From Cohaesibacter intestini (GTDB lineage: Bacteria; Pseudomonadota; Alphaproteobacteria; Rhizobiales; Cohaesibacteraceae): a DNA stretch of 64,000 nucleotides. The notes under the pieces were generated by a model. That model was given only the letters and a program-made list of their open reading frames with translations. It ran no database searches and was not told the origin of the DNA. The translations under genes were made by a program, and so were the position numbers. Every line of letters starts with the position of its first letter. Position 1 is the first letter of the stretch. The stretch is taken from assembly GCF_003324485.1 (NCBI RefSeq), contig NZ_QODK01000001.1, forward strand, positions 1,178,001 to 1,242,000. The letters run 5' to 3'. Below, piece by piece: positions 1 through 64,000 of the stretch.

Positions 1-1
1 T

Positions 2-349
2 CTGTTCAAGATCCTGCCAATTCTGGTGTCGAACGGGTTCATCACCACACATCGGGGCCGCAATGGTGGCCTGAAGCTGGCGAAAGACCCGGCTGATATC
101 ACCCTAGGCCAGATCATCCGGGCGGCGGAAGAGAATTTCCATCTCGCCGACTGTTTCGATGAAGGCAGCTATGATTGCCCGCTTCTTTCGATGTGCGACT
201 TCAACCATGCGCTCAATGATGCGCTGGAATCCTTCCTGAAAGCACTCGACAAATACACTTTGGCTGATCTGACCCAGAAAGAAGGCGACATGCGCAATCT
301 GCTCGATATTGCCGAGCCAAAGCCTGTGGCCACAGCTGCGGCCAACTGA
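2..349 (+). CDS. rirA: Rrf2-family Fe-S regulator, RirA-like (5' end outside window)
   Basis: C-terminal 115 residues of an Rrf2-type transcription regulator; the reading frame is open to the left edge, so the start and most of the winged helix are missing. The visible part keeps the wing motif HRGRNGGLKLAKDP and three cysteines (C51, C59, C65 of the visible part) spaced 8 and 6 residues apart. That spacing matches the [4Fe-4S] ligands I recall for rhizobial RirA (C91/C99/C105) better than those of IscR or E. coli NsrR. RirA represses iron uptake genes when iron is sufficient. NsrR is the main alternative. A strong terminator follows directly. Confidence 0.7.
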   Translation: MFKILPILVSNGFITTHRGRNGGLKLAKDPADITLGQIIRAAEENFHLADCFDEGSYDCPLLSMCDFNHALNDALESFLKALDKYTLADLTQKEGDMRNLLDIAEPKPVATAAAN

Positions 350-376
350 GTTGCACGGGACAATTTGAGGTATGGA

Positions 377-410
377 AAGGCCGGTTGGGATGTCACCAAC
401 CGGCCTTTTT
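377..410 (+). terminator. Rho-independent terminator after the RirA-like gene
   Basis: A perfect 12-bp stem (377-388 with 396-407) with a 7-nt loop, followed by a short T run to 410. It lies 28 bp after the stop codon. The facing bdhA gene ends at 432, so the hairpin may serve both strands. Confidence 0.9.
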
Positions 411-431
411 GATTATCAGTGGGTGACTGGC

Positions 432-1244
432 TTATTTTGCGGTCCAGCCGCCATCCATCGAAATGGTGGTGCCGGTGATGGAGGCCGCCGAATCACTGGC
501 AAGATACAGCGCCAGATCGGCCACCTGCTCGATGGTGACAAATTCCTTGGTTGGCTGGGCCAATAGCAACACGTCGCGCTTCACTTCTTCTTCGGTCATG
601 TTGCGGGCTTTCATCGTGTCGGGGATCTGGCGCTCTACCAGCGGGGTCCAGACATAGCCCGGTGCAATGGCATTGACCGTGATGCCTTGTTCGGCCACTT
701 CCAGCGCGACGGTTTTGGTAAGTCCCGCAACACCGTGCTTGGCAGCGACATAGGCCGATTTGTAGGGGGAGGCGACGAGCGAATGGGCCGACGAGATATT
801 GATGATCCGGCCTTTGCCCTTCTGTTTCATCTTCGGCAGGGCGGCACGGATGGTGTGGAAGTTGGAGCTGAGATTGATAGCGATGATGGCATCCCACTGG
901 TTGATCGGGAACTTTTCGATCGGTGAGACATGCTGGATGCCTGCATTATTGACCAGAATGTCAATCATGCCGAACTCGTCTTCGGTCACTTGAATGCTGT
1001 GCTTGATGGCTTCCGGGTCAAGCATGTTTGCCGCGCTGTAGATGGCGCGCACGCCAAAGTCCTGTTCAATCGATAGGCGGGCCTGCTCGATCTCGTTGGC
1101 ATCGCCAAGGCCATTGATCACCACATTGGCTCCCTGGCTGGCAAAGGCCCGGGCAACGCCAAGTCCGATGCCACTGGTCGATCCGGTGATGAAGGCGGTC
1201 TGTCCCTGATGCGCGCCTTGATGCGGCTTGGTGTTGGTTGTCAT
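432..1244 (-). CDS. bdhA: 3-hydroxybutyrate dehydrogenase
   Basis: 270-residue short-chain dehydrogenase. It oxidises (R)-3-hydroxybutyrate to acetoacetate with NAD+, the cytosolic step that returns PHB carbon to metabolism. The nucleotide-binding motif TGSTSGIG (20-27), NNAG (99-102) and the catalytic S152/Y165/K169 are present, and the C-terminal ITGTTISMDGGWTAK is typical of bacterial BdhA. The ATG at 1244 is preceded by a purine-rich GAGGAGAGA ribosome site; the longer frame upstream has no dehydrogenase-like sequence. PHB synthesis genes lie 12 kb away, which supports the role. Confidence 0.9.
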   Translation of the reverse strand: MTTNTKPHQGAHQGQTAFITGSTSGIGLGVARAFASQGANVVINGLGDANEIEQARLSIEQDFGVRAIYSAANMLDPEAIKHSIQVTEDEFGMIDILVNNAGIQHVSPIEKFPINQWDAIIAINLSSNFHTIRAALPKMKQKGKGRIINISSAHSLVASPYKSAYVAAKHGVAGLTKTVALEVAEQGITVNAIAPGYVWTPLVERQIPDTMKARNMTEEEVKRDVLLLAQPTKEFVTIEQVADLALYLASDSAASITGTTISMDGGWTAK

Positions 1245-1492
1245 CTCTCTCTCCTCTTGCAGCTCCGGTCCATCTGTCTGGGCAGGGTGACCGTATGCCA
1301 TCTTTTCTGATCTGCCATAAAGTTGATATGCCGGGCTTTGATCTCCAGTTATGGTGGCATGGTCCTTTGCCGGGCAGCTTAATTGCCTCGCAAGGCTTGG
1401 CAAGGGTCTATGGTTGTGCATAGTTCGAAAGTGCAGTGCATCATCATGAGGGGCTGGATTATCATCAGCGGGCGGGAAGAAGGAGTGTGGCA

Positions 1493-1996
1493 ATGATCGA
1501 ACTGGAAGACCATGACCACAGTCATTGTGTCAGCCAGATGCTGGGGGCTGCGGAAAAACTCTGCAAAGAGCGGGGCCTGAGACTGACCGATCAGCGCAAG
1601 GCCGTGCTGGAAGTGCTCTGTTCCAGTCATGTGCCTGCCAGCGCCTATGACATTCTTGATCGCCTCAATCGGGTGCGCAAGGAGAAGAGCGAGACAATGC
1701 TTGCCCCGATCTCGATCTATCGGGCGCTCGAGTTCCTGATGGAGCATGGCATCATTCATCGGATCGAAAGCCGCAATGCTTATGTCGCCTGTACCCATTG
1801 CATTGAAGGGCACCGGGACGTGATCATCTTCCTTTTGTGTGATGATTGTGGTCGGGCTGCGGAATTCCAGTCGGAAAGCCTGAGCGGTCTGATCGATACA
1901 ATTGCGGCAACAGCCCACTTTACTCCCAATGCGCCGGTGCTGGAAATCCGGGGCATCTGTTCCGATTGCCGTGGTTTTGTCGGGGCCGAAGACTGA
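1493..1996 (+). CDS. zur: Fur-family zinc uptake regulator Zur
   Basis: 167 residues. Fur-type winged helix (about 20-90) followed by the dimerisation domain. The N-terminus carries a metal-ligand-like stretch (HDHSHC, 7-12). C100/C103 and the structural zinc pairs C116-xx-C119 and C156-xx-C159 are present, a pattern more typical of Zur than of Fur. With zinc bound, Zur represses high-affinity zinc uptake; a matching operator sits in front of znuCB at 18.37 kb in this window. The ATG at 1493 has AAGGAG 8 nt upstream. The gene is divergent from bdhA. Confidence 0.85.
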   Translation: MIELEDHDHSHCVSQMLGAAEKLCKERGLRLTDQRKAVLEVLCSSHVPASAYDILDRLNRVRKEKSETMLAPISIYRALEFLMEHGIIHRIESRNAYVACTHCIEGHRDVIIFLLCDDCGRAAEFQSESLSGLIDTIAATAHFTPNAPVLEIRGICSDCRGFVGAED

Positions 1997-2213
1997 GACT
2001 CGAACTCTGCTTTTGCTTCTTTTGTTCTCTGCCCTTAATGGGAGCGGAGGACATGCAAAGAAGCGGGCGGGCTCCTTGCACCGGCCTGTGTGATTTGCCA
2101 TATAAGGCCTGCTTGAAAATTTTCCCCTGCTCACCGACCGTTGGCTGAACGGATCGGGACATAGAGGCTCGCTTGGGCGGGTCGATCCGGATCTCCCGGG
2201 AAAGTGAGGATCT

Positions 2214-3452
2214 ATGGCCTTTCTAACCGCTCCCCTTGAACGCCGCATCACCAAGGCGGTGAAGGTGGGCTCCGTGACCGTTGGTGGTGGCGCCCCGATT
2301 GTCGTCCAATCGATGACCAACACGGACACCGCGGATGTGGACAGCACGGTGGCGCAGGTCGCCGCCCTGCACAAGGCCGGGTCGGAACTGGTGCGCATCA
2401 CGGTGGACCGGGACGAGTCAGCGGCGGCCGTCCCAAAGATCAAAGAACGGCTGTTGCGACTCGGTATCGATGTGCCGTTGGTTGGGGACTTCCACTATAT
2501 CGGCCACAAGCTGCTGGCGGATCATCCTGCCTGCGCCGAAGTGCTCGACAAATACCGGATCAATCCGGGCAATGTGGGCTTCAAGGCACGGCGCGATCAG
2601 CAATTTTCGATGATGATCGAGACCGCCAACCGCTATCAGAAAGCGGTACGGATCGGGGTCAATTGGGGCTCGCTCGATCAGGAATTGTTGACCAGACTGA
2701 TGGATGAAAATTCCGCCAGTGCCAATCCGCAGCCAGCGCAAGCCGTGATGCATGAAACCATCATCCAGTCTGCCTTGCTGTCGGCGGCGCGGGCTGAAGA
2801 GCTGGGCATGTCGCCGCATCAGATCATCCTGTCAGCCAAGGTGTCTCAGGTGCAGGATCTGATTGCCGTCAATACAGCGTTGGCGCTGCGTTCCGATTAT
2901 GCCTTGCATCTGGGCCTGACCGAGGCGGGCATGGGCACCAAGGGCATTGTTGCCTCTGCTGCCTCAATGGGCATGGTGCTGCAACAGGGCATCGGCGACA
3001 CGATCCGCGTGTCACTGACACCAGAGCCGGGGGGCGATCGCACCCGTGAGGTTCAGGTGGCGCAGGAACTGCTCCAGAGCATGGGCTTCCGCTCCTTCAT
3101 TCCGATTGTTGCCGCTTGTCCGGGCTGTGGCCGGACCACCTCGACTGTATTTCAGGAACTGGCGCAGGATATCCAGAACGACATCCGCACCAACATGCCG
3201 GTCTGGCGTGAGCAATATCCCGGTGTCGAGGCGCTGAATGTTGCGGTGATGGGCTGTGTGGTCAATGGACCGGGCGAATCAAAGCATGCGGATATCGGCA
3301 TTTCCCTGCCGGGCACCGGAGAGGCACCTGCCGCACCGGTCTTCATTGACGGGGAAAAGCGTGCCACCCTGCGGGGCGACAATATCGCTGCGGAATTCCA
3401 CCAGATGGTCCGCGATTATATTGAACAGCGCTTTGGTGCGAACGCTTCCTGA
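2214..3452 (+). CDS. ispG: 4-hydroxy-3-methylbut-2-enyl diphosphate synthase (IspG/GcpE)
   Basis: 412 residues. Converts MEcPP to HMBPP in the non-mevalonate isoprenoid pathway, using a [4Fe-4S] cluster. The N-terminal TIM-barrel part starts with the family signature [12 protein letters not shown]; cluster ligands C302 and C305 (CPGC) and C348 ([10 protein letters not shown]) are all present, as is E355. Full length. The ATG at 2214 follows a GTGAGG-type ribosome site. It faces a prenyl diphosphate synthase only 10 bp away, so two isoprenoid genes are convergent neighbours. Confidence 0.95.
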
Positions 3453-3462
3453 TTGGGGCCGA

Positions 3463-4401
3463 CTATTTTTTCCGTTCCGCAATGAAGCGGGCCGTGGCGA
3501 TCAGCGTCTCGGCCCGTTTTCCATAAGGGGCAAGCAGCTTCTCGGCTTCCTCAATCAGGGCGAAGAGCTTTTGCCGCGTCGCATCGATGCCATAGAGACT
3601 GACGAGCGTGGCTTTCTCGGAGGTCAGATCCTTGCCAGCTGTTTTGCCCAGCTGTTCCGAGGTGGCTGTCACATCGAGCAGATCGTCCGCAAGCTGGAAG
3701 GCCAGACCAATGATGGTGCCAAAGCGCGTGACCACAGCGCGATCTTCTTTGGTTGCTTTGGCCAGCATGGCCCCGGCTTCGCACGCATAGCGCAGCAGAG
3801 CACCGGTCTTCATGGCTTGCAGATTCAGGATTTCCTCTTCGGTACGCGTGCGATGTTCAGCCTCGATATCAAGCACTTGTCCCCCGACCATGCCGCTGAT
3901 CCCAGCATTTCTGGCAAGGCCGAGCACCAGCTCGGCCCGTACCGCTGGGTCTGGATGGACGTCGTCTCTTGCCAGAATGTCAAATGCCAGTGTCAGCAGA
4001 CCATCGCCGGCAAGGATTGCCATTGCCTCACCATAGGCCACATGCACCGTTGGTTTGCCGCGCCTCAGATCGTCATCATCCATCGCTGGCAGGTCGTCAT
4101 GGATGAGGCTGTAGCAATGGACGCACTCCAGAGCACAGGCCGCATGCAGAGTGCCGGGCGCATCACAGCCCAGCATGCGGGCGGTCTCGATCATCAGGAA
4201 GGGGCGGATGCGTTTGCCGCCATTCAGTGCGCCGTGGCGCATGGCAGCGATGAGCGAGGCGGGTGCTGAAGCGTCATTTGGCGCGGGTTGCTCGGGAAGG
4301 TAGGTGCACAGAGCCTCCTCGATCGCTTCGGCGCTCTGTTTTAGGCGTGCCCTGAAGACATCGTTTGCAGGGGCGGATGTTGAAACGCTGTCAGTCATCA
4401 T
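3463..4401 (-). CDS. ispA: Polyprenyl synthetase (farnesyl/geranylgeranyl diphosphate synthase)
   Basis: 312 residues from the chosen ATG. Condenses IPP with allylic diphosphates to give C15 or C20 chains. Both aspartate-rich motifs are visible: DDLPAMDDDD (102-111) and DDLLD in the second half, plus GGKRIRP (61-67) for IPP binding. The start is uncertain: two ATGs in tandem (4401, 4398) lack a good ribosome site, and an in-frame start at 4509 would add 36 residues of low-complexity sequence. Chain length cannot be read with confidence; IspA-type FPP synthase is the usual assignment for this order. Confidence 0.87.
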   Translation of the reverse strand: MMTDSVSTSAPANDVFRARLKQSAEAIEEALCTYLPEQPAPNDASAPASLIAAMRHGALNGGKRIRPFLMIETARMLGCDAPGTLHAACALECVHCYSLIHDDLPAMDDDDLRRGKPTVHVAYGEAMAILAGDGLLTLAFDILARDDVHPDPAVRAELVLGLARNAGISGMVGGQVLDIEAEHRTRTEEEILNLQAMKTGALLRYACEAGAMLAKATKEDRAVVTRFGTIIGLAFQLADDLLDVTATSEQLGKTAGKDLTSEKATLVSLYGIDATRQKLFALIEEAEKLLAPYGKRAETLIATARFIAERKK

Positions 4402-4550
4402 CTTTGCTGCTGGTTCGGGTTGTGCTGTTGCGTGAGGGTTTGGAGAGGCGATGCCTTTTTTTTCTCGGGCCGTCAAGCTAAAACGGGGCCGAACACCGCT
4501 TTCCAACAATCACCCTTCGATGTTTTGCGAAGCATAACAGGAGCCACGCC

Positions 4551-4982
4551 ATGCCGATGCCGTTGGAGATCGCCCATGCAAGTGAAGTCTATGAAACAAC
4601 ACTTCTCGCGCTGAAAGACGATCTTGATCTCACAACTCGTAACCAGACCTATACTGTGCTTGAGGCTGTGCTTGTGGTTTTCAGGCGGCGATTGTCTGCC
4701 GCAGAAATTTTGCGCTTTGCCGGACTGTTGCCACCGGTGGCGCGTGCAATCTTTGTTGCCGGTTGGGATGAGCACGAGGGACAGGAAGTCTTTGGATGTC
4801 GGGAGGACTGGACGCGGGAGGTCAAGGGGTTAAGGCAGCATCACAATTTTGCACCAGATGATGCGATCAGGGTGGTCGTCGCAACATTGCGACGCCACAT
4901 GGATGAAGCAGCTCTCGATCAGCTGCTGGGGCAGCTGCCAGACGGGGCGGTGGACTATTGGTCTGCCACGTTTGTGTCCTGA
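4551..4982 (+). CDS. DUF2267 domain protein
   Basis: 143 residues, soluble, covered almost entirely by a DUF2267-like sequence: an N-terminal helical half (RNQTYTVLEAVLVVFRRRLS) and a second helical half rich in acidic and aromatic residues. The family has no established function; it is often found near stress genes. No catalytic motif is seen. CAGGAG lies about 8 nt before the ATG at 4551. It is convergent with ahpD with only 7 bp between the stop codons. Confidence 0.75.
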   Translation: MPMPLEIAHASEVYETTLLALKDDLDLTTRNQTYTVLEAVLVVFRRRLSAAEILRFAGLLPPVARAIFVAGWDEHEGQEVFGCREDWTREVKGLRQHHNFAPDDAIRVVVATLRRHMDEAALDQLLGQLPDGAVDYWSATFVS

Positions 4983-4989
4983 GCTTTTG

Positions 4990-5508
4990 TCAAAGAGCCT
5001 CAAGGGCAATGGCAGCGGACTGGATGATGGCCGCAAAGCGGATGGCGGTCTGGATCTGCTCGGTGGTCAGGCCATTGTCGCGCAGGATGCTTTCGTGGGA
5101 ATCGATGCACATGCCACAGCCATTTATGGCGGACACAGCAAGGCTCCAAAGCTCGAAATCAACCTTGTCAACGCCGGGGCGGGCGATGAAATTCATCCGT
5201 AGTTTGGCAGGCATGGAGCCGTAATCCTTGTTGGATGCCAAATGGACAAAGCGGTAATAGATGTTGTTCATGCCCATCAGGGTGGCAGCACCCTTGGCGG
5301 CGGTCAGGGCTTCAGCGGACAGTTTGTCGGCGGCTTCGGCAAGGAAGGCTTCGCGGACAACTTGGCTGCGGGTGGCAATGGCGCAGGCAACCATCAGGCC
5401 ATATTTCTGCTGATCGGTGAGGCTTTCGTCACTGGCAATGTTCGACAGGTTCAGCTTCACATCCTTGGCAAAGTCTGGCATCTGCGATTTCAACGCGTCG
5501 ATGGTCAT
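4990..5508 (-). CDS. ahpD: Alkyl hydroperoxide reductase AhpD
   Basis: 172 residues of the carboxymuconolactone decarboxylase fold. The active-site CxxC (C131, C134) followed by H138 is intact in the segment [13 protein letters not shown]. In mycobacteria AhpD passes reducing equivalents to AhpC in place of AhpF. It is probably cotranscribed with the upstream ahpC (147-bp gap), and that AhpC has the matching C-terminal CxC cysteines. A short GC-rich hairpin (5617-5639) lies between the two genes and may lower readthrough. Confidence 0.92.
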
Positions 5509-5655
5509 GGTGCATTTCCTATCATCAGGGTGTAGAGGGCCATTCCCGCGCCTTTTTCAGTCGCTGGGCAATGGTGAAACTATCTTGGGAGGAGGAGAGC
5601 CTATCGGCCCAGAATGCGGATGGGCGCGTGGCCCATCCGGCTTGATCGGGTCGGC

Positions 5656-6204
5656 TTAGCCGAGGGTCGCACCACCGACTTCGCGGTTGCAAGGGCAGAG
5701 TTCATCGGTCTGCAATGCATCGAGAACGCGCAGGGTGTCTTTTGGATTGCGGCCAACATTGAGGTTGGTTGCATAGACATGCTGGATGGTGTTTTCCGCG
5801 TCCACCACATAGGTGTAACGGTAGGCAACGCCGTCCGGGTGGCGCACGCCGAGGCCATCCACGAGGGAGCCGTTGGTGTCAGCAAACATCCAGATTGGCA
5901 GTTTGTTGAGATCCGGATGATCCCGACGCCAAGCCAGTTTGCAGAATTCGTTGTCGGTGGAACCGCCAAGAACCACAGCATCGCGGTCTTCGAATTCTTC
6001 GTTCAGACGTGCAAATTCAGCGATTTCGGTTGGGCAGACGAAGGTGAAGTCTTTTGGATAGAAGAAGATAACCTTCCATTTGCCTTCGAAGCTTTTCTCG
6101 GTGAGGGCTTCAAATGCTTCTTCGCCATTCTCGACGATTTCGTTGAAGCCCGGCTTTACGCCAGTGATGGAAAATTCAGGAAGTTTATCGCCAATACCAA
6201 GCAT
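5656..6204 (-). CDS. ahpC: Peroxiredoxin AhpC
   Basis: 182-residue 2-Cys peroxiredoxin that reduces hydrogen peroxide and alkyl hydroperoxides in the cytosol. Peroxidatic C57 sits in FTFVCPTE; the C-terminal resolving pair is C170 and C172 (LCPCNR), an arrangement associated with AhpD-type reduction. The ATG at 6204 is preceded by TTGGAGA. It is divergent from the oxyR-like gene and is expected to be controlled by it through the AT-rich dyads at 6289-6336. Confidence 0.95.
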   Translation of the reverse strand: MLGIGDKLPEFSITGVKPGFNEIVENGEEAFEALTEKSFEGKWKVIFFYPKDFTFVCPTEIAEFARLNEEFEDRDAVVLGGSTDNEFCKLAWRRDHPDLNKLPIWMFADTNGSLVDGLGVRHPDGVAYRYTYVVDAENTIQHVYATNLNVGRNPKDTLRVLDALQTDELCPCNREVGGATLG

Positions 6205-6288
6205 TGCATGTCTCCAAGGGGTGGGAGGGGAGGATTGTCTTTTTAGAATCGTTCAAATTCTGTTGACCCTTTCAACCATATTTGACGC

Positions 6289-6336
6289 GATAGATCAAAT
6301 CTCAAATTTCGAATTTGCTGATCGATAAAATCGATC
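6289..6336. promoter_or_regulatory. Dyad cluster in the ahpC/oxyR divergent promoter
   Basis: AT-rich region with three nested dyads: GATAGATC at 6289-6296, CAAATT-TCG-AATTTG at 6303-6317, and a perfect 7-bp repeat GATCGAT-AAA-ATCGATC at 6320-6336. LysR-type regulators such as OxyR bind AT-rich dyads of this kind between divergent genes. Assignment to OxyR is by position and not by a strict consensus match. Confidence 0.5.
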
Positions 6337-6412
6337 ATATAATCCAATCTCGCCAGAAGCGTCCGATTTTTTCGATCCTTGTTGTGTTATCCCGGTTTGA
6401 TGGAGACCCCTG

Positions 6413-7321
6413 ATGCCCATTCGCCCCACTTTGCGACAATTGCAGTATCTTTGCACACTGGCCGAGAAGGAATCATTTCGGGGGGCGGCGGAAGTCTGTC
6501 ATGTGTCTCAATCGACGCTCAGTTCGGGGATACGCCAGCTTGAAGATATTTTACAGGTGACGCTCGTTGATCGGGAAAGTGACCAGTTTCGCCTGACCGT
6601 GCTGGGCAACGAGATTCTGGGGCGGGCGAAAACCCTGCTGCGGGATACGGACGAACTCGTGGCGATGGCGCAGCGGCAGGAAAAACCACTCAGCGGGCGG
6701 CTACGGCTGGGTGTCATTCCCTCCATCGGCCCGTTTCTGCTGCCCAAGGCCTTGCCGGGACTGCGTCGGTCCTTTCCTGATCTGAAACTTTATTTGCGGG
6801 AAAAGCTGACCCGCCATGTGCTTGATGACGTGAAGGCGGGTCGGCTGGATGCGGCCGTGATTGCCTTGCCTTACAGAATCGAGGGCTTTGCCAGCCAGTC
6901 GCTGGGGCTGGATCGCTTTCATGTGGCATTGCCCCTGCGCCATCCTCTGGTCAAACACCAAAAGATCGAAGCGCTTGATTTGCGGCGTGAGCCGCTCATT
7001 CTGTTGGAAGACGGTCATTGTATTCGCGATCACGTGCTGGCCAGCCTGAAACGAGGCGACCCGACACCGGGGCAGGTTGCAGATGAGGAGATCGAGGCAA
7101 CCAGCCTGATGACCATTGTCCAGATGGTGGCCAACGGACTGGGGGGGACCTTGTTGCCGGGGCTTGCCTTGCGGGCCGGGCTGGTCGATGGGCTGGATAT
7201 CGTGGTGCGAGACTTCAAGGAGCCGACCGCCGAGCGCGAGATCGTCATGGTCTGGCGGCCGCGCTCGGCGATGGAGAGCAATATCCGGTTGTTGGCAAAC
7301 CATCTCACGGCCTTTGTTTGA
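6413..7321 (+). CDS. oxyR: LysR-family peroxide regulator, OxyR-like, lacking the second redox cysteine
   Basis: 302 residues: N-terminal winged helix (about 1-65) and a LysR substrate domain. The OxyR hallmark EDGHCIRDH is present, with peroxidatic C203. The position of the resolving cysteine (E. coli C208, nine residues on) is L212 here, and no other cysteine lies in the regulatory domain; the only others, C14 and C29, are in the DNA-binding part. ATSL near 230 and GLGGTLLPGLAL match OxyR. It is divergent from ahpC, so the regulatory pairing is well supported; the redox mechanism may differ from E. coli. Confidence 0.88.
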   Translation: MPIRPTLRQLQYLCTLAEKESFRGAAEVCHVSQSTLSSGIRQLEDILQVTLVDRESDQFRLTVLGNEILGRAKTLLRDTDELVAMAQRQEKPLSGRLRLGVIPSIGPFLLPKALPGLRRSFPDLKLYLREKLTRHVLDDVKAGRLDAAVIALPYRIEGFASQSLGLDRFHVALPLRHPLVKHQKIEALDLRREPLILLEDGHCIRDHVLASLKRGDPTPGQVADEEIEATSLMTIVQMVANGLGGTLLPGLALRAGLVDGLDIVVRDFKEPTAEREIVMVWRPRSAMESNIRLLANHLTAFV

Positions 7322-7547
7322 AGGGGGAATCCCATAAAAGGGCTTGAATTTTCAACCGGGCAAGGTAAAGAGTGGTGCAAAGACGTGATGTTTGGCGAGA
7401 GAATCCAGAAAAAGCGATCATTTTTGCAAGATTGCTCTGGTCAAGCGCGCTCGGGTTCTGTATAAGGCCCGCAATCTCTTACAACAGAGTAGGTTCCGCA
7501 ACGGGGCTCGCCCCGCATAGTGGACTATTGACGACGGAGTTTTGACC

Positions 7548-7727
7548 ATGGCTGTGCCAAAGAAAAAAGTGACCCGCATGAAGCGTGGCTTCCGCCGCTC
7601 TGCGGACGCACTCAAGCAGTCGGTCTATGTCGAAGACAAGGATTCTGGCGAACTGCGCCGTCCTCATCATATCGACCTGAAGACCGGCATGTATCGTGGT
7701 CGTCAGATTATGGAAGCCAAAGACTAA
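7548..7727 (+). CDS. rpmF: Ribosomal protein bL32
   Basis: 59-residue basic protein of the large subunit. Starts [14 protein letters not shown] and ends with the alphaproteobacterial tail [14 protein letters not shown]...GRQIME. It has no CxxC zinc knuckle, as is common in this group. The ATG at 7548 has CGGAG 8 nt upstream. A possible -10 (TATAAG, 7461-7466) lies in the 226-bp leader. A strong terminator follows, so it is probably a single-gene unit. Confidence 0.97.
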
Positions 7728-7754
7728 GTCTTTGCTTCTTGACGATTGAAGTTT

Positions 7755-7784
7755 AAAAAGGTCGGACTTGTCCGGCCTTTTTTT
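7755..7784 (+). terminator. Rho-independent terminator after rpmF
   Basis: 10-bp stem (7757-7766 with 7771-7780, one G-T pair), 4-nt loop, then a run of seven or more T. It starts about 28 bp after the rpmF stop. Confidence 0.92.
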
Positions 7785-7924
7785 ATGCCCATTTTTCCTT
7801 TATGTCTGAATGGCGTGGCGCTGACAGGCTGGTTCCATGGCAGGCGAATCCTTATCGCTTGCGAAGCGCCATCGGCGACCGCCTTGCGATATTCATTCTT
7901 CTTTCCGGCACGGAGTGTCTTTCA

Positions 7925-8344
7925 ATGATCTTCAATATTCCGCTGTTGATTGCCCCTTTGCTTGTCTATAACGCCTTTGCATTCGGCCTGATGGGGAATG
8001 CAATTGGGGATCCCTGGAGTGCGCCAATCTTCACCATCGAGATGGTGTCTGACGCGCGCTGGACATTGACGCTGGGGGACGTGATGATCGTCGCGGCCCT
8101 GATCCTGCTGTTTGTCGAGATCCTGAAGGCGACGCGCACCGGGGTCAGCTCGATTGTTGATCACATTCTGTCGACCTTGCTGTTTGTTGCCTATTTGATC
8201 GAGTTTCTGCTGGTGCCGCAGACGGCGACGAGCGTCTTTTTCATCCTGATGTGCATTTCTCTGATCGACGTGATTGCTGGCTATTCGATCACCATTCGCG
8301 GCGCGACGCGCGATGTGGCCATTGGGCCGGGCGGCATGCTCTAG
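7925..8344 (+). CDS. Small four-TM inner membrane protein, function unknown
   Basis: 139 residues with four predicted membrane helices (about 5-23, 50-68, 80-96, 102-121) and a short C-terminal tail IRGATRDVAIGPGG. I do not recognise a named family. The layout resembles conserved hypothetical membrane proteins of Hyphomicrobiales. The ATG at 7925 is chosen because the frame upstream (from 7802) is not hydrophobic and overlaps the leader; a weak GGAG lies about 10 nt before it. It sits between rpmF and the gamma-glutamyltransferase gene, whose start is 195 bp downstream. Confidence 0.65.
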   Translation: MIFNIPLLIAPLLVYNAFAFGLMGNAIGDPWSAPIFTIEMVSDARWTLTLGDVMIVAALILLFVEILKATRTGVSSIVDHILSTLLFVAYLIEFLLVPQTATSVFFILMCISLIDVIAGYSITIRGATRDVAIGPGGML

Positions 8345-8539
8345 CTCTGTTCTGCGCCCCGCTGCCCGATGGGGCTCTTCCCCAGTTGCTGCAAAAGACA
8401 TTGCGTCCGGTTGTGATTTCGGCGATGGTCTTGCTAAGGGATCGTCCTGATCCCTCTTTGTTTATCCAGACAATGGCCAGAGAATGGTCAGGGAATGAGC
8501 CGAGCATCAAACAGCTTGGCCAGAGGAGGAGGTTTGATC

Positions 8540-10126
8540 ATGCGGGATTTCCAGCTGCCAGGACGCTCGCCGGTATATGGGGAAGCGGGAATGTGCGCCA
8601 CGTCGCACCCGGTTGCCAGTCAGGTTGCCTTGTCGGTGCTGCTCAAGGGTGGCAACGCGGTGGATGCGGCGGTTGCCGCAGGTGCGGTGCTCAGTGTGGT
8701 GGAGCCACACATGACCGGCATTGGCGGGGATTGCTTTGCCATCATCAGCGAGCCGGACGGGTCGGTGCATGGTTACAACGGCTCTGGCCGGGCTGCAGCT
8801 GCCGCCAAGACCGATTGGTTCGTTGAGCAGGGCATCACTGAGATTTCCGAGAGCAGTATTCACGCGGTGACCGTGCCCGGATCGCTCAAATGCTGGGATC
8901 GGCTGGTGCAGGATCATGGCAAACTGGGGCTTGATGCGGCCCTTCAGCCTGCGATCGATTATGCCGAAGGGGGCTTTGCTGTTACTTCGCGCGTGGCGTG
9001 GGATTGGCAGGATCTGGTCGAGGGGTTGAAGCGCGATCCCGGTGCAACAAAGCACTATTTGGTGGCTGGCCGTGCACCGCAGGCCGGAGAGCGACACACG
9101 GTGCCTGCGCTTGCCAAGACCTTGCGGGCGGTGGCTGAAGGGGGCAGCGATGCCTTTTATTGCGGGGCGATTGCCGCCGAGATTGCGGCTCTGGTTCAGC
9201 AGTATGGCGGTCTCCTGACCGAGGAAGACATGGCCGGGATCAGTTGCGATCCTCTGGTGCCGGTGTCTGCCAGCTATCGCGGGGTGGAGGTTGTTGAATT
9301 GCCGCCCAATGGACAGGGCATCACGGCACTGACCCTGTTGAAGATCCTTGAGCAGTTTGATCTGGGGTCTCTTGCGCCGCATGGTGCGGAGCGGCATCAC
9401 CTGCAATTGGAGGCAGGGCGTCTGGCCTATGCGATGCGCGATGCTCATATCACGGATCCAGACCATATGCGGGTTGCGGTTGAAACGCTGATCTCGGACG
9501 CCTATGCCCAGCAATTGGCAGCATCCATTTCGCCAGATCGGCGCAACGACAGCTTGCCCAGTCTTGTGCCGTCTCAATCTGATACAGTCTATTTGACGGT
9601 TGCTGACCGGGATGGTCGCATGGTGTCTTTCATCAATTCCGTCTATCGCGGCTTTGGTGCGCGGGTCTGTACCATGGACAGTGGTGTGATGCTGCAGAAT
9701 CGGGGCGCCTGCTTCGTGGTCGATCCGGCGCATCCCAATTGCATCGATGGCGGCAAGCGGCCGCTGCATACTATCATTCCGGCAATGGCCCGCAAAGATG
9801 GCAAGACATGGCTGTCCTTCGGGGTGATGGGTGGGGCCTATCAGGCGCAGGGCCATGCACAGGTCATCGCCAATATGGTTGATTACGGCATGGATCCGCA
9901 GGAGGCGCTGGATGCGCCGCGGCTATTCTGGAACGAGACCGGAGAGATTGTCGCTGAAACGCCGCTGGCTGGCGATGTCTTCAGCGCTCTGGAGGCCAAG
10001 GGCCACAAAATGGTCTGGGCTGACAAGCCTCATGGTGGCGGTCAGATCATTGCCCGCGATTCGGAAACCGGCTTTTACTGGGGCGGTTCAGACTGTCGCA
10101 AGGACGGGATGGCAATCGGGATCTAG
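8540..10126 (+). CDS. Gamma-glutamyltransferase family protein
   Basis: 528 residues of the Ntn-hydrolase GGT fold. The large-subunit motif GGNAVDAAVAAGAVLSVVEP is near residue 37, and the probable autoprocessing nucleophile is T349 in QSDTVYLTVADRDG; GGKRPLHTIIP and GVMGGAYQAQGH of the small subunit follow. The family cleaves gamma-glutamyl bonds of glutathione or related amides. No signal peptide is seen, so unlike E. coli GgtA it may be cytosolic, as in YwrD-type members. The ATG at 8540 has a strong AGAGGAGG site. The exact substrate is unknown. Confidence 0.85.
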   Translation: MRDFQLPGRSPVYGEAGMCATSHPVASQVALSVLLKGGNAVDAAVAAGAVLSVVEPHMTGIGGDCFAIISEPDGSVHGYNGSGRAAAAAKTDWFVEQGITEISESSIHAVTVPGSLKCWDRLVQDHGKLGLDAALQPAIDYAEGGFAVTSRVAWDWQDLVEGLKRDPGATKHYLVAGRAPQAGERHTVPALAKTLRAVAEGGSDAFYCGAIAAEIAALVQQYGGLLTEEDMAGISCDPLVPVSASYRGVEVVELPPNGQGITALTLLKILEQFDLGSLAPHGAERHHLQLEAGRLAYAMRDAHITDPDHMRVAVETLISDAYAQQLAASISPDRRNDSLPSLVPSQSDTVYLTVADRDGRMVSFINSVYRGFGARVCTMDSGVMLQNRGACFVVDPAHPNCIDGGKRPLHTIIPAMARKDGKTWLSFGVMGGAYQAQGHAQVIANMVDYGMDPQEALDAPRLFWNETGEIVAETPLAGDVFSALEAKGHKMVWADKPHGGGQIIARDSETGFYWGGSDCRKDGMAIGI

Positions 10127-10135
10127 TTCGGGATC

Positions 10136-10483
10136 TTAAACAACATTTTGCAGGCGCGGCATATCCGAGACGGTTTGTGGCCGGCGGCGCGCCTGCCCAT
10201 AGGCTCTGGCAGCCTCACGCGGGGAACTGGCGGTGGGGCGACGAAAACTGCGCTGGCCGTTGGTTCCCAGACCATTGCTGCCAAGAATTTGTGCCTGAAT
10301 ATGGGCATAGGTGCCCATTGGGGGTGTCGCATGGGGTGGTGTGGGGTGTGCCTGCCGGGTGTCATCGGCCTGCGGATGCGGGCGTGGCAAAGGCTCCTGA
10401 CGGGCGTCCGTCAGCAAGGGCGTTCCATAAGGATTGTGACTCGTCGGATTATGAGACGCTGGTGCAATGATCAAGCCGGTCAT
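10136..10483 (-). CDS. Proline-rich small protein, function unknown
   Basis: 115 residues, rich in Pro, His, Thr and Arg and without predicted secondary structure or membrane helix. The ATG at 10483 has a good GGGAAGGCAGAG site, and the reading frame fits the gap between GGT and the next gene. The C-terminal part (SPREAARAYGQARRR) is basic and could be helical. The opposite strand also has an open frame (10148-10591) with no ribosome site and unlikely composition. I favour this strand, but coding status is not certain. A CtrA-type box lies 94 bp upstream. Confidence 0.5.
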   Translation of the reverse strand: MTGLIIAPASHNPTSHNPYGTPLLTDARQEPLPRPHPQADDTRQAHPTPPHATPPMGTYAHIQAQILGSNGLGTNGQRSFRRPTASSPREAARAYGQARRRPQTVSDMPRLQNVV

Positions 10484-10576
10484 TTTCTCTGCCTTCCCGT
10501 TGATTGTTCCAATTTGGGACAATCAAGACGTTGTTTCGTCTTTTCAGGCAGAGCGGAGCAAGAAGCGGGCCAGTCG

Positions 10577-10591
10577 TTAAGACTTTGTTAA
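10577..10591. promoter_or_regulatory. Perfect CtrA-type box TTAA-N7-TTAA
   Basis: TTAA at 10577-10580 and TTAA at 10588-10591 with exactly seven bases between them, followed by a second TTAA at N8 spacing. This is the full alphaproteobacterial CtrA recognition sequence. It lies between the divergent proline-rich gene (start 10483) and the GGDEF-EAL gene (start 10816). Confidence 0.6.
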
Positions 10592-10815
10592 GAGTTTGGT
10601 TAATCGGGCCGTGTGGAAAGGTCGGTAATTTGGGAAAAATTAACCTTAAGTCCGTCTAATCAGACATGAATGTGGCTTTGAGTGCCTGTTGGGGCGCATG
10701 CGGTCCGATATGGTCTGATGGCGGGTTGGGGCCCGGTCATGATCATGAAGGGCCGGATCGAGGGCAGCAAAGAGCACGACCAGGCATACCGAAACAACCA
10801 TTCCAGAATAAGAAG

Positions 10816-12504
10816 ATGGCAGTGAAAGCGCGGGATATCCTCACATCGATCGGAGAAGTCGTCTATGACTGGCAGGCAAATGGGGATCATTTGCGCTGGA
10901 GCAGCAACGTGGTCGACGTGTTCGATATGGACCTTGCTGCGCGCCTGACGACCGGTCAGTCCTTTGCCGATTGTGTGACGCCTGACACGCTGGCGACCCG
11001 CTATCGTGCGATTTTCGGATCCGGTCAGGCTGATGACGGGAATGGAGTGCCGTTCGAATGCATCTATTGTTTTGCGCCCGAGGGGCTGCAATCGCAAAAG
11101 CGTCTCTGGCTGGAAGAGAGCGGACGCTGGTTTGCGGGGGCTGACGGGCGGGCGGAACGCATTCATGGATTGATGCGGATTGTCGATGAACGGCAGAATC
11201 GCGAACATCGGCAACGCTTCCTGTCCCAATTTGACGAACTGACGGGCTTGTTCAACCGCACCTATTTTTGTGACCAGTTGGTCCAGACCCTCAAGCGGCG
11301 GGAGAAGACCGGGACGACGGCCTGTTATCTGGTTGCCCATATCGACAATTTCCGGGTGGTCAATGAAGCCTATGGCTTTGACATTGCCGATCAGGTGATC
11401 CGCGAAGTGGCCAAGCGGGTGTCCTTGCGCCTGCGTGACGGGGATATGGTGGGGCGCATTTCGGGCACCAAGTTCGGCCTGCTGATCAACAATTGTTCCG
11501 AACAGGAAATGGCGGCAACCGCCGAGCGGTTCCTTGAAGCGGCGCGTGACGATCTGATCCAGACGGATGCCGGACCCGTGCATGTGACCCTGACCATGGG
11601 GGGCGTGCATCTGAATGACACGGTGCCGGATTTGCGCACCGCCGAAATCTGCGCCCTTGATGCGCTCGACCGGGCCAAGCGGCACAATCGCGGCTCGTTC
11701 CGCTCCTTCCATTCGGTGCCCTTTGCGTTGGACAAGCGTGAAAAGATGATCCGTATGGCGGATGAAGTGATTTCCGCCCTCAATGAGCGCCGCATCGCAC
11801 TGGCCTTCCAGCCGATTGTCTCATCAAAGACCGGCGAGACGATCTATCATGAAGTGCTGATGCGGGTGAATGACAGTGATGGTGAGCCCATCCCGGCAGC
11901 GACTTTTGTGCAATATACCGAGCGGCTCGGACTGGCGGCGATGCTCGATCACCGCATTCTGGAAATGACACTGGATGTCTTGTTCACCTATCCGGAAGCG
12001 CGGCTCAGCATCAATGTGTCACCGGACGTGGGCATGGACAAGGACTGGACCACCTATTTGCAGGCCCGTATCGGAGCCAACCCGGATGTTGCCCGACGGC
12101 TGGTGGTGGAAATCACCGAAACCGCAGCGATCCGCAACATGGATGTGGCGGTGCAGTTCGTTCACAAATTGCACGATCTGGGGGCCAAGGTTGCGATTGA
12201 CGATTTCGGGGCGGGTTATACCTCATTCCGCAATCTGCAGGCGCTTGATGTTGATCTGGTCAAGATCGATGGCAGCTTTGTTCAGGATATCGTCACCAAT
12301 CGCCAGAACCGCGCCTTCGTACGCATGTTTTCTGAACTGGCCGGTGAGCTGAATATCGATGTCGTGGCTGAGTGGGTCGAGAATCAGGAGATTGCCGATA
12401 TCCTGTCCGAAATGGGCGTTGGCTATTTTCAGGGCTATCATTTTGGCAAGGCGAGTCAGGACATTCCCTGGACTTCAAATCCTGGCAGCAAAGCGCTGGG
12501 GTGA
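10816..12504 (+). CDS. PAS-GGDEF-EAL protein with degenerate GGDEF; probable c-di-GMP phosphodiesterase
   Basis: 562 residues, no membrane helix. PAS-like N-terminus (about 1-125), GGDEF domain (about 135-300) and EAL domain (about 315-550). The cyclase signature reads SGTKF (216-220), so diguanylate cyclase activity is unlikely. The EAL domain keeps E346 (EVL), N400, E432, the DDFGAG motif (462-467), K483, E519 and Q539, so hydrolysis of c-di-GMP is likely, perhaps with GTP sensing by the GGDEF part. The ATG at 10816 fits the PAS start; a longer frame from 10666 has no sensible N-terminus. Possible CtrA target (box at 10577). Confidence 0.85.
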   Translation: MAVKARDILTSIGEVVYDWQANGDHLRWSSNVVDVFDMDLAARLTTGQSFADCVTPDTLATRYRAIFGSGQADDGNGVPFECIYCFAPEGLQSQKRLWLEESGRWFAGADGRAERIHGLMRIVDERQNREHRQRFLSQFDELTGLFNRTYFCDQLVQTLKRREKTGTTACYLVAHIDNFRVVNEAYGFDIADQVIREVAKRVSLRLRDGDMVGRISGTKFGLLINNCSEQEMAATAERFLEAARDDLIQTDAGPVHVTLTMGGVHLNDTVPDLRTAEICALDALDRAKRHNRGSFRSFHSVPFALDKREKMIRMADEVISALNERRIALAFQPIVSSKTGETIYHEVLMRVNDSDGEPIPAATFVQYTERLGLAAMLDHRILEMTLDVLFTYPEARLSINVSPDVGMDKDWTTYLQARIGANPDVARRLVVEITETAAIRNMDVAVQFVHKLHDLGAKVAIDDFGAGYTSFRNLQALDVDLVKIDGSFVQDIVTNRQNRAFVRMFSELAGELNIDVVAEWVENQEIADILSEMGVGYFQGYHFGKASQDIPWTSNPGSKALG

Positions 12505-12536
12505 TCGGGTAGGCCGATCACAAGCCTGGATATAAC

Positions 12537-12577
12537 AAAACCCTCCAGACGCTCTGTCTGTGAGGGTTTTGTCTTTT
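12537..12577 (+). terminator. Terminator between the GGDEF-EAL gene and phaR
   Basis: 9-bp outer stem (12537-12545 with 12562-12570) enclosing a 5-bp inner stem (12546-12550 with 12556-12560), followed by a T-rich tract. It lies between two convergent genes and has A-rich sequence on the left flank, so it probably works in both directions. Confidence 0.88.
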
Positions 12578-12596
12578 TGCCTCAAGGCGATCGCGA

Positions 12597-13172
12597 TCAA
12601 TCGTCTTTCTTGTCCGCGAGTTCGGAAATCTTCTTCTGCATGTCTGCGATCTGGTCCTTCAGGACATCAAGCTCGCTTGATTTCTTTTCCTCTTGGGCCT
12701 TGGGTTGCGCGGCCGCGGCTGCCGGTCCGAAAGGCATGAACATCTTCATGGCATTTTCGAACATTTCGGAATTGCGGCGGACTTGCTCTTCCATGGCTTC
12801 GAAGGGGGACCCTCCGAAGGAATCGGCAAGCTGCTTGCGCAGATTGTCCTGATCGTTGGTGAGATTCTGCATGGAAAATTCCAGATAGCTTGGCACCAAT
12901 GTCTGCATGCTGTCGCCATAGAAGCGGATCAGCTGGCGCAGGAAGGCGATGGGCAGCAAGTTCTGGCCTTTATTTTCATGCTCGAAGATGATCTGGGTCA
13001 GGACCGAGCGGGTGATGTCGTCGCCACTTTTGGCATCGAATACGACAAAATCCTCCTCCGCTTTCACCATCTCAGAGAGATCTTCCAACGTCACATAGGT
13101 GCTTGTGCCCGTATTATAGAGCCGTCTGTTGGCATATTTCTTGATGATGGTCTGATCTGACTTTTTTGTCAT
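12597..13172 (-). CDS. phaR: Polyhydroxyalkanoate synthesis repressor PhaR
   Basis: 191 residues. The N-terminal PHB/PHA accumulation regulator DNA-binding domain begins IIKKYANRRLYNTGTSTYVTL, with the second conserved domain FEHENKGQNLLPIAFLRQLIRFYGDSMQ near 60-90; the C-terminus is an Ala/Lys-rich helix that could be a coiled coil. PhaR binds PHB granules and, when they are absent, represses phasin genes and its own. It is divergent from phaA-phaB (345 bp), the typical alphaproteobacterial arrangement. No PHA synthase gene is present in the window. Confidence 0.95.
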   Translation of the reverse strand: MTKKSDQTIIKKYANRRLYNTGTSTYVTLEDLSEMVKAEEDFVVFDAKSGDDITRSVLTQIIFEHENKGQNLLPIAFLRQLIRFYGDSMQTLVPSYLEFSMQNLTNDQDNLRKQLADSFGGSPFEAMEEQVRRNSEMFENAMKMFMPFGPAAAAAQPKAQEEKKSSELDVLKDQIADMQKKISELADKKDD

Positions 13173-13517
13173 GTGGGTGCCTTTTTCCTATCGACCGACC
13201 TGCTCTCCTCGCCATGCCGGTTCCAAAAAGAGCTTGTAGCTTAGTGGTTTCGTGCTGCATTGCCAAGTCCTGTTGCTTGCCTTTTGTGCAACCGCGCAAA
13301 GGCTTGCAGTCGGACCGCAGATAGGACAAATTGAAATCAGCGCCTTTGGCCATTGGTCTTTCAGACTAGGCCCATGGCTTAATTGACATTATGCCGGATT
13401 CTAGCCGATTTTTGGCGTTGTGTTTGAAGGTGTATGCTCGTCAGGGAGGTTTGCGGCAGTGCAGCACAAACGGCGGGCTTCAGAGAGATTTTCTGTCAAA
13501 CAAATAGGGAAACTATT
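13173..13517. promoter_or_regulatory. phaR/phaA divergent intergenic region with TGC/GCA dyads
   Basis: 345 bp with no gene. It contains several TGC/GCA words clustered at 13249-13310, including an imperfect dyad TTTGTGC-AACC-GCGCAAA (13283-13300) and TTGCAG at 13304. PhaR targets in alphaproteobacteria are described as TGC/GCA-rich, so this is a candidate autoregulatory site. The link to PhaR is inferred. Confidence 0.4.
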
Positions 13518-14699
13518 ATGACTCAAGGCACTGACATTGTCATCGTCGCGGCAGCGCGCACCCCTGTCGGGTCTTTCCTTGGCTCCTTTGCCGCCATGCC
13601 GGCATCCGAGCTGGGCGCCATTGCAATCAAAGGGGCGCTTGCCCAGGCCGATATTGACCCGGCGGATGTTGACGAGGTGATTCTGGGTCAGGTTCTGACC
13701 GCAGGTCAGGGCCAGAATCCGGCCCGTCAGGCGGCGTTGAAGGCCGGTGTTGGCGAGCGGGCTCCCGCCTGGTTGATCAATCAGGTGTGTGGTTCGGGCC
13801 TGCGGACCGTGGCGCTAGGCATGCAACAGATCGCAATGGGAGATGCGAAGATCGTTGTGGCCGGTGGTCAGGAAAATATGTCCCTGTCGGTGCATGCAGC
13901 CAATATGCGCGCGGGCACCAAGATGGGGGATGCCAAATTCACCGATACGATGATCAAGGATGGCCTGTGGTGTGCCTTCAATGATTATCATATGGGACAG
14001 ACCGCCGAGAATGTTGCCGACCAGTGGGACATCAGCCGTGATGTACAGGACGCCTTTGCCGTTGCCTCGCAGAACAAGGCCGAGGCCGCCCAGAAAGCCG
14101 GCAAATTCAAGGATGAGATCGTGCCGGTCTCCGTCATCGAGCGCCGCAAGGAGCGGGTGGTTGAGGATGATGAATATGTCCGTCACGGGGCCAATCTTGA
14201 AGGCATGCAGAAACTGCGTCCGGCTTTTACCAAGGATGGCTCGGTCACTGCGGGCAATGCGTCGGGCATCAATGATGGCGCGGCCGTTGTTGTTCTGATG
14301 AGCGCCGAGGAAGCCCAGAAGCGTGGTCTGACGCCGCTTGCCACCATCAAGGCATGGGCCTCTGTTGGTATTGATCCTGCCATTATGGGTACGGGGCCGA
14401 TTCCGGCTTCCACCAAGGCGTTGGAAAAGGCTGGCTGGAGCGCAACGGACCTTGACCTGATTGAAGCCAACGAAGCCTTTGCGGCACAGGCCTGTGCGGT
14501 CAATAAGGATATGGGCTGGGATGTCGAGAAGGTGAATGTCAATGGCGGTGCGATTGCCATCGGTCACCCGATCGGTGCTTCTGGTTGCCGTGTTCTGGTC
14601 ACGTTGCTGCATGAAATGAAGCGTCGCGATGCCAAGAAGGGTCTGGCGACCCTTTGTATCGGTGGTGGCATGGGCGTTGCCCTGTGCGTCGAACGATAA
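13518..14699 (+). CDS. phaA: Acetyl-CoA acetyltransferase (beta-ketothiolase)
   Basis: 393-residue thiolase. Condenses two acetyl-CoA to acetoacetyl-CoA, the first step of PHB synthesis and the entry to the ethylmalonyl-CoA pathway. Acyl-carrier C91 ([10 protein letters not shown]), the catalytic GHPIGASG histidine and C380 ([11 protein letters not shown]) are all present. Full length for biosynthetic thiolase. The ATG at 13518 begins [18 protein letters not shown], a standard family N-terminus; the frame upstream to 13434 does not fit. It precedes phaB by 241 bp. Confidence 0.95.
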
Positions 14700-14940
14700 G
14701 GCAAACTGAGCGTCTTCGGGCCGAGGGGATACAGGCCCGGAGATTGTGACCATGGGGCGGCGGGCGCCGAAAAAGAAAAGACAAGGACGCCTGTTTGTTC
14801 GTCGTGGAACTTGAATGGGATCGCAGGGCGGCGGCGCCGCTCTGCGCAACCGGTTTGGATGGCATGGGCCAACTTCAGACCAATCTGGTTCGCTAAACCG
14901 CAGGAGTGAGCGGTGGCGGACACTGACATAGGGGAGAGAT

Positions 14941-15669
14941 ATGTCTAAAGTTGCAGTTGTTACCGGTGGGACCCGCGGGATCGGGGAAGCCATTTCAATC
15001 GAACTCAAGCAAGCCGGTTTTCTGGTTGCCGCCAATTATTGCGGCAATGACGAACGCGCCCGGGCCTTTTCAGAGCGGACCGGGATCAAGGCCTACAAAT
15101 GGGATGTGGGCGATTTCGAAGCCTGCAAGGCAGGCCTTCGGCAGATCGAGGAAGATCTCGGCATCATCGATGTGGTGGTCAACAATGCGGGCATCACCCG
15201 TGATGGCATGCTGCACAAGCTTGGGGTGGATGAATGGCACGAAGTCATCAATACCAACCTCAATTCGATGTATTACATGACCAAGCCGGTAATTGACGAA
15301 ATGCGGGCGCGTGCCCATGGCCGGATCATCAATATCTCCTCGATCAATGGCCAGAAGGGTCAGATGGGTCAGACCAACTATTCCGCCGCCAAGGCTGGGG
15401 TGATCGGTTTCACCAAGGCGCTGGCGCAGGAAACCGCCCGCAAGGGGGTGACCGTCAATTGCATCTGTCCGGGCTATATCGACACCGACATGGTGGCCGC
15501 CGTGCCAGAGAAGGTGCTGGAAAGCATTGTGTCGAGCATTCCGGTCGGCCGTTTGGGGCAGGCCGAAGAAATCGCCGCCATGGTGGCCTTCCTCGCATCC
15601 GAGAAAGCCGGTTTCATCACAGGGGCCGTGATGACGGTCAATGGTGGGCAATATATCGCCAACGGCTAG
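14941..15669 (+). CDS. phaB: Acetoacetyl-CoA reductase
   Basis: 242-residue short-chain dehydrogenase that makes (R)-3-hydroxybutyryl-CoA using NADPH. Cofactor motif VTGGTRGIG (7-15), NNAGITRDG (81-89) and catalytic S134/Y147/K151 are present; the segment GQKGQMGQTNYSAAKAG is diagnostic of PhaB. The ATG at 14941 follows GGGGAGAG. It is in the same direction as phaA with a terminator after it, so phaA-phaB probably form an operon. Confidence 0.95.
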   Translation: MSKVAVVTGGTRGIGEAISIELKQAGFLVAANYCGNDERARAFSERTGIKAYKWDVGDFEACKAGLRQIEEDLGIIDVVVNNAGITRDGMLHKLGVDEWHEVINTNLNSMYYMTKPVIDEMRARAHGRIINISSINGQKGQMGQTNYSAAKAGVIGFTKALAQETARKGVTVNCICPGYIDTDMVAAVPEKVLESIVSSIPVGRLGQAEEIAAMVAFLASEKAGFITGAVMTVNGGQYIANG

Positions 15670-15715
15670 GGTCGTGTTTCTCTTTGCTGATGGGGTAATA
15701 AGCCTTTGATAAGTG

Positions 15716-15745
15716 CCGCGGGATCTTGTTTCCCGCGGTTTTTTT
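15716..15745 (+). terminator. Rho-independent terminator after phaB
   Basis: 8-bp perfect GC-rich stem (15716-15723 with 15731-15738), 7-nt loop, and a tail of seven T. It lies 46 bp after the phaB stop. Confidence 0.93.
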
Positions 15746-15801
15746 GTGGCTTCATGTGGCTTCTCGCCTTTTGCCTCCCTGAACCTGAAAAGAGATCGCC
15801 C

Positions 15802-16677
15802 ATGTCCAGACGCCTGTTGGCCACCCTGATCGGATTTGTCGCCATTCTGATGTGGGCTTTGTTGGCCCTGTTCACGGCAGCAAGTGGCACGGTGCCTCCC
15901 TTTCAGCTGACGGCGATGACCTTTTTGATCGGTGGCTCCATCGGGCTGGTGAGCTGGCTGTTTCGCCCCGGTGCGTGGCGGGTGCTAAAGCAGCCTTGGC
16001 CTGTCTGGGCGCTAGGGGTGATTGGCCTGTTTGGCTATCATTTTCTCTATTACACCGCCTTGCGGCTGGCCCCTCCGGTGGAGGCGGGACTGATTGCCTA
16101 TTTGTGGCCGTTGCTGATTGTTGTGCTTTCTGCCCTTTTGCCGGGGGAGCGGTTGCGCTGGTTCCATCTCACTGGTGCCTTGCTGGGCTTGGCTGGGACG
16201 GTGCTGATTGTCTCAAAAGGGCGCGGTATCAGCGTGGATATGGCTTATTTGCCGGGCTATCTGGCAGCCATTGTCTGTGCCTTCACCTGGTCGAGCTACT
16301 CGATCCTGTCGCGGCGTTTTTCCGCTGTGCCGACCGATATTGTCGTTGGTTTCTGTCTGGTAACCGCAGCGTTGAGTGCGTTGGCGCATTTGGCGTTCGA
16401 AACCACCGTCTGGCCCCGGGGTGGGAGCGAATGGCTGGCGGTGCTCGGCCTTGGCTTGATGCCCGTGGGGGCGGCCTTTTATGTCTGGGATTATGGCGTC
16501 AAGCATGGCGACATTCAGGTGCTGGGGGCGGCATCCTATGCTGCCCCGCTGCTGTCGACCGCTATATTGGTGCTGGCCGGATTTGGTGTTTTCAGCTGGA
16601 CCATTGCGGCGGCGGCCCTGTTGATCACCTTTGGTGCCGTGTTGGCGTCAAAGGATATGATCCTGCGCTCGAAATAG
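15802..16677 (+). CDS. EamA/DMT-family transporter, YddG-like
   Basis: 291 residues, about ten membrane helices, two EamA repeats. The segment GYHFLYYTALRLAPPVEAGL followed by an LWPLLIV helix resembles the E. coli YddG aromatic amino acid exporter branch. Substrate cannot be read from the sequence. The ATG at 15802 follows AAAGAGA and starts MSRRLLATLIG; the in-frame extension from 15706 overlaps the terminator of phaB and is rejected. It is convergent with znuB 24 bp away. Confidence 0.8.
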   Translation: MSRRLLATLIGFVAILMWALLALFTAASGTVPPFQLTAMTFLIGGSIGLVSWLFRPGAWRVLKQPWPVWALGVIGLFGYHFLYYTALRLAPPVEAGLIAYLWPLLIVVLSALLPGERLRWFHLTGALLGLAGTVLIVSKGRGISVDMAYLPGYLAAIVCAFTWSSYSILSRRFSAVPTDIVVGFCLVTAALSALAHLAFETTVWPRGGSEWLAVLGLGLMPVGAAFYVWDYGVKHGDIQVLGAASYAAPLLSTAILVLAGFGVFSWTIAAAALLITFGAVLASKDMILRSK

Positions 16678-16701
16678 CTGAGTAACAAAAGTACCCGCTT
16701 T

Positions 16702-17508
16702 TCAAGTTTTGCGCATCTTGCGCAGGATCGGAGCGGTTGCCAGCGCTCCCAAAAACAGCAAAAAGGCGGCCAGCACGATCGAGGGGCCGGGGGTCGAATC
16801 CCAGATCAGGGATGCATTGAGGCCGCCCAGAATCGACAGACAGGCGATCAATGCTGCCAGCAGGGCCATCGATTCCGGACCTCTGGCAAATTGTCGCGCG
16901 GTGGCAGCGGGAATGATCAGCAAAGAGGTGATCAGCAACACGCCGATCAGTTTCATCGCCACTGCGATCACCAGAGCGATCAACAGCACGAAGACCAGAT
17001 TGGCTCGCTGGGTCGGCAGGCCTTCGGCGGCGGCAATGTCGGGGCTGATGGTACTGGCCAACAGGCTGCGCCAATGAGCGAACAGAAGGGCAAGAACCAA
17101 AGTTCCCCCTCCCCAAATGACTCCAAGATCCTGCTTGCTGACCGACAGGATGTCGCCAAACAACAGGGACATGATGTCAATCCTCAGCCATGTCATGAAG
17201 CCAAGAGCGAGCAGACCAATGGCCAGCGACGCATGGGAGAGAATGCCGAGCAGGGTGTCGGTTGACAGGCGGTCGAGTTTTTCCAGTCCATAGAGAAGGA
17301 GCGCGATGACAAGGGAGACGAAAAAGACCCCGGCAATCGGCATCAACTCGAACAGCAGGCTCAAGGCGATGCCGAGCAGGGCGGCATGAGCCATGGTCTC
17401 GCCGAAATAGGCCATGCGTCGCCAGACGATGAAACAGCCCAGCGGGCCGGAGACCAGCGCGATGCCGATGCCACCAAGCAGAGCACGGGTGAAGAAGTCA
17501 TCCAGCAT
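16702..17508 (-). CDS. znuB: Zinc ABC transporter permease ZnuB
   Basis: 268 residues with about eight membrane helices, ABC-3 permease family. The N-terminus LLGGIGIALVSGPLGCFIVWRR and the GETMAHAALLG segment are characteristic of ZnuB/MntB permeases. It forms the membrane channel of the high-affinity zinc importer with ZnuC and the periplasmic ZnuA. The ATG at 17508 has GAGGGGAG upstream and overlaps the znuC stop by 11 bp, so translation is coupled. No znuA gene is found next to it. Confidence 0.92.
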   Translation of the reverse strand: MLDDFFTRALLGGIGIALVSGPLGCFIVWRRMAYFGETMAHAALLGIALSLLFELMPIAGVFFVSLVIALLLYGLEKLDRLSTDTLLGILSHASLAIGLLALGFMTWLRIDIMSLLFGDILSVSKQDLGVIWGGGTLVLALLFAHWRSLLASTISPDIAAAEGLPTQRANLVFVLLIALVIAVAMKLIGVLLITSLLIIPAATARQFARGPESMALLAALIACLSILGGLNASLIWDSTPGPSIVLAAFLLFLGALATAPILRKMRKT

Positions 17509-18325
17509 GACGCTTGCTCCCCTCATGTGGATGAGCATGCTCGTGCCCGTTGTCATGGTCGTGACCACAGGAGCAACCTTCATCGATCATCTCCGCATCC
17601 TGTGGGTCATGGCTGTGATTGTGGTGATGATTGTATGGGGCCATGGTCTCAAGGCCTTTGGCTCCGAAGAGACGCTGATAATCGGGATTTTGGGCAACGT
17701 CTGCTGGCTGGCCGTAGCAGCAGACATGGGTGTTCAGGCAAATGACCCGGGTTGAGGCACGCATCACCATATGCAGATCATGGGAGACCAGAAGGATGCC
17801 GCAATTGTGGCGGTCCCGGATCTCTTCGATCAGACGGTAGAGGGCCAACTCGCCCACATAATCCACCCCTTGCACCGGCTCATCAAGGACCATCAGATCC
17901 GGCTGGCCGACCAGAGCGCGGGCCAGCAAGACCCGTTGCATTTCCCCGCCTGACAGGGTGTGAACATTGTCGTGGATCTTGTGGGCGACGCCGGTTTCCT
18001 CCAACGCGGCCAACATGGCATCGCGGCTGTGATTGCCGGTGAGACGCATCAGCCGTTCGACCGTCAGCGGCATGGTGCGGTCGATCACCAGCTTCTGCGG
18101 CACGTAGCCGACCTGGAGGCCGGACTGGCGTTGCACCTTGCCTGAGGAGACAGACCGCAAACCGAGCAGGGCCTTGACGAGGGTGGTTTTGCCGCCGCCA
18201 TTGGGGCCGATGATGGTGATGATTTCGCCGCGATCAACAGAAATGGAGACCCTGTCGAGCAGGGTTTTGCCATCGCTGACAATGGTCAGGTTGTCGCCGG
18301 AAAGAAGCATTTGAGAGGTGCGCAC
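17498..18325 (-). CDS. znuC: Zinc ABC transporter ATP-binding protein ZnuC with His-rich tail
   Basis: 275 residues. Walker A GPNGGGKTT, signature LSGGEMQR, Walker B LMVLDEP and the H-loop VSHDLHMV are present. The last 45 residues are rich in His, Cys and Asp (HHHNHSHD, CSCGHDHDNGHEHAHPH) and probably bind or buffer zinc, as in ZnuC of related bacteria. The start is a GTG at 18325; an ATG at 18310 is possible and neither has a strong ribosome site. A Zur-type operator lies 43 bp upstream. Confidence 0.93.
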   Translation of the reverse strand: MRTSQMLLSGDNLTIVSDGKTLLDRVSISVDRGEIITIIGPNGGGKTTLVKALLGLRSVSSGKVQRQSGLQVGYVPQKLVIDRTMPLTVERLMRLTGNHSRDAMLAALEETGVAHKIHDNVHTLSGGEMQRVLLARALVGQPDLMVLDEPVQGVDYVGELALYRLIEEIRDRHNCGILLVSHDLHMVMRASTRVICLNTHVCCYGQPADVAQNPDYQRLFGAKGLETMAPYNHHHNHSHDPQDAEMIDEGCSCGHDHDNGHEHAHPHEGSKRHAG

Positions 18326-18367
18326 GGGCTTGCCACGGGTCTGGGGTGATCAGGGTCGAATGAAAAT

Positions 18368-18380
18368 GTTACATTATAAC
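18368..18380 (-). promoter_or_regulatory. Zur-type operator in front of znuCB
   Basis: GTTA-CATTA-TAAC at 18368-18380 with AT-rich flanks forming a longer imperfect dyad (about 18363-18386). It resembles the GTTATA-type palindromes known for alphaproteobacterial Zur and stands 43 bp before the znuC start codon. The zur gene is in the same window at 1493. Confidence 0.65.
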
Positions 18381-18476
18381 GATTTTTCGATGGTGCAACC
18401 ATTCCCATGGCGCCGAGGGGTGCAAATCACAGCTGGACCGCTGGAATGGGCCTCCAAACACGCATTTGTGACAGAG

Positions 18477-18500
18477 AAAAGGGCCCGATGGGGCCCTTTT
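18477..18500 (-). terminator. Terminator after the ALDH7 gene
   Basis: Perfect 10-bp stem (18477-18486 with 18491-18500) with a 4-nt loop; on the minus strand the stem ends in TTTT. It lies 52 bp past the stop of the aldehyde dehydrogenase gene and before the znu promoter. Confidence 0.85.
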
Positions 18501-18551
18501 GTTGCTTTGGCGGCCCGTCGATGGGAACGGGGCCGCGGATCGTTGGGGCTG

Positions 18552-20066
18552 CTAGACGTCGAACGAGACGCCCTGTGCCAGCGGCAACTCGGCAGAATAG
18601 TTGATCGTGTTGGTCGCCCGGCGCATATAGCCTTTCCACGCGTCAGAGCCGGATTCACGCCCGCCGCCGGTTTCCTTTTCGCCACCAAAGGCACCGCCAA
18701 TTTCTGCACCGGATGGGCCGATATTGACATTGCAAATGCCGCAATCAGAGCCAGCTGCGCTCATGAAGGTTTCGGCCTCGCGCATGTCGAGGGTGAAGAT
18801 GCAGGAAGACAGGCCCTGCGGCACATCATTATGCATGGCGATGGCGTCACCGAGATCGCTATAGCGCATGACATAGAGGATCGGAGCGAAGGTTTCGGTC
18901 TTGACCATGTCGGTCTGATCGGGCATTTCGACAACTGCCGGGCGGACATAGAAGCCACCATCAGCGCCCTCAACCACGACTTTCTCGCCACCAACAACTT
19001 TGCCACCTTCGGCTTCGGCCTGCTTCAGCGCGGCCTGCATGGTGTTGAAGGAGGTCTCATCGATCAATGGACCGACCAGAGTGGAGGCCTCCAGCGGCGA
19101 GCCGATTGGCAGCGAGGCATAGGCCTTCTGTATCTGGGCGACAAGCTGGTCGGCGATGCTCTCGTGAACGATCAGACGGCGCAGGGATGTGCAGCGCTGA
19201 CCGGCGGTGCCTACAGCAGAGAAGCAGATGGCGCGAATGGCCATGTCGAGGTCGGCGCTGGGGGCGACGATCATTGCATTGTTGCCGCCCAGCTCAAGGA
19301 TCGAGCGACCAAAGCGGTCGGCGACACGCGGGCCAACGGCCCGGCCCATGCGGGTGGACCCGGTGGCGGACAGGATCGGCACCAGCGGATTGTCGACCAG
19401 TGCCTTACCGGCTTCCGGACCACCAACGACCAATTGATGCAACCCTTCCGGGGCGGCTTCGAAATCGGCCAGCACGCCCTGCAGGATGGCATCGCAGGCC
19501 AATGCCGTCAGCGGGGTTTTCTCGGAAGGTTTCCAGACCACGGCGTCACCGCAGATCAGGGCCAGGCAGGTGTTCCATGACCAGACGGCTACAGGAAAGT
19601 TGAAGGCGGAAATGACACCACAGACACCCATCGGATGCCAGCTTTCCATCATCCGGTGGCCGGGGCGTTCCGATGCAATGGTCTTGCCATAGAGCTGGCG
19701 GGACTGGCCAACGGCAAAATCGCAAATGTCGATCATTTCCTGCACTTCGCCGAGGCCCTCGGACAGGATCTTGCCAGCTTCGATGCTGACCAGTTTGCCA
19801 AGCGCCTGTTTGTGGGTGCGCAGGGCTTCGCCCAACTGGCGAACCAGTTCACCCCGCACAGGGGCAGGCACCGTGCGCCATGATAGAAAGGCCTCATGGG
19901 CGGCAGTGACCGCAGCATTCATGGCATCGGCACCCTGTTCAGCGACCTGACCGATGACCGAGCCATCAATGGGACTGGTGACCGTGATCGAACCTGACAA
20001 TGTGGCACTGTCGACGCCGAGACTTTCGAGCAGGGATTTGGTTTCATTCGCAAGATTTGCGGACAT
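18552..20066 (-). CDS. amaB: ALDH7-type aldehyde dehydrogenase (L-aminoadipate semialdehyde dehydrogenase-like)
   Basis: 504 residues. NAD-dependent aldehyde dehydrogenase with E258 (LELGG) and nucleophile C292 (GTAGQRCTSLRR). The C-terminal GAFGGEKETGGGRESGSDAWK region is the signature of family 7, which oxidises alpha-aminoadipate semialdehyde in lysine catabolism (bacterial AmaB/Pcd, human antiquitin). Function by family; substrate not proven. The ATG at 20066 has TGGAGAAC upstream. A divergent Lrp-type regulator suggests amino-acid-responsive control. Confidence 0.87.
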   Translation of the reverse strand: MSANLANETKSLLESLGVDSATLSGSITVTSPIDGSVIGQVAEQGADAMNAAVTAAHEAFLSWRTVPAPVRGELVRQLGEALRTHKQALGKLVSIEAGKILSEGLGEVQEMIDICDFAVGQSRQLYGKTIASERPGHRMMESWHPMGVCGVISAFNFPVAVWSWNTCLALICGDAVVWKPSEKTPLTALACDAILQGVLADFEAAPEGLHQLVVGGPEAGKALVDNPLVPILSATGSTRMGRAVGPRVADRFGRSILELGGNNAMIVAPSADLDMAIRAICFSAVGTAGQRCTSLRRLIVHESIADQLVAQIQKAYASLPIGSPLEASTLVGPLIDETSFNTMQAALKQAEAEGGKVVGGEKVVVEGADGGFYVRPAVVEMPDQTDMVKTETFAPILYVMRYSDLGDAIAMHNDVPQGLSSCIFTLDMREAETFMSAAGSDCGICNVNIGPSGAEIGGAFGGEKETGGGRESGSDAWKGYMRRATNTINYSAELPLAQGVSFDV

Positions 20067-20392
20067 GTGGTTCTCCAAAGGAAGGGAAGGACGATTTCGA
20101 AGGGGAGGCTTCTTCGTCTTTAATTTATTGATTTTTATAGCTAAATGTAGCTTTGCCTGGCCACTATAATCGGGCTTGAGATTAAGTCATAGTGGCTGTC
20201 CTATCCAGCTTGATAGATTGCCGGGAAGCTTCGGCAAAATGCTGGACAAGTCGGATTGCGTGACAAAATGTTGTTGGCGTCCCTTGGCAAAGTATGAATA
20301 AGTGGACCCGATGATTCCATCGCGTTGCTTATTCGTTGCCAAAGCGGGCCGTGTTGGATGGATAGGCGATTGGTTGATGACGGAGTGTGATG
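20067..20392. promoter_or_regulatory. ALDH7/Lrp divergent region with an 8-bp spaced inverted repeat
   Basis: 326 bp without a gene, AT-rich near 20115-20150. It contains a perfect 8-bp inverted repeat GCCACTAT (20160-20167) and ATAGTGGC (20189-20196), separated by 21 bp, placed between the divergent genes. The spacing of about three helical turns suits a regulator that binds as a multimer, such as the adjacent Lrp/AsnC protein. This assignment is an inference. Confidence 0.45.
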
Positions 20393-20884
20393 ATGCGGCG
20401 TGCCCTTGATGATCTGGACAGAAAGCTCATTCGGATTCTGCAAGCCGATGCCCGCTTATCGACCTCCGAGATTGGCCGCAAATTGTCGGTGGCCCGCTCA
20501 ACCGTACATGAGCGTATCGAACGGCTGAAGCGCGAAGGGGTGATTGATGGCTTCACCGTGTTGCTCAATAGCGACCCTTTGGAGACGCTGAACCGGGCCA
20601 TCGTATTTGTCGAGATCGATCCAAAACTGCAAACACCGATTGTCCAGAAGCTTGAGGATTTCCCGGAAATCTCGTCCTGCTTTACGGTCAACGGGTCGTT
20701 TGATTTGGCGTTAATTGTCGAGATGCCGCAGCTCGAAGATCTGGACGCTCTGCTTGACGAAATTGGTGAAATCAATGGGGTGGCGCGGACCATGACCAAC
20801 ATCATTCTGGCCAAGAAGTTCGATCGCCGTCACACGCTGATCAACGAAACCGCAAAGAAGCTGTTTGGCGGGGAGCCTTTCTGA
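20393..20884 (+). CDS. Lrp/AsnC-family transcriptional regulator
   Basis: 163 residues. N-terminal AsnC-type helix-turn-helix (LDDLDRKLIRILQADARLSTSEIGRKL, about 5-50) and a C-terminal RAM/ligand-binding domain (about 70-150). Lrp-type proteins sense amino acids and often control the divergent gene, here the ALDH7 enzyme, so a role in lysine catabolism is plausible. Three start codons overlap (GTG 20387, ATG 20390, ATG 20393); CGGAG at 20381-20385 is best spaced for 20393. Confidence 0.85.
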   Translation: MRRALDDLDRKLIRILQADARLSTSEIGRKLSVARSTVHERIERLKREGVIDGFTVLLNSDPLETLNRAIVFVEIDPKLQTPIVQKLEDFPEISSCFTVNGSFDLALIVEMPQLEDLDALLDEIGEINGVARTMTNIILAKKFDRRHTLINETAKKLFGGEPF

Positions 20885-20933
20885 GGCCCGATCTGGGAAC
20901 TGGCTGAGATCTGACCTTGCAAATATCAGGCAT

Positions 20934-20969
20934 AAAAAAGCGCACTGTCGGTTGACGGCGCGCTTTTTT
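20934..20969 (+). terminator. Bidirectional terminator between the Lrp-type gene and gloB
   Basis: 10-bp stem (20934-20943 with 20960-20969) with A6 on the left and T6 on the right, placed between two convergent genes. The A/T runs allow function on both strands. Confidence 0.9.
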
Positions 20970-20988
20970 GCTTTGCGAGGAGAGTGGT

Positions 20989-21765
20989 CTAGAAATTGTC
21001 TTTTCTTGAGCGGATTTCCGTGAAAACCTCAAGGTCTGATGCATCGGCCATGCCGAGCGCTTCCTTGACCTCGGCATTGTTGGCGCGCAGGAAGCTGTTG
21101 GTGGTCAACTCGTCAAGCATAGTGGTTGGAATGGTTGGCTCACCGCGCTCGCGCTTGGCACGGACATCTTCCATCCGCTGGAGCAGCAATTCATTGTCCG
21201 GCTCGATGGTCAGGCAGAATTCACCGTTGGACAATGTATATTCATGGCCGCAATAGATGGTGGTTTCCGGTGGCAATTTGGCCAGCCGATCAAGGGAGAA
21301 CCACATGTCCTCCATGGTGCCTTCAAACACCCGGCCACAGCCCATGGCAAACAGGGTGTCGCCGGTGAAGGCCAGCTCGGCATCCGGGATCCAGAAGCTG
21401 AGATGATCACGGGTATGGCCCGGAGACGCGATGACCTTGATGTCGAGATCGCCGAACTTGATGGTGTCGCCGTCCTTCACACCGGTCTCGATGGTCTGGA
21501 CTTTCGACATGCTTTCCTCGGGACCATAGATGGTGGCGCCCGTCACCCCCTGCAGAGCTGCCAGACCACCAATATGGTCATGGTGATGATGGGTGAGCAG
21601 GATGTGGGTCAGTTTCCAGTTGTTGTCTTCGAGAATGTGCAGGATCGGGGTTGCGATCGGTGCATCGACCAGAAGGGTCGACTGGCTTTCGGGATCATGC
21701 GCGAGAACAGCATAATTGTCATTGAGACACGGGATAAGAACAGTTTCCAAAGCGTGCTTCGGCAT
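20989..21765 (-). CDS. gloB: Hydroxyacylglutathione hydrolase (glyoxalase II)
   Basis: 258-residue metallo-beta-lactamase fold enzyme. Hydrolyses S-lactoylglutathione to lactate and glutathione, completing methylglyoxal detoxification. Metal site THHHHDH (58-64), SPGHTRDHLSF, GDTLFAMGCGR and YCGHEYTLSN are all intact, and the length equals typical GloB. The ATG at 21765 has AAGGAAGG upstream. It is divergent from a methyltransferase gene, a neighbourhood seen in other Hyphomicrobiales. Confidence 0.95.
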   Translation of the reverse strand: MPKHALETVLIPCLNDNYAVLAHDPESQSTLLVDAPIATPILHILEDNNWKLTHILLTHHHHDHIGGLAALQGVTGATIYGPEESMSKVQTIETGVKDGDTIKFGDLDIKVIASPGHTRDHLSFWIPDAELAFTGDTLFAMGCGRVFEGTMEDMWFSLDRLAKLPPETTIYCGHEYTLSNGEFCLTIEPDNELLLQRMEDVRAKRERGEPTIPTTMLDELTTNSFLRANNAEVKEALGMADASDLEVFTEIRSRKDNF

Positions 21766-22224
21766 GTTTGGGCTTCCTTCCTTCGACTATCGATTTGTCA
21801 GACCTTGCTCCTGCTCTCTCGCCCTTTGCTGAGGATGGGCGCCAGAGAGTGAAAATGGCCCGGTCTCGTCCTTTGTCTTTGATTTGCAAGCCAAAAGGGC
21901 GAAACAGTGATTGGGTCCAGTGTGGCATATGTCTTGGGCGAACCATAGTCGCAAAATGGTGTAGATGGGTGTTTGATTCCGCCAAAGGCAGGCGAGGTTG
22001 GTTCTGGACGGCTCTGATACGAGGACGCCATGCTATGGGATAGGCAACAGGCGATGGCTTTTTCCAAGCCCAAGGGTTGGTTTTCCGACGGGAGAGTGCC
22101 ACATTATCGCTAACCGGGTTGTTAGCGCAGAGCGCTCGACTTGTTGCGGGTCGAGGGGAGGTGTTGCGGTTGCCTTTCACGCCAGCAGATTCTGCCCCAA
22201 CCGACGATGTGAAAGTGGTGTTGC
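21766..22224. other. 459-bp gene-free divergent region
   Basis: Lies between gloB and a methyltransferase gene. Open frames on both strands here lack ribosome sites and have implausible, Arg/Pro/Trp-rich composition. I see no tRNA, repeat or strong hairpin. It presumably holds the two promoters. Confidence 0.5.
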
Positions 22225-22998
22225 ATGTTTCTTGATGTCCTCGATTTGCGGGATTTTTATGCGCAGCCTCTGGGGCTGGCGACGGCCTTTCACATCAATC
22301 AGTGCATCCGTCAACATTGGGGCAACCTGAAGGGATTGAGCGTGCTCGGGGTGGGCTATACGCCCCCTTACATCCGTGATTTGCGAGGCAATGCGGAGCG
22401 CACCATCGCCTTCATGCCGTCCTGGCAGGGGGCCGTTTACTGGCCGTCTTCAGGGGCGTCACTAACCACGCTGGTCGACCCGGAGGCGCTGCCTTTGCCC
22501 GATGCCAGCGTCGATCGCATCCTGTTGGTGCATATGCTCGAGCTGGCGGACAATCCGGCGGAGCATTTGCGCGAAATCTGGCGGGTACTGACGCCGGGTG
22601 GCAAATTGCTGATTATCGTGCCGAACCGGAGTGGTTTGTGGGCGCGGCTGGACCAGACGCCCTTTGCCTATGGGCGTCCCTTTTCCAAGGGCCAGTTGAG
22701 CCATCTATTGCGCCAGACGATGTTTCAGCCGTTGCAATGGAGCGAAGCGCTGCATTTCGGACCGTTCAGTGGCAAAGCCTTCATACGGTCTGCCAAGGTG
22801 GTGGAGCGACTGGGGCAGCGCTTCTGGCCTGCCTTGTCCGGTGTGCTGATGGTCGAAGCGACCAAGTTGATGCGCCAAGGCCTGCCGGTGGCCGAGACGA
22901 CGATGTTTGAAAGCCGCTTCCGTCCAGTTTTCCTGCCAGCGCCCAATCTACCCAAGTTCGGCCGGACTATACATCAATTGACCAAGTCTGAGGGCTGA
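22225..22998 (+). CDS. Class I SAM-dependent methyltransferase
   Basis: 257 residues. A Methyltransf_11-type core is visible: the SAM-binding beta strand LSVLGVGYTPPYI (about 38-50), acidic loop, LPLPDASVDRILLVHMLE (about 89-106), and LREIWRVLTPGGKLLIIVPNR. The glycine loop is GVGYT rather than GxGxG. The C-terminal half has no recognisable domain. Substrate unknown. Members are commonly found next to gloB in this order. A GAAAGTGG site precedes the ATG. Confidence 0.8.
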   Translation: MFLDVLDLRDFYAQPLGLATAFHINQCIRQHWGNLKGLSVLGVGYTPPYIRDLRGNAERTIAFMPSWQGAVYWPSSGASLTTLVDPEALPLPDASVDRILLVHMLELADNPAEHLREIWRVLTPGGKLLIIVPNRSGLWARLDQTPFAYGRPFSKGQLSHLLRQTMFQPLQWSEALHFGPFSGKAFIRSAKVVERLGQRFWPALSGVLMVEATKLMRQGLPVAETTMFESRFRPVFLPAPNLPKFGRTIHQLTKSEG

Positions 22999-23024
22999 AC
23001 AGGGTCGACGATCGGCTCAGACAA

Positions 23025-23050
23025 AAGGCGGCGTTGCCGCCGCCTTGTTC
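23025..23050 (-). terminator. Terminator after metW
   Basis: 9-bp GC-rich perfect stem (23025-23033 with 23038-23046) and TTGC loop; on the minus strand it is followed by a TTTTGT tail. It lies between the convergent methyltransferase and metW genes. Confidence 0.75.
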
Positions 23051-23073
23051 CCTTTGCCTGAAAGCCTTGTGCC

Positions 23074-23733
23074 TCAATCCTGTTTGCGCGAGAGCAGGAA
23101 AATGGCCTGTTCGGCAAACAGATTCCAGAACCACCACGGGGCAGAGAAAGAAATCGGCTTGCCATCCCCTTGCAGGCCATGGGCCCGCTCGATGGTGGCA
23201 TTGGCCTCGCCGCACAGATTGACAAAATCCCGCACAGTGCAGAAATGGATGTTCGGCGTGTCATACCAGCTGTAGGGCAGATAGTCGTTGACCGGCATGG
23301 TGCCGCGGAACAACAGATCGGTACGCACCTTCCAATGGCCGAAATTGGGGAAGGAGACAATGGCTTTGCGGCCAATGCGCAACAGATGCTCAAGCACCTT
23401 GCGCGGATTGCGGGTGGCCTGAATGGTCTGGCTCAGGACCACATAATCGAAGCTGTCATCTGGATAATAGATCAGGTCTTCGTCCGCATCCCCCTGAATG
23501 ACCGACAGGCCGCGCGAGACACAGCGATTGACCCCGCGCTGGGACAGTTCAATGCCGCGGCCTTCCACGCCGTCTTTTGCCTGTAACAGCTCAAGCAGGC
23601 TGCCATCATCACTGCCGACATCAAGGATCTTTGAGTTGGGTGCGATCATGTCGACGACGATTTCAAAGTCGATGCGGGTATTGTCGGCCCGACGGCCAAC
23701 GACCAGTGCTTTCTTGTCTTCGGTCAGGCTCAT
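23074..23733 (-). CDS. metW: Methionine biosynthesis protein MetW
   Basis: 219 residues, methyltransferase-like fold: [15 protein letters not shown] (SAM loop), [17 protein letters not shown] and the [17 protein letters not shown] motif typical of MetW. In many proteobacteria MetW is needed together with MetX for homoserine acylation. Its ATG overlaps the metX stop (ATGA), so the two are translationally coupled. Full length. Confidence 0.95.
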
Positions 23734-24965
23734 TGTGCCTCCTCCTCGTCGTCGCTATCTTTGCTGCTCAGGCCAAAGTCTCGGGCAGCAGAGCCGATGA
23801 AGCCGCGCATGGCGTCGAAAAACTCCGGCTCATCGAGCAGGAAGGCGTCATGGCCCTTGTCGCTGTCAATCTCGACAAAACTGACCGAGGCTCCGGCGGC
23901 ATTGAGCGCATGGACGATCTTGCGGCTCTCGCTGGTCGGGAAATGCCAGTCCGAGGTGAAGGATACCAGACAGAAGCGGGTCTTGGTGCCCATGAAGGCC
24001 TTGGCCATCTGACCGCCATAGTCTGCGGCGAGATCGTAATAGTCCATCGCCCGGGTGACATAGAGGTAGGAATTGGCATCAAAGCGGTCGACAAAAGTCA
24101 TGCCCTGATGGCGCAGATAGGATTCAATCTGAAAATCGGCATCAAAGGAAAAGGTTTTGACCTTGCGATCCTGAAGATTGCGGCCAAACTTGCTTTGCAG
24201 TGACTGCTCGGACATGTAGGTGACGTGAGCGGCCATGCGCGCGACCGAGAGACCCTTGCGTGGGGTGACGTCATAATCGTAATAGCGTCCGCCATGCCAG
24301 TCCGGGTCGGCCATCACGGCCTGTCTGCCGACCTCGTAGAAAGCGATATTCTGTGAGGTATGGTGGGCAGCGGTGGCAATGAAAATGGCCGATTTGACCT
24401 TGTCGCCATGTTCTGCAGCCCACTGGATGGCCAACATGCCGCCCATCGAGCCGCCAATCACGCAGAACAGCTCTTCAATGCCAAGATGGTCGAGCAGCAT
24501 CTTCTGGGCACGCACCATGTCGGGCACGGTGATGACGGGGAGGTCGAGACCAAAGGGCTTGCCAGTTTCGGGGTTGATCGAGGCAGGGCCCGTCGAGCCG
24601 GAACAGCCCCCCAGAACATTGCCGCAGACAACGAAAAAGCGATCTGTGTCAATGGGCTTGCCCGGGCCGATCATGTTTTCCCACCAACCCGGCTTGCCGG
24701 TGACCGGTGAGATCGAGGCGGCATATTGATCGCCGGTCAGGGCGTGACAGATCAGGATGGCATTGGAGCAATCCGCATTCAGCGTGCCATAGGTTTCAAA
24801 AGCAATCGTGAAGGGCGACAGGGCGACACCTGCATCCAGCATCAACGGCATGTCTTCCCCAAAGGTGACATGTTTGCTGGATGGGTGTTGGGCTTCTCTT
24901 AGGGCGGTATCGTCGCGCGGAGGAGAAGACGTGTCCTGATTGTCGCCGTCGGTTGGACCGATCAT
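23730..24965 (-). CDS. metX: Homoserine O-acetyltransferase
   Basis: 411 residues, alpha/beta hydrolase fold. Transfers an acetyl (or, in some MetX, succinyl) group to homoserine in methionine synthesis. Nucleophile S173 in [16 protein letters not shown] oxyanion region, [10 protein letters not shown] aspartate and [10 protein letters not shown] histidine are present. A 30-residue N-terminal extension and an acidic C-terminal tail (DSDDEEEAQ) are unusual. The ATG at 24965 has GAGGAAG upstream. It forms an operon with metW. Confidence 0.93.
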
Positions 24966-25062
24966 GAATGCTTCCTCGGTGAATAGAGTTGGGTGACTGG
25001 CAGATTTGTCTGCCCTATTTCAAGCAAGTCCGGGCGGCCTGCCCCTTGTTATTATTGCCTTG

Positions 25063-25091
25063 TAGCTAGGCAGAGCAAGGGTAAGTGTCAA
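25063..25091 (-). promoter_or_regulatory. Predicted metX promoter
   Basis: Minus-strand -35 TTGACA (25086-25091, perfect), 17-bp spacer, -10 TAGCTA (25063-25068). It predicts a leader of about 90 nt in front of metX; a small hairpin GGCAGA-CAAA-TCTGCC lies within it. No SAM-II riboswitch consensus was found. Confidence 0.5.
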
Positions 25092-25255
25092 TTACTTTCT
25101 TTGCTTTTGTCGTAGCCTCTTTTATGTATGGCTTTGAGAAAAATTTGCGATAGGATCTGCCGCAACTGCCCATGCATTGCGCCAAGAGACGACTTTGGTG
25201 ATTGCGATCGGGATTTTCGCATTGGCGACAAAAGGCGAGACGACAGGACGAACTG

Positions 25256-26104
25256 ATGAGCAAGACCCCGACGGGCAGCAGCAGGGACATTCAGCCCACG
25301 CTTGATGAATTGCGGCAGCGTATAGACCGCATCGATGAAACCATCCATCTCAATCTGATCGAGCGTAGCGAGATTGTTGAGGCGTTGATCGCGGTCAAGC
25401 GGACCGACAAACCCGGCGCGGCTTTCCGGCCCGGGCGCGAAATGGACATGATGCGCCGCCTTGTGGGGCGGCATCGGGGCATTTTGCCGATCACCGCCGT
25501 TGAGCATCTCTGGCGCGAGATCATCGCGACCTTCACCCACATGCAGGCGCCTTTCGAGGTGGTGGTTGAGCCGGGATCGGATCTGCGCGATGTGGCGCGG
25601 TTCTATTTCGGCTTCACGGTCGGTTTTGACGAAGCGATGGATTGTCAGGCGGTGGTGGACCGGGTGCGCGCGGGAGAAGGCTCTGTGCTCGGTGTGGTTG
25701 GCGTCAAGGCCAAGGCGGAACGTGCCTGGTGGCTGTCTTTGGCGGCCGATGGGGTGCAGGTGATTTCACGCTTGCCGGTGATTGCCCAGCCGGGACGTCC
25801 GGCGGCGGCGCCCGCCTTCGTTCTGTCGATGCCGCTGATGGATACCACGGTGCCTGATGTTCGCCTTGTCGCCCTGTCTGCCCCTTCAAGCAAAGGAGCC
25901 GAAGCGGCCATTGCCCGGATCGGTGGTGACATTGTCAGTCAGGTGATGGAAGAGGGCCATTGCGAAATCCTCGCGTCCGTGCCGTTCTCCGTCTCTCAGG
26001 TGACCGTCGAGAGCCTGACGCGTCTGTCTGACAATCCGATGGTCATTCGTGGCACCGTCGGGGGCTACTGGACGCCGATTGCGCTCTCTAGTCCTCAATC
26101 TTGA
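25256..26104 (+). CDS. Chorismate mutase with long C-terminal domain
   Basis: 282 residues. The N-terminal AroQ chorismate mutase domain (about 10-100) has LDELRQRIDRIDETIHLNLIERS and the helix end AVEHLWREIIATF. The remaining 180 residues resemble in position, but not in catalytic motifs, the prephenate dehydratase domain of PheA; no TRF-type active site is visible. It makes prephenate for Phe/Tyr. It is the first gene of a set with hisC and tyrC. The ATG at 25256 follows AGGACGA. Confidence 0.82.
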   Translation: MSKTPTGSSRDIQPTLDELRQRIDRIDETIHLNLIERSEIVEALIAVKRTDKPGAAFRPGREMDMMRRLVGRHRGILPITAVEHLWREIIATFTHMQAPFEVVVEPGSDLRDVARFYFGFTVGFDEAMDCQAVVDRVRAGEGSVLGVVGVKAKAERAWWLSLAADGVQVISRLPVIAQPGRPAAAPAFVLSMPLMDTTVPDVRLVALSAPSSKGAEAAIARIGGDIVSQVMEEGHCEILASVPFSVSQVTVESLTRLSDNPMVIRGTVGGYWTPIALSSPQS

Positions 26105-26320
26105 TCAGAAATGATGAAATCCACGCATGGAGTGGTTTCATGCGCGGTATATGTGCGCCGGATCCTGCCTTTTTTCTTGAATGGTGCGGGATTTTGGCGT
26201 TAAGACAGGCGGGTTGCGCTCTTGAGGCAAGCAGGGCGCAGCGGCCAATTTCAAGTCTTGTGATCGAGCAGCCCTGATGAGCAGGCCCCCTGCCGATTGC
26301 ACCAGTTCAGGAGTAATCCC

Positions 26321-27442
26321 ATGTCCATGTCCGGACAGCTTCAGCGCCCGCAACCTCGTGACAGTGTGATGAGCATTCCCGTCTATGTCCCTGGCAAGTC
26401 TCAGGTGAATAGTGACGGTCCCGTTCACAAACTCTCGTCGAACGAAACCCCATTGGGGGCAAGCGCCAAGGCTGTGGATGCCTATCGACAGATAGCAGGA
26501 CAGCTGGAATATTATCCGGACGGGGCCAGTACCGCCCTTCGGGAGGCGATCGGGGACGTTCATGGCATCCATCCCGGTCGCATCCTGTGTGGTGCCGGAT
26601 CTGACGAAATCCTGTCGATGATTGCCAACACCTTCCTTGAGAAGGGTGTTGAGGCGATCTATTGCGAACATGGTTTCCTCGTCTATCCGATTGTCATTCA
26701 GGCCTCTGGCGCCACGCCCGTCATGGTCAAGGAAAAGAATTGCGTTGCCGATGTGGATGCGATCCTTGCTGCGGTCACCGAGCGGACCAAAGTGGTGTTT
26801 CTCGCCAATCCCAACAATCCAACCGGCACCTATCTGCCTTTCAGCGAAATCCGCCGTCTGCATGCGGGTTTGCCGGGCTCGGTGCTGCTGGTGCTCGATG
26901 CGGCCTATGCGGAATATGTCTCGGCTCACGACTATCAGTCCGGCGTCGAGCTGGCGGGTGCATCGGAAAATGTGCTGATGACCCGCACTTTCTCCAAGAT
27001 TTATGGGCTGGCCAATTTGCGTCTGGGCTGGTGCTTTGGTCCAGAAGCGGTGATCAATGCCATGGAGCGGGTGCGTGGACCCTTCAACGTGTCTGGCGCA
27101 GCGCAGGCCGCAGGCATCGCAGCGATCCGCGATCAGGACTTTGTTCGCGCGGCGGTGGCCCATAATGACGAATGGCTGCCAAGGCTGACAAAGGGGCTGG
27201 AGGATCTCGGTCTGTCCGTCACGCCAAGCGTTGGCAACTTCATTCTGATCCACTTCACCGATGCGCCGGGCAAGAGTGCGGTGGAAGCCGATGCCTATTT
27301 GCTGTCCCATGGCTGCATTCTGCGTCAGGTCGGCAATTACGGGTTCCCGAATGCCCTGCGCATGACGGTCGGCTCTGCAGAAGCCTGCGAGCGGGTGCTT
27401 GCCTTGCTAGCAGATTTTATGAAAGGGAGCAGTGATGACTGA
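26321..27442 (+). CDS. hisC: HisC-type aminotransferase (histidinol-phosphate/aromatic)
   Basis: 373-residue class I/II PLP aminotransferase. PLP lysine K226 in RTFSKIYGLANLRLGW, NPNNPTGTY and LDAAYAEY are present. Its place between chorismate mutase and tyrC suggests an aromatic aminotransferase role (HisC2), while true histidinol-phosphate activity remains possible. AGGAG at 26309-26313 supports the ATG at 26321. It overlaps tyrC by 8 bp. Confidence 0.87.
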   Translation: MSMSGQLQRPQPRDSVMSIPVYVPGKSQVNSDGPVHKLSSNETPLGASAKAVDAYRQIAGQLEYYPDGASTALREAIGDVHGIHPGRILCGAGSDEILSMIANTFLEKGVEAIYCEHGFLVYPIVIQASGATPVMVKEKNCVADVDAILAAVTERTKVVFLANPNNPTGTYLPFSEIRRLHAGLPGSVLLVLDAAYAEYVSAHDYQSGVELAGASENVLMTRTFSKIYGLANLRLGWCFGPEAVINAMERVRGPFNVSGAAQAAGIAAIRDQDFVRAAVAHNDEWLPRLTKGLEDLGLSVTPSVGNFILIHFTDAPGKSAVEADAYLLSHGCILRQVGNYGFPNALRMTVGSAEACERVLALLADFMKGSSDD

Positions 27443-28409
27443 TCCTCTTTTCAAACGCATGACGCTGATCGGGATCGGTCTGCTTGGCTCTTCCATTGCA
27501 TTGGCGGCGCGCCAGCGTGGGGTGGTCGAGCATATCGCGATCCATACGCGTTCCAAGGCCACCCTTGATCGGGCAGCAGAGCTCAATCTTGGGGACAGCT
27601 ATCATGCCGATGTCGCCGAAAGTGTGCGCGGATCCGATTTGGTGATTGTCTGCACGCCTGTTGGCGCGTGCGAAGCGGTGGCAAAAGCCATTGCCGGTGA
27701 CTTGGCCGACGGGGTGATCGTCACCGATGTCGGCTCGGTCAAGGGGTCGATCATCAAACAGATGCAGCCGCATTTGCCGGACCATGTGCATTTCGTGCCC
27801 GGCCATCCAATTGCCGGTACGGAAGAGTCCGGCCCGGATGCTGGCTTCCCCGAATTGTTCATCAATCGCTGGTGCATTCTGACCCCTCCAGCAGGGGCGG
27901 ATCAGGCAGCGATCGACAAAACAAACCAGTTCTGGACCCTGCTTGGCTCGAATGTCGAAGTGATGGATGCCAAACATCATGATCAGGTGCTTGCCATCAC
28001 ATCACATCTGCCGCACTTGATTGCTTACAATATTGTCGGCACGGCGTCAGATCTGGAAATGGTGAAGGATTCCGAGGTGATCAAATATTCCGCAGGTGGT
28101 TTCAGGGATTTTACCCGCCTTGCGGCCTCGGACCCGACCATGTGGCGGGACGTGTTCCTGCATAACAAGGAGGCGGCTCTGGAAATGCTCGGTCGCTTCA
28201 CCGAAGATCTGACTGCCCTTCAGCGGGCCATTCGCTGGGAAGACGGGGACGCCCTCTTCGATCTGTTCACACGGACCCGATCCATCCGCCGTAGCATCAT
28301 TGATGCGGGGCAGGAAATTGACGCCTCCGACTTTGGCCGTCATATCAAGGACGGGGAAACCCATGCCGATCAACTGACCAAGGATGACCATGCCTTCACC
28401 GGCAGCTAA
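27435..28409 (+). CDS. tyrC: Cyclohexadienyl (prephenate/arogenate) dehydrogenase
   Basis: 324 residues. NAD(P)-binding N-terminus (TLIGIGLLGSSIALA, about 10-24) and the helical dehydrogenase C-terminus with the GHPIAGTEESGPDAG substrate loop and catalytic-region histidines (DAKHHDQVLAITSHLPH). Converts prephenate or arogenate toward tyrosine. The start ATG at 27435 overlaps hisC and has GGGAG 5 nt upstream; a GTG at 27432 is possible. A strong terminator ends the operon. Confidence 0.93.
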   Translation: MTDPLFKRMTLIGIGLLGSSIALAARQRGVVEHIAIHTRSKATLDRAAELNLGDSYHADVAESVRGSDLVIVCTPVGACEAVAKAIAGDLADGVIVTDVGSVKGSIIKQMQPHLPDHVHFVPGHPIAGTEESGPDAGFPELFINRWCILTPPAGADQAAIDKTNQFWTLLGSNVEVMDAKHHDQVLAITSHLPHLIAYNIVGTASDLEMVKDSEVIKYSAGGFRDFTRLAASDPTMWRDVFLHNKEAALEMLGRFTEDLTALQRAIRWEDGDALFDLFTRTRSIRRSIIDAGQEIDASDFGRHIKDGETHADQLTKDDHAFTGS

Positions 28410-28445
28410 CCTTGGGGTCGGTGTGTCTGAGTTGGCACCAAAAAG

Positions 28446-28477
28446 AAAAAGCCGCAGATTTTGTCTGCGGCTTTTTT
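28446..28477 (+). terminator. Bidirectional terminator after tyrC
   Basis: 13-bp perfect stem (28446-28458 with 28464-28476) with a 5-nt loop and A and T runs on the two flanks, between the convergent tyrC and DUF2125 genes. Confidence 0.93.
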
Positions 28478-28503
28478 GTTGGCTGGGGGCCTGAGACTTG
28501 TGT

Positions 28504-29550
28504 CTAGAATTGCAGGGGTGGCACGGTGCCAAGGGGAATGAAGCCTGCCTTCATCTGGCCGTTGCTCAGTTTGATCTCGACTTCGGAGCCAATCAGGTCA
28601 CCATCCTTCATCGGCTTGCCCATCAATTGCAGCGCGGTGAGGGGGCCATTGAGGCCGTCTTTCTTGGCGGTCAGTGTTTGCACCGGATTGGCCTGATCAG
28701 CAGGCGGGTTGAGGATGCGAGCCTTGATCAGTCCATTGGCCATGCCGAGGCGATCGAAGGCCAGGTCTCCGGACAGCTTGATGGTCTTCTGACCGATTTC
28801 GATGTTGCCGGCGAGCGGGTTGACCTTGCCCGATTGCTCCAGCCATGCGCGGGCCGGGTTGCCCTGATTGTGGAGCACGGCCTCAAGCCCGCCAACCAAG
28901 GTGAAGGAGACTTGGCCGGACAGATCGGGCAATGCCCGTGAGGCAAAGTCGGTGGCGGCCAACGAGACATCGAGATTGGCGGGTTGATCCGGGGTCGGGC
29001 GCAGGTGGAATTCCATCGCTTTGGCCTTGATGTCGCCGATCAGGGACGCCAGCTGCGGATTGTTCGAAGCAAAGGTCGGCTCGGTTGCCTCAAAGGAGGC
29101 GCGGGTGACGAAGGCGGACGGGCTGAAACGCACCGAACCGCGCATCAGGTTGGCCACCATTTCAAAGCTCTGGCCGGTTGGCTGATGGGTGAGGGTGGCG
29201 CGGTTTTCGGTTTCGATCACTGCCAGATTGGGGGCATAGACCTGCCAGATGGCGCGCAAGGGACCGCCTTCTGCCTGCCAACCAGAGCGCGGATCCTGAA
29301 TGCGGTAGGAGGCGCAGGTGAGGGAAAGCCGGAAAGGATAGCCGCCAAGGGTCTGCTCGTTGCATTGCAGCAGCTGCTGGCCATCGACGGTGCGGGCCAT
29401 CAGCCGGTTGACGATCTCTTGCGTGCGGCTGTAGCTGATATACCAAAAGGCGCTCCAGCCGACTGCCACCAGCAACACGAAGGCGCTGAGCAGGACATAT
29501 TTCCGCTTTGAAGAAGGCTGTTTGGTTTCGGTTGGCAGACTGTCTGACAT
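28504..29550 (-). CDS. DUF2125 protein, membrane-anchored
   Basis: 348 residues: one N-terminal membrane helix (about 17-38) and a large periplasmic region typical of DUF2125, a family of unknown function almost restricted to alphaproteobacteria. The beta-rich sequence includes repeated acidic/hydrophobic strands (LSGQVSFTLVGGLEAVL, KTIKLSGDLAFD). Start chosen at ATG 29550 (MSDSLPTE); an in-frame start at 29628 adds 26 residues of doubtful sequence. It is divergent from chaC. Confidence 0.82.
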   Translation of the reverse strand: MSDSLPTETKQPSSKRKYVLLSAFVLLVAVGWSAFWYISYSRTQEIVNRLMARTVDGQQLLQCNEQTLGGYPFRLSLTCASYRIQDPRSGWQAEGGPLRAIWQVYAPNLAVIETENRATLTHQPTGQSFEMVANLMRGSVRFSPSAFVTRASFEATEPTFASNNPQLASLIGDIKAKAMEFHLRPTPDQPANLDVSLAATDFASRALPDLSGQVSFTLVGGLEAVLHNQGNPARAWLEQSGKVNPLAGNIEIGQKTIKLSGDLAFDRLGMANGLIKARILNPPADQANPVQTLTAKKDGLNGPLTALQLMGKPMKDGDLIGSEVEIKLSNGQMKAGFIPLGTVPPLQF

Positions 29551-29712
29551 CACTGGGCTCGTCTCTTGCAAATCATGGGACTGATTGGTATCCAGAGCCC
29601 TTGTCGCCCGTTCCTGTGGCGCAATCAAGGCCGGGTGTGCCTTGCCAACGCTTTATCGAGGATACTGGCGATGGCAAGACATGCCTCAGACAATTGAGAA
29701 TGGAATGGATAG

Positions 29713-30255
29713 ATGAGTGATCTCTGGGTGTTTGGATATGGGTCCCTGATGTGGCGGCCGGGCTTTGATTATTTGGAAGCCCATATTGCCGATCTGCAGG
29801 GCTATCACCGCTCGCTTTGCATCTATTCTCATATCCACCGGGGCACGCCGGAGGTGCCGGGGCTGGTTCTGGGGCTTGATACCGGGGGGCATAGCATGGG
29901 CATGGCCTTCCGCGTCGCCGAGGAAAAACGCGATGAGGTGATGGCCTATCTGCGAGCGCGGGAACAGGTGACGATGGTCTATCTGGAGCGCACAGGCGCG
30001 GTGCGTCTGCTTGATGGCCCGACAGCGGAAGGGGGGCGCATGGTCGATGCCGTGATCTATATTGCCGATCACAGCCACCCGCAATATGCAGGCAAACTAT
30101 CGCTTGATGAACAGGCGGCCTTCGTGTTGCGCGGCCATGGCCAATCGGGTCCGAATATCGATTATGTGCTCAACACGGTGGATCACTTGCGGGACATCGA
30201 TATCGAGGATGCAGAGTTGTTTGCGCTGGCGGAGCGGCTGCGGGCCAATGGCTGA
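29713..30255 (+). CDS. ChaC-like gamma-glutamylcyclotransferase
   Basis: 180 residues of the ChaC family, which cleaves glutathione to 5-oxoproline and Cys-Gly. The phosphate/substrate loop FGYGSLMWRPGF (7-18) and YLRAREQVTMVYLE are present, and the length is usual. With gloB and the gamma-glutamyltransferase this is the third glutathione-related enzyme of the window, though the genes are not linked. Start ATG at 29713 (MSDLWVFGYG). Confidence 0.87.
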   Translation: MSDLWVFGYGSLMWRPGFDYLEAHIADLQGYHRSLCIYSHIHRGTPEVPGLVLGLDTGGHSMGMAFRVAEEKRDEVMAYLRAREQVTMVYLERTGAVRLLDGPTAEGGRMVDAVIYIADHSHPQYAGKLSLDEQAAFVLRGHGQSGPNIDYVLNTVDHLRDIDIEDAELFALAERLRANG

Positions 30256-30293
30256 CTTCGGGCGGACAGGGGTCTTCAAGCAGGCGGGGGTCT

Positions 30294-30650
30294 TCAGGCG
30301 GGGATCTTGAACTCACTGCGGTCTGGTGCCTCACCAAGATCGCTTACGACGCGCGCGCGCTCTTCCTCGCCACCGGCCAACAAATGGACATAGGCGGAGA
30401 GATGCATGAGGGCGGTATCGCTCATGTTGCTCAAGACCTTCGGCGTCAGGTCTTCGATCGCGCCGATCCACTGGATTTGCGGGTGAGAGCTTTCTTCGCT
30501 GGCCAGTATCAGGACGCAGTCGCTGAAGCTGGCAATGTCATCCAAGGCAATTTGGGAAAAGACATAGCGTGCCTCACCGCTTCCCTGCCAATAGCAGAAA
30601 CGGCTGTTCAGGCTGTCCTTGGCCAGATCTCCCTTCGGTCTTGATGACAT
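30294..30650 (-). CDS. 118-aa protein of unknown function under a predicted SOS box
   Basis: 118 residues, soluble, no signal peptide or membrane helix. An N-terminal beta-rich part (RFCYWQGSGEARYVFSQI, about 17-34) is followed by an acidic, helical C-terminus (LSAYVHLLAGGEEERARVV). I do not recognise a family. The ATG at 30650 has an ideal AGGAGG site. Its promoter carries a perfect GTTC-N7-GTTC LexA box overlapping the predicted -10, so the gene should be induced by DNA damage. A role such as checkpoint inhibitor or DNA-repair accessory is conceivable but not supported by sequence. Confidence 0.75.
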   Translation of the reverse strand: MSSRPKGDLAKDSLNSRFCYWQGSGEARYVFSQIALDDIASFSDCVLILASEESSHPQIQWIGAIEDLTPKVLSNMSDTALMHLSAYVHLLAGGEEERARVVSDLGEAPDRSEFKIPA

Positions 30651-30684
30651 GACGTCCTCCTGAGGTCACATTCCGTCAGAATGA

Positions 30685-30699
30685 GAACAAAAATAGAAC
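30685..30699 (-). promoter_or_regulatory. SOS (LexA) box, GTTC-N7-GTTC
   Basis: On the minus strand GTTCTATTTTTGTTC, an exact match to the alphaproteobacterial LexA consensus, 34 bp before the ATG at 30650. It overlaps a -10 TATTTT (30690-30695) that stands 17 bp from a -35 TTGCTT (30713-30718), the classic geometry for LexA repression. Confidence 0.8.
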
Positions 30700-30789
30700 A
30701 AATTTGCTTGAAAAGCAAGCTGATCTCTTCCTATATCATGTAGACCCTGATGTGCAGAATACAAGATATGGTGATCGCTCGTCAAAAAA

Positions 30790-31536
30790 TTATTCCTCTG
30801 GGGCCGGTTTGGCCTGTTCCGCTCTTGCTTCGGCAATCAGGCGATCGCTGTTGGTCTCGATGGTTTGGGAGACTTGTGCAAAGAAAACATCCTGATCCAG
30901 ACCCGGAGCGATCGGAGGTAGGATCTCGACAATGATCTTGGCCGGATAGAGCAAAAAGGAATGGCGGGGCCAGGCGAGGCCGGTGTTGAGCGCGACGGGA
31001 TAGCAGGGCACATTGAGCGCCTTATAAACATGGCTGATGCCATATTTATAGACCGGCTCGGCATCGAGCGGACGGCGGGTGCCTTCCGGGAAGATGATCA
31101 GCTGGCGGTTTTCCTGCATGCGTTGTCTGGCGTTTTCGAGCATTTGGCGCAGGGCTTTTGCCCGGGCACCGCGATTGATCGGAATCATTTCGCCACGGGC
31201 CACCGCCCAGCCAAAGAGCGGGATCCACATCAGTTCGCGCTTGAGGATGAAAAGCGGATCCTTGACCAAGGGCACCAGCGCAAAGGTTTCGAACACACTC
31301 ATATGCTTGGCGGCCAGAATGAGGCTCTGATTTTGCGGCAGATTTTCAAGGCCGCGCACTTCATAGGAGCCGCCGACAATCAGGGTGAGAAGCTTGGTGC
31401 AGAGGGCCGCCCAGAAACGAGCAATGGCAATCACCCCGAAACGGCGAAAGGGCAGGGTCAGCATGCAGGCAAGCAACAAGATGAAGGTCACCACATAAAA
31501 GGCAATGTGATAGAGCAACGACCGGACGAACAGCAT
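30790..31536 (-). CDS. plsC: 1-acyl-sn-glycerol-3-phosphate acyltransferase
   Basis: 248 residues, two N-terminal hydrophobic helices (about 5-30, 40-57). Makes phosphatidic acid from lysophosphatidic acid. Catalytic motif I reads KHMSVFE (H78-x4-E83) with Glu in place of the textbook Asp, a variant seen in other proteobacterial PlsC; motif III FPEGTR (150-155) is intact, and PVALNTGLAWPR fits motif IV. It lies downstream of the DUF218 and ftsX genes in the same direction. Confidence 0.9.
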   Translation of the reverse strand: MLFVRSLLYHIAFYVVTFILLLACMLTLPFRRFGVIAIARFWAALCTKLLTLIVGGSYEVRGLENLPQNQSLILAAKHMSVFETFALVPLVKDPLFILKRELMWIPLFGWAVARGEMIPINRGARAKALRQMLENARQRMQENRQLIIFPEGTRRPLDAEPVYKYGISHVYKALNVPCYPVALNTGLAWPRHSFLLYPAKIIVEILPPIAPGLDQDVFFAQVSQTIETNSDRLIAEARAEQAKPAPEE

Positions 31537-31741
31537 GCATTAATCCCTTGTGGTCAGGGCAATTGCGGCGGTTGCGCTGTGCGGCTGCCGTCCCTGATCA
31601 TGTGTCTTCGAGCAGCATGACGTCGCGCTGGACTGGTGGCTGGATCGCCATGCGCGGTTGTTATCGGCCATATTGGGCAAGGAGTCCAGCAACGGGGCGG
31701 CGGATCTTGGGGAAAGGCGTAAGGGTTTGGCACCCTCCCGG

Positions 31742-32413
31742 TTAGCGTTTGGTAAGCCGTTCGGAGCTGCCATAGACGATGGCACCGAGCAGTTTGCCAT
31801 ATTCCTTGGTCAGCAAATGGACATTGTTCCAGTCAAACAGGCGGGTCAACAGCGCGCGGTCCGAGCGGGTTACCAACTGCCCCTGCAGCCGAATGTCCGG
31901 CGCGGCGCGGCGCATTTCAAGCATGGTGCGCGGCATGTGGTAGGCACTAGTGACGATGATCAGGCTTTCAAAGCCATAACGGCGGGCCCATTCAGCCGTC
32001 TGGGTGGCATTGGCCACTGTGTTGAGCGCCCGGCTGTCGAGATCGACACAACAGGCAATCTGGTTCTTGGTCAGCTTGTAGCGGCGTTCAAGGGTGATGG
32101 GACCATAGCCGGGATGGACACCCGAAATCAGCAGTCGTTTGCCTTTCTCCTGCTTCAAAAGCTCGATGGCCTTTTCCAGACGGCCTGCGCCGCCGGTGAC
32201 GACCACGATGGCGTCAGCCGGTTCCGGCTCGCGTTCACTGGCCAGCAACACATAGCCGGTATAGCCTGCCAACCCCATGCCGAGCATGGCGATGGTCAAC
32301 AAGACCAACAGGGCAATCAGCCGTGCCAACTTGCGCCAGGACAAGAACGACCAGCCGCGTGCTTCGCGGAGCTCCGACTTGTCAAGGCTGTTGCTGTTGG
32401 CCTGATTGGACAT
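31742..32413 (-). CDS. DUF218 (YdcF/SanA-like) membrane-anchored protein
   Basis: 223 residues from the chosen ATG: one N-terminal membrane helix (about 30-55) and a DUF218 domain with DAIVVVTGGAGRLEKAIELL, LLISGV and the ESLIIVTSAYHMPRT motif. Related proteins (SanA, ElyC) affect envelope barrier function. The start is uncertain: a TTG at 32476 would add 21 residues and would leave 16 bp to ftsX. Position after ftsEX suggests an envelope or division link, inferred from context only. Confidence 0.82.
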   Translation of the reverse strand: MSNQANSNSLDKSELREARGWSFLSWRKLARLIALLVLLTIAMLGMGLAGYTGYVLLASEREPEPADAIVVVTGGAGRLEKAIELLKQEKGKRLLISGVHPGYGPITLERRYKLTKNQIACCVDLDSRALNTVANATQTAEWARRYGFESLIIVTSAYHMPRTMLEMRRAAPDIRLQGQLVTRSDRALLTRLFDWNNVHLLTKEYGKLLGAIVYGSSERLTKR

Positions 32414-32492
32414 TGGGGGGTATCTGCTTTCAGTGTTTTCTATCTCGGGGTGAGGTCGTTGTCGTTTGTTGGACAACGGGATACCGTTCTGG

Positions 32493-33659
32493 TCAACTCA
32501 GTTTGCTCAGCGTGTTGATAACCGTCAATCGTGTCGTGACTGCGGTGAAGATGGCAATGGCCAGCGCCAGTGCCAAGGTGCCCAGATAAGCACTGTAGCC
32601 GAGCTCTATCACACCCAATAGGGCCTGCATCTGATCTGCCGCTGCTGATCCTTCATCCTCCCGAACCACAAACTGCATCATCAGAAAGGCCAGCATGGCC
32701 CCGCCACCGCCCGATATGGAGCCCTTGATGCCAAGGGCAAAAAAACGGCGTTGAAATTCACTTGCGATGAAGCGGTTGCTGGCACCGACAAAATGCAGAA
32801 CCTCAATGGTTTCCTTGTTGCCAGCCATGGCGGCACGGGTTGCAAAGACGACGATCAGCACCGTGGCGGCGATCACCAGAGCGAGAATGGCGACACCCGC
32901 AAGAATGGCGGTTTCGGCCATGGATTTCAGGCGGTCGACCCAGAAACGGTGATTGTCAAGGATCGCGCCGCGAACCTGCTTTTGCAGGGCGTCGCTGATG
33001 GCAGCGAAATCCACGACGGACGGGTCATCAATGGTCAGTTCGATCAACCGGGGAACCGGCAGGTCGTCAAAGGCCAGATCGAGGCCGAGCCATGGTTCCA
33101 GCAGGGCGTTCGAGTCCCTTTCGGTCAACACCCTGGCGCTGTTGATGCCGTTGGCCTCGCGGGCAATGCGCACCGCCTTGGCCAACTCGGCATCGATGTC
33201 GACCCCTTCAATCGGGCGGATCTGGATGGTGGCACCGCGCGAAATGTCCGACTGCCAGTCGCGGGTGGCATCTGAGACCACCGAGACCCCAGCCACTGTC
33301 AGCGCCGCCAGAAAGCTCATGATGGCAATGACCAACACCAGAGCGTGACCGGCAATGGTGCCCTTGGGCACAATGGGGTCAGCCTTGTTGGCCATCGCAA
33401 AGCTGGAATTTTTGAGCATTGCCTTGGGTTTGAGGCCCCCAAGACGTCCCTTGCGGCGCTTTGGTTTTGCGATTGTTGGCGGGGGCTTGCCCGATGGGGC
33501 AAAGGACTGGCTGTCAATTGGATTGAGGTTCGGGCCAACCCGGGGTGAGCTCGAAGGCATGGGTGGCAAGCTATGGGCGCCATGCATGGACGGGCCTGAT
33601 GGATGCCCATTGCCACCTGTCCGATTGCTGCCATTGCCGTTTGGTTTGTCAGTTGCCAC
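32493..33659 (-). CDS. ftsX: Cell division protein FtsX with extended N-terminus
   Basis: 388 residues. FtsX permease of the FtsEX complex: four membrane helices (about 103-125 and three in the last 150 residues) and a periplasmic loop between the first two. The N-terminal 100 residues are cytosolic, Pro/Gly/Ser-rich and end in a basic patch (KPKRRKGRLGG), longer than in E. coli. Start is a GTG at 33659, 10 bp after the ftsE stop. FtsEX controls peptidoglycan hydrolases at the septum. Confidence 0.88.
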   Translation of the reverse strand: MATDKPNGNGSNRTGGNGHPSGPSMHGAHSLPPMPSSSPRVGPNLNPIDSQSFAPSGKPPPTIAKPKRRKGRLGGLKPKAMLKNSSFAMANKADPIVPKGTIAGHALVLVIAIMSFLAALTVAGVSVVSDATRDWQSDISRGATIQIRPIEGVDIDAELAKAVRIAREANGINSARVLTERDSNALLEPWLGLDLAFDDLPVPRLIELTIDDPSVVDFAAISDALQKQVRGAILDNHRFWVDRLKSMAETAILAGVAILALVIAATVLIVVFATRAAMAGNKETIEVLHFVGASNRFIASEFQRRFFALGIKGSISGGGGAMLAFLMMQFVVREDEGSAAADQMQALLGVIELGYSAYLGTLALALAIAIFTAVTTRLTVINTLSKLS

Positions 33660-33669
33660 AGTTCAGACC

Positions 33670-34329
33670 TCAATCATACACATAGAGCGCGCCATCATTG
33701 AGCACAATCCGGCGGGCATCGACCTGATCCATCAGTCCGGTGTCATGGGTGGCAATGATGATGGAAGTGCCCGAGCGATGCAGCTCGATGAACAGCCGGA
33801 GCAGGCGGCGCGCCAAAATCGGGTCGACGTTGCCTGTCGGTTCGTCCGCCAGCAGCAGTTTGGGTTGGGAAATCAGAGCGCGCGCAATGGCGGCACGCTG
33901 CTTTTCCCCACCGGACATGACCGGTGGGTAGACATGCATGCGATGGCCCAGTCCGACCCATTGGAGCAGTTCGGCCACATCGGTACGGTAATCATGCTCC
34001 GACTTGCCCTGAACCCGCAGCGGCAGGGCGACATTTTCAAAGGTGGTCAGGTGGTTGAGCAGCCGGAATTCCTGAAACACAAAACCGATCTGGCGGCGCA
34101 GTTGGGACAGCTCGTCATGATCCAGCCGGGCGGTGTCCTTGCCGAATATCTTGATCAGGCCGCGATTGGGCTTGAGCGACAGGAACATCAATTGCAGCAG
34201 GGATGTCTTGCCCGCGCCGGAGGGACCGGAAAGGAACTGGAAGGATTTTGCCGGAATGTCAAAGGACACATCCCGCAAGACCTCCTGTCCCATGCCATAG
34301 CGCAGTCCAACATTTTCAAAGCGAATCAA
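33670..34329 (-). CDS. ftsE: Cell division ATP-binding protein FtsE
   Basis: 219 residues. Walker A GPSGAGKTS (35-43), Q-loop VFQEFRLLNHLTTFENVALP typical of FtsE, signature MSGGEKQRAAIARAL and Walker B LLLADEPTGNVDP. The signature starts VMSGGE rather than LSGGE, as in alphaproteobacterial FtsE. First gene of the ftsE-ftsX-DUF218-plsC direction and divergent from the zinc-ribbon gene. Confidence 0.93.
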   Translation of the reverse strand: MIRFENVGLRYGMGQEVLRDVSFDIPAKSFQFLSGPSGAGKTSLLQLMFLSLKPNRGLIKIFGKDTARLDHDELSQLRRQIGFVFQEFRLLNHLTTFENVALPLRVQGKSEHDYRTDVAELLQWVGLGHRMHVYPPVMSGGEKQRAAIARALISQPKLLLADEPTGNVDPILARRLLRLFIELHRSGTSIIIATHDTGLMDQVDARRIVLNDGALYVYD

Positions 34330-34540
34330 ACCGGTTTCCCTCTTTGCTGTTGGTGCCGAGCTTGCCTGATTTCCTGCGTGAATTCATCCGATTTGTGCCC
34401 GGTTTGCCTGATCTTTAGACAGGTCTTGGCAAAGCGTTAAGGGCTGATATCCTATTTTGTGGATGATTCGTCCGCTTTCCTCTGTTTGAGACCAGAAATG
34501 CGGATGTTCCGTGACCGTGGCTTCAACTGATTGTGCGCCA

Positions 34541-35644
34541 ATGAAAATCACCTGCCCCAAATGTTCGACCAGTTATCAGGTGCCTGACGACTATATCGGT
34601 GCCGAGGGGCGGCCGGTGCGCTGTGCCAATTGCGGGGATACATGGCATGCGGTGCCCGAAGCCCCTGCAAAGGTGACCGCTTCCCCGGCAGCGCCCGCTG
34701 ACCAAGCCGATGACGGCGACAATTCCCAAGATGACATTGATGCCTTGTTTGACAGCCCGGCTGGTGGTGAAGACCAGAGCCAGGACGATATTGATGCTCT
34801 GTTCGATAGTCCTTCAGGGGGCGAAGACCAAAGTCAGGATGATATCGACGCCTTGTTCGATAGCCCTTCAGGGGGCGAGGACCAAAGTCAGGATGATATT
34901 GACGCCTTGTTTGACAGCCCGTCGGGGGGAGACGAGCAGAGTCAGGATGATATCGACTCCCTGTTTGATACGGACGATGCAGGGTCTGATGACGGACCAA
35001 CGGTGATCACGTCGGAAAATAGCGATGATCCGATGATGGTCACTGGTGATGAAGATGATCGGTTCGATTCGCCGGTGATGGACCTGATGGATGCCGCAGC
35101 CTTTGAAGCGCAGAAGAAAGTGGCGCGCGGCACTGACATCGAATCAAGTGTGCGTCGCAAAAGGCGCAAGAAACAGAAAGCCAAGGCAAGGGCCAAGGAC
35201 AGCAACAAAGGGCAGGCTGCCCAGCGCAAGGAATGGATTGTTGGCGCCTCGGCTCTGGCCGCTACGCTTGTTCTGGTTATTTCGCTGGTCGCGGCCCCCA
35301 ATTTCTGGACCAGAAGCTTCCCCGATCTGGCTTCGTTCTATGACATGCTGGGCATGGACATCAACGTGACCGGTGTCGATATTCAAGCGGTGAATGTCGA
35401 ACTGGTCCAAAAGGCGGGTGCTCCGGTGATTGCGGTGGAGGCTGAGCTTGTGAATCTTGGGATAGAACCTGTGAGTCTTCCCTCTGTGCGGTTTTCGGTC
35501 CTTGGCAACAACGATTCAGAACTTTATTCATGGGATATCAATCCCGACATCAGGGGATTGGGGCCGGGCGAGCGCAAGACGATCAAGACGTCGGTTGCCG
35601 CGCCCTCACAAGCGAAATTTGTATCGCTGCGGATGTTCCATTGA
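34541..35644 (+). CDS. MJ0042-type zinc-ribbon/DUF3426-like membrane protein with SQDDIDALFD repeats
   Basis: 368 residues. N-terminal zinc ribbon (C5, C8, C28, C31), then an acidic linker with four complete 18-residue repeats and a partial fifth (62-145; unit SQDDIDALFDSPSGGEDQ), a basic stretch (204-230), one membrane helix (about 232-253) and a C-terminal periplasmic beta domain resembling DUF3426 (255-368). The repeat unit resembles the N-terminal CheY-binding peptide of FliM (SQAEIDALL). No enzymatic motif. ATG at 34541 begins MKITCPKC; a GTG at 34511 is possible. Confidence 0.82.
   Translation: MKITCPKCSTSYQVPDDYIGAEGRPVRCANCGDTWHAVPEAPAKVTASPAAPADQADDGDNSQDDIDALFDSPAGGEDQSQDDIDALFDSPSGGEDQSQDDIDALFDSPSGGEDQSQDDIDALFDSPSGGDEQSQDDIDSLFDTDDAGSDDGPTVITSENSDDPMMVTGDEDDRFDSPVMDLMDAAAFEAQKKVARGTDIESSVRRKRRKKQKAKARAKDSNKGQAAQRKEWIVGASALAATLVLVISLVAAPNFWTRSFPDLASFYDMLGMDINVTGVDIQAVNVELVQKAGAPVIAVEAELVNLGIEPVSLPSVRFSVLGNNDSELYSWDINPDIRGLGPGERKTIKTSVAAPSQAKFVSLRMFH
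34724..34975 (+). repeat. In-frame 54-bp minisatellite, 4.7 copies
   Basis: Copies at 34724-34777, 34778-34831, 34832-34885, 34886-34939 and a partial one at 34940-34975. Each encodes 18 residues starting SQDDID. Copies 2-4 are nearly identical in DNA, pointing to recent duplication or gene conversion and possible length variation between strains. Confidence 0.9.
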
Positions 35645-35731
35645 TCCGTCATGCCAACGTGGGCCAATGTGGCCCCAGACAGGCCATGACCAAGCCATCC
35701 GACACGCGGCAACAGGAATCCGGACAAGCGC

Positions 35732-36256
35732 ATGACAGACACCATTCACGTCCTCTATGATGAGGCGACCCTTGCTGATCGCAACACCGAGCTGGCCAAG
35801 GCCATAGCGGATGCGGGCTATCAAAATCTTCTGGTGATTGCTGTGCTGAAGGGCAGCTTCGTCTTTGCAGCCGATTTGCTGCGGGCGCTCTATCGGGCGG
35901 GCGTGAAGCTGGAAGTGGAGTTCATGTCCCTGTCGAGTTATGGGACGGGCACCAAATCCACCGGCCATGTGCGCGTGGTGCGGGATGTCGAGGAAGAGGT
36001 CAAAGGGCGCGACGTGCTGCTGATCGACGACATTCTCGAATCCGGCCGGACACTGGCCTTTGCCAAGGATCTTCTGTCCAATCGCGGTGCTAACCGGGTG
36101 GATGTGGCGGTGCTGCTCGACAAGCCGGGCAAACGAATCGCCGATATCAAAGGCGAGTATGTCGGGTTCGTCTGCCCGGACAAATTTGTCGTCGGCTATG
36201 GTATGGACAAAGCGCATTCCTATCGGGAAGTGCCGTTCGTCGGTTATCTCGAATAG
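35732..36256 (+). CDS. hpt: Hypoxanthine phosphoribosyltransferase
   Basis: 174 residues. Purine salvage enzyme converting hypoxanthine (and guanine) with PRPP to nucleotides. The PRPP loop is VLLIDDILESGRTL, with VLKGSFVFAADLLR for the pyrophosphate loop and the FVCPDKFVVGYGMD C-terminal base-binding segment. Full length. Located between the zinc-ribbon gene and cpdR, a gene order seen in related genomes. Confidence 0.93.
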   Translation: MTDTIHVLYDEATLADRNTELAKAIADAGYQNLLVIAVLKGSFVFAADLLRALYRAGVKLEVEFMSLSSYGTGTKSTGHVRVVRDVEEEVKGRDVLLIDDILESGRTLAFAKDLLSNRGANRVDVAVLLDKPGKRIADIKGEYVGFVCPDKFVVGYGMDKAHSYREVPFVGYLE

Positions 36257-36483
36257 AGCTTTACTCTGCCTCTGGTTTGACTGTTTGCACCGCCGTTCCG
36301 TTGTCGCCGGAGCGGATTTGTCGATTGGGCGCTTATCCCCCACTGGGTCGGATTGCCGCTCCCATCCGCAACTTTTCGTCGTCGCTTTCGCTTTTGGTAA
36401 ACCTTTTCCCTGTCAAATGGGATGGCAAGATCATCAAGAGATCTTGGGGTGACGAGTTTGAGTATAGTGTGGGAGTGGGACAT

Positions 36484-36894
36484 ATGGCCCGAATTCTTCT
36501 GACCGAAGACGATGATGGCGTACGTATGTTTGTCCAGCGCGCTTTGATGATGGACGGACACGAAGTCAGAACGGCAGAAGATGGTGGGGATGCCCTTGAT
36601 GTACTGACGGATTGCGAGGGAGCGTTTGATCTGCTCCTGACCGATATCAAGATGCCATATATGGATGGCATAGCGCTGGCCAAAAGCGCCGCGCAAGAGT
36701 ATCCCGAATTGACCATTTTGATGATGACCGGCTTTGCCGACCAGCGGGAACGCTGCGACAGCCTGAATGCCATCGTTCATGATGTGGTATCCAAACCATT
36801 TTCTCTGGCGGAAATCCGCAACGCGGTGCGTGAGGCGCTGTCCGGGCGTGCCGCTGCCGGACCAGCCTCCATATCTCAGGTCATGTATGGCTAA
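36484..36894 (+). CDS. cpdR: Single-domain response regulator CpdR
   Basis: 136 residues, a stand-alone receiver domain: acidic pocket E8/D9/D10, phospho-acceptor D54, T82 and K104 are present. In Caulobacter and rhizobia unphosphorylated CpdR directs ClpXP to the pole and promotes degradation of CtrA and other substrates. The ATG at 36484 follows GGGAG; the frame upstream from 36277 has no receiver features. Identity as CpdR rests on the MARILLTEDDDGVR start, lack of an output domain, and the hpt neighbour. Confidence 0.85.
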   Translation: MARILLTEDDDGVRMFVQRALMMDGHEVRTAEDGGDALDVLTDCEGAFDLLLTDIKMPYMDGIALAKSAAQEYPELTILMMTGFADQRERCDSLNAIVHDVVSKPFSLAEIRNAVREALSGRAAAGPASISQVMYG

Positions 36895-36923
36895 TTGCCG
36901 CAATTGAGCGCAAATAGAGACTT

Positions 36924-36960
36924 GCAAAAGGGATGGCATCGCGCCGTCCTTTTGCTTTTT
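36924..36960 (+). terminator. Rho-independent terminator after cpdR
   Basis: 8-bp outer stem (36924-36931 with 36948-36955), inner pairs containing a GC-rich core, then TTTTT. It begins 30 bp after the cpdR stop. Confidence 0.88.
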
Positions 36961-37178
36961 GCGAGCCCCTTTTTCGCGGTCTTTTCTAAGCTGTTGCTTT
37001 TATGGGTCCACAGGCGGACAAGGATATGCTAAGAGGGTGGCCCTTACATATACGTACCTGACCGTTTCTCCGGTTCCAAAAGGGTACGCCCAATCTCCAT
37101 CTCCATATCGATGGTGCGCAATCGGCTTGCTAGGCAGGCTGTTGCCTGCCAGAGCCATAGTGAAGAAGGCAAATCGAC

Positions 37179-37427
37179 ATGATTGACCTGCTCGGCTACG
37201 CTGCGGCCTTGCTGGGGACCCTTTGCTGGATCCCGCAAGTGTTGAAAGTCTGGAAAACACGACAGACCAAGGACCTGTCGCTGTCCACCAACTTGATGCT
37301 TTTTACCACCATGAGCCTATGGCTGATCTATGGCATTGCCATCAATTCGCCGCCCCTGATTGCTGCCAACATCCTGTCGGCCATATTTGTGGGCTCGATT
37401 GTTTCAGCGAAACTCTTCTTGAAATGA
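37179..37427 (+). CDS. SemiSWEET-type sugar transporter
   Basis: 82 residues, three membrane helices forming one MtN3/SWEET unit with the PQ motif CWIPQVLKVWKTR (16-28) and NLMLFTTMSLWLIYG. SemiSWEETs act as homodimers to move sugars passively across the inner membrane. AAGAAGG precedes the ATG. It is a single gene, 285 bp after cpdR and convergent with lysA 22 bp away. Substrate unknown. Confidence 0.85.
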   Translation: MIDLLGYAAALLGTLCWIPQVLKVWKTRQTKDLSLSTNLMLFTTMSLWLIYGIAINSPPLIAANILSAIFVGSIVSAKLFLK

Positions 37428-37449
37428 GCGATGCTGCAGGAGGGCTGGA

Positions 37450-38721
37450 TCAGTCCTCCAGCCATGCCGGGATGGTGTCGAGGCCGAGCAGATCCTCATA
37501 GGATGGGCGCGCCCGAATCACGTCCCACTGATCGCCATTGACCAGCACTTCAGGCACCAACAGGCGGCTGTTATAGGTGTTGGATTGAACCGCGCCATAG
37601 GCCCCTGCGGACATGATGGCGAGCAGATCGCCCGCTTCCATTTTTGGCAGAGGGCGGTTCTGGGCGAGGAAATCACCGGTTTCGCAAACTGGTCCCACCA
37701 CATCGACATTGGTCACCGGGGTATCAAAGCCCGGCTCGATGACCGGTTTGACTTCGTGCCAAGCCTCATAGAGGGTCGGGCGAATGAGGTCATTCATTGC
37801 GCCATCGACGATCAGGAAAGTCTTGCCTTCGCCTTCCTTGCGATAGATGACTTCGCTGACCAATATGCCCGCATTGCCTGCGATCAGACGACCCGGCTCG
37901 AAATAGACCTTGCAGTCGAGATCCTTGACATGCTTCTTCACCGTGTCCGCATAATCGCGTGGCAAAGGTGGTGGCGACTGGTTGGCTTCATAGGGAATGC
38001 CCAGACCGCCGCCCAGATCCACATGGTCGATCAGATGGCCGTCGGCACGCAGGTCCCGAACCAGATCGCCAAGGCGCTGGAAGGCATTGTCGAACGGCTC
38101 GAGCTGGGTGATCTGGCTGCCGATATGCATGTCGATGCCAGTGACCCTGATGCCCGGCAGATTGTCGGCGCGTTTATAGACGTCACGGGCGCGCTTCCAC
38201 GGAATGCCGAATTTGTTTTCCGACTTGCCAGTGGCGATCTTGGCGTGGGTCTTGGCGTCGACATCGGGGTTGATGCGGATCGAGATCCGGGCTTCTTTGC
38301 CCAGATCGCTGGCGATGCGGCTGAGATGCTCCAGCTCCGGCTCGGATTCGACATTGAAACAGAGAATGTCATGTTCCAGCGCAAAGGTCAGTTCGCGGCG
38401 GGTTTTGCCGACGCCGGAAAAGAGGATCCGGTCAGCGGGAATGCCAGCGGCCAGTGCGCGGCGCATTTCCCCTTCGGATACCACATCAGCGCCTGCGCCC
38501 AGACGGGCAAGGGTTTTCAGGATGGCCTGATTGGAGTTGGCCTTCATCGCATAGCAAACAAGCGAAGGCACATCGCCAAAGGCATCCGAGAAGACCTTGA
38601 AATGACGCTCGAAGGTCGCGGTGGAATAGACATAGAAGGGCGTGCCCACCTGACGGGCGATTTCGGGGATGGACACATCCTCGGCATGCATCACGCCGTC
38701 GACATAATCAAAATGGTGCAT
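37450..38721 (-). CDS. lysA: Diaminopimelate decarboxylase
   Basis: 423 residues, fold-type III PLP enzyme. Last step of lysine synthesis. PLP lysine K60 (VCYAMKANSNQ), the DLGGGLGIPY glycine loop, EPGRLIAGNAG and the GPVCETGD active-site cysteine are present. Full length. The start ATG at 38721 begins MHHFDYVDG, a common N-terminus. It lies downstream of argH and the LptM-like gene in the same direction, the usual arrangement in this order. Confidence 0.95.
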   Translation of the reverse strand: MHHFDYVDGVMHAEDVSIPEIARQVGTPFYVYSTATFERHFKVFSDAFGDVPSLVCYAMKANSNQAILKTLARLGAGADVVSEGEMRRALAAGIPADRILFSGVGKTRRELTFALEHDILCFNVESEPELEHLSRIASDLGKEARISIRINPDVDAKTHAKIATGKSENKFGIPWKRARDVYKRADNLPGIRVTGIDMHIGSQITQLEPFDNAFQRLGDLVRDLRADGHLIDHVDLGGGLGIPYEANQSPPPLPRDYADTVKKHVKDLDCKVYFEPGRLIAGNAGILVSEVIYRKEGEGKTFLIVDGAMNDLIRPTLYEAWHEVKPVIEPGFDTPVTNVDVVGPVCETGDFLAQNRPLPKMEAGDLLAIMSAGAYGAVQSNTYNSRLLVPEVLVNGDQWDVIRARPSYEDLLGLDTIPAWLED

Positions 38722-38793
38722 AATCGTCTCGCCGGTTTGTCGCGCGTGCCTTTCCGGGACGCGGGCGGGAAATGAGGTTTGAGCCGTCTGGGT

Positions 38794-39018
38794 TTAGAGC
38801 AGCGGGTCCAGAACGAAGCCTTCGTCAGGCACATTCGGATTGTCTTTGGTGGTCGCTGGTGCGGCCTCCGTCTCCATACCGGCATCCGGGGTCTTGGCCG
38901 AAGGCGGGACCAGCGGGCCGCGCTGGCCACAGGCAGCCAGACCGGCAGCCAGGGCTGTCAGGCACAGAAGCTTGGCAAGTGTCTTTGCCGGGGCGAGGGA
39001 AAGGGAATTGAGAGCCAT
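38794..39018 (-). CDS. lptM: LptM-like small lipoprotein
   Basis: 74 residues from ATG 39018: a signal peptide with lipobox LAAC (lipidated C30) followed by GQRGPLVPP, the conserved motif of LptM/YifL, then an acidic disordered tail. LptM assists maturation of the LPS translocon LptD in E. coli. An in-frame ATG at 39063 would lengthen the signal region by 15 residues. Lies between argH and lysA as in many proteobacteria. Confidence 0.8.
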   Translation of the reverse strand: MALNSLSLAPAKTLAKLLCLTALAAGLAACGQRGPLVPPSAKTPDAGMETEAAPATTKDNPNVPDEGFVLDPLL

Positions 39019-39146
39019 CGCGAGAAATCCTTGTGCCTTCGTTTTTGCCCTTTCAAGGGCCATGCGGTGTTTGCTCAGGGTCGATGGGACCAGAGCGAAT
39101 CAAAGAGGGCCGGGAGACTGGGATGTCCCCGGCGCCGTTGATCCGA

Positions 39147-40547
39147 CTATTGCTTGGCTGCTCTTTCTTTTTCAAGCTTTTTCAGCCAGCTTTTCGCCTG
39201 TTTTCTGACATTGACCGGTGCGGTGCCGCCATAGGAGGTGCGGCTGCGAACCGATTTGTCTACCGATAGCACAGAAAAGACATCGGCGGTGATCTCAGGA
39301 TCCACCGACTGCATGTCTTCAAGCGTCAGTTTGTGCAGCTCGATGTTGCGCTCGGCGGCCATGGCGACAAGGGTGCCGGTGACATGGTGGGCGTTGCGGA
39401 ATGGCATGTTGAGACTGCGCACCAGCCAGTCGGCCAGATCGGTGGCGGTGGAATAGCCTGACCCAGCGGCCTTTTTCAGCTCTTTGACATTGGGCTCAAG
39501 GTCGCTGACCATACCGGTCATGGCCGCGACACAGAGGGACAAGTTCTGCAAAGCGTCGAAGGTCTGTTCCTTGTCTTCCTGCATGTCCTTGGAATAGGTC
39601 AGCGGCAGGCCTTTCATGACGATCAGCAAAGCGTTGAGGGCACCGATGATGCGACCTGATTTGGCGCGGACCAGTTCGGCGGCATCGGGGTTGCGCTTCT
39701 GTGGCATGATCGAGGAGCCGGTGGAGAATTTGTCACTGAGTTTGACAAAACGGAACTGGGCGGAAGACCAGATGACCAGCTCTTCGGCAAAGCGCGACAG
39801 ATGGATGGCGCAAATGGAGGCCGCCGACAGGGCCTCAAGGGCAAAGTCGCGGTCTGACACGCTGTCCAGCGAGTTGGCTGTCGGGCGGTTAAAGCCCAGC
39901 GCCTTGGCGGTCATGTGACGGTCGATCGGGAAGGAGGTGCCTGCCAGCGCGGCAGCGCCAAGCGGGCTTTCATTCATCCGCTTGCGGGCATCCTGCACCC
40001 GGCCCCGGTCACGAGCCAGCATCTCGACATAGGCCAGCATGTGATGACCGAAAGTCACCGGCTGGGCGCTCTGCAGATGGGTAAAGCCGGGCATGACGCT
40101 GGCGGAAAATTCCACGGCCTTGTCGGCAAATGCCTGTTGCAACTCGAGCAGCTGACCATCGAGCGTGTCGAGGGTTTCGCGCACCCAGAGGCGGAAATCG
40201 GTGGCGACCTGATCGTTACGCGAGCGCGCCGTATGCAGACGACCGGCGGTCGGGCCGATCAGATCCGCAAGGCGGCTTTCCACATTCATGTGAATGTCTT
40301 CCAGCGCGCGCGAAAAAGTGAAGGTACCCGCCTCAATTTCTCCCGCGATTGTGTCTAGACCATCCTTGATGGCTTTGGCATCATCGCTCGTGACGATGCC
40401 CTGCTCGGCCAACATGCTTACATGAGCTTTCGAACCGGAGATATCCTGGGCATAGAGTTTTTTGTCAAAATCGATGGAAGCGTTGATTTCTTCCATGATT
40501 GCATCTGGGCCTTCAGAAAAGCGCCCGCCCCACATTTTGTTGCTCAT
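39147..40547 (-). CDS. argH: Argininosuccinate lyase
   Basis: 466 residues. Splits argininosuccinate to arginine and fumarate. N-terminal [27 protein letters not shown], and the mobile signature loop [12 protein letters not shown] with its catalytic Ser are present. Full length. First gene of the argH-lptM-lysA direction and divergent from tlpA, with 163 bp between. Confidence 0.96.
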
Positions 40548-40710
40548 AATAGATGTTCCAGTCTGTATGTGCTTGTTGCCGTGCTTTATGCCACAACAAA
40601 ATTGGGCTGTCAGCGCTTTTGAGGTAGAAAATTCTGCAGACTTCTGGACAACAGAAATCAGGCCGGATCAAGGCAGGAAAAATAAGAAAGACCAATAAGG
40701 TAGGAGAGAT

Positions 40711-41322
40711 ATGGTGAAGGGAATGAAGCAGTGGGCCAGCAAGGTCCTTTTGATGATGGGCATGCTGATGCTGCCAGCGGTCGGTTGGGCAGCGGATGCC
40801 TGCCCCGCCTCCAAGGCGCGGATCGACAGCATTGACCCGCTGATCAAGGGCGCGATTGCGGCCCTTCAGATCAGTGGTCACCCCAGAGATATGTCCGGCC
40901 TTTCCTTCAAACGCGAAGATGGCAGTGATGTATCGGTTGCCGATTTCGAAGGTAAGGTGCTGCTGCTCAATCTGTGGGCCACATGGTGCGCGCCCTGCCG
41001 TCACGAAATGCCTGACCTCAATGCCCTGCAGGCAAGTGTTGGCGGGGATGACTTCGAGGTTGTCACCATCAGTCTGGATCGCAAGGCACCCGCCAAGGCG
41101 CGGGAATTCTTCGATGCCTTCACGCTCAACGATCTTGAGCTGTTCTATGATGAAGGCATGGCGCTGTTCCCCACTTTGCGCAAACAGGGTATGGCGTTCG
41201 GCATGCCAACGACCCTGATCATTGATCAGGATGGCTGCTCACTGGCCCATATGTCAGGGTCGGCACCTTGGGCTGACGAACAGGCCAAACTCATGATCCG
41301 GGATGTGATTGGCAAACAGTAA
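40711..41322 (+). CDS. tlpA: TlpA-type periplasmic thiol:disulfide reductase
   Basis: 203 residues. A signal peptide or N-terminal anchor (about 8-28) is followed by a thioredoxin-like domain with active-site WCAPC (C93, C96) and the cis-proline segment GMPTTLIID. TlpA proteins reduce copper-site cysteines during cytochrome oxidase assembly, or act in cytochrome c maturation. Two further cysteines (C31 and one near the C-terminus) occur. The ATG at 40711 has AGGAGAGA upstream. Divergent from argH, as in other Hyphomicrobiales. Confidence 0.9.
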   Translation: MVKGMKQWASKVLLMMGMLMLPAVGWAADACPASKARIDSIDPLIKGAIAALQISGHPRDMSGLSFKREDGSDVSVADFEGKVLLLNLWATWCAPCRHEMPDLNALQASVGGDDFEVVTISLDRKAPAKAREFFDAFTLNDLELFYDEGMALFPTLRKQGMAFGMPTTLIIDQDGCSLAHMSGSAPWADEQAKLMIRDVIGKQ

Positions 41323-41348
41323 GTCGGTGCCGTCTGCTCTGATCTCAC

Positions 41349-41376
41349 AAAAAAGCCCGGATTTTTCCGGGCTTTT
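41349..41376 (+). terminator. Terminator between tlpA and the 56-aa gene
   Basis: 11-bp perfect stem (41351-41361 with 41366-41376) with A and T runs on the flanks, between convergent genes; likely works both ways. Confidence 0.9.
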
Positions 41377-41381
41377 CCTAT

Positions 41382-41552
41382 TCAGACCGATAGGTCCACT
41401 GATCCACCAAGGCCCGCCGGGGCAGGGGGCGGTGTTGCGGCCTTGGCCGGGCTTGATGCTGCACTGGCGGCAGGCGAGGGCGTAGGGCTCGGGGCTGAGT
41501 AGCTGGTCTGGGCGACATGTCCTCCCCCACCAGCGGCTGATACTCCACACAT
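41382..41552 (-). CDS. 56-aa Pro/Ala/Ser-rich peptide gene
   Basis: 56 residues starting MCGVSAAGGGG, with a Pro/Ala/Ser-rich middle and a C-terminal GLGGSVDLSV. The ATG at 41552 has a perfect AGGAGA site six bases upstream, and the gene ends just before a terminator, so expression is likely. Its tail resembles that of the neighbouring YjfB-like protein (GMGGSVNIKA). No signal peptide. Function unknown. Confidence 0.6.
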   Translation of the reverse strand: MCGVSAAGGGGHVAQTSYSAPSPTPSPAASAASSPAKAATPPPAPAGLGGSVDLSV

Positions 41553-41683
41553 CGTCTTTCTCCTCATGGTTTTGTTTTGCCCCATGAGATTTGACTTTTG
41601 TCCTTAATCGACAATGAAGAAGCGCTCTCGGCGGTATCACAATTGCGTCAGAAGCGTAGGCTTTGCCTTGTCGTTCGGGCAAT

Positions 41684-41707
41684 GAAAAACCCGGCAAAGG
41701 CCGGGTT
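41684..41707 (-). terminator. Terminator after the YjfB-like gene
   Basis: 8-bp stem (41688-41695 with 41700-41707), 4-nt loop; on the minus strand it ends in GGTTTTTC. It lies 36 bp after the stop of the 68-aa gene. Confidence 0.85.
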
Positions 41708-41742
41708 GCAGATTTGTGTCGGGTATCGGCTTTCAGGCAAGG

Positions 41743-41949
41743 TCAGGCCTTGATATTGACCGACCCGCCCATCCCTTCCGGGGTTGCTGCATTATTTTGC
41801 AGGCCCTGCTGGACGAGCTTGTCGAGAATGCCAGTCATGGCATTGTCGGCATTGTGGGCAATCTTGGTCAGGGTGCTGCCAAGTTCCATATTGGTCTCCG
41901 CTGCGTTTTTCGCAACCATTGCAGAGGCCAGAGAGACGACAGAAGACAT
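41743..41949 (-). CDS. YjfB-like putative motility protein
   Basis: 68 residues: helical N-terminus (VVSLASAMVAKNAAETNMEL), a second helix and a glycine-rich tail EGMGGSVNIKA. The overall pattern (short helix pair and a C-terminal G-x-V-D/N-hydrophobic tail) fits the YjfB family annotated as putative motility protein; function not established. CTGGAG precedes the ATG at 41949. A near-CtrA box (TTAA-N7-TAAA) lies 56 bp upstream. Confidence 0.65.
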   Translation of the reverse strand: MSSVVSLASAMVAKNAAETNMELGSTLTKIAHNADNAMTGILDKLVQQGLQNNAATPEGMGGSVNIKA

Positions 41950-42004
41950 GGGTATTTGCTCCAGATCATTGGATCCTATGAAGCGTTAGTTTCGCATCTG
42001 TTCC

Positions 42005-42019
42005 TTAAGTCAGGGTAAA
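42005..42019 (-). promoter_or_regulatory. Near-consensus CtrA box upstream of the YjfB-like gene
   Basis: TTAA (42005-42008), seven bases, TAAA (42016-42019): seven of eight consensus positions match. Distance to the ATG is 56 bp. Weak on its own; noted because flagellar-type genes are common CtrA targets. Confidence 0.35.
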
Positions 42020-42120
42020 TAAAAAGCTAAACAAATTGATCGAACTTGAAGGAATGCCTGCCGGGTGGTGGAGGCCCGGCAAGCATTGGCTGGGGTCAGG
42101 GGCCGGTAGCGGCCCGCTGG

Positions 42121-42681
42121 CTATGGAACCCTTGTCAGAGCATCCGGTCGGAAGGATTTGCCATAGATGGCTTGGTGCAAACGATCGCTGTCGGTCCGGG
42201 TCAGCAGGCAGATTGCCTGCTCCGAGAGCTTGCGCAACAAAGGCGGGCCAAGCGTCTCTGACCGGTCAAAGATGTCAAACAGCTTTGCCAGACAATCGTC
42301 ACCGGCAATGCGGTTGAGGTTGATTGCTCCACAGCCATGGCAATGATGAACGAGCATCACGTCGCCGGTTCTGGCGCGGCCATATTTGTCAAAGCCATGA
42401 TGCTTGAAGGTCAGGCCGACCGGTTCCATACCGCCGTGACAGGTGGAGGCGCGGTTGCCGGGTTTGGTGTCAACATGACAGGACCAGAGGCAATGCGGGC
42501 AGTGGTTGCGTTGCGTGGTGCCTATCTGCTCTGCCGGAAACACCATTTGCTGACAATGGTGGCAGCGAAAGGCTTCGTTTGTCGTGTGCCAGCGTTTGCG
42601 GCTCTTTTTGTCTCGTTTGTCTTTGGGGTGATGGGTTAAAGGACGCTTGCGCTGTTTGCTGCAAGGATGAGGGTGTTTCAT
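42121..42681 (-). CDS. RNHCP domain zinc-finger protein
   Basis: 186 residues. After a basic N-terminus (1-32) comes a cysteine-rich domain with C40/C43, the name-giving RNHCP (58-62) continuing to C64, C81, and C114/C117, which probably form two zinc sites. RNHCP proteins have unknown function. The last 60 residues are helical (LLRKLSEQAICLL). No strong ribosome site in front of the ATG at 42681. It is isolated, with a 0.5-kb gene-free region upstream. Confidence 0.78.
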   Translation of the reverse strand: MKHPHPCSKQRKRPLTHHPKDKRDKKSRKRWHTTNEAFRCHHCQQMVFPAEQIGTTQRNHCPHCLWSCHVDTKPGNRASTCHGGMEPVGLTFKHHGFDKYGRARTGDVMLVHHCHGCGAINLNRIAGDDCLAKLFDIFDRSETLGPPLLRKLSEQAICLLTRTDSDRLHQAIYGKSFRPDALTRVP

Positions 42682-43228
42682 TGTCTATTCCGTTCATCAT
42701 CAGAAGGATGATTGGACAGACCAAAATCTTGTGGTGTGATCGGCTTTGCCAGATACCGGGATTCCAGACAGAAGGATGCCCGTCAGCGAGCTTCAAGCCA
42801 CAATGCTTGAAGTCACAATGCTTCAAGTCGCTGGGGCGAAGGCATCCAGGGCGCATCAACCGTTCTGACCGCATGCCATTGTTTCTGGTTGGGCATGGGA
42901 AAGAGGCGTGCGGAAAACAGCGCGTGGTGCTTGCCGTGCAAGATGCAGCGGAGCGTTGATGAGCTGTTTATTCTGTGTGGGAAAAGAAGATTTTGCTGCC
43001 ATAAGGGCTGCTGACGTCTGATCCTGCCCGGACGCGAGCATGGAGGTCAGAGGTCATGCAACCATCGGCATCGACTGATTGTTGGTCGATGCTAGGCGCT
43101 TACAATCTCTTTTGTGGGACGGTATGACATAAAGCCCTTTCTTGCATTTGCACAGCCTTCATAACATCGGTTTGGCGGGCCTGCAAGCACCGGCAGAATG
43201 CCGGCAACCAAAAGGGCGCAGGCGTGAC
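42682..43228. other. 547-bp gene-free region with repeats
   Basis: No convincing coding sequence on either strand; open frames have cysteine/arginine-rich compositions and no ribosome sites. Contains a composite dyad with internal 15-bp tandem repeats (42774-42847) and a separate 8-bp perfect inverted repeat GCATCGAC/GTCGATGC (43068-43092). It is the upstream region of the RNHCP gene. Confidence 0.5.
42774..42847. repeat. Composite palindromic element
   Basis: Outer arms GGATGCC (42774-42780) with GGCATCC (42841-42847), inner arms CAGCGA (42784-42789) with TCGCTG (42828-42833), and a core holding CTTCAAG (42791, 42821) and CTTGAAG (42806), which can pair in two ways. Two 15-bp direct repeats fill 42799-42828. 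Looks like a REP-type intergenic element. Confidence 0.55.
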
Positions 43229-43260
43229 AAAAAAGGCACCCGGCCGAAACCGGGTGCCTT
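43229..43260 (-). terminator. Rho-independent terminator after hbd
   Basis: 11-bp GC-rich stem (43233-43243 with 43250-43260); on the minus strand it is followed by TTTTTTG. It lies 32 bp after the hbd stop. Confidence 0.9.
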
Positions 43261-43291
43261 GAGCAAAGATTGCCGTTTCTGCGACCGCTGC

Positions 43292-44173
43292 TTAGCGGGT
43301 TGGCACCGGCTCATCGCCGCGATAGTCGTAGAAACCCCGCTGGGTCTTGCGACCAAGCCAGCCTGCTTCGACATATTTGACCAACAGCGGACATGGGCGA
43401 TATTTGGTATCGGCCAAGCCTTCATAAAGCACCTGCATGATGGACAGGCAGGTGTCGAGGCCGATGAAATCGGCCAGCTGCAGCGGGCCCATCGGGTGGT
43501 TGGCGCCAAGGCGCATGGCGGTATCAATGGATTCGACCGAGCCAACACCCTCGTAAAGGGTATAGATGGCTTCGTTGATCATCGGCAGCAGGATGCGGTT
43601 GACCATGAAGGCCGGGAAGTCTTCGGAAACCGCAACAGTCTTGCCCAGGCTGTCAGCGAATTTCTTCGAGGTGATATAGGTTTGCTCGTCCGTGGCAATG
43701 CCGCGCACCAGTTCGATCAGCTTCATCACCGGCACCGGATTCATGAAGTGAATGCCGATGAATTGCTCGGCACGATCGGTCGACGCAGCCAGACGGGTGA
43801 TGGAAATCGAGGATGTGTTGGATGCGATCATCGCGTCGGGGCGCAGCACCGGGGTGACTGCGGCGAAGATCTTGCGCTTGGTTTCCTCATGTTCGGTGGC
43901 GGCCTCGATGACCAGATCCACTTCGGCCATGGCCTTGAGCTCGGTTGCCGGAATGATGCGGCCCAGAGCTGCGTCGCGTTCGGCTGCACTGATCGTGCCT
44001 TTGGAGACCTGACGATCCATGTTTTTCTTGATCGTGGCCATGCCCTTGTCGAGATTGTCCGCGCTCAGATCGTTGAGGACCACGTCATAGTTTGACAGGC
44101 CGCAGACATGGGCAATGCCATTGCCCATCTGTCCAGCGCCAATGATGCCGACTTTCTTGATTTCAGAAATCAT
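43292..44173 (-). CDS. hbd: 3-hydroxybutyryl-CoA dehydrogenase
   Basis: 293 residues. Oxidises (S)-3-hydroxybutyryl-CoA with NAD+. Rossmann motif GIIGAGQMGNGIAHV, FMNPVPVMKLIE with the substrate-binding region, and ANHPMGPLQLADFIGLDT of the C-terminal domain are present. ATG 44173 (MISEIKKVGI) fits homologues; a GTG at 44182 is possible. It follows etfA, but the terminator-like hairpin at 44316-44344 and a palindrome at 44296 suggest its own promoter. Possible partner of PhaA and Ccr in C4-CoA metabolism. Confidence 0.93.
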   Translation of the reverse strand: MISEIKKVGIIGAGQMGNGIAHVCGLSNYDVVLNDLSADNLDKGMATIKKNMDRQVSKGTISAAERDAALGRIIPATELKAMAEVDLVIEAATEHEETKRKIFAAVTPVLRPDAMIASNTSSISITRLAASTDRAEQFIGIHFMNPVPVMKLIELVRGIATDEQTYITSKKFADSLGKTVAVSEDFPAFMVNRILLPMINEAIYTLYEGVGSVESIDTAMRLGANHPMGPLQLADFIGLDTCLSIMQVLYEGLADTKYRPCPLLVKYVEAGWLGRKTQRGFYDYRGDEPVPTR

Positions 44174-44295
44174 CCTGCTCACCGCTTGCCGCTGTTGCGG
44201 CTACTTCTTGGGGTTCTTGTTTTTTTCCCATCGCGCGGGCCGCTTGTTGCTAGCCATCGCGTGGTCTGGGCGGAATAGTGGCAGATTATAGGCTA

Positions 44296-44311
44296 TTTCG
44301 CAAATGCGAAA
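44296..44311. promoter_or_regulatory. 16-bp palindrome upstream of hbd
   Basis: TTTCGCA-AA-TGCGAAA at 44296-44311, perfect 7-bp arms. It sits just past the etfA terminator and 123 bp before the hbd start, where a promoter for hbd is expected. The word TTTCGCAA recurs in front of etfB and in the ccr/ecm promoter region. Confidence 0.55.
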
Positions 44312-44315
44312 AGCA

Positions 44316-44344
44316 CGAAAGGGTGCCGATGGGGCACCCTTTCG
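44316..44344 (-). terminator. Hairpin terminator after etfA
   Basis: 12-bp perfect stem (44316-44327 with 44333-44344), 5-nt loop, 45 bp after the etfA stop. The minus-strand tail is only moderately T-rich (GTGCTTTTCG), so termination may be partial. Confidence 0.65.
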
Positions 44345-44388
44345 AAATTTGTTCCATCCGGCCAGATTGTGAAGGCGGAAGCCTTGGT

Positions 44389-45318
44389 TCAGAGGGCTTT
44401 TTCCAGCTCGGGCAGAATGTCGAACAGGTCGCCGACAATGCCATAATCCGCCACCTGGAAGATCGGAGCTTCCTCGTCCTTGTTGATGGCAACAATGACT
44501 TTGGAATCCTTCATGCCAGCCAGATGCTGGATGGCACCGGAAATGCCCGCCGCGATATACAGCTCGGGAGCAACAACCTTGCCGGTCTGGCCGACCTGCA
44601 GATCATTGGGTGCATAGCCAGCGTCAACCGCCGCGCGGGAGGCACCAATGGCGGCACCCAATTTGTCGGCGATTGGGGTCAGAATGGCGTTGAACTGTTC
44701 TTCGGATGCCAATCCACGACCACCGGAAATGATGACGCGGGCTGCGGCCAGTTCCGGACGGTCGGACTGGGACAATTCTTCGCTGACGAAGCTGGCACCA
44801 GCCGGAGCATCGGCTGCGGCCACGCTTTCAATGGCAGCCGAGCCTTCGGTGGCAGCGGCAGCGAAGTTGGCGGTCCGCACGGTGACGACCTTTTTCGCGT
44901 CGCTTGTCTTTACGGTCTGGATGGCGTTGCCGGCATAGGTCGGACGCTCGAAGGTGTCAGCCGCGATGATTTTGGTGACGTCGGACAGCTGCATCACGTC
45001 GAGCAGGGCAGCGGCGCGTGGCATATAGTTTTTGCCGTTGGCGGTGGCTGGCGCAACAAAGGCGTCATAACCATCGGCCAGTGCTACGATCTGGGCAGCC
45101 ATGGCTTCGGCCAGCTGATGCTCAAGGGCATCGCTTTCGGCAACCAGCACCTTGGCGGCACCACTCAGCTTGGCGGCTTCCTCAGCAACGGCACCACAGC
45201 CTTTGCCTGCGACCAGCACATGAACGTCTGCGCCAAGGGCGACAGCTGCAGTCATGGCTTTGGTGGTGGCTTCATTCAGTGCCGCATTGTTATGTTCGGC
45301 AATCAGAAGGGTTGTCAT
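44389..45318 (-). CDS. etfA: Electron transfer flavoprotein alpha subunit
   Basis: 309 residues. N-terminal adenine-nucleotide-binding-like domain (1-185) and C-terminal FAD domain with [34 protein letters not shown] and [20 protein letters not shown]. With EtfB it takes electrons from acyl-CoA dehydrogenases, here possibly including methylsuccinyl-CoA dehydrogenase (49.2-50.9 kb), and passes them to ETF-ubiquinone oxidoreductase. Starts 24 bp after etfB. Confidence 0.96.
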
Positions 45319-45342
45319 GATCTTGTGTCTCCTCTTTCTGCC

Positions 45343-46092
45343 TTACAGCACGCCAGCTTCGTTTTTCAGCTTGTCGACCAGTTCGGCGACGCTTTCCACC
45401 TTGATGCCAGCTTCGCGGGCAGCAGGTTCGGCGGTGGCAAGGATCTCGTGACGCGGCGCGATGTCAACGCCATAGTCTCCGGCTTCCTTGGTATCAAGCG
45501 GCTTTTTCTTGGCCTTCATGATGTTGGGCAGGGAGGCATAGCGTGGTTCGTTCAGACGCAGGTCAGAGGTGACCACGGCAGGTAGGGCAATCTTGATTTC
45601 CTGCGAACCACCATCGATTTCGCGGGTGACGGATGCGGTTTCGCCTTCAATGTCGATTTTGGAAGCGAAGGTGCCTTGCGGCCAGCCCAGCAGGGCGGAA
45701 AGCATCTGGCCGGTCTGGTTGCTGTCATCGTCAATGGCCTGTTTGCCAACGATGACGAGACCGGGCTGTTCTTCCGCAACCACGGCTTTGAGCAGTTTGG
45801 CAACGCCGAGTGGTTCCACATGGGCATCGGTCTTGATCAGGATTGCGCGGTCCGCCCCCATGGCAAGACCGGTGCGCAGGGTTTCTTGTGCCTGTTGTGG
45901 ACCAACGGAGACCAGAACGATTTCCGTCGCCGTGCCCGCTTCTTTCATGCGAACGGCTTCTTCTACCGAGATCTCGTCAAACGGGTTCATGGACATTTTC
46001 ACGTTGGCAAGATCAACACCGGTTCCGTCTGCTTTGACACGGATTTTGACGTTGTAATCGACAACCCGTTTGACGGGTACGAGAATCTTCAT
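45343..46092 (-). CDS. etfB: Electron transfer flavoprotein beta subunit
   Basis: 249 residues, [20 protein letters not shown] start, the signature region around [24 protein letters not shown], and [21 protein letters not shown] are standard for EtfB. AMP-binding subunit of ETF. The ATG at 46092 follows GGGAGAGA; six extra codons upstream are not conserved-looking. First gene of etfB-etfA; its leader contains a stem-loop (46181-46211). Confidence 0.96.
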
Positions 46093-46180
46093 GGATCGTC
46101 TCTCCCACATGAACCGGCATAGGCCAGTTCAGAAGTTGCTTGAATTGAATAGAACTGTACGCATCTGATGAACGCATGAG

Positions 46181-46211
46181 GGGCGCCTTTCGCAATCGGA
46201 AAGATGCGCCC
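46181..46211 (-). promoter_or_regulatory. Stem-loop in the etfB leader or promoter
   Basis: GGGCGC-CTTTC (46181-46191) pairs with GAAAG-(AT)-GCGCCC (46199-46211), leaving a 7-nt loop and a 2-nt bulge. It is 89-119 bp before the etfB start. It contains TTTCGCAA (46188-46195), shared with the hbd and ccr/ecm control regions. Could be RNA structure or an operator. Confidence 0.4.
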
Positions 46212-46313
46212 TGACGGTCGGCTGCTGCAAGTTTGGGGAGGACGGTAATGGCATGGATTGGGGCTGTCAACAATCCGTCCGTCGCAGTCGCATGACTTTC
46301 GGTTATAATTACG

Positions 46314-46327
46314 TTACGTATACGTAA
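46314..46327. promoter_or_regulatory. 14-bp perfect palindrome TTACGTATACGTAA
   Basis: Occupies 46314-46327, directly behind the rhomboid stop codon (46329, minus strand) and 222 bp before etfB. AT-rich flanks (TTATAATTACG) suggest a promoter region. The form suits a TetR-type dimer operator; the regulator is unknown. Confidence 0.45.
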
Positions 46328-46328
46328 T

Positions 46329-47018
46329 TTATCCACTGCGTTGGAAAAGTGGAACATTGGCATATTTCATTAGGGGGATGAGGAAGGCCCCGGTTGCTGC
46401 CCCGCCAACATGGGCCCACCAGGCGACGCCTTCATCGACGCTGGTGACGGAGTTGAAGATCTGCAAGGCAATCCAAGCGCCCAGACAATAGAGCGCAGGG
46501 ACCGGCAGCGGAATGCGTCCGAGCACCAGAATCCAGACCTTGACGCGCGGATGGAGCAGCAAATAGGCGGCAATGATGCCGGCCGTCGCCCCGGAGGCGC
46601 CAATCAAAGGGATGGGAGATCCCCAATTGATCATCATGTGCAGGGCAGCAGCGCCCATGGCACACAGGCAATAGAAGAGCAAGAAGCGGCCATGGCCCAT
46701 GGCGTCCTCGATATTGTCACCAAAGACCCAGAGAAAAGCCATGTTGCCGATCAGATGCATCCAGTCGGCATGAAGGAAGGCGTATGAGATGGGGGCGGTC
46801 AGCAGGATTGGCTCGGTGAGCGCAATTGCACTCAGATTTTGGCGGGCAAAGTCGCTGGGGATAAGGCCATAGGCCAGCGCATAATCCTGAAGCACAAGGC
46901 CGCCGGAGCCGGATGTGGTGATCACAAAGACCACCACATTGGTAAGGATCAGGCCAAGGGTTGCATACTGCCAGCGGACATGGGTGAGATCATTCTTGTC
47001 ATGCAGCGGTATGAACAT
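46329..47018 (-). CDS. Rhomboid-family intramembrane serine protease
   Basis: 229 residues, about six membrane helices. The catalytic dyad S142 (IGASGATAG) and H203 (WWAHVGGAATG), and HLIGNMAFLWVFG of the second helix, are all present, so it should be an active protease. Substrates unknown. N-terminal amphipathic IPLHDKNDLTHVRWQYAT is typical. Lies between pduO and etfB in the same direction. Confidence 0.9.
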   Translation of the reverse strand: MFIPLHDKNDLTHVRWQYATLGLILTNVVVFVITTSGSGGLVLQDYALAYGLIPSDFARQNLSAIALTEPILLTAPISYAFLHADWMHLIGNMAFLWVFGDNIEDAMGHGRFLLFYCLCAMGAAALHMMINWGSPIPLIGASGATAGIIAAYLLLHPRVKVWILVLGRIPLPVPALYCLGAWIALQIFNSVTSVDEGVAWWAHVGGAATGAFLIPLMKYANVPLFQRSG

Positions 47019-47072
47019 CTGGCGGTTCCATTCTGTCCCGGCCCTCGGGCTGAAGGCTGTTTCGGGATCAGT

Positions 47073-47651
47073 TTAGCGGTTTTGTCCCGGAACCCAAAGC
47101 ACATCTTCCTTGCCCATATTGTTCGCCACCCGGGCTGCAACAAAGAAGAAGTCGGACAGACGGTTGACATACTGAATGCAGATGTTGGAAACCGGCTCGT
47201 CTTCCATGGCGGCCAAGGCGGTCATCAGACGCTCCGAACGACGTGAGACGGTGCGGGCCAGATGCAGATAGGCCGACGCACGGGAGCCGCCGGGCAGGAT
47301 GAAGCTTCTGAGTGGTTCGAGATCAGCATTCAATTGGTCGATCTGCTGTTCCAGACGCTCAACCTGAGACGCGGTGATGCGCAGAGGCTCATATTTGAAC
47401 TCTTGCCCCCGATCCGGGGTGGTGAGGTCGGCGCCCAGATCGAACAGGTCGTTCTGGATCTGTGACATCATGGCGTCCATTTCAGGCAGGTCCGCCAGTT
47501 CCAGCCGGACAAGGCCGACGATGGAGTTGGTTTCGTCAACCGTGCCATAGGTTTCCACACGCAGGTCATGCTTGGCGACGCGGTCGCCACTGCCGAGCAT
47601 CGTGGTTCCTTTGTCGCCGGTGCGGGTATAGATCTTGTTCAGGCGGACCAT
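47073..47651 (-). CDS. pduO: PduO-type cob(I)alamin adenosyltransferase
   Basis: 192 residues. Adenosylates cob(I)alamin with ATP. The N-terminal ATP motif IYTRTGDKGTTMLGSG, the R-x-E segment DLRVETYGTVDETNS, and the C-terminal SRRSERLMTALA and NRLSDFFFVAAR are intact. It supplies adenosylcobalamin, the cofactor of the ethylmalonyl-CoA mutase encoded at 54.9 kb. Start ATG 47651 gives MVRLNKIYTRTGDKG; the longer frame to 47720 is not family-like. Confidence 0.92.
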   Translation of the reverse strand: MVRLNKIYTRTGDKGTTMLGSGDRVAKHDLRVETYGTVDETNSIVGLVRLELADLPEMDAMMSQIQNDLFDLGADLTTPDRGQEFKYEPLRITASQVERLEQQIDQLNADLEPLRSFILPGGSRASAYLHLARTVSRRSERLMTALAAMEDEPVSNICIQYVNRLSDFFFVAARVANNMGKEDVLWVPGQNR

Positions 47652-47905
47652 GGAGCAACTTTCCGTATTTTGCACCCGGACCCGATGCGGCGTTGGCCAA
47701 TCCGGCGGGTGAGCAGTCAAGGGATGATGTCAGCCGTCCAGATGCGCGGCTGATGGGGCAAGAAGAATCATGCAATTGCGTTCGCACACCAGTGTAGATG
47801 GCACATGCGCGCATGCAACTTGTTCTTTTTACATAGCAAGCGCACGCGCCCGATCAAGGCCGGTTGGACAAGCGGGACGGCGGTTTATGCGATCAATGGC
47901 AGGGG

Positions 47906-48094
47906 TCAGGTCATCACATAGAGGCTGGCCATGACCAGAATAATGGCCACGAACTGCAGGATCACCCGCCAGCGCATAAGGGATTGCGAGCGGCTGGGGC
48001 TGCCGCCGCGCAGCATATTGTAAAGCCCCAGTCCAAGAACAATGGCGACTGCGATGAGCGCGATCGGGACGAGAGTGGGCAGAAGGGCTGACAT
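47906..48094 (-). CDS. Twin-transmembrane small protein (HIG1-like)
   Basis: 62 residues with two membrane helices joined by a short polar loop RGGSPSRSQSLMRWRV, a motif of alphaproteobacterial twin-TM proteins related to HIG1 domains. Mitochondrial HIG1 proteins assist respiratory supercomplexes; bacterial role unproven. AAGGAAC precedes the ATG at 48094. It lies upstream of pduO, rhomboid and etf in the same direction, a neighbourhood common in Hyphomicrobiales. Confidence 0.78.
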   Translation of the reverse strand: MSALLPTLVPIALIAVAIVLGLGLYNMLRGGSPSRSQSLMRWRVILQFVAIILVMASLYVMT

Positions 48095-48258
48095 TCTTGG
48101 TGTTCCTTTTAAGGGAGATGCATCGGGCGATGCGCCGGGCCTGCCGCTATGCGCGATCAAGTGTCGCAGGCGGCTTCCCTCACTCTAGCAGGTTATACGG
48201 ATAACGGAAAAGACCTCGGGCGCACGACTTTTGTCGATTGCCGCCTTAAGATGTCGGG

Positions 48259-49089
48259 TCAGTCGCCAGCAGCGCGCAGAAAGGTCTCAAGCGGTTTGCT
48301 TGGCAAAAGGCGCTTCAGGCAAGCCATCAGATAGGTCGGCACCGTGACCATGTAATAGGGCTTGGGGGAGGTGCTTTCGATCGCATGGATGAGTTTTTCG
48401 AACACCGCTTCAGGGGATTTCTCGAACCGGTCAGGCTGATCGGAATCCATTTTTTCCAGTCTGCTCTGGTAACGCTCCTTGTAAGGCGAGCGATTGATGT
48501 TGATCGAATCGATGAAGCGTCTGCGGGCAGTTTCGCGAAATTGGCTGGTGATCGGGCCGGGTTCGATGGTCGAGACATGGATGTTGGAGCCATGAAGCTC
48601 AAGGCGCATGGTGTCGGTGAGGCCTTCGAGTGCGTATTTCGAGGCGACATAGGCACCACGGAAAGCCAGCGGCACAAAGCCGAGCACCGAGGAACACTGG
48701 ACAATGCGGCCATGGCCCTGGGCCCGCATCACCGGAATGATCTGGCGGGTCAGTTCATGCCAGCCAAAGAAGTTGGCTTCAAATTGCTGCCTGAGCACAT
48801 CGGTGGGCAGATCTTCGACCGCGCCGGGTTGACCATAGGCCCCATTGTTGAACAGGGCATCAAGTTTGCCGCCGGTGTGATTGAGAACGGCTTCCTTGCA
48901 GGCGGAAATGGACTGCTGATCGGTATAGTCGAGATAAATGGCCGTCAGACCGGCGTCGCGCAGAGCTTCGAGATCCTCAACCTTGCGTGCGGTGGCAAAA
49001 ACCTGCCAGCCTTTTTCCTTCAGGCGCAGCGCACAATGGTGTCCGATGCCGGTGGAGCATCCGGTGATGAGTATTGATCTTTGGGCCAT
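48259..49089 (-). CDS. SDR-family oxidoreductase
   Basis: 276 residues, classical short-chain dehydrogenase: cofactor motif ITGCSTGIG (about 7-15), NNGAYGQPG (variant of NNAG), catalytic S (CSSVLGFV) and YVASK. The C-terminal extension (PKPYYMVTVPTYLMACLKRLLP) is hydrophobic and suggests membrane association, as in lipid or retinol-type SDRs. Substrate unknown. ATG 49089 has AGGAAGA upstream. Confidence 0.83.
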   Translation of the reverse strand: MAQRSILITGCSTGIGHHCALRLKEKGWQVFATARKVEDLEALRDAGLTAIYLDYTDQQSISACKEAVLNHTGGKLDALFNNGAYGQPGAVEDLPTDVLRQQFEANFFGWHELTRQIIPVMRAQGHGRIVQCSSVLGFVPLAFRGAYVASKYALEGLTDTMRLELHGSNIHVSTIEPGPITSQFRETARRRFIDSININRSPYKERYQSRLEKMDSDQPDRFEKSPEAVFEKLIHAIESTSPKPYYMVTVPTYLMACLKRLLPSKPLETFLRAAGD

Positions 49090-49143
49090 TTCTTCCTGTC
49101 TCATACTTTTAGCTAATAGTGGTTTACCAGACATTGGCAAAAA

Positions 49144-49174
49144 GAAAAGGGTGCTTCTTGCCGAAACACCCTTT
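49144..49174 (-). terminator. Terminator after mcd
   Basis: 8-bp stem (49146-49153 with 49167-49174) and a minus-strand tail TTTTCTTTTTG. It lies 54 bp after the mcd stop and before the SDR gene. Confidence 0.8.
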
Positions 49175-49227
49175 CTGTCGTCACGTCTTCGAGACATTTT
49201 ACCAAAGCTTGCTAGGTTTCCTGCATC

Positions 49228-50904
49228 TTAGCCAAGCAGGCGACGGGCAATGACCTGGGCTTGAATTTCGCCTGCCCCTTCAAAAATATTCAGGATGCGT
49301 GCATCACACAGGACACGGGAAATCTCATATTCCAGTGCAAAGCCATTGCCACCGTGAATTTGCAGGGCATTGTCGGCCGCGGCCCAAGCGACGCGCGCGC
49401 CAAGCAGCTTGGCCATGCCTGCCTCGACATCGCAGCGTTTGTCATGGTCTTTCTGGCGGGCGGAGAAATAGGTCAACTGGCGGGCAATCATGATTTCAAC
49501 AGCCATCATCACCAGCTTGTCGACGACGCGCGGGAAATTGATCAGCGATTTGCCGAACTGGGCTCGTTCCTGTGCATAGCGCAAGCCCAGATCCATAGCG
49601 CATTGGGCGACGCCAATGGCACGGGCTGCCGTCTGGATGCGGGCGGATTCAAAGGTCTGCATCAATTGCTTGAAGCCTTGCCCTTCGACGCCGCCCAGCA
49701 GGGCGTCCTTCTTGACCTCGAAATTGTCGAACGAGATCTCATATTCCTTCATACCACGATAGCCGAGCACTTCGATCTCGCCGCCATCCATGCCGGCCGC
49801 CGGGAAGGGATTGGCATCGTCGCCGCGCGGTTTTTCTGCCAGCAGCATGGACAGGCCCTTATAGCCGGGTTCTTCGGGGTTGGTGCGGACCAACAGCGTC
49901 ATCAGATCGGCGCGGACCGGATGGGTGATCCATGTCTTGTTGCCGGTGACTTTGTAGCTGTCGCCATCCAGCACGGCGCGGGTCTTCAGGCTGGCCAGAT
50001 CAGATCCGGTGTTGGGCTCGGTGAAGACGGCGGTTGGCAGGATTTCGCCCGCCGCGATGCGGGGCAGCCAGCTTTCTTTCTGTTCGTCATTGCCGCCGCA
50101 AATGATCAGTTCGGCGGCGATTTCCGAGCGGGTGCCAAGCGAGCCGACGCCGATATAGGCGCGGGACAATTCTTCCGACACCACGCACATGCTTTCCTTG
50201 CCAAGGCCAAGGCCGCCAAACTCTTCCGGGATGGTCAGGCCAAAAACACCCATTTCAGCCATCTTGTCGACAATGTCGAGGGGGATATAGGCATTGTCCA
50301 GATGCCATTGATGGGCATGGGGTTTGACTTCGCTGTCGGCAAAGCGGCGCATTTCCTCGCGAAAGGCTTCCATGGTTTCGTCGAGACCGGCATCGCCATA
50401 GGAAGCGGCCCCTTCTGCGGCCTCGATCAGCGCGATCAGGCGATTGCGGATGGTTGGTGTGTTGCCTTCTGTGATCAGGCGCACAATTTGCGGGCAATAG
50501 GCCTTCTGGATGGCCTCAAAGGGCAGGTTGAAATCTGCCAGACGGACAATTTCACCTTGAGTCATCGGGATGCCGCCAAAGATCTGGGCGAGATATTCGG
50601 CAAAGGCGATGCGGGTGATCAACATTTCCATTTCGCCAAAGCGGCCTTCGTCTGAAAGCGTGCTGGCATAGCCGCGCATTTCCTTGAGCGCTTCGACATA
50701 AGTGGCGAACCAGGCGAATCCGTGGGTGGCTCGCTGTTCAGCCTCGATCCGTTCTGCGCTGATGCGATCCTCGACAACCACCTTGGCCCGCACTTCGGTC
50801 TTGATGGCTTCGAGCAGGGTTTCGATGGCGGTCAGGGCGGCACCCGTGTCGTCCATGAAGGTCTCTGGCGTCGGGATGGCTTGGGTCTGAATGGTCAGGG
50901 TCAT
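49228..50904 (-). CDS. mcd: Acyl-CoA dehydrogenase, probable (2S)-methylsuccinyl-CoA dehydrogenase
   Basis: 558 residues, longer than ordinary acyl-CoA dehydrogenases because of an N-terminal helical domain of about 150 residues, as in Mcd of the ethylmalonyl-CoA pathway. The dehydrogenase core has FTEPNTGSDLASLKT, the RAQFGKSLINFPRV region, and the C-terminal ALQIHGGNGFALEYEISRVLCDARI. It would oxidise methylsuccinyl-CoA to mesaconyl-CoA, donating electrons to ETF. ccr and ecm lie 2.4-4 kb away. ATG 50904 follows AGGAGGAGGA. Confidence 0.9.
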   Translation of the reverse strand: MTLTIQTQAIPTPETFMDDTGAALTAIETLLEAIKTEVRAKVVVEDRISAERIEAEQRATHGFAWFATYVEALKEMRGYASTLSDEGRFGEMEMLITRIAFAEYLAQIFGGIPMTQGEIVRLADFNLPFEAIQKAYCPQIVRLITEGNTPTIRNRLIALIEAAEGAASYGDAGLDETMEAFREEMRRFADSEVKPHAHQWHLDNAYIPLDIVDKMAEMGVFGLTIPEEFGGLGLGKESMCVVSEELSRAYIGVGSLGTRSEIAAELIICGGNDEQKESWLPRIAAGEILPTAVFTEPNTGSDLASLKTRAVLDGDSYKVTGNKTWITHPVRADLMTLLVRTNPEEPGYKGLSMLLAEKPRGDDANPFPAAGMDGGEIEVLGYRGMKEYEISFDNFEVKKDALLGGVEGQGFKQLMQTFESARIQTAARAIGVAQCAMDLGLRYAQERAQFGKSLINFPRVVDKLVMMAVEIMIARQLTYFSARQKDHDKRCDVEAGMAKLLGARVAWAAADNALQIHGGNGFALEYEISRVLCDARILNIFEGAGEIQAQVIARRLLG

Positions 50905-51195
50905 GGATCTTCCTCCTCCTTTAAGACTGCGCGTCGGTCTGAGTGCCGCTTGGTTCGCGCGGTCGAAAATCCGTTTATGCTGCACCGCACAGTGAAGGGC
51001 GGGCAGGCAGTTGGCAATTGGCCAATGGATTAATGGAAAGTCATGTTGCACTGCCGTTGAAGCGGGAGATGGGACGTGATTTGACGGGCTTGGCAATGGT
51101 GCCAAAGGAACCGGTGAATGCGCGCGGCATTTGGATGCAGGCAAGGCAGTGATGGGAAGAAGGGAAAAGATGCTTCTCTTCTATTGCCTGTCGCC

Positions 51196-52080
51196 TTATC
51201 TGGCTGTGCGGCTGGCGATCAATACACCAGTGGCGGTGATGATGATGCCGAGGATCTGCATCAAGGTGATCGGCTCGTCGAACAGCAGATAGGAAATGAC
51301 CGCAGTCACCGCCGGGATCATATAAAAAAGGGCGGCTATGTTGGAGACGGCGCCATGCTCGATGAGCCAGAGCAACAGGAAGATGGCACCGATGGACAGG
51401 ACCAGAGTGAGCCAGCCAAGGGCAAAGATGAACTCGCCTGACCAGACAATCGTTTGGGTCTCAGTGGCAAAACTCAGTCCGGCACACAGGAGGCAGGCGG
51501 CGAGATATTGCCAGATGGTGGCGGCGCGCATGTCGAGATTGGCGGCAAAGCGTTTCTGATAGACGGTGCCAAAGGAAATGGACAGCATGGCAGCGCAAAC
51601 CACCACAATCTGGGGCGGGGTGACGGAAAAATCCCCACCGCTCAAGCGCGGATAAAGCACCAGGCAAATGCCGATCAATCCCAGTATGAAACCAAACAGG
51701 TGATTGCGCGTCAGGCGCTCGCCCAGAATGCCACGGGCAAAGAAGGCAGTCATGACCGGTTGCAGACCCATCACGAGAGCCGCGAGCCCGGCAGGCATGC
51801 CATTGTCAATGGCCCAGAAGACACAGGCCAGATAGACGCCGTGGATCAGCAAGCCTGTTACAAACGCATGGAAGGCCTGTTTCGGAGTGGGCCATTTGGC
51901 ACGCAGCATCAGGGAAATGGGCAAGAGAAGCGCAAGGACCAGCGAGAAACGCATGGCCAGAAAAGTCATCGGTTCGGAATAGGGCGCCCCCATCCGTGCG
52001 CCGATAAAGCCGGTCGACCACAAGACGACAAACAGGGCAGGGGTTGCTTGCGCAAGGCTTGGCTTTGTCTTGGTTGACAT
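51196..52080 (-). CDS. EamA/DMT-family transporter
   Basis: 294 residues, ten membrane helices in two EamA repeats (FVVLWSTGFIGARMG at the start of the first; YQKRFAANLD between the repeats; FYMIPAVTAVISYLLFDEP in the second). RhaT/YdcZ-type exporter of unknown substrate. It lies inside the ethylmalonyl-CoA gene group between mcd and the YihY gene, but nothing in the sequence ties it to that pathway. Confidence 0.85.
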   Translation of the reverse strand: MSTKTKPSLAQATPALFVVLWSTGFIGARMGAPYSEPMTFLAMRFSLVLALLLPISLMLRAKWPTPKQAFHAFVTGLLIHGVYLACVFWAIDNGMPAGLAALVMGLQPVMTAFFARGILGERLTRNHLFGFILGLIGICLVLYPRLSGGDFSVTPPQIVVVCAAMLSISFGTVYQKRFAANLDMRAATIWQYLAACLLCAGLSFATETQTIVWSGEFIFALGWLTLVLSIGAIFLLLWLIEHGAVSNIAALFYMIPAVTAVISYLLFDEPITLMQILGIIITATGVLIASRTAR

Positions 52081-52264
52081 GGAAAGACCCTTTGATGGCA
52101 GGCCGAAGCGGGAAACAGAGCGGGCAGGTTTAGGATCCCTATCCGGTCAAACCCTAATTGTCCATCCATCCCTTGCGGTTTCGCGATTTTGTGACGGATT
52201 GCTTTTTATGATTGCAGCTTATAAGGATTGCGACGGATAGCGTCTTTGCGTCAGGGTGTCGGGA

Positions 52265-53191
52265 ATGTCTCAGATTTGGGAATGGGTGTTGGTTCCGGTT
52301 CGGATCTTCTGGCGGTTTTCGGACAATCATGGTTTCGCGCTGGCCAGCAATATTGCCTTCTCTATTCTGCTATCGCTGTTTCCTTTCCTGCTGATCATCA
52401 CCGGGGTGACCGTTTGGGCCGGTGGGCAGGAGCTGGGGAATATCCTTCAGGATTTATTGCCCTTCCTGTTGCCTGATCCGATCGCCCATATCCTGCAGCC
52501 GGATGTGGACGCGGTGATTGCCGAGCGAACGGGAAGCCTGTTGTCCCTGTCTCTTGTGATCTTTCTTGTGACGCTGACCTCGTTGGTCGAGAGCCTGCGC
52601 GAAGGACTGAACCGTGCCTATGGCTATTATGAGCGCCGGTCGATCCTGTCGCGCCGGGCGATGGGGCTGATTGCTGTCATCGGGGCGATTTTGGTGATGG
52701 TGTCGGTGGCGGCTGGTCTGTTCATGGCCCCGCTGGCATGGCAGATCGCCAAGCCGCATTTGCCGTGGCTGCAGGACTTTCAGGTGACGTTTGATGTGGT
52801 GCGCCTGAGTATTGCCCTGCCGATCCTGACGGCCTTTCTTGTCGCCAGCCATCGCTGGTTGCCGATGCGGGTAATCGAGTGGGATGATCTGTGGCCCGGG
52901 GTTTTGACCACGCTGGTTCTGTGGTGGATCACCGCAGAGGCCTACTCCTACTATTTGTCCCATTTTGCACAATATGCCAAGGTCTATGCGGGGCTTGCCG
53001 GGGTGGTGGCGACCCTCATCTTCCTGCACATTATTTCAATGATCTTTTTGTTCGGTGCAGAGGTGAATGCCTGGCGGATTCGCTGGCAGCGGCTCAATCG
53101 CAACCGGGTGACAAAAGCGGATCTTGAGCATCCCGACCCGAAGAAGCATGCGGAGGGCGTGACGGAAAAAGAAGATGGCGAGCATGTCTGA
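52265..53191 (+). CDS. YihY/BrkB-family inner membrane protein
   Basis: 308 residues with about six membrane helices and the family features NHGFALASNIAFSILLSLFPF near the start and YSYYLSHFAQYAKVYAGLAGV toward the end; a charged C-terminal tail (HPDPKKHAEGVTEKED) follows. Function of YihY proteins is not settled. Start uncertain between GTG 52256 and ATG 52265. Convergent with ccr and divergent from the EamA gene. Confidence 0.83.
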   Translation: MSQIWEWVLVPVRIFWRFSDNHGFALASNIAFSILLSLFPFLLIITGVTVWAGGQELGNILQDLLPFLLPDPIAHILQPDVDAVIAERTGSLLSLSLVIFLVTLTSLVESLREGLNRAYGYYERRSILSRRAMGLIAVIGAILVMVSVAAGLFMAPLAWQIAKPHLPWLQDFQVTFDVVRLSIALPILTAFLVASHRWLPMRVIEWDDLWPGVLTTLVLWWITAEAYSYYLSHFAQYAKVYAGLAGVVATLIFLHIISMIFLFGAEVNAWRIRWQRLNRNRVTKADLEHPDPKKHAEGVTEKEDGEHV

Positions 53192-53214
53192 GGATCTGCG
53201 CTATCAGACAAGCA

Positions 53215-53246
53215 ATGCGTGACATGGGATATGCGTGACATGGGAT
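53215..53246 (+). repeat. 16-bp perfect tandem duplication
   Basis: ATGCGTGACATGGGAT occurs at 53215-53230 and again at 53231-53246, just after the YihY stop and before the terminator. A small recent duplication with no evident role. Confidence 0.85.
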
Positions 53247-53249
53247 ATG

Positions 53250-53276
53250 AAAAAGGCCGGTGTGACCGGCCTTTTT
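53250..53276 (+). terminator. Bidirectional terminator between the YihY gene and ccr
   Basis: 11-bp perfect stem (53250-53260 with 53266-53276), 5-nt loop, with A5 and T5 at the ends of the stem, between convergent genes. Confidence 0.92.
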
Positions 53277-53299
53277 CCTGCGCTTTTGACAGGTAGAAA

Positions 53300-54592
53300 T
53301 CAGATTTCTTCGCCTCGGCTGGCCAGAATCACCTCTTCGGCGGAGCGCAAGCCGGTCCGGCTGGTGTTGACCAGACAGGACATGTTGCCCGGCTGATGGC
53401 GGTTGTTGAGCATCAGATCGTGGGCCTTGGGGATCTGGTCCCAAGTGAAGACCTCTGACATGCAAGGATCCACATGGCGGTCAATGACCATCTGGTTGGC
53501 GGCCATGGCCTGTTTGAGATGGGCAAAGTGTGAGCCCTGAACCCGCTTCTGGTGCATCCAGAGATAACGGGCATCCATGGTCAGGTTGAAACCTGATGTG
53601 CCTGCGCAAATGACCACCATGCCGCCGCGTTTGACGATGAAGGTGGATACCGGCATGGTCGCTTCACCGGGATGCTCGAACACCATATCAACATTGTTGC
53701 CTTTGCCGGTAATGTCCCAGATGGCCTTGCCGAAATTGCGCACTTCCTTGAACCATTCGGCATATTCGGGCGAATTGACCTTGGGCAACTGGCCCCAGCA
53801 CTTGAAATCCTTGCGGTTCAGCACGCCACGGGCACCCAGGCTCATGACGAAATCGCGCTTGGATTCGTCCGAGATCACACCGATGGCATTGGCTCCGGCG
53901 GCCGCTGCAATCTGGACGCCGAAAACGCCAAGACCGCCCGAGGCGCCCCAGATCAGCACATTCTGACCGGGTTTCAGCTCGTGGGGATTGTGGCCGAACA
54001 TCATGCGGTAGGCGGTGGCCAGGGTCAGCACATAGCAGGCGCTTTCTTCCCATGTCAGATGCTGCGGGCGGGGCAGCAACTGTTGCGCCTGAACGCGGGA
54101 AAATTGCGCAAAGGAGCCGTCCGGGGTCTCATAGCCCCAGATCCGCTGGGTGGGTGAGAACATCGGATCGCCGCCATTGCATTCCGCGTCGTCGCCATCA
54201 TCCTGATTGCAGTGAATGACCACTTCGTCGCCGACCTTCCAGTTTTTCACCTTCGAGCCGACGGCCCAAACGATGCCCGAGGCATCGGAGCCGGCAATAT
54301 GATAGGGATTTTTATGCACGTCGAGCGGCGAAATCGGCTCGCCAAGGCCTGCCCAGACGCCATTATAATTGACACCAGCGGCCATGTTGAGGACCAGCAC
54401 TTCGTGACTGTCCAGCTCCCAGGTCGGGACGACCTCGATCTGGAAGGATTGTTCCGGTGGGCCGTGACGGTCCTGACGGATCGCCCAGGCATACATCTCT
54501 TTGGGCACATGTCCCAGTGGCGGGATTTCACCGATCTCATATAGATCTTTTTTTTCACCGGTGGTGCCCTGAGCAAGCAGTTCTTCAGCCAT
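53300..54592 (-). CDS. ccr: Crotonyl-CoA carboxylase/reductase
   Basis: 430 residues, MDR family. Carboxylates crotonyl-CoA reductively with NADPH to (2S)-ethylmalonyl-CoA, the defining step of the ethylmalonyl-CoA pathway. Ccr features: long N-terminus with EMYAWAIRQDRHGPP, GVNYNGVWAGLG, HCNQDDGDDAECNGGDPMFS, and the cofactor loop LIWGASGGLGVFGVQ. Conserved FGHNP and FEHPG residues near the active site are present. ATG 54592 follows AGGAGG. Divergent from ecm. Confidence 0.96.
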   Translation of the reverse strand: MAEELLAQGTTGEKKDLYEIGEIPPLGHVPKEMYAWAIRQDRHGPPEQSFQIEVVPTWELDSHEVLVLNMAAGVNYNGVWAGLGEPISPLDVHKNPYHIAGSDASGIVWAVGSKVKNWKVGDEVVIHCNQDDGDDAECNGGDPMFSPTQRIWGYETPDGSFAQFSRVQAQQLLPRPQHLTWEESACYVLTLATAYRMMFGHNPHELKPGQNVLIWGASGGLGVFGVQIAAAAGANAIGVISDESKRDFVMSLGARGVLNRKDFKCWGQLPKVNSPEYAEWFKEVRNFGKAIWDITGKGNNVDMVFEHPGEATMPVSTFIVKRGGMVVICAGTSGFNLTMDARYLWMHQKRVQGSHFAHLKQAMAANQMVIDRHVDPCMSEVFTWDQIPKAHDLMLNNRHQPGNMSCLVNTSRTGLRSAEEVILASRGEEI

Positions 54593-54933
54593 TTATGCTC
54601 CTCCTGACATAGAAAGCCATTGCATTGGTCATATTGCGCCGCAGCAACTTTGGACTGCGAACTGCGCTTTATGACGCACTTGCGAAACTATCCGAAATTA
54701 TTTTGCGCAAAGATATACGTCTTATTGCCAATTTGCTTTTTGCGTGTGCGAAGAGACACTCTTGCTTGAACAAAAAGAAGTGACCAAGGGGAAGGGTGTG
54801 GAACGACGCCTATTGCCCTATGGAACAAAAGCTGAAGTGCCGTAGGGGGTTGCGGGTCCATCTGCCTTGCCATCGCGTTCGAAGGTGGATCAGAGAGACA
54901 CGACCCTTGGCGGGTGATCGGGAGGAACCAGAG
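54593..54933. promoter_or_regulatory. ccr/ecm divergent promoter region with TTGCG-type motifs
   Basis: 341 bp with no gene. Contains TTGCGAAA (54680-54687), the palindrome TTTGCGCAAA (54702-54711), and TTTTTGCG with TGCGAAGA between 54736 and 54753. Related words occur upstream of hbd and etfB. The form is reminiscent of TTTGCAAA-type sites of ScfR/RamB acyl-CoA regulators, an inference only. Confidence 0.45.
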
Positions 54934-56952
54934 ATGACCCATCAACACAGTGTGAACGAAAGTATGAAGGCTGACACCGGGCACGCGGCAAGCGAGATGC
55001 GGCAAAAGGACCGGCCCTGGCTGTTTCGGACCTATGCGGGCCATTCCACGGCCAAGGATTCCAATGCCCTTTATCGCACCAATCTGTCCAAGGGTCAGAC
55101 CGGCCTGTCGGTGGCGTTCGATCTGCCAACCCAGACAGGGTATGACCCGGACCATGCGCTGGCGCGCGGCGAGGTGGGAAAAGTGGGGGTGCCAATTGCC
55201 CATATTGGTGACATGCGGGCCCTGTTCGATCAGATTCCGCTTGAGCAGATGAACACTTCGATGACCATCAATGCGACGGCGGCATGGCTGTTGGCGCTTT
55301 ACATCGCGGTTGCTGATGAGCAGGGTGCGGATCGGGCCAAACTGGCTGGCACCACCCAGAATGATCTGATCAAGGAATATCTCTCGCGCGGCACCTATGT
55401 CTTTCCGCCCAAGCCATCCTTGCGGCTGACCACCGACATTATCGGCTTCACCTATCGCGAAATGCCGAAATTCAACCCGATGAATGTCTGCTCTTATCAT
55501 TTGCAGGAAGCAGGCGCGACGCCTGTGCAGGAGTTGGCCTATGCCCTGTCGACGGCGATTGCCGTGCTGGATGCGGTCAAGGAAAGCGGCGTGATGAGCG
55601 AAGCTGACTTTCCGGAAGCGGTCGGGCGGATCTCCTTCTTTGTCAATGCGGGCATGCGGTTCGTGACCGAAATCTGCAAGATGCGGGCCTTTGTCGATCT
55701 GTGGGACGAGATTTGTCTTGAGCGGTATGGGGTCAAGGAAGAGAAATATCGTCGCTTCCGCTATGGGGTGCAGGTCAATTCCCTCGGCCTCACCGAGCAG
55801 CAGCCGGAGAACAATGTCTACCGCATCCTGATCGAGATGCTGGCGGTGGTTTTGTCGAAAAAGGCGCGGGCGCGGGCGGTGCAGTTGCCTGCCTGGAATG
55901 AGGCCCTTGGCTTGCCGCGTTCGTGGGATCAGCAATGGTCGCTGAGGATGCAGCAGATCATGGCGTATGAAACGGACTTGCTTGAATTTGGTGATCTGTT
56001 TGATGGCTCCAAGGAAGTCGATGCCAAGGTCGAAGCGCTGAAGGCAGAAGCGCGCGAGGAGATGGTTCGCATTCAGGAAATGGGCGGCGCGATCTCGGCG
56101 ATTGAATCAAGCTATATGAAACAGAAGCTGGTGGAATCAAACGCCAAGCGGCTTGAAGGCATCGAGCGCGGCGATCAGACCCTTGTCGGGGTGAACCAGT
56201 TTCAGCAAAGCGAACCGTCGCCGCTATCTTCTGGCGATGGTGGTTCGATTCTGACCGTTGATCCTGCCGTTGAGCAGGAAGCGGTCGAGAAGATCAAGGC
56301 ATGGCGCGAGGGCCGCGACAACGGGGCTGTTGAAGCGGCGCTGGCCGCGTTGAAGGATGCCGCTGTGAGCGGGACCAATATCATGGAGCCTTCCATCGCC
56401 TGCGCCAAGGCTGGGGTGACCACCGGTGAATGGGGTCAGGTCTTGCGCTCGGTCTTTGGCGAATATCGCGCCCCGACCGGGGTTGGCAAGGCGGCTTTGG
56501 CCACCAGCGAAGAACTGGCTGGCGTGCGCGAGAAAGTGGATGCAGTGTCCGAGACATTGGGGCGGCGCTTGAAAATTCTGGTCGGCAAGCCGGGCCTTGA
56601 TGGCCATTCCAACGGAGCGGAGCAGATTGCCGTGCGGGCACGGGATTGCGGCATGGAGGTGGTCTATCAGGGCATTCGTCTGACACCGGAGCAGATCGTC
56701 AATACTGCACTCGAAGAAGGGGTGCATGTGGTGGGGCTGTCGATCCTGTCCGGTTCGCATCTGGCGCTGGTTGACGATGTGATGGACCAGATGCGGGCAT
56801 CCGGGCTGGATGATGTGCCCGTGGTGGTTGGCGGTATTATTCCGCCCGCAGACGCGGCGCATCTCTTGGAGCATGGGGTTGCCGCTGTCTATACGCCGAA
56901 AGACTTCCAGCTGAATGAAATCATGAAGAATATTGCCGAACTGGTTGCCTAA
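54934..56952 (+). CDS. ecm: Ethylmalonyl-CoA mutase (B12-dependent)
   Basis: 672 residues in one chain: substrate TIM-barrel domain with RTNLSKGQTGLSVAFDLPTQ and a C-terminal cobalamin domain holding D556-x-H558-x-x-G561 (GLDGHSNG), plus GGIIPPADA. It isomerises ethylmalonyl-CoA to methylsuccinyl-CoA. Assignment as Ecm (MeaA-type) rather than methylmalonyl-CoA mutase rests on length, sequence motifs and the adjacent ccr. ATG 54934 has GGAGGAACC upstream; the frame further upstream is not mutase-like. Confidence 0.95.
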   Translation: MTHQHSVNESMKADTGHAASEMRQKDRPWLFRTYAGHSTAKDSNALYRTNLSKGQTGLSVAFDLPTQTGYDPDHALARGEVGKVGVPIAHIGDMRALFDQIPLEQMNTSMTINATAAWLLALYIAVADEQGADRAKLAGTTQNDLIKEYLSRGTYVFPPKPSLRLTTDIIGFTYREMPKFNPMNVCSYHLQEAGATPVQELAYALSTAIAVLDAVKESGVMSEADFPEAVGRISFFVNAGMRFVTEICKMRAFVDLWDEICLERYGVKEEKYRRFRYGVQVNSLGLTEQQPENNVYRILIEMLAVVLSKKARARAVQLPAWNEALGLPRSWDQQWSLRMQQIMAYETDLLEFGDLFDGSKEVDAKVEALKAEAREEMVRIQEMGGAISAIESSYMKQKLVESNAKRLEGIERGDQTLVGVNQFQQSEPSPLSSGDGGSILTVDPAVEQEAVEKIKAWREGRDNGAVEAALAALKDAAVSGTNIMEPSIACAKAGVTTGEWGQVLRSVFGEYRAPTGVGKAALATSEELAGVREKVDAVSETLGRRLKILVGKPGLDGHSNGAEQIAVRARDCGMEVVYQGIRLTPEQIVNTALEEGVHVVGLSILSGSHLALVDDVMDQMRASGLDDVPVVVGGIIPPADAAHLLEHGVAAVYTPKDFQLNEIMKNIAELVA

Positions 56953-57047
56953 CCAAACAGACTTGATCAGGCTTTGCGGTAGGTGCCCGACCGCATTCCA
57001 TTGTGCCCGCTGGTGGCTGAAACTCGTTGGTCGGTGGGCTAACTGGA

Positions 57048-57075
57048 AGCCCGCAATCTTTGACGATTGCGGGCT
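57048..57075 (+). terminator. Terminator between ecm and the histidine kinase gene
   Basis: 11-bp perfect stem (57048-57058 with 57065-57075) followed by ATATTCTTT. Weak T run; lies between convergent genes. Confidence 0.6.
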
Positions 57076-57117
57076 ATATTCTTTCCACATTGGATAGAGA
57101 GGCGACGGCCAAGGCCG

Positions 57118-58233
57118 TTAGCTCTTGACCAGATCGCTCAGCATCGATTGGAGCCTTTCAGGATCAATCGGTCGCTGCATCCAGCCATCAAAGGGAGCCA
57201 ACGCTGCCGGGGTCGGGTCGGAGGAGACCGCGATCAGAGGCATCGCATCCCATGCCTTGTTGTCGCGGATGCGCCCGGCCAGTTCCCAACCATCCATGCC
57301 TTCCATACGGATGTCTAGCAGCATGAAGTCCGGCAGATCGGTTGCCTGTTCAGATGCCAAGCGTGTTAGCGCTTCTTCGCCGGAAGAGGCATGGCTGGTG
57401 GCGCAGCCCATGGCTTTGAGCAATTCGGAGATGATCAGCTGATTGGTGGCATTGTCGTCGACAATTAGCCCGGCAAAACCGAGGCCGTCTTCTGTTGTCG
57501 CTTTGGTGTCGCTGTCGTCTTTATCCTCTGGTAGTGGAGCGGTTGCGACCACATCAAGCGGCAGACGGACAAAGAAGACGGCACCCGTGGGCTTGTTGGC
57601 AGCCGCCCAGATCTTGCCATGCATCATTTCGACAATCGTCTTGACGCTCCACAGACCAAGACCTGACCCGGCGACCCCTTCGGAACTGGTTCCTCGCTGA
57701 TAGGGTTCGAACAGCAGGCTTGGGTCTGCAACGCCAAAGCCCGGGCCATCATCGGCAAAATCCAGCGCCAATTCGTTGCCTTCCTTGATGGTGGCCGACA
57801 GGGTGATGGTCGAGCCGGGGGCATATTTGATGGCATTGTCGAGCAGCAGGGTGAAAAGCCGGTTGAAATAGGTCGGATCGGGGCTGGCAAAGGCGGTGGA
57901 TTTGAGTGCCGGATCAAGCACCAGCCTGAAATGGGCACCGCGTGCCTCGGCAAGACCTGATGCCACTTGCTCAAAATCCTTAAGCAGTTTGACCAGCTGC
58001 ATGCTGGCGGTCGGCAGGGCTTCATGCATGGCAGCGCCGTCTTCCATCATTGCCATGGCATTGTTGGCGGCCAAATGCAAAGCCTCAAGCAAAGCGGTGC
58101 AGTTGGCCGGATTTCGGGATTTCCGGATCAATGTGCTCAGGGAGACAATGGCGCTCAACTGGGTGCGCAGGTCATGGTGAAAGCTGTCGACTTCACGAGT
58201 CTGGTCAACATTTTCTTGATTCTTGTATTCCAT
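57118..58233 (-). CDS. Soluble hybrid histidine kinase without sensor domain
   Basis: 371 residues, no membrane helix. The dimerisation/phosphoacceptor helix comes at the very N-terminus (H20 in FHHDLRTQL), followed by an ATPase domain with N133 (LLLDNAIKYAP), DDGPGFG and GSGLGLWSVK, and a C-terminal receiver with D259/D260 and phospho-acceptor D307. The receiver's usual Lys is replaced by R354 (MQRP). There is no input domain, so it probably responds to a partner. No cognate regulator adjacent. Confidence 0.85.
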   Translation of the reverse strand: MEYKNQENVDQTREVDSFHHDLRTQLSAIVSLSTLIRKSRNPANCTALLEALHLAANNAMAMMEDGAAMHEALPTASMQLVKLLKDFEQVASGLAEARGAHFRLVLDPALKSTAFASPDPTYFNRLFTLLLDNAIKYAPGSTITLSATIKEGNELALDFADDGPGFGVADPSLLFEPYQRGTSSEGVAGSGLGLWSVKTIVEMMHGKIWAAANKPTGAVFFVRLPLDVVATAPLPEDKDDSDTKATTEDGLGFAGLIVDDNATNQLIISELLKAMGCATSHASSGEEALTRLASEQATDLPDFMLLDIRMEGMDGWELAGRIRDNKAWDAMPLIAVSSDPTPAALAPFDGWMQRPIDPERLQSMLSDLVKS

Positions 58234-58435
58234 TTTATGCTATAGGCACCCTTAGATGTGCATTTTCAAGAGGTTGTCTATCCGCATGATGCCTCTTTCC
58301 CTGCCAACTTGCCATCCTCAATTCGATTGAGACAAGCGTCAGTTTAATTGCCAAAGCATTGGCATCACAAGGACATTGCTTCCTTGCGTCCGTGACCTGC
58401 CTCATGTCCCCGCCCTGCCTGCCCCGGAGATCTCC

Positions 58436-59392
58436 ATGGCCGATATTCTCTTGATTGTTTTTCCCATCTTTGCGCTGATCGGTCTTGGTTATGGCGTGGT
58501 GATCATTGGCCTTGTGCCGCAGGATGTCGGGGCGGCCCTGTCGAAATTCGTTTTCACCATCCCACTGCCCTTGCTGTTGTTCCGAAATCTGGCGACCAAT
58601 GATCTGGCCGGACAGGCGCCGTGGCCATTGTGGGGGGCTTATTTCCCCTGTCTGTTTGCGGTCTGGATTTTGGGGATGATTTTGCTGGCGGTGGTCTTCA
58701 AGCGCGAGGGCAAGGCACTGGCCGTGGCCGGGATTTCCGCTGGCTTCTCCAATCTGGTGCTGCTTGGCATTCCAATGATCACCGGGGTCTATGGCGAAGA
58801 GGCGCTGTTTCCCTTGCTGATGCTGCTGACGGTGCATTTGCCTGCTGCGATGCTGGTCAGTTCCATTCTGGTGGAATGGTATGATCGGGAAGAGGGAAAG
58901 GCGCTGAATGTCGGCGCTGCTCTGCTCAATGTGGCCAAGGGGCTTGCGGCCAATCCGATCGTCGTTGGCATCGTGGCCGGGGGGCTGTGGAGCCTCACCG
59001 GGTTTGGCATCCCACAGGTGGCTTCGGTGGTGATTGACAAGATCGTGCCCGTGACCGTGCCTCTGGCCTTGATGTCGATGGGCATGGGGATGCGCAAATA
59101 CGGGCTGAGTGGCGACATCCTGTCGGGCTTCCTGCTGGCCTTGATGAAGACTATGCTGCTGCCCGCTCTGTTCCTGCTGATCACCAGCACACTGATTCCG
59201 TTGCCAACTGAATGGGTGGCTGTGATCCTGATTGGTGCGGCCTGTCCGACCGGGGTTAATGCCTATTTGCTGGCCGAGCATTTTGGTGTCGGGCACCGGG
59301 TGGCGGCCAACACCATCACCCTGTCGGTGCTTTTGGGGCTGGTGACCCTGCCTTTCTGGATTTCCGTCTCGCACCAGATTCTGGGTCAATAG
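58436..59392 (+). CDS. AEC (auxin efflux carrier) family transporter
   Basis: 318 residues, about ten membrane helices in two five-helix halves (starting LLIVFPIFALIGLGYG; second half NPIVVGIVAGGLW, with LLIGAACPTGVNAYLLAEHFG near the end). Bacterial members include malate and malonate carriers, but substrate is not readable here. ATG 58436 follows GGAGA. It overlaps the convergent gluQ stop by 7 bp. Confidence 0.87.
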   Translation: MADILLIVFPIFALIGLGYGVVIIGLVPQDVGAALSKFVFTIPLPLLLFRNLATNDLAGQAPWPLWGAYFPCLFAVWILGMILLAVVFKREGKALAVAGISAGFSNLVLLGIPMITGVYGEEALFPLLMLLTVHLPAAMLVSSILVEWYDREEGKALNVGAALLNVAKGLAANPIVVGIVAGGLWSLTGFGIPQVASVVIDKIVPVTVPLALMSMGMGMRKYGLSGDILSGFLLALMKTMLLPALFLLITSTLIPLPTEWVAVILIGAACPTGVNAYLLAEHFGVGHRVAANTITLSVLLGLVTLPFWISVSHQILGQ

Positions 59393-60279
59393 AGAAACGC
59401 AGCCAGATCGTCGTCGGAAAACTCAATCATGGTGCGGATGTCGGCGGGTGTCGCACCTTGCGCGCGCAACGTCTTCAAGCTCAGATCCCCACGGGATTTG
59501 GAGAGCTTTTGCCCTGCAATGTCAGTCAGCAACCGATGGTGATGATAGAGTGGGGCGGGTAGAGCGAGAAGTTGTTGCAACAGCCGGTGAAGGCCGGTGG
59601 CGTGATAGAGATCTTGCCCTCGCACCACATGGGAAATCTTTTGCGCGGCATCATCCACCACCACCGACAAATGATAGCTGGTCGGGCAGTCCTTGCGCGC
59701 CAATATCACATCGCCCCATGCGTTTGGCTGAGCAGGAATGGCGGACACTTGCGGATAGGATGGGCTGCGAAGGCCATTTTCCTGCCAGTTGAGGGGGGCG
59801 GACGCCACCAATTTCATTGCCTTTTCCATATCGAGCCGCCAGGCACAGTCACCATTCGCATGCTCTTTCTCCTTGAGCAAATGGCGGGGGAACAGCGGTG
59901 CTCCATCCGGATCACGCGGATGGGGGTGCCCTGTTTGTTCTTCTGAGCGGGCGATGGCCTGCCGGATCTCTTTGCGGCTGGCGATGGAAGGATAGAGCAG
60001 GCCTCGCTGTTTCAATTGATCAATGCTTGCCGCATAGACGTCAAAACGGCTGGATTGCTGCACGACCGGTTCAGGCCAGTCGAGGCCCAGCCATCGCAGG
60101 TCATCGGTCATCTGGTTGACCTGGTTCGGGGTGCAGCGGATGGTGTCGATGTCCTCGATGCGGAGCAGAAACTGTCCCTGCCTGCGTTGTGCCGCTTCGA
60201 AATTGATCAGAGCCGAGAGGGCGTGGCCCAGATGAAGAGCGCCATTGGGGCTGGGGGCAAAGCGGAAAATCGGGCACAT
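59386..60279 (-). CDS. gluQ: Glutamyl-Q tRNA(Asp) synthetase
   Basis: 297 residues, a truncated GluRS paralogue that lacks the anticodon-binding domain and adds glutamate to queuosine of tRNA(Asp). HIGH-type motif PNGALHLGHA and KMSKS-type motif KLSKSRGD are present. Start ATG 60279 gives MCPIFRFAPSPNG, typical; a TTG at 60309 would add ten residues. Confidence 0.9.
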   Translation of the reverse strand: MCPIFRFAPSPNGALHLGHALSALINFEAAQRRQGQFLLRIEDIDTIRCTPNQVNQMTDDLRWLGLDWPEPVVQQSSRFDVYAASIDQLKQRGLLYPSIASRKEIRQAIARSEEQTGHPHPRDPDGAPLFPRHLLKEKEHANGDCAWRLDMEKAMKLVASAPLNWQENGLRSPSYPQVSAIPAQPNAWGDVILARKDCPTSYHLSVVVDDAAQKISHVVRGQDLYHATGLHRLLQQLLALPAPLYHHHRLLTDIAGQKLSKSRGDLSLKTLRAQGATPADIRTMIEFSDDDLAAFLY

Positions 60280-60375
60280 CGGGTCTTGTCCGGTTGCGGG
60301 AGGAGGCAATCTGGTGATTGATAGCCCCTTCGGGCAGGGAGTGTCTATAGGGACGCCAAGTGAGAAAGATCGATT

Positions 60376-61017
60376 ATGGAACGCTTTAAGGATCAGTCAG
60401 ATCTCGATGCGGCTTTGGTGCGGCTCGGTCAGTTGGACCGGCGCTGTGTGCCTTTCATCGAACTGTGCCAGCCGATCCCTTTGCGGCAACGGCCCGGAGG
60501 CCTTGGGGGGTTGTTGCGGATCCTGTTGGGGCAACAGGTCTCGGTTGCGTCGGCCAATGCCATTTGGCAGCGCTTTGAGGCGGCCTATCCGGGCATGGAG
60601 GCCAAAGCATTGGCCGAGGCGAGCGAAGAGGATTTGCGTGCCTGCTCTCTGTCACGACCGAAAATCAAGGCGGTGACAAGGATCGCCCAAGCCTTTGCAG
60701 ATGGCTTTGATCCCGATGGGTTGCTGGAACAAGGCCTGTCTGTGGTGCGCACGGAATTGCTTGCGTTGCATGGGGTGGGACCATGGACAGCCGATATTTA
60801 TCTGCTGTTCTGTCTTGGGGGGCGTGATGTGATGCCGTCCGGTGATCTGGCCTTGCAGGTGGCGGCTGCCCATCTGGTGGGGGCGGACGAGCGGCTCAGC
60901 GCCAAGCAATTGGAGGAATTGGCGGCAAGCGCGTGGCAGCCAGAGCGCAGCGCGGCTGCGCATTTGCTCTGGGCGATCTATCGCGACCTGAAAGCAGGGC
61001 GCGACGGAGTGATCTGA
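60376..61017 (+). CDS. DNA-3-methyladenine glycosylase, AlkA-type
   Basis: 213 residues, HhH-GPD superfamily. Helix-hairpin-helix LHGVGPWTAD (131-140) and catalytic D157 (MPSGDLAL) are present, with LGQQVSVASANAIWQRF in the first helical part. Removes alkylated purines in base excision repair. It lacks the N-terminal domain of E. coli AlkA, as in the shorter bacterial form. Convergent with dsbB with no gap between the two genes. Confidence 0.88.
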   Translation: MERFKDQSDLDAALVRLGQLDRRCVPFIELCQPIPLRQRPGGLGGLLRILLGQQVSVASANAIWQRFEAAYPGMEAKALAEASEEDLRACSLSRPKIKAVTRIAQAFADGFDPDGLLEQGLSVVRTELLALHGVGPWTADIYLLFCLGGRDVMPSGDLALQVAAAHLVGADERLSAKQLEELAASAWQPERSAAAHLLWAIYRDLKAGRDGVI

Positions 61018-61599
61018 TCAGGCCTGACCATAGAGCTTGTCGAGCCAGCCCTTGAGGAAGGGCAGCAGACGGAACACAAAGCCGAAGATACCATCCCGGC
61101 CAAATGCGCCGACAAGGCCAATGGCGCCGAGAATGCTGGACAGCACGGCATTCCAGCCGCCAAAGGAAAGACCGAGAATGCGCATCTGGGCGACCGAGCA
61201 ACTGATCAGTTCGGTTTGTTGAAGTTGCTGCAGCAGATTGGCGGCATTGTTGGTGATTTCAACGGTGTTTGTGCAGTCGCTGGGACCCATCCAGAATTCC
61301 CACTCGGCACCGGCCTGATAGACGCCCACGCCCGCGCTGTAGAACATCAGGCCCGACAAGGCCAAAAGCATCAGCCGGACAAAAGGTGCGGGGGCCTTTA
61401 GACGGATCGCAAGCACCAAAATGGCTGCGAGCGGTACCATGGCGTAATGGGTGTGACGCTGGATGTAGCACAATTGGCACGGCTGGAAACCGCCAATATG
61501 TTCGAAGCCAAGGGAGCAAAGGGAAATGAAGGCAGATCCCAGAAAGAGCAGGAGGGCGCTCATGCGTTGGGTGTCGGAAAGCGGGGTCGTCAATGTCAT
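61018..61599 (-). CDS. dsbB: Disulfide bond formation protein DsbB
   Basis: 193 residues, four membrane helices. Re-oxidises DsbA using quinone. First periplasmic cysteine pair C41/C44 (CQLCYIQR) and second pair C109/C134 are present, together with the family QRxxHY context. The stop codon abuts that of the convergent glycosylase gene. Confidence 0.9.
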   Translation of the reverse strand: MTLTTPLSDTQRMSALLLFLGSAFISLCSLGFEHIGGFQPCQLCYIQRHTHYAMVPLAAILVLAIRLKAPAPFVRLMLLALSGLMFYSAGVGVYQAGAEWEFWMGPSDCTNTVEITNNAANLLQQLQQTELISCSVAQMRILGLSFGGWNAVLSSILGAIGLVGAFGRDGIFGFVFRLLPFLKGWLDKLYGQA

Positions 61600-61688
61600 T
61601 GTCTGTCATCCAAGGGACGGGATGCGGGCCGGGAGGGCCAAGCTTGGCAGGTGTCAGAGCTTTAGGGGGCAACCATGTCGAAAATTTG

Positions 61689-62276
61689 TCAGTGTGGAAC
61701 CAGATATTTCGCCACAACGAAACCGCCGATCAAGACGATCAGCGACACGGTGAAAACCAGACCGAGCCTTTTCTCGATGAAGTCGCGAATAGGAGGGCCG
61801 AGCCAATAGAGCAACGCTGCGACGGCAAAGAAGCGAATGCCCCGGGCGATGACGGAAGCGACCAGAAAGACCGGCATGGCCAGCCCTGTGGCGCCCGACG
61901 CAATGGTGATGACCTTGTAGGGAAAGGGGGTAAGACCGGCAATCAGCACGATCCAGACGCCCCATTCATTGTAGCGTTCTGTGAAAGACGCGAATTTGTC
62001 CGCATAGCCATAGAAGCTAAGGATCGGCTGGGCCAGCTGGTCAAACAGAAAGGCACCGATGATATAGCCCAGCAACCCACCCAGCACGGAAGCCGCCGTG
62101 CAAATGGCTGCGTAGAGCCATGCTTTTTCGCGCTTGGCGATGACCATCGGGATCAATAGCGCGTCTGGCGGGATGGGGAAGACCGAGCTTTCGATGAAGG
62201 AAACCGACCCGAGCGCCCAAGGGGCGCGGGGGCCTGATGCCAGACCCATTGTCCAATCATACAATTTGCGCAGCAT
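61689..62276 (-). CDS. YqaA/DedA-related membrane protein
   Basis: 195 residues, about four or five membrane helices with the SNARE-associated (VTT) type segment FIESSVFPIPPDALLIPMVI and GLTPFPYKVITIASGATG. Related DedA proteins move phospholipid carriers or lipids; the YqaA branch is uncharacterised. Same direction as dsbB with an 89-bp gap. Confidence 0.85.
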   Translation of the reverse strand: MLRKLYDWTMGLASGPRAPWALGSVSFIESSVFPIPPDALLIPMVIAKREKAWLYAAICTAASVLGGLLGYIIGAFLFDQLAQPILSFYGYADKFASFTERYNEWGVWIVLIAGLTPFPYKVITIASGATGLAMPVFLVASVIARGIRFFAVAALLYWLGPPIRDFIEKRLGLVFTVSLIVLIGGFVVAKYLVPH

Positions 62277-62470
62277 CGGGGATCATCTCTCTCTTGTCTC
62301 TGCCGGAGGCGGAATGTCTCAGTTCAGATAGGGCACCTTTGTGCCTTGTTCCAGTGGCGCGAGCATAGGGGGCACTGGTTAAGGGTGTGTCAAATCGTGT
62401 TGACTATGGAAGAATTGTGACGCTTGTCTGTTGACGGGAGAATTTTTGCTTCTATATTCCCACCTCACGT

Positions 62471-62557
62471 GCCCCTGTGGCGGAACTGGTAGACGCGACG
62501 GATTCAAAATCCGTTTCCTTCACCGGAGTGCCCGTTCGAGTCGGGCCAGGGGCACCA
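62471..62557 (+). tRNA. tRNA-Leu (anticodon CAA)
   Basis: 87 nt including encoded CCA (62555-62557). Acceptor GCCCCTG pairs with CAGGGGC (62547-62553), discriminator A62554; anticodon stem ACGGA/TCCGT surrounds loop TTCAAAA with anticodon CAA at 62505-62507 (reads UUG). A long variable arm typical of class II tRNA-Leu and T-loop GTTCGAGTC are present. No integrase or duplicated 3' end nearby. Confidence 0.97.
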
Positions 62558-62641
62558 TTTCTCTTCCTGGTAAAATGTTCACATCCTTTCGCACGCACGG
62601 CCATCATTGCGCTTTGGCGCCCATTTGATGCGTCTTGTCGG

Positions 62642-63409
62642 CTATAGAAGCGTGCGGATGGCATTCAACAGCATCAGCAGTGCCAGACCGGTCAGCAGAT
62701 ATTTGAAGATTTTGCGGAACAGGCTTTCATCCATCATATGCAAGATCTTGCCGCCGGTGATGGTCCCCAGATAGCCGGACGCGATCATTGCCAGCAACAA
62801 ACCGATCCAAGCTTTAAACGCAAAGCCGACAAAGCCGAAGGCAATGATCTTCAAGCCATGTTGAAGGGTCATGGCGGTTGCATGGGTTGCAACGACCCCC
62901 TGACGGTCCGGGGCTTTGCCAGCCACGATGGCAGCGACAAGGGGGCCGGTTGCGCCGACAAACATGCCGACCAGTGAGGAAAAGGCACCGCCAAATCCGA
63001 TGGTTGCCGCGCCGCCTTGCATGAATTTGGGTCGCGGAGCCCAGACCAGAAACAACACGAACAGAGCAAGGATGATCTTCAACAGGGCATCGGGCAAGGC
63101 GATCACGATTTGCGATCCGACCGCCGTACCAAGGATCGCGCCGATGGCAAAGGCCAGCATGAAGGTCCATCGAATATGGGGACGCAAGTGCCATGCCCGC
63201 CCTGCATTGGAGCCCATCTGGACGATGCCGTGGGCTGGAATGAGGGTTGCGACGGGAATGACCATGCTCATGATTGCCAACAGCGCAACTCCGCCACCAA
63301 TGCCAAAGGCGGCAGTCATGGCGGAGGTGGCATAAGCGGCGACAATCAGACCCCACAAAGCGAGCTCATTAAGGCCGGTGTCGGCAAAGATTGGCAGAGA
63401 TTCTAACAT
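62642..63409 (-). CDS. TSUP (TauE/SafE) family transporter
   Basis: 255 residues, eight or so membrane helices with the family half-motifs AAFGIGGGVALLAIM (first repeat) and GATGPLVAAIVAG (second repeat). Members export or import sulfite, sulfoacetate and other organosulfur anions; substrate unknown here. ATG 63409 follows AAGGGGG. Next gene upstream, in the same direction, is the M20 amidohydrolase, 44 bp away. Confidence 0.87.
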   Translation of the reverse strand: MLESLPIFADTGLNELALWGLIVAAYATSAMTAAFGIGGGVALLAIMSMVIPVATLIPAHGIVQMGSNAGRAWHLRPHIRWTFMLAFAIGAILGTAVGSQIVIALPDALLKIILALFVLFLVWAPRPKFMQGGAATIGFGGAFSSLVGMFVGATGPLVAAIVAGKAPDRQGVVATHATAMTLQHGLKIIAFGFVGFAFKAWIGLLLAMIASGYLGTITGGKILHMMDESLFRKIFKYLLTGLALLMLLNAIRTLL

Positions 63410-63453
63410 GATCGCCCCCTTGCATCGGGCTTGCGGGATTGGGTTGTCTGGCC

Positions 63454-64000
63454 TCAGGCTGGCAGGGCAGCCTCGACAATCTTCACCCAATAGGATGCCC
63501 CGACCGGAATGAGGTCATCATTGAAGTCATAATCGGGATGATGCAGCGAGGCGCTGTCGCCATTGCCGACAAAAACAAACGCGCCGGGTCGTTCCTGTAG
63601 CATGAAGGAGAAATCCTCCGAGCCCATGGATGGCGTCATGGTGGCATCGACCTGGTCCTCACCGGCCAGTTCCTTGGCTACCTTTTCGGCGATTGCCACT
63701 GGCGCGCCATGGTTGACAGTGACGGGGTAATCGCGCTGATAGGCCAATGTGGCCTTGGCACCATAAAGAGCTGCCGTGCCCTCGACAATTTCTTGCAAGC
63801 GCTGTTCGGCCATATCGCGGACTGCGGGGTCGAGGGTGCGGACCGTGCCTTCGATGAAACCGGTCTGGGGGACCACATTGTCCGTGAAACCAGCATGGAT
63901 GTGGCAAAGAGAGACGACAATCGAGCTCTGCGGGTTGGTGTTGCGACTGGCGATGGTCTGCACCGCCTGAATAATGGCGGCCATCACCACGACAGTGTCA
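63454..64000 (-). CDS. M20-family amidohydrolase (hippurate hydrolase-like), N-terminus outside window
   Basis: The last 182 residues of an M20D-type metallo-amidohydrolase; the frame is open to the right edge. Visible are the end of the lid domain (GFIEGTVRTLDPAVRDMAEQRL) and the second metal segment PSMGSEDFSFMLQERPGAFVFVGNG, with HHPDYDFNDD near the C-terminus. Hydrolyses N-acyl amino acids or similar amides; the first metal ligands are not in view. Confidence 0.87.
   Translation of the reverse strand, partial: DTVVVMAAIIQAVQTIASRNTNPQSSIVVSLCHIHAGFTDNVVPQTGFIEGTVRTLDPAVRDMAEQRLQEIVEGTAALYGAKATLAYQRDYPVTVNHGAPVAIAEKVAKELAGEDQVDATMTPSMGSEDFSFMLQERPGAFVFVGNGDSASLHHPDYDFNDDLIPVGASYWVKIVEAALPA

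Follow-up and report, generated by a model that had tools for sequence, protein, structure and literature searches.

A conserved small gene under a putative SOS box in the Hyphomicrobiales encodes a predicted degenerate relative of the GIY-YIG nucleases

The window, that is, the whole 64-kb stretch of Cohaesibacter intestini DNA that was analysed, contains a gene for a small protein preceded by a putative LexA-controlled promoter. The features of the locus are the following:

30294..30650, minus strand: putative SOS-family gene, its 118-aa product being a degenerate GIY-YIG domain (ATG start, exact open frame, AGGAGG)
30656..30661, minus strand: Shine-Dalgarno AGGAGG, from the sequence
30685..30699, minus strand: predicted LexA (SOS) box GTTCTATTTTTGTTC, by motif match, kept with its 7-nt spacer at 84/118 orthologues
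30690..30695, minus strand: -10 element TATTTT, within the box, from the sequence and the consensus of 85 orthologues
30713..30718, minus strand: -35 element TTGCTT, with a 17-bp spacer to the -10, in a register fixed among the boxed orthologues
30790..31536, minus strand: plsC-like acyltransferase, upstream neighbour (context only), near the gene in 76/118 loci
29713..30255, plus strand: ChaC-like gamma-glutamylcyclotransferase, convergent downstream neighbour (context only), near the gene in 80/118 loci

An original prediction made for this locus had placed a 118-aa gene at 30294-30650, with GTTC-N7-GTTC lying over the -10, 34 bp between box and ATG, and a start preceded by AGGAGG. All these elements were found exactly as described: the frame is open from its ATG on the minus strand, the TTGCTT-17-TATTTT promoter has its -10 covered by the box, the distance from the end of the box to the ATG is exactly 34 nt, and the AGGAGG is in place. 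In the window, the gene probably forms a transcription unit by itself, since a promoter of its own precedes it and the next gene downstream is convergent. A second promoter-like pair, TTGACG-18-TATTCT, was detected at 30756-30785, upstream of the putative SOS promoter, and could give basal expression.

The box is the sole exact GTTC-N7-GTTC within the window. However, a match of this kind is expected 1.52 times in the shuffled window, with at least one match in 84 of 100 shuffles, and the whole genome holds 76 exact matches versus 254 for the same pattern read backwards. With around 1.5 matches per 64 kb expected by chance, a single box is by itself no evidence for SOS control. The box could then be a chance match, or the site of another regulator, in a gene that is not SOS-regulated; the simple expectation of one exact match per 64 kb is in line with this, and so is the absence of the box in two species of the genus (L003 and L005).

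The comparison of orthologues argues strongly against such a reading. For this, 118 non-redundant homologues with upstream DNA were used, their start codons being picked by rule. GTTC-N7-GTTC was found in the 220 nt preceding the domain in 84 of the 118, whereas spacers of 4, 5, 6, 8, 9 or 10 gave 0-4 matches in the same set and six permuted tetramers gave 0 or 1. As a control, the box in either orientation was present at 14/326 other genes of the same loci (4%). With both orientations counted, 88 of the 118 homologues were boxed, or 89 with a wider range (around 75%), and the boxed homologues are spread over 24 of 31 families. The consensus box over 85 boxed orthologues is GTTCTATTTTTGTTC, also given as TGTTCTATTTTTGTTCTCATG, and, counted from the box, the -35 has its T at -19 in 65 of the 85, its T at -18 in 68 and its G at -17 in 57. 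The inspection of upstream regions proposed in the original prediction thus showed a box that is kept in about three quarters of the homologues rather than absent from them. Conservation raises the box far above chance, and its presence, its register with the promoter and its conservation are all strongly supported. We rejected an origin by chance or through another regulator, and give it hardly any credit, in view of the tests with other spacers, permuted tetramers and control genes, the fixed distance to the -35 and the finding of the same motif at lexA, both in the window's own genome and in ten tested genomes.

In around 35 of the 85 boxed orthologues (e.g., L094, L107, L136 and L163), exactly 2 nt separate the end of the box from the ATG. 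Since the -10 of these genes is within the box, leaderless SOS messages are predicted for them.

On the protein tree, the box would have been gained or lost around 8 times, versus 26 in shuffles. No box was detected in the 240 nt upstream of the domain in 29 of the 118 orthologues, most of them in one clade, and the largest box-less group is a single clade formed by families f2, f9, f12, f19, f26 and f34. A different LexA motif in the box-less clades was considered and rejected: lexA in the box-less clade keeps GTTC-N7-GTTC where its upstream DNA is readable, as it does in 10/10 tested genomes with readable upstream DNA. Because lexA retains the motif there, it was probably the SOS control of the gene that was lost in this clade, and not the motif that changed. 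One member of family f9 (G027) has no LexA above the cut-off in its assembly, and its orthologue (L121) is without a box.

In the window's genome, the exact GTTC-N7-GTTC also precedes lexA and the genes that we take, from their translated sequences, to be recA, comM, tagI, ruvC, imuA and imuB. T-rich SOS-like boxes were further seen near an unrecognised frame (L242, G000:C4:408114) and near a gene resembling phosphoenolpyruvate synthase (L238, G000:C3:717184); these boxes, GTTCACATTTTGTTC and GTTCTTGTTTTGTTC, respectively, mark possible further LexA targets. Regarding the 118-aa gene, the regulation originally claimed for it gains from the conservation of the box, from the promoter register and from the identical motif upstream of this genome's recA and lexA, and a putative LexA repression, as read from the DNA, is strongly supported.

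When 60 relatives were searched, the gene turned up in 17/17 other searched species of the genus and, elsewhere in the order, in scattered families. With a profile, 150 of the order's 248 searched genomes proved to carry it, with one copy each, whereas 289 genomes sampled from the class gave only two carriers outside the order. Where the flanks are long enough, most loci have the gene between plsC and the convergent chaC; several box-less orthologues are among them, so that they are true orthologues at an old locus. Relatives of the family were searched for in viral contigs and phages, and none were found. The sole locus given by the contig scan (L085, from Boseongicola) was discarded as a homologue, the matching frame being short and lying opposite a longer frame on the other strand. 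From this distribution and from the boxes, the gene is an order-wide, single-copy SOS gene and a putative member of the LexA regulon.

The original prediction also stated that the protein matches no known family. This holds for direct scans, since the 118-aa protein gave no match in Pfam, NCBIfam, PHROG, PADLOC or PDB sequence scans, but not for profile comparison through intermediates, which leads to the GIY-YIG superfamily. A plasmid search with a distant family member retrieved WP_231146028.1 of Bradyrhizobium barranii, named as a GIY-YIG nuclease family protein, with a tblastn E of 3e-8 against a family member. Its annotated start (L196:4890-5360, NZ_CP088103.1) cuts off a W-x-G-x-S-G motif; upstream of this start the frame stays open, with an ATG ahead of the motif. 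When read from upstream of the annotated start, the protein has a W-x-G-x-S-G-x-x-Y segment followed by an intact core (NYV, AIYVG, DRL, H, E, PLN). More intermediates in which the W-x-G-x-S-G N-terminus is joined to a GIY-YIG core were obtained from further genomes.

In profile comparisons, the 118-member family matched the nine intermediates with 99.6% probability (E 7.6e-24, 98 columns), and the nine intermediates matched UvrC N-termini with 97.0% (E 1e-10, 79 columns), with reversed and column-shuffled decoys at 1.6% or less. The value was 98.0% for the family against the four most canonical intermediates, and 94.9% when the window's own family was used alone. The intermediate profile by itself retrieves UvrC from whole genomes, one of the hits being confirmed as TIGR00194 at 1.7e-35. 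As the family, when aligned directly with UvrC by hhalign, gave no signal (0.2%), the claim of ancestry relies on a two-step chain through the intermediates. A single-sequence AlphaFold model had a pLDDT of 49, too poor for a fold search. Descent of the family from the GIY-YIG nuclease superfamily is, on these profile comparisons, strongly supported.

The active site is where the family departs from its relatives. The window protein has L, W, K, V and a gap at the positions of the canonical Tyr, Tyr, Arg, Glu and Asn, thus keeping none of the five catalytic residues. Among the 118 members, 60 keep none, 41 keep one, 17 keep two and no member keeps more, while all five are kept in 5/9 of the intermediates, in such a way that the loss of these residues is strongly supported. 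For this reason, with 0/5 in the window protein and at most 2/5 in any of the 118, we file the protein as a derived GIY-YIG relative and not as a GIY-YIG nuclease. The gene shows a dN/dS of 0.21 against the nearest species and of 0.04-0.07 in other pairs of the genus, and persisting purifying selection is strongly supported; selection maintains the protein for something that is not canonical cleavage. With 10 K+R versus 18 D+E, it is acidic, which is atypical for a DNA binder. A catalytically near-intact GIY-YIG relative was found in another genome (L202, G128:C6:911954-912262) with GTTCTAGATATGTTC shortly upstream, the degenerate orthologue of the same genome (L140) being without a box; in that genome, it may be the active relative that is under SOS control.

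Several positions are highly conserved in the family, with W21, G23, Y29, G63, H89 and D104 kept at 91-98%. They open the main rival explanation, in which the family is still an enzyme whose new active site, built from R28, Y29, H89 and D104, cuts or processes nucleic acid during the SOS response. H89 (97%) and R28 (82%) fit such a site, as both are conserved in the family and variable in the catalytically intact relatives, and Y29 (98%) and D104 (97%) could complete it. Nevertheless, the last two are also conserved in intact nucleases and may be structural, and no known catalytic motif is matched, so that we consider a new enzyme unlikely.

The reading that we favour, and regard as likely, is that the gene encodes a LexA-repressed GIY-YIG pseudonuclease that does not cut DNA and that binds DNA or a repair partner, assisting, guiding or restraining repair nucleases. 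LexA at 30685-30699 would cover the -10 of a sigma-70-type promoter, and upon DNA damage RecA-promoted cleavage would remove it, giving rise to a short monocistronic mRNA. The product, which consists of one GIY-YIG domain extended at its N-terminus by W-x-G-x-S-G-x-x-Y and is apparently deprived of all five canonical catalytic residues, would cut no DNA by the GIY-YIG mechanism and would bind damaged or branched DNA, or a partner such as UvrB; once bound, it would assist, guide or restrain the repair nucleases during the SOS response. LexA binding, induction, the binding of DNA or a partner and the effect on repair are steps that we infer. More tentatively, a repair-nuclease domain without catalysis may have taken on a new, damage-induced task, in which it regulates UvrABC or the recombination nucleases without cutting; R28, Y29, H89 and D104 may then mark a new functional site. 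A repair accessory was one of the two roles originally suggested; it fits the GIY-YIG ancestry found, and its molecular role is one that we infer.

The other suggested role, that of a damage-induced cell-division inhibitor functionally analogous to SulA, SidA or DidA, gained no support. Other bacteria do have small SOS-induced division inhibitors, and ftsEX lies a few kilobases from the gene in the window, but ftsEX belongs to a general conserved neighbourhood together with plsC, chaC and tyrA, and for this reason its nearness does not speak for a division function. Moreover, the protein derives, according to the profiles, from a DNA nuclease superfamily, no match to a known division-inhibitor family (SulA, SidA, DidA) was found in the Pfam scans, and the membrane segment of SidA and DidA is missing both from the window protein (maximum Kyte-Doolittle 19-residue mean of 1.3) and from 113 of 118 relatives at a Kyte-Doolittle threshold of 1.6. 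We therefore regard a division inhibitor as very improbable.

The non-cutting pseudonuclease proposed here can be compared with known systems. Through the intermediates, the family shares its domain with the GIY-YIG superfamily (PF01541), which comprises the UvrC N-terminal domain, Cho and the small UvrC-like COG2827 proteins, and it keeps the strand-strand-helix order, the YIG glycine and the register of the helix that bears the catalytic Glu. Unlike the PF01541 nucleases, it has lost the Tyr, Tyr, Arg, Glu and Asn, carries an extra N-terminal W-x-G-x-S-G-x-x-Y and gives no direct Pfam match. The B. barranii plasmid protein WP_231146028.1 shares the N-terminal motif and the domain, but has its five catalytic residues intact and lies on a plasmid among transposases; no SOS box was found within 10 kb around it. 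Caulobacter CC3518 is, in the sections of PMC1839093 considered, a small UvrC-like COG2827 endonuclease with an SOS box, and so resembles the product of the window gene in being a separate GIY-YIG-type protein whose gene has an alphaproteobacterial SOS box; going by that description, the window family is set apart as a different, degenerate branch with an N-terminal extension. E. coli Cho, a UvrC homologue that is catalytically competent and acts in nucleotide excision repair, falls outside the window family. As an SOS-induced protein with a GIY-YIG domain, described in the same sections (PMC1839093), it offers a functional precedent, and CC3518 can be seen as another. For the SOS regulons of Caulobacter and multi-chromosome alphaproteobacteria, the sections considered of the literature do not mention the family, which may nonetheless be listed under a generic name in the gene table in Figure 4 of PMC3323433.

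The Hyphomicrobiales include plant symbionts, methylotrophs and animal pathogens, and to our knowledge many SOS genes outside E. coli are without an assigned role. A conserved and so far unnamed gene, with a testable ancestry, would be added here to the putative SOS regulon of the order. Catalytically dead nuclease relatives under predicted damage control in many families would imply that the fold of a repair nuclease is used for binding or regulation and not for cutting.
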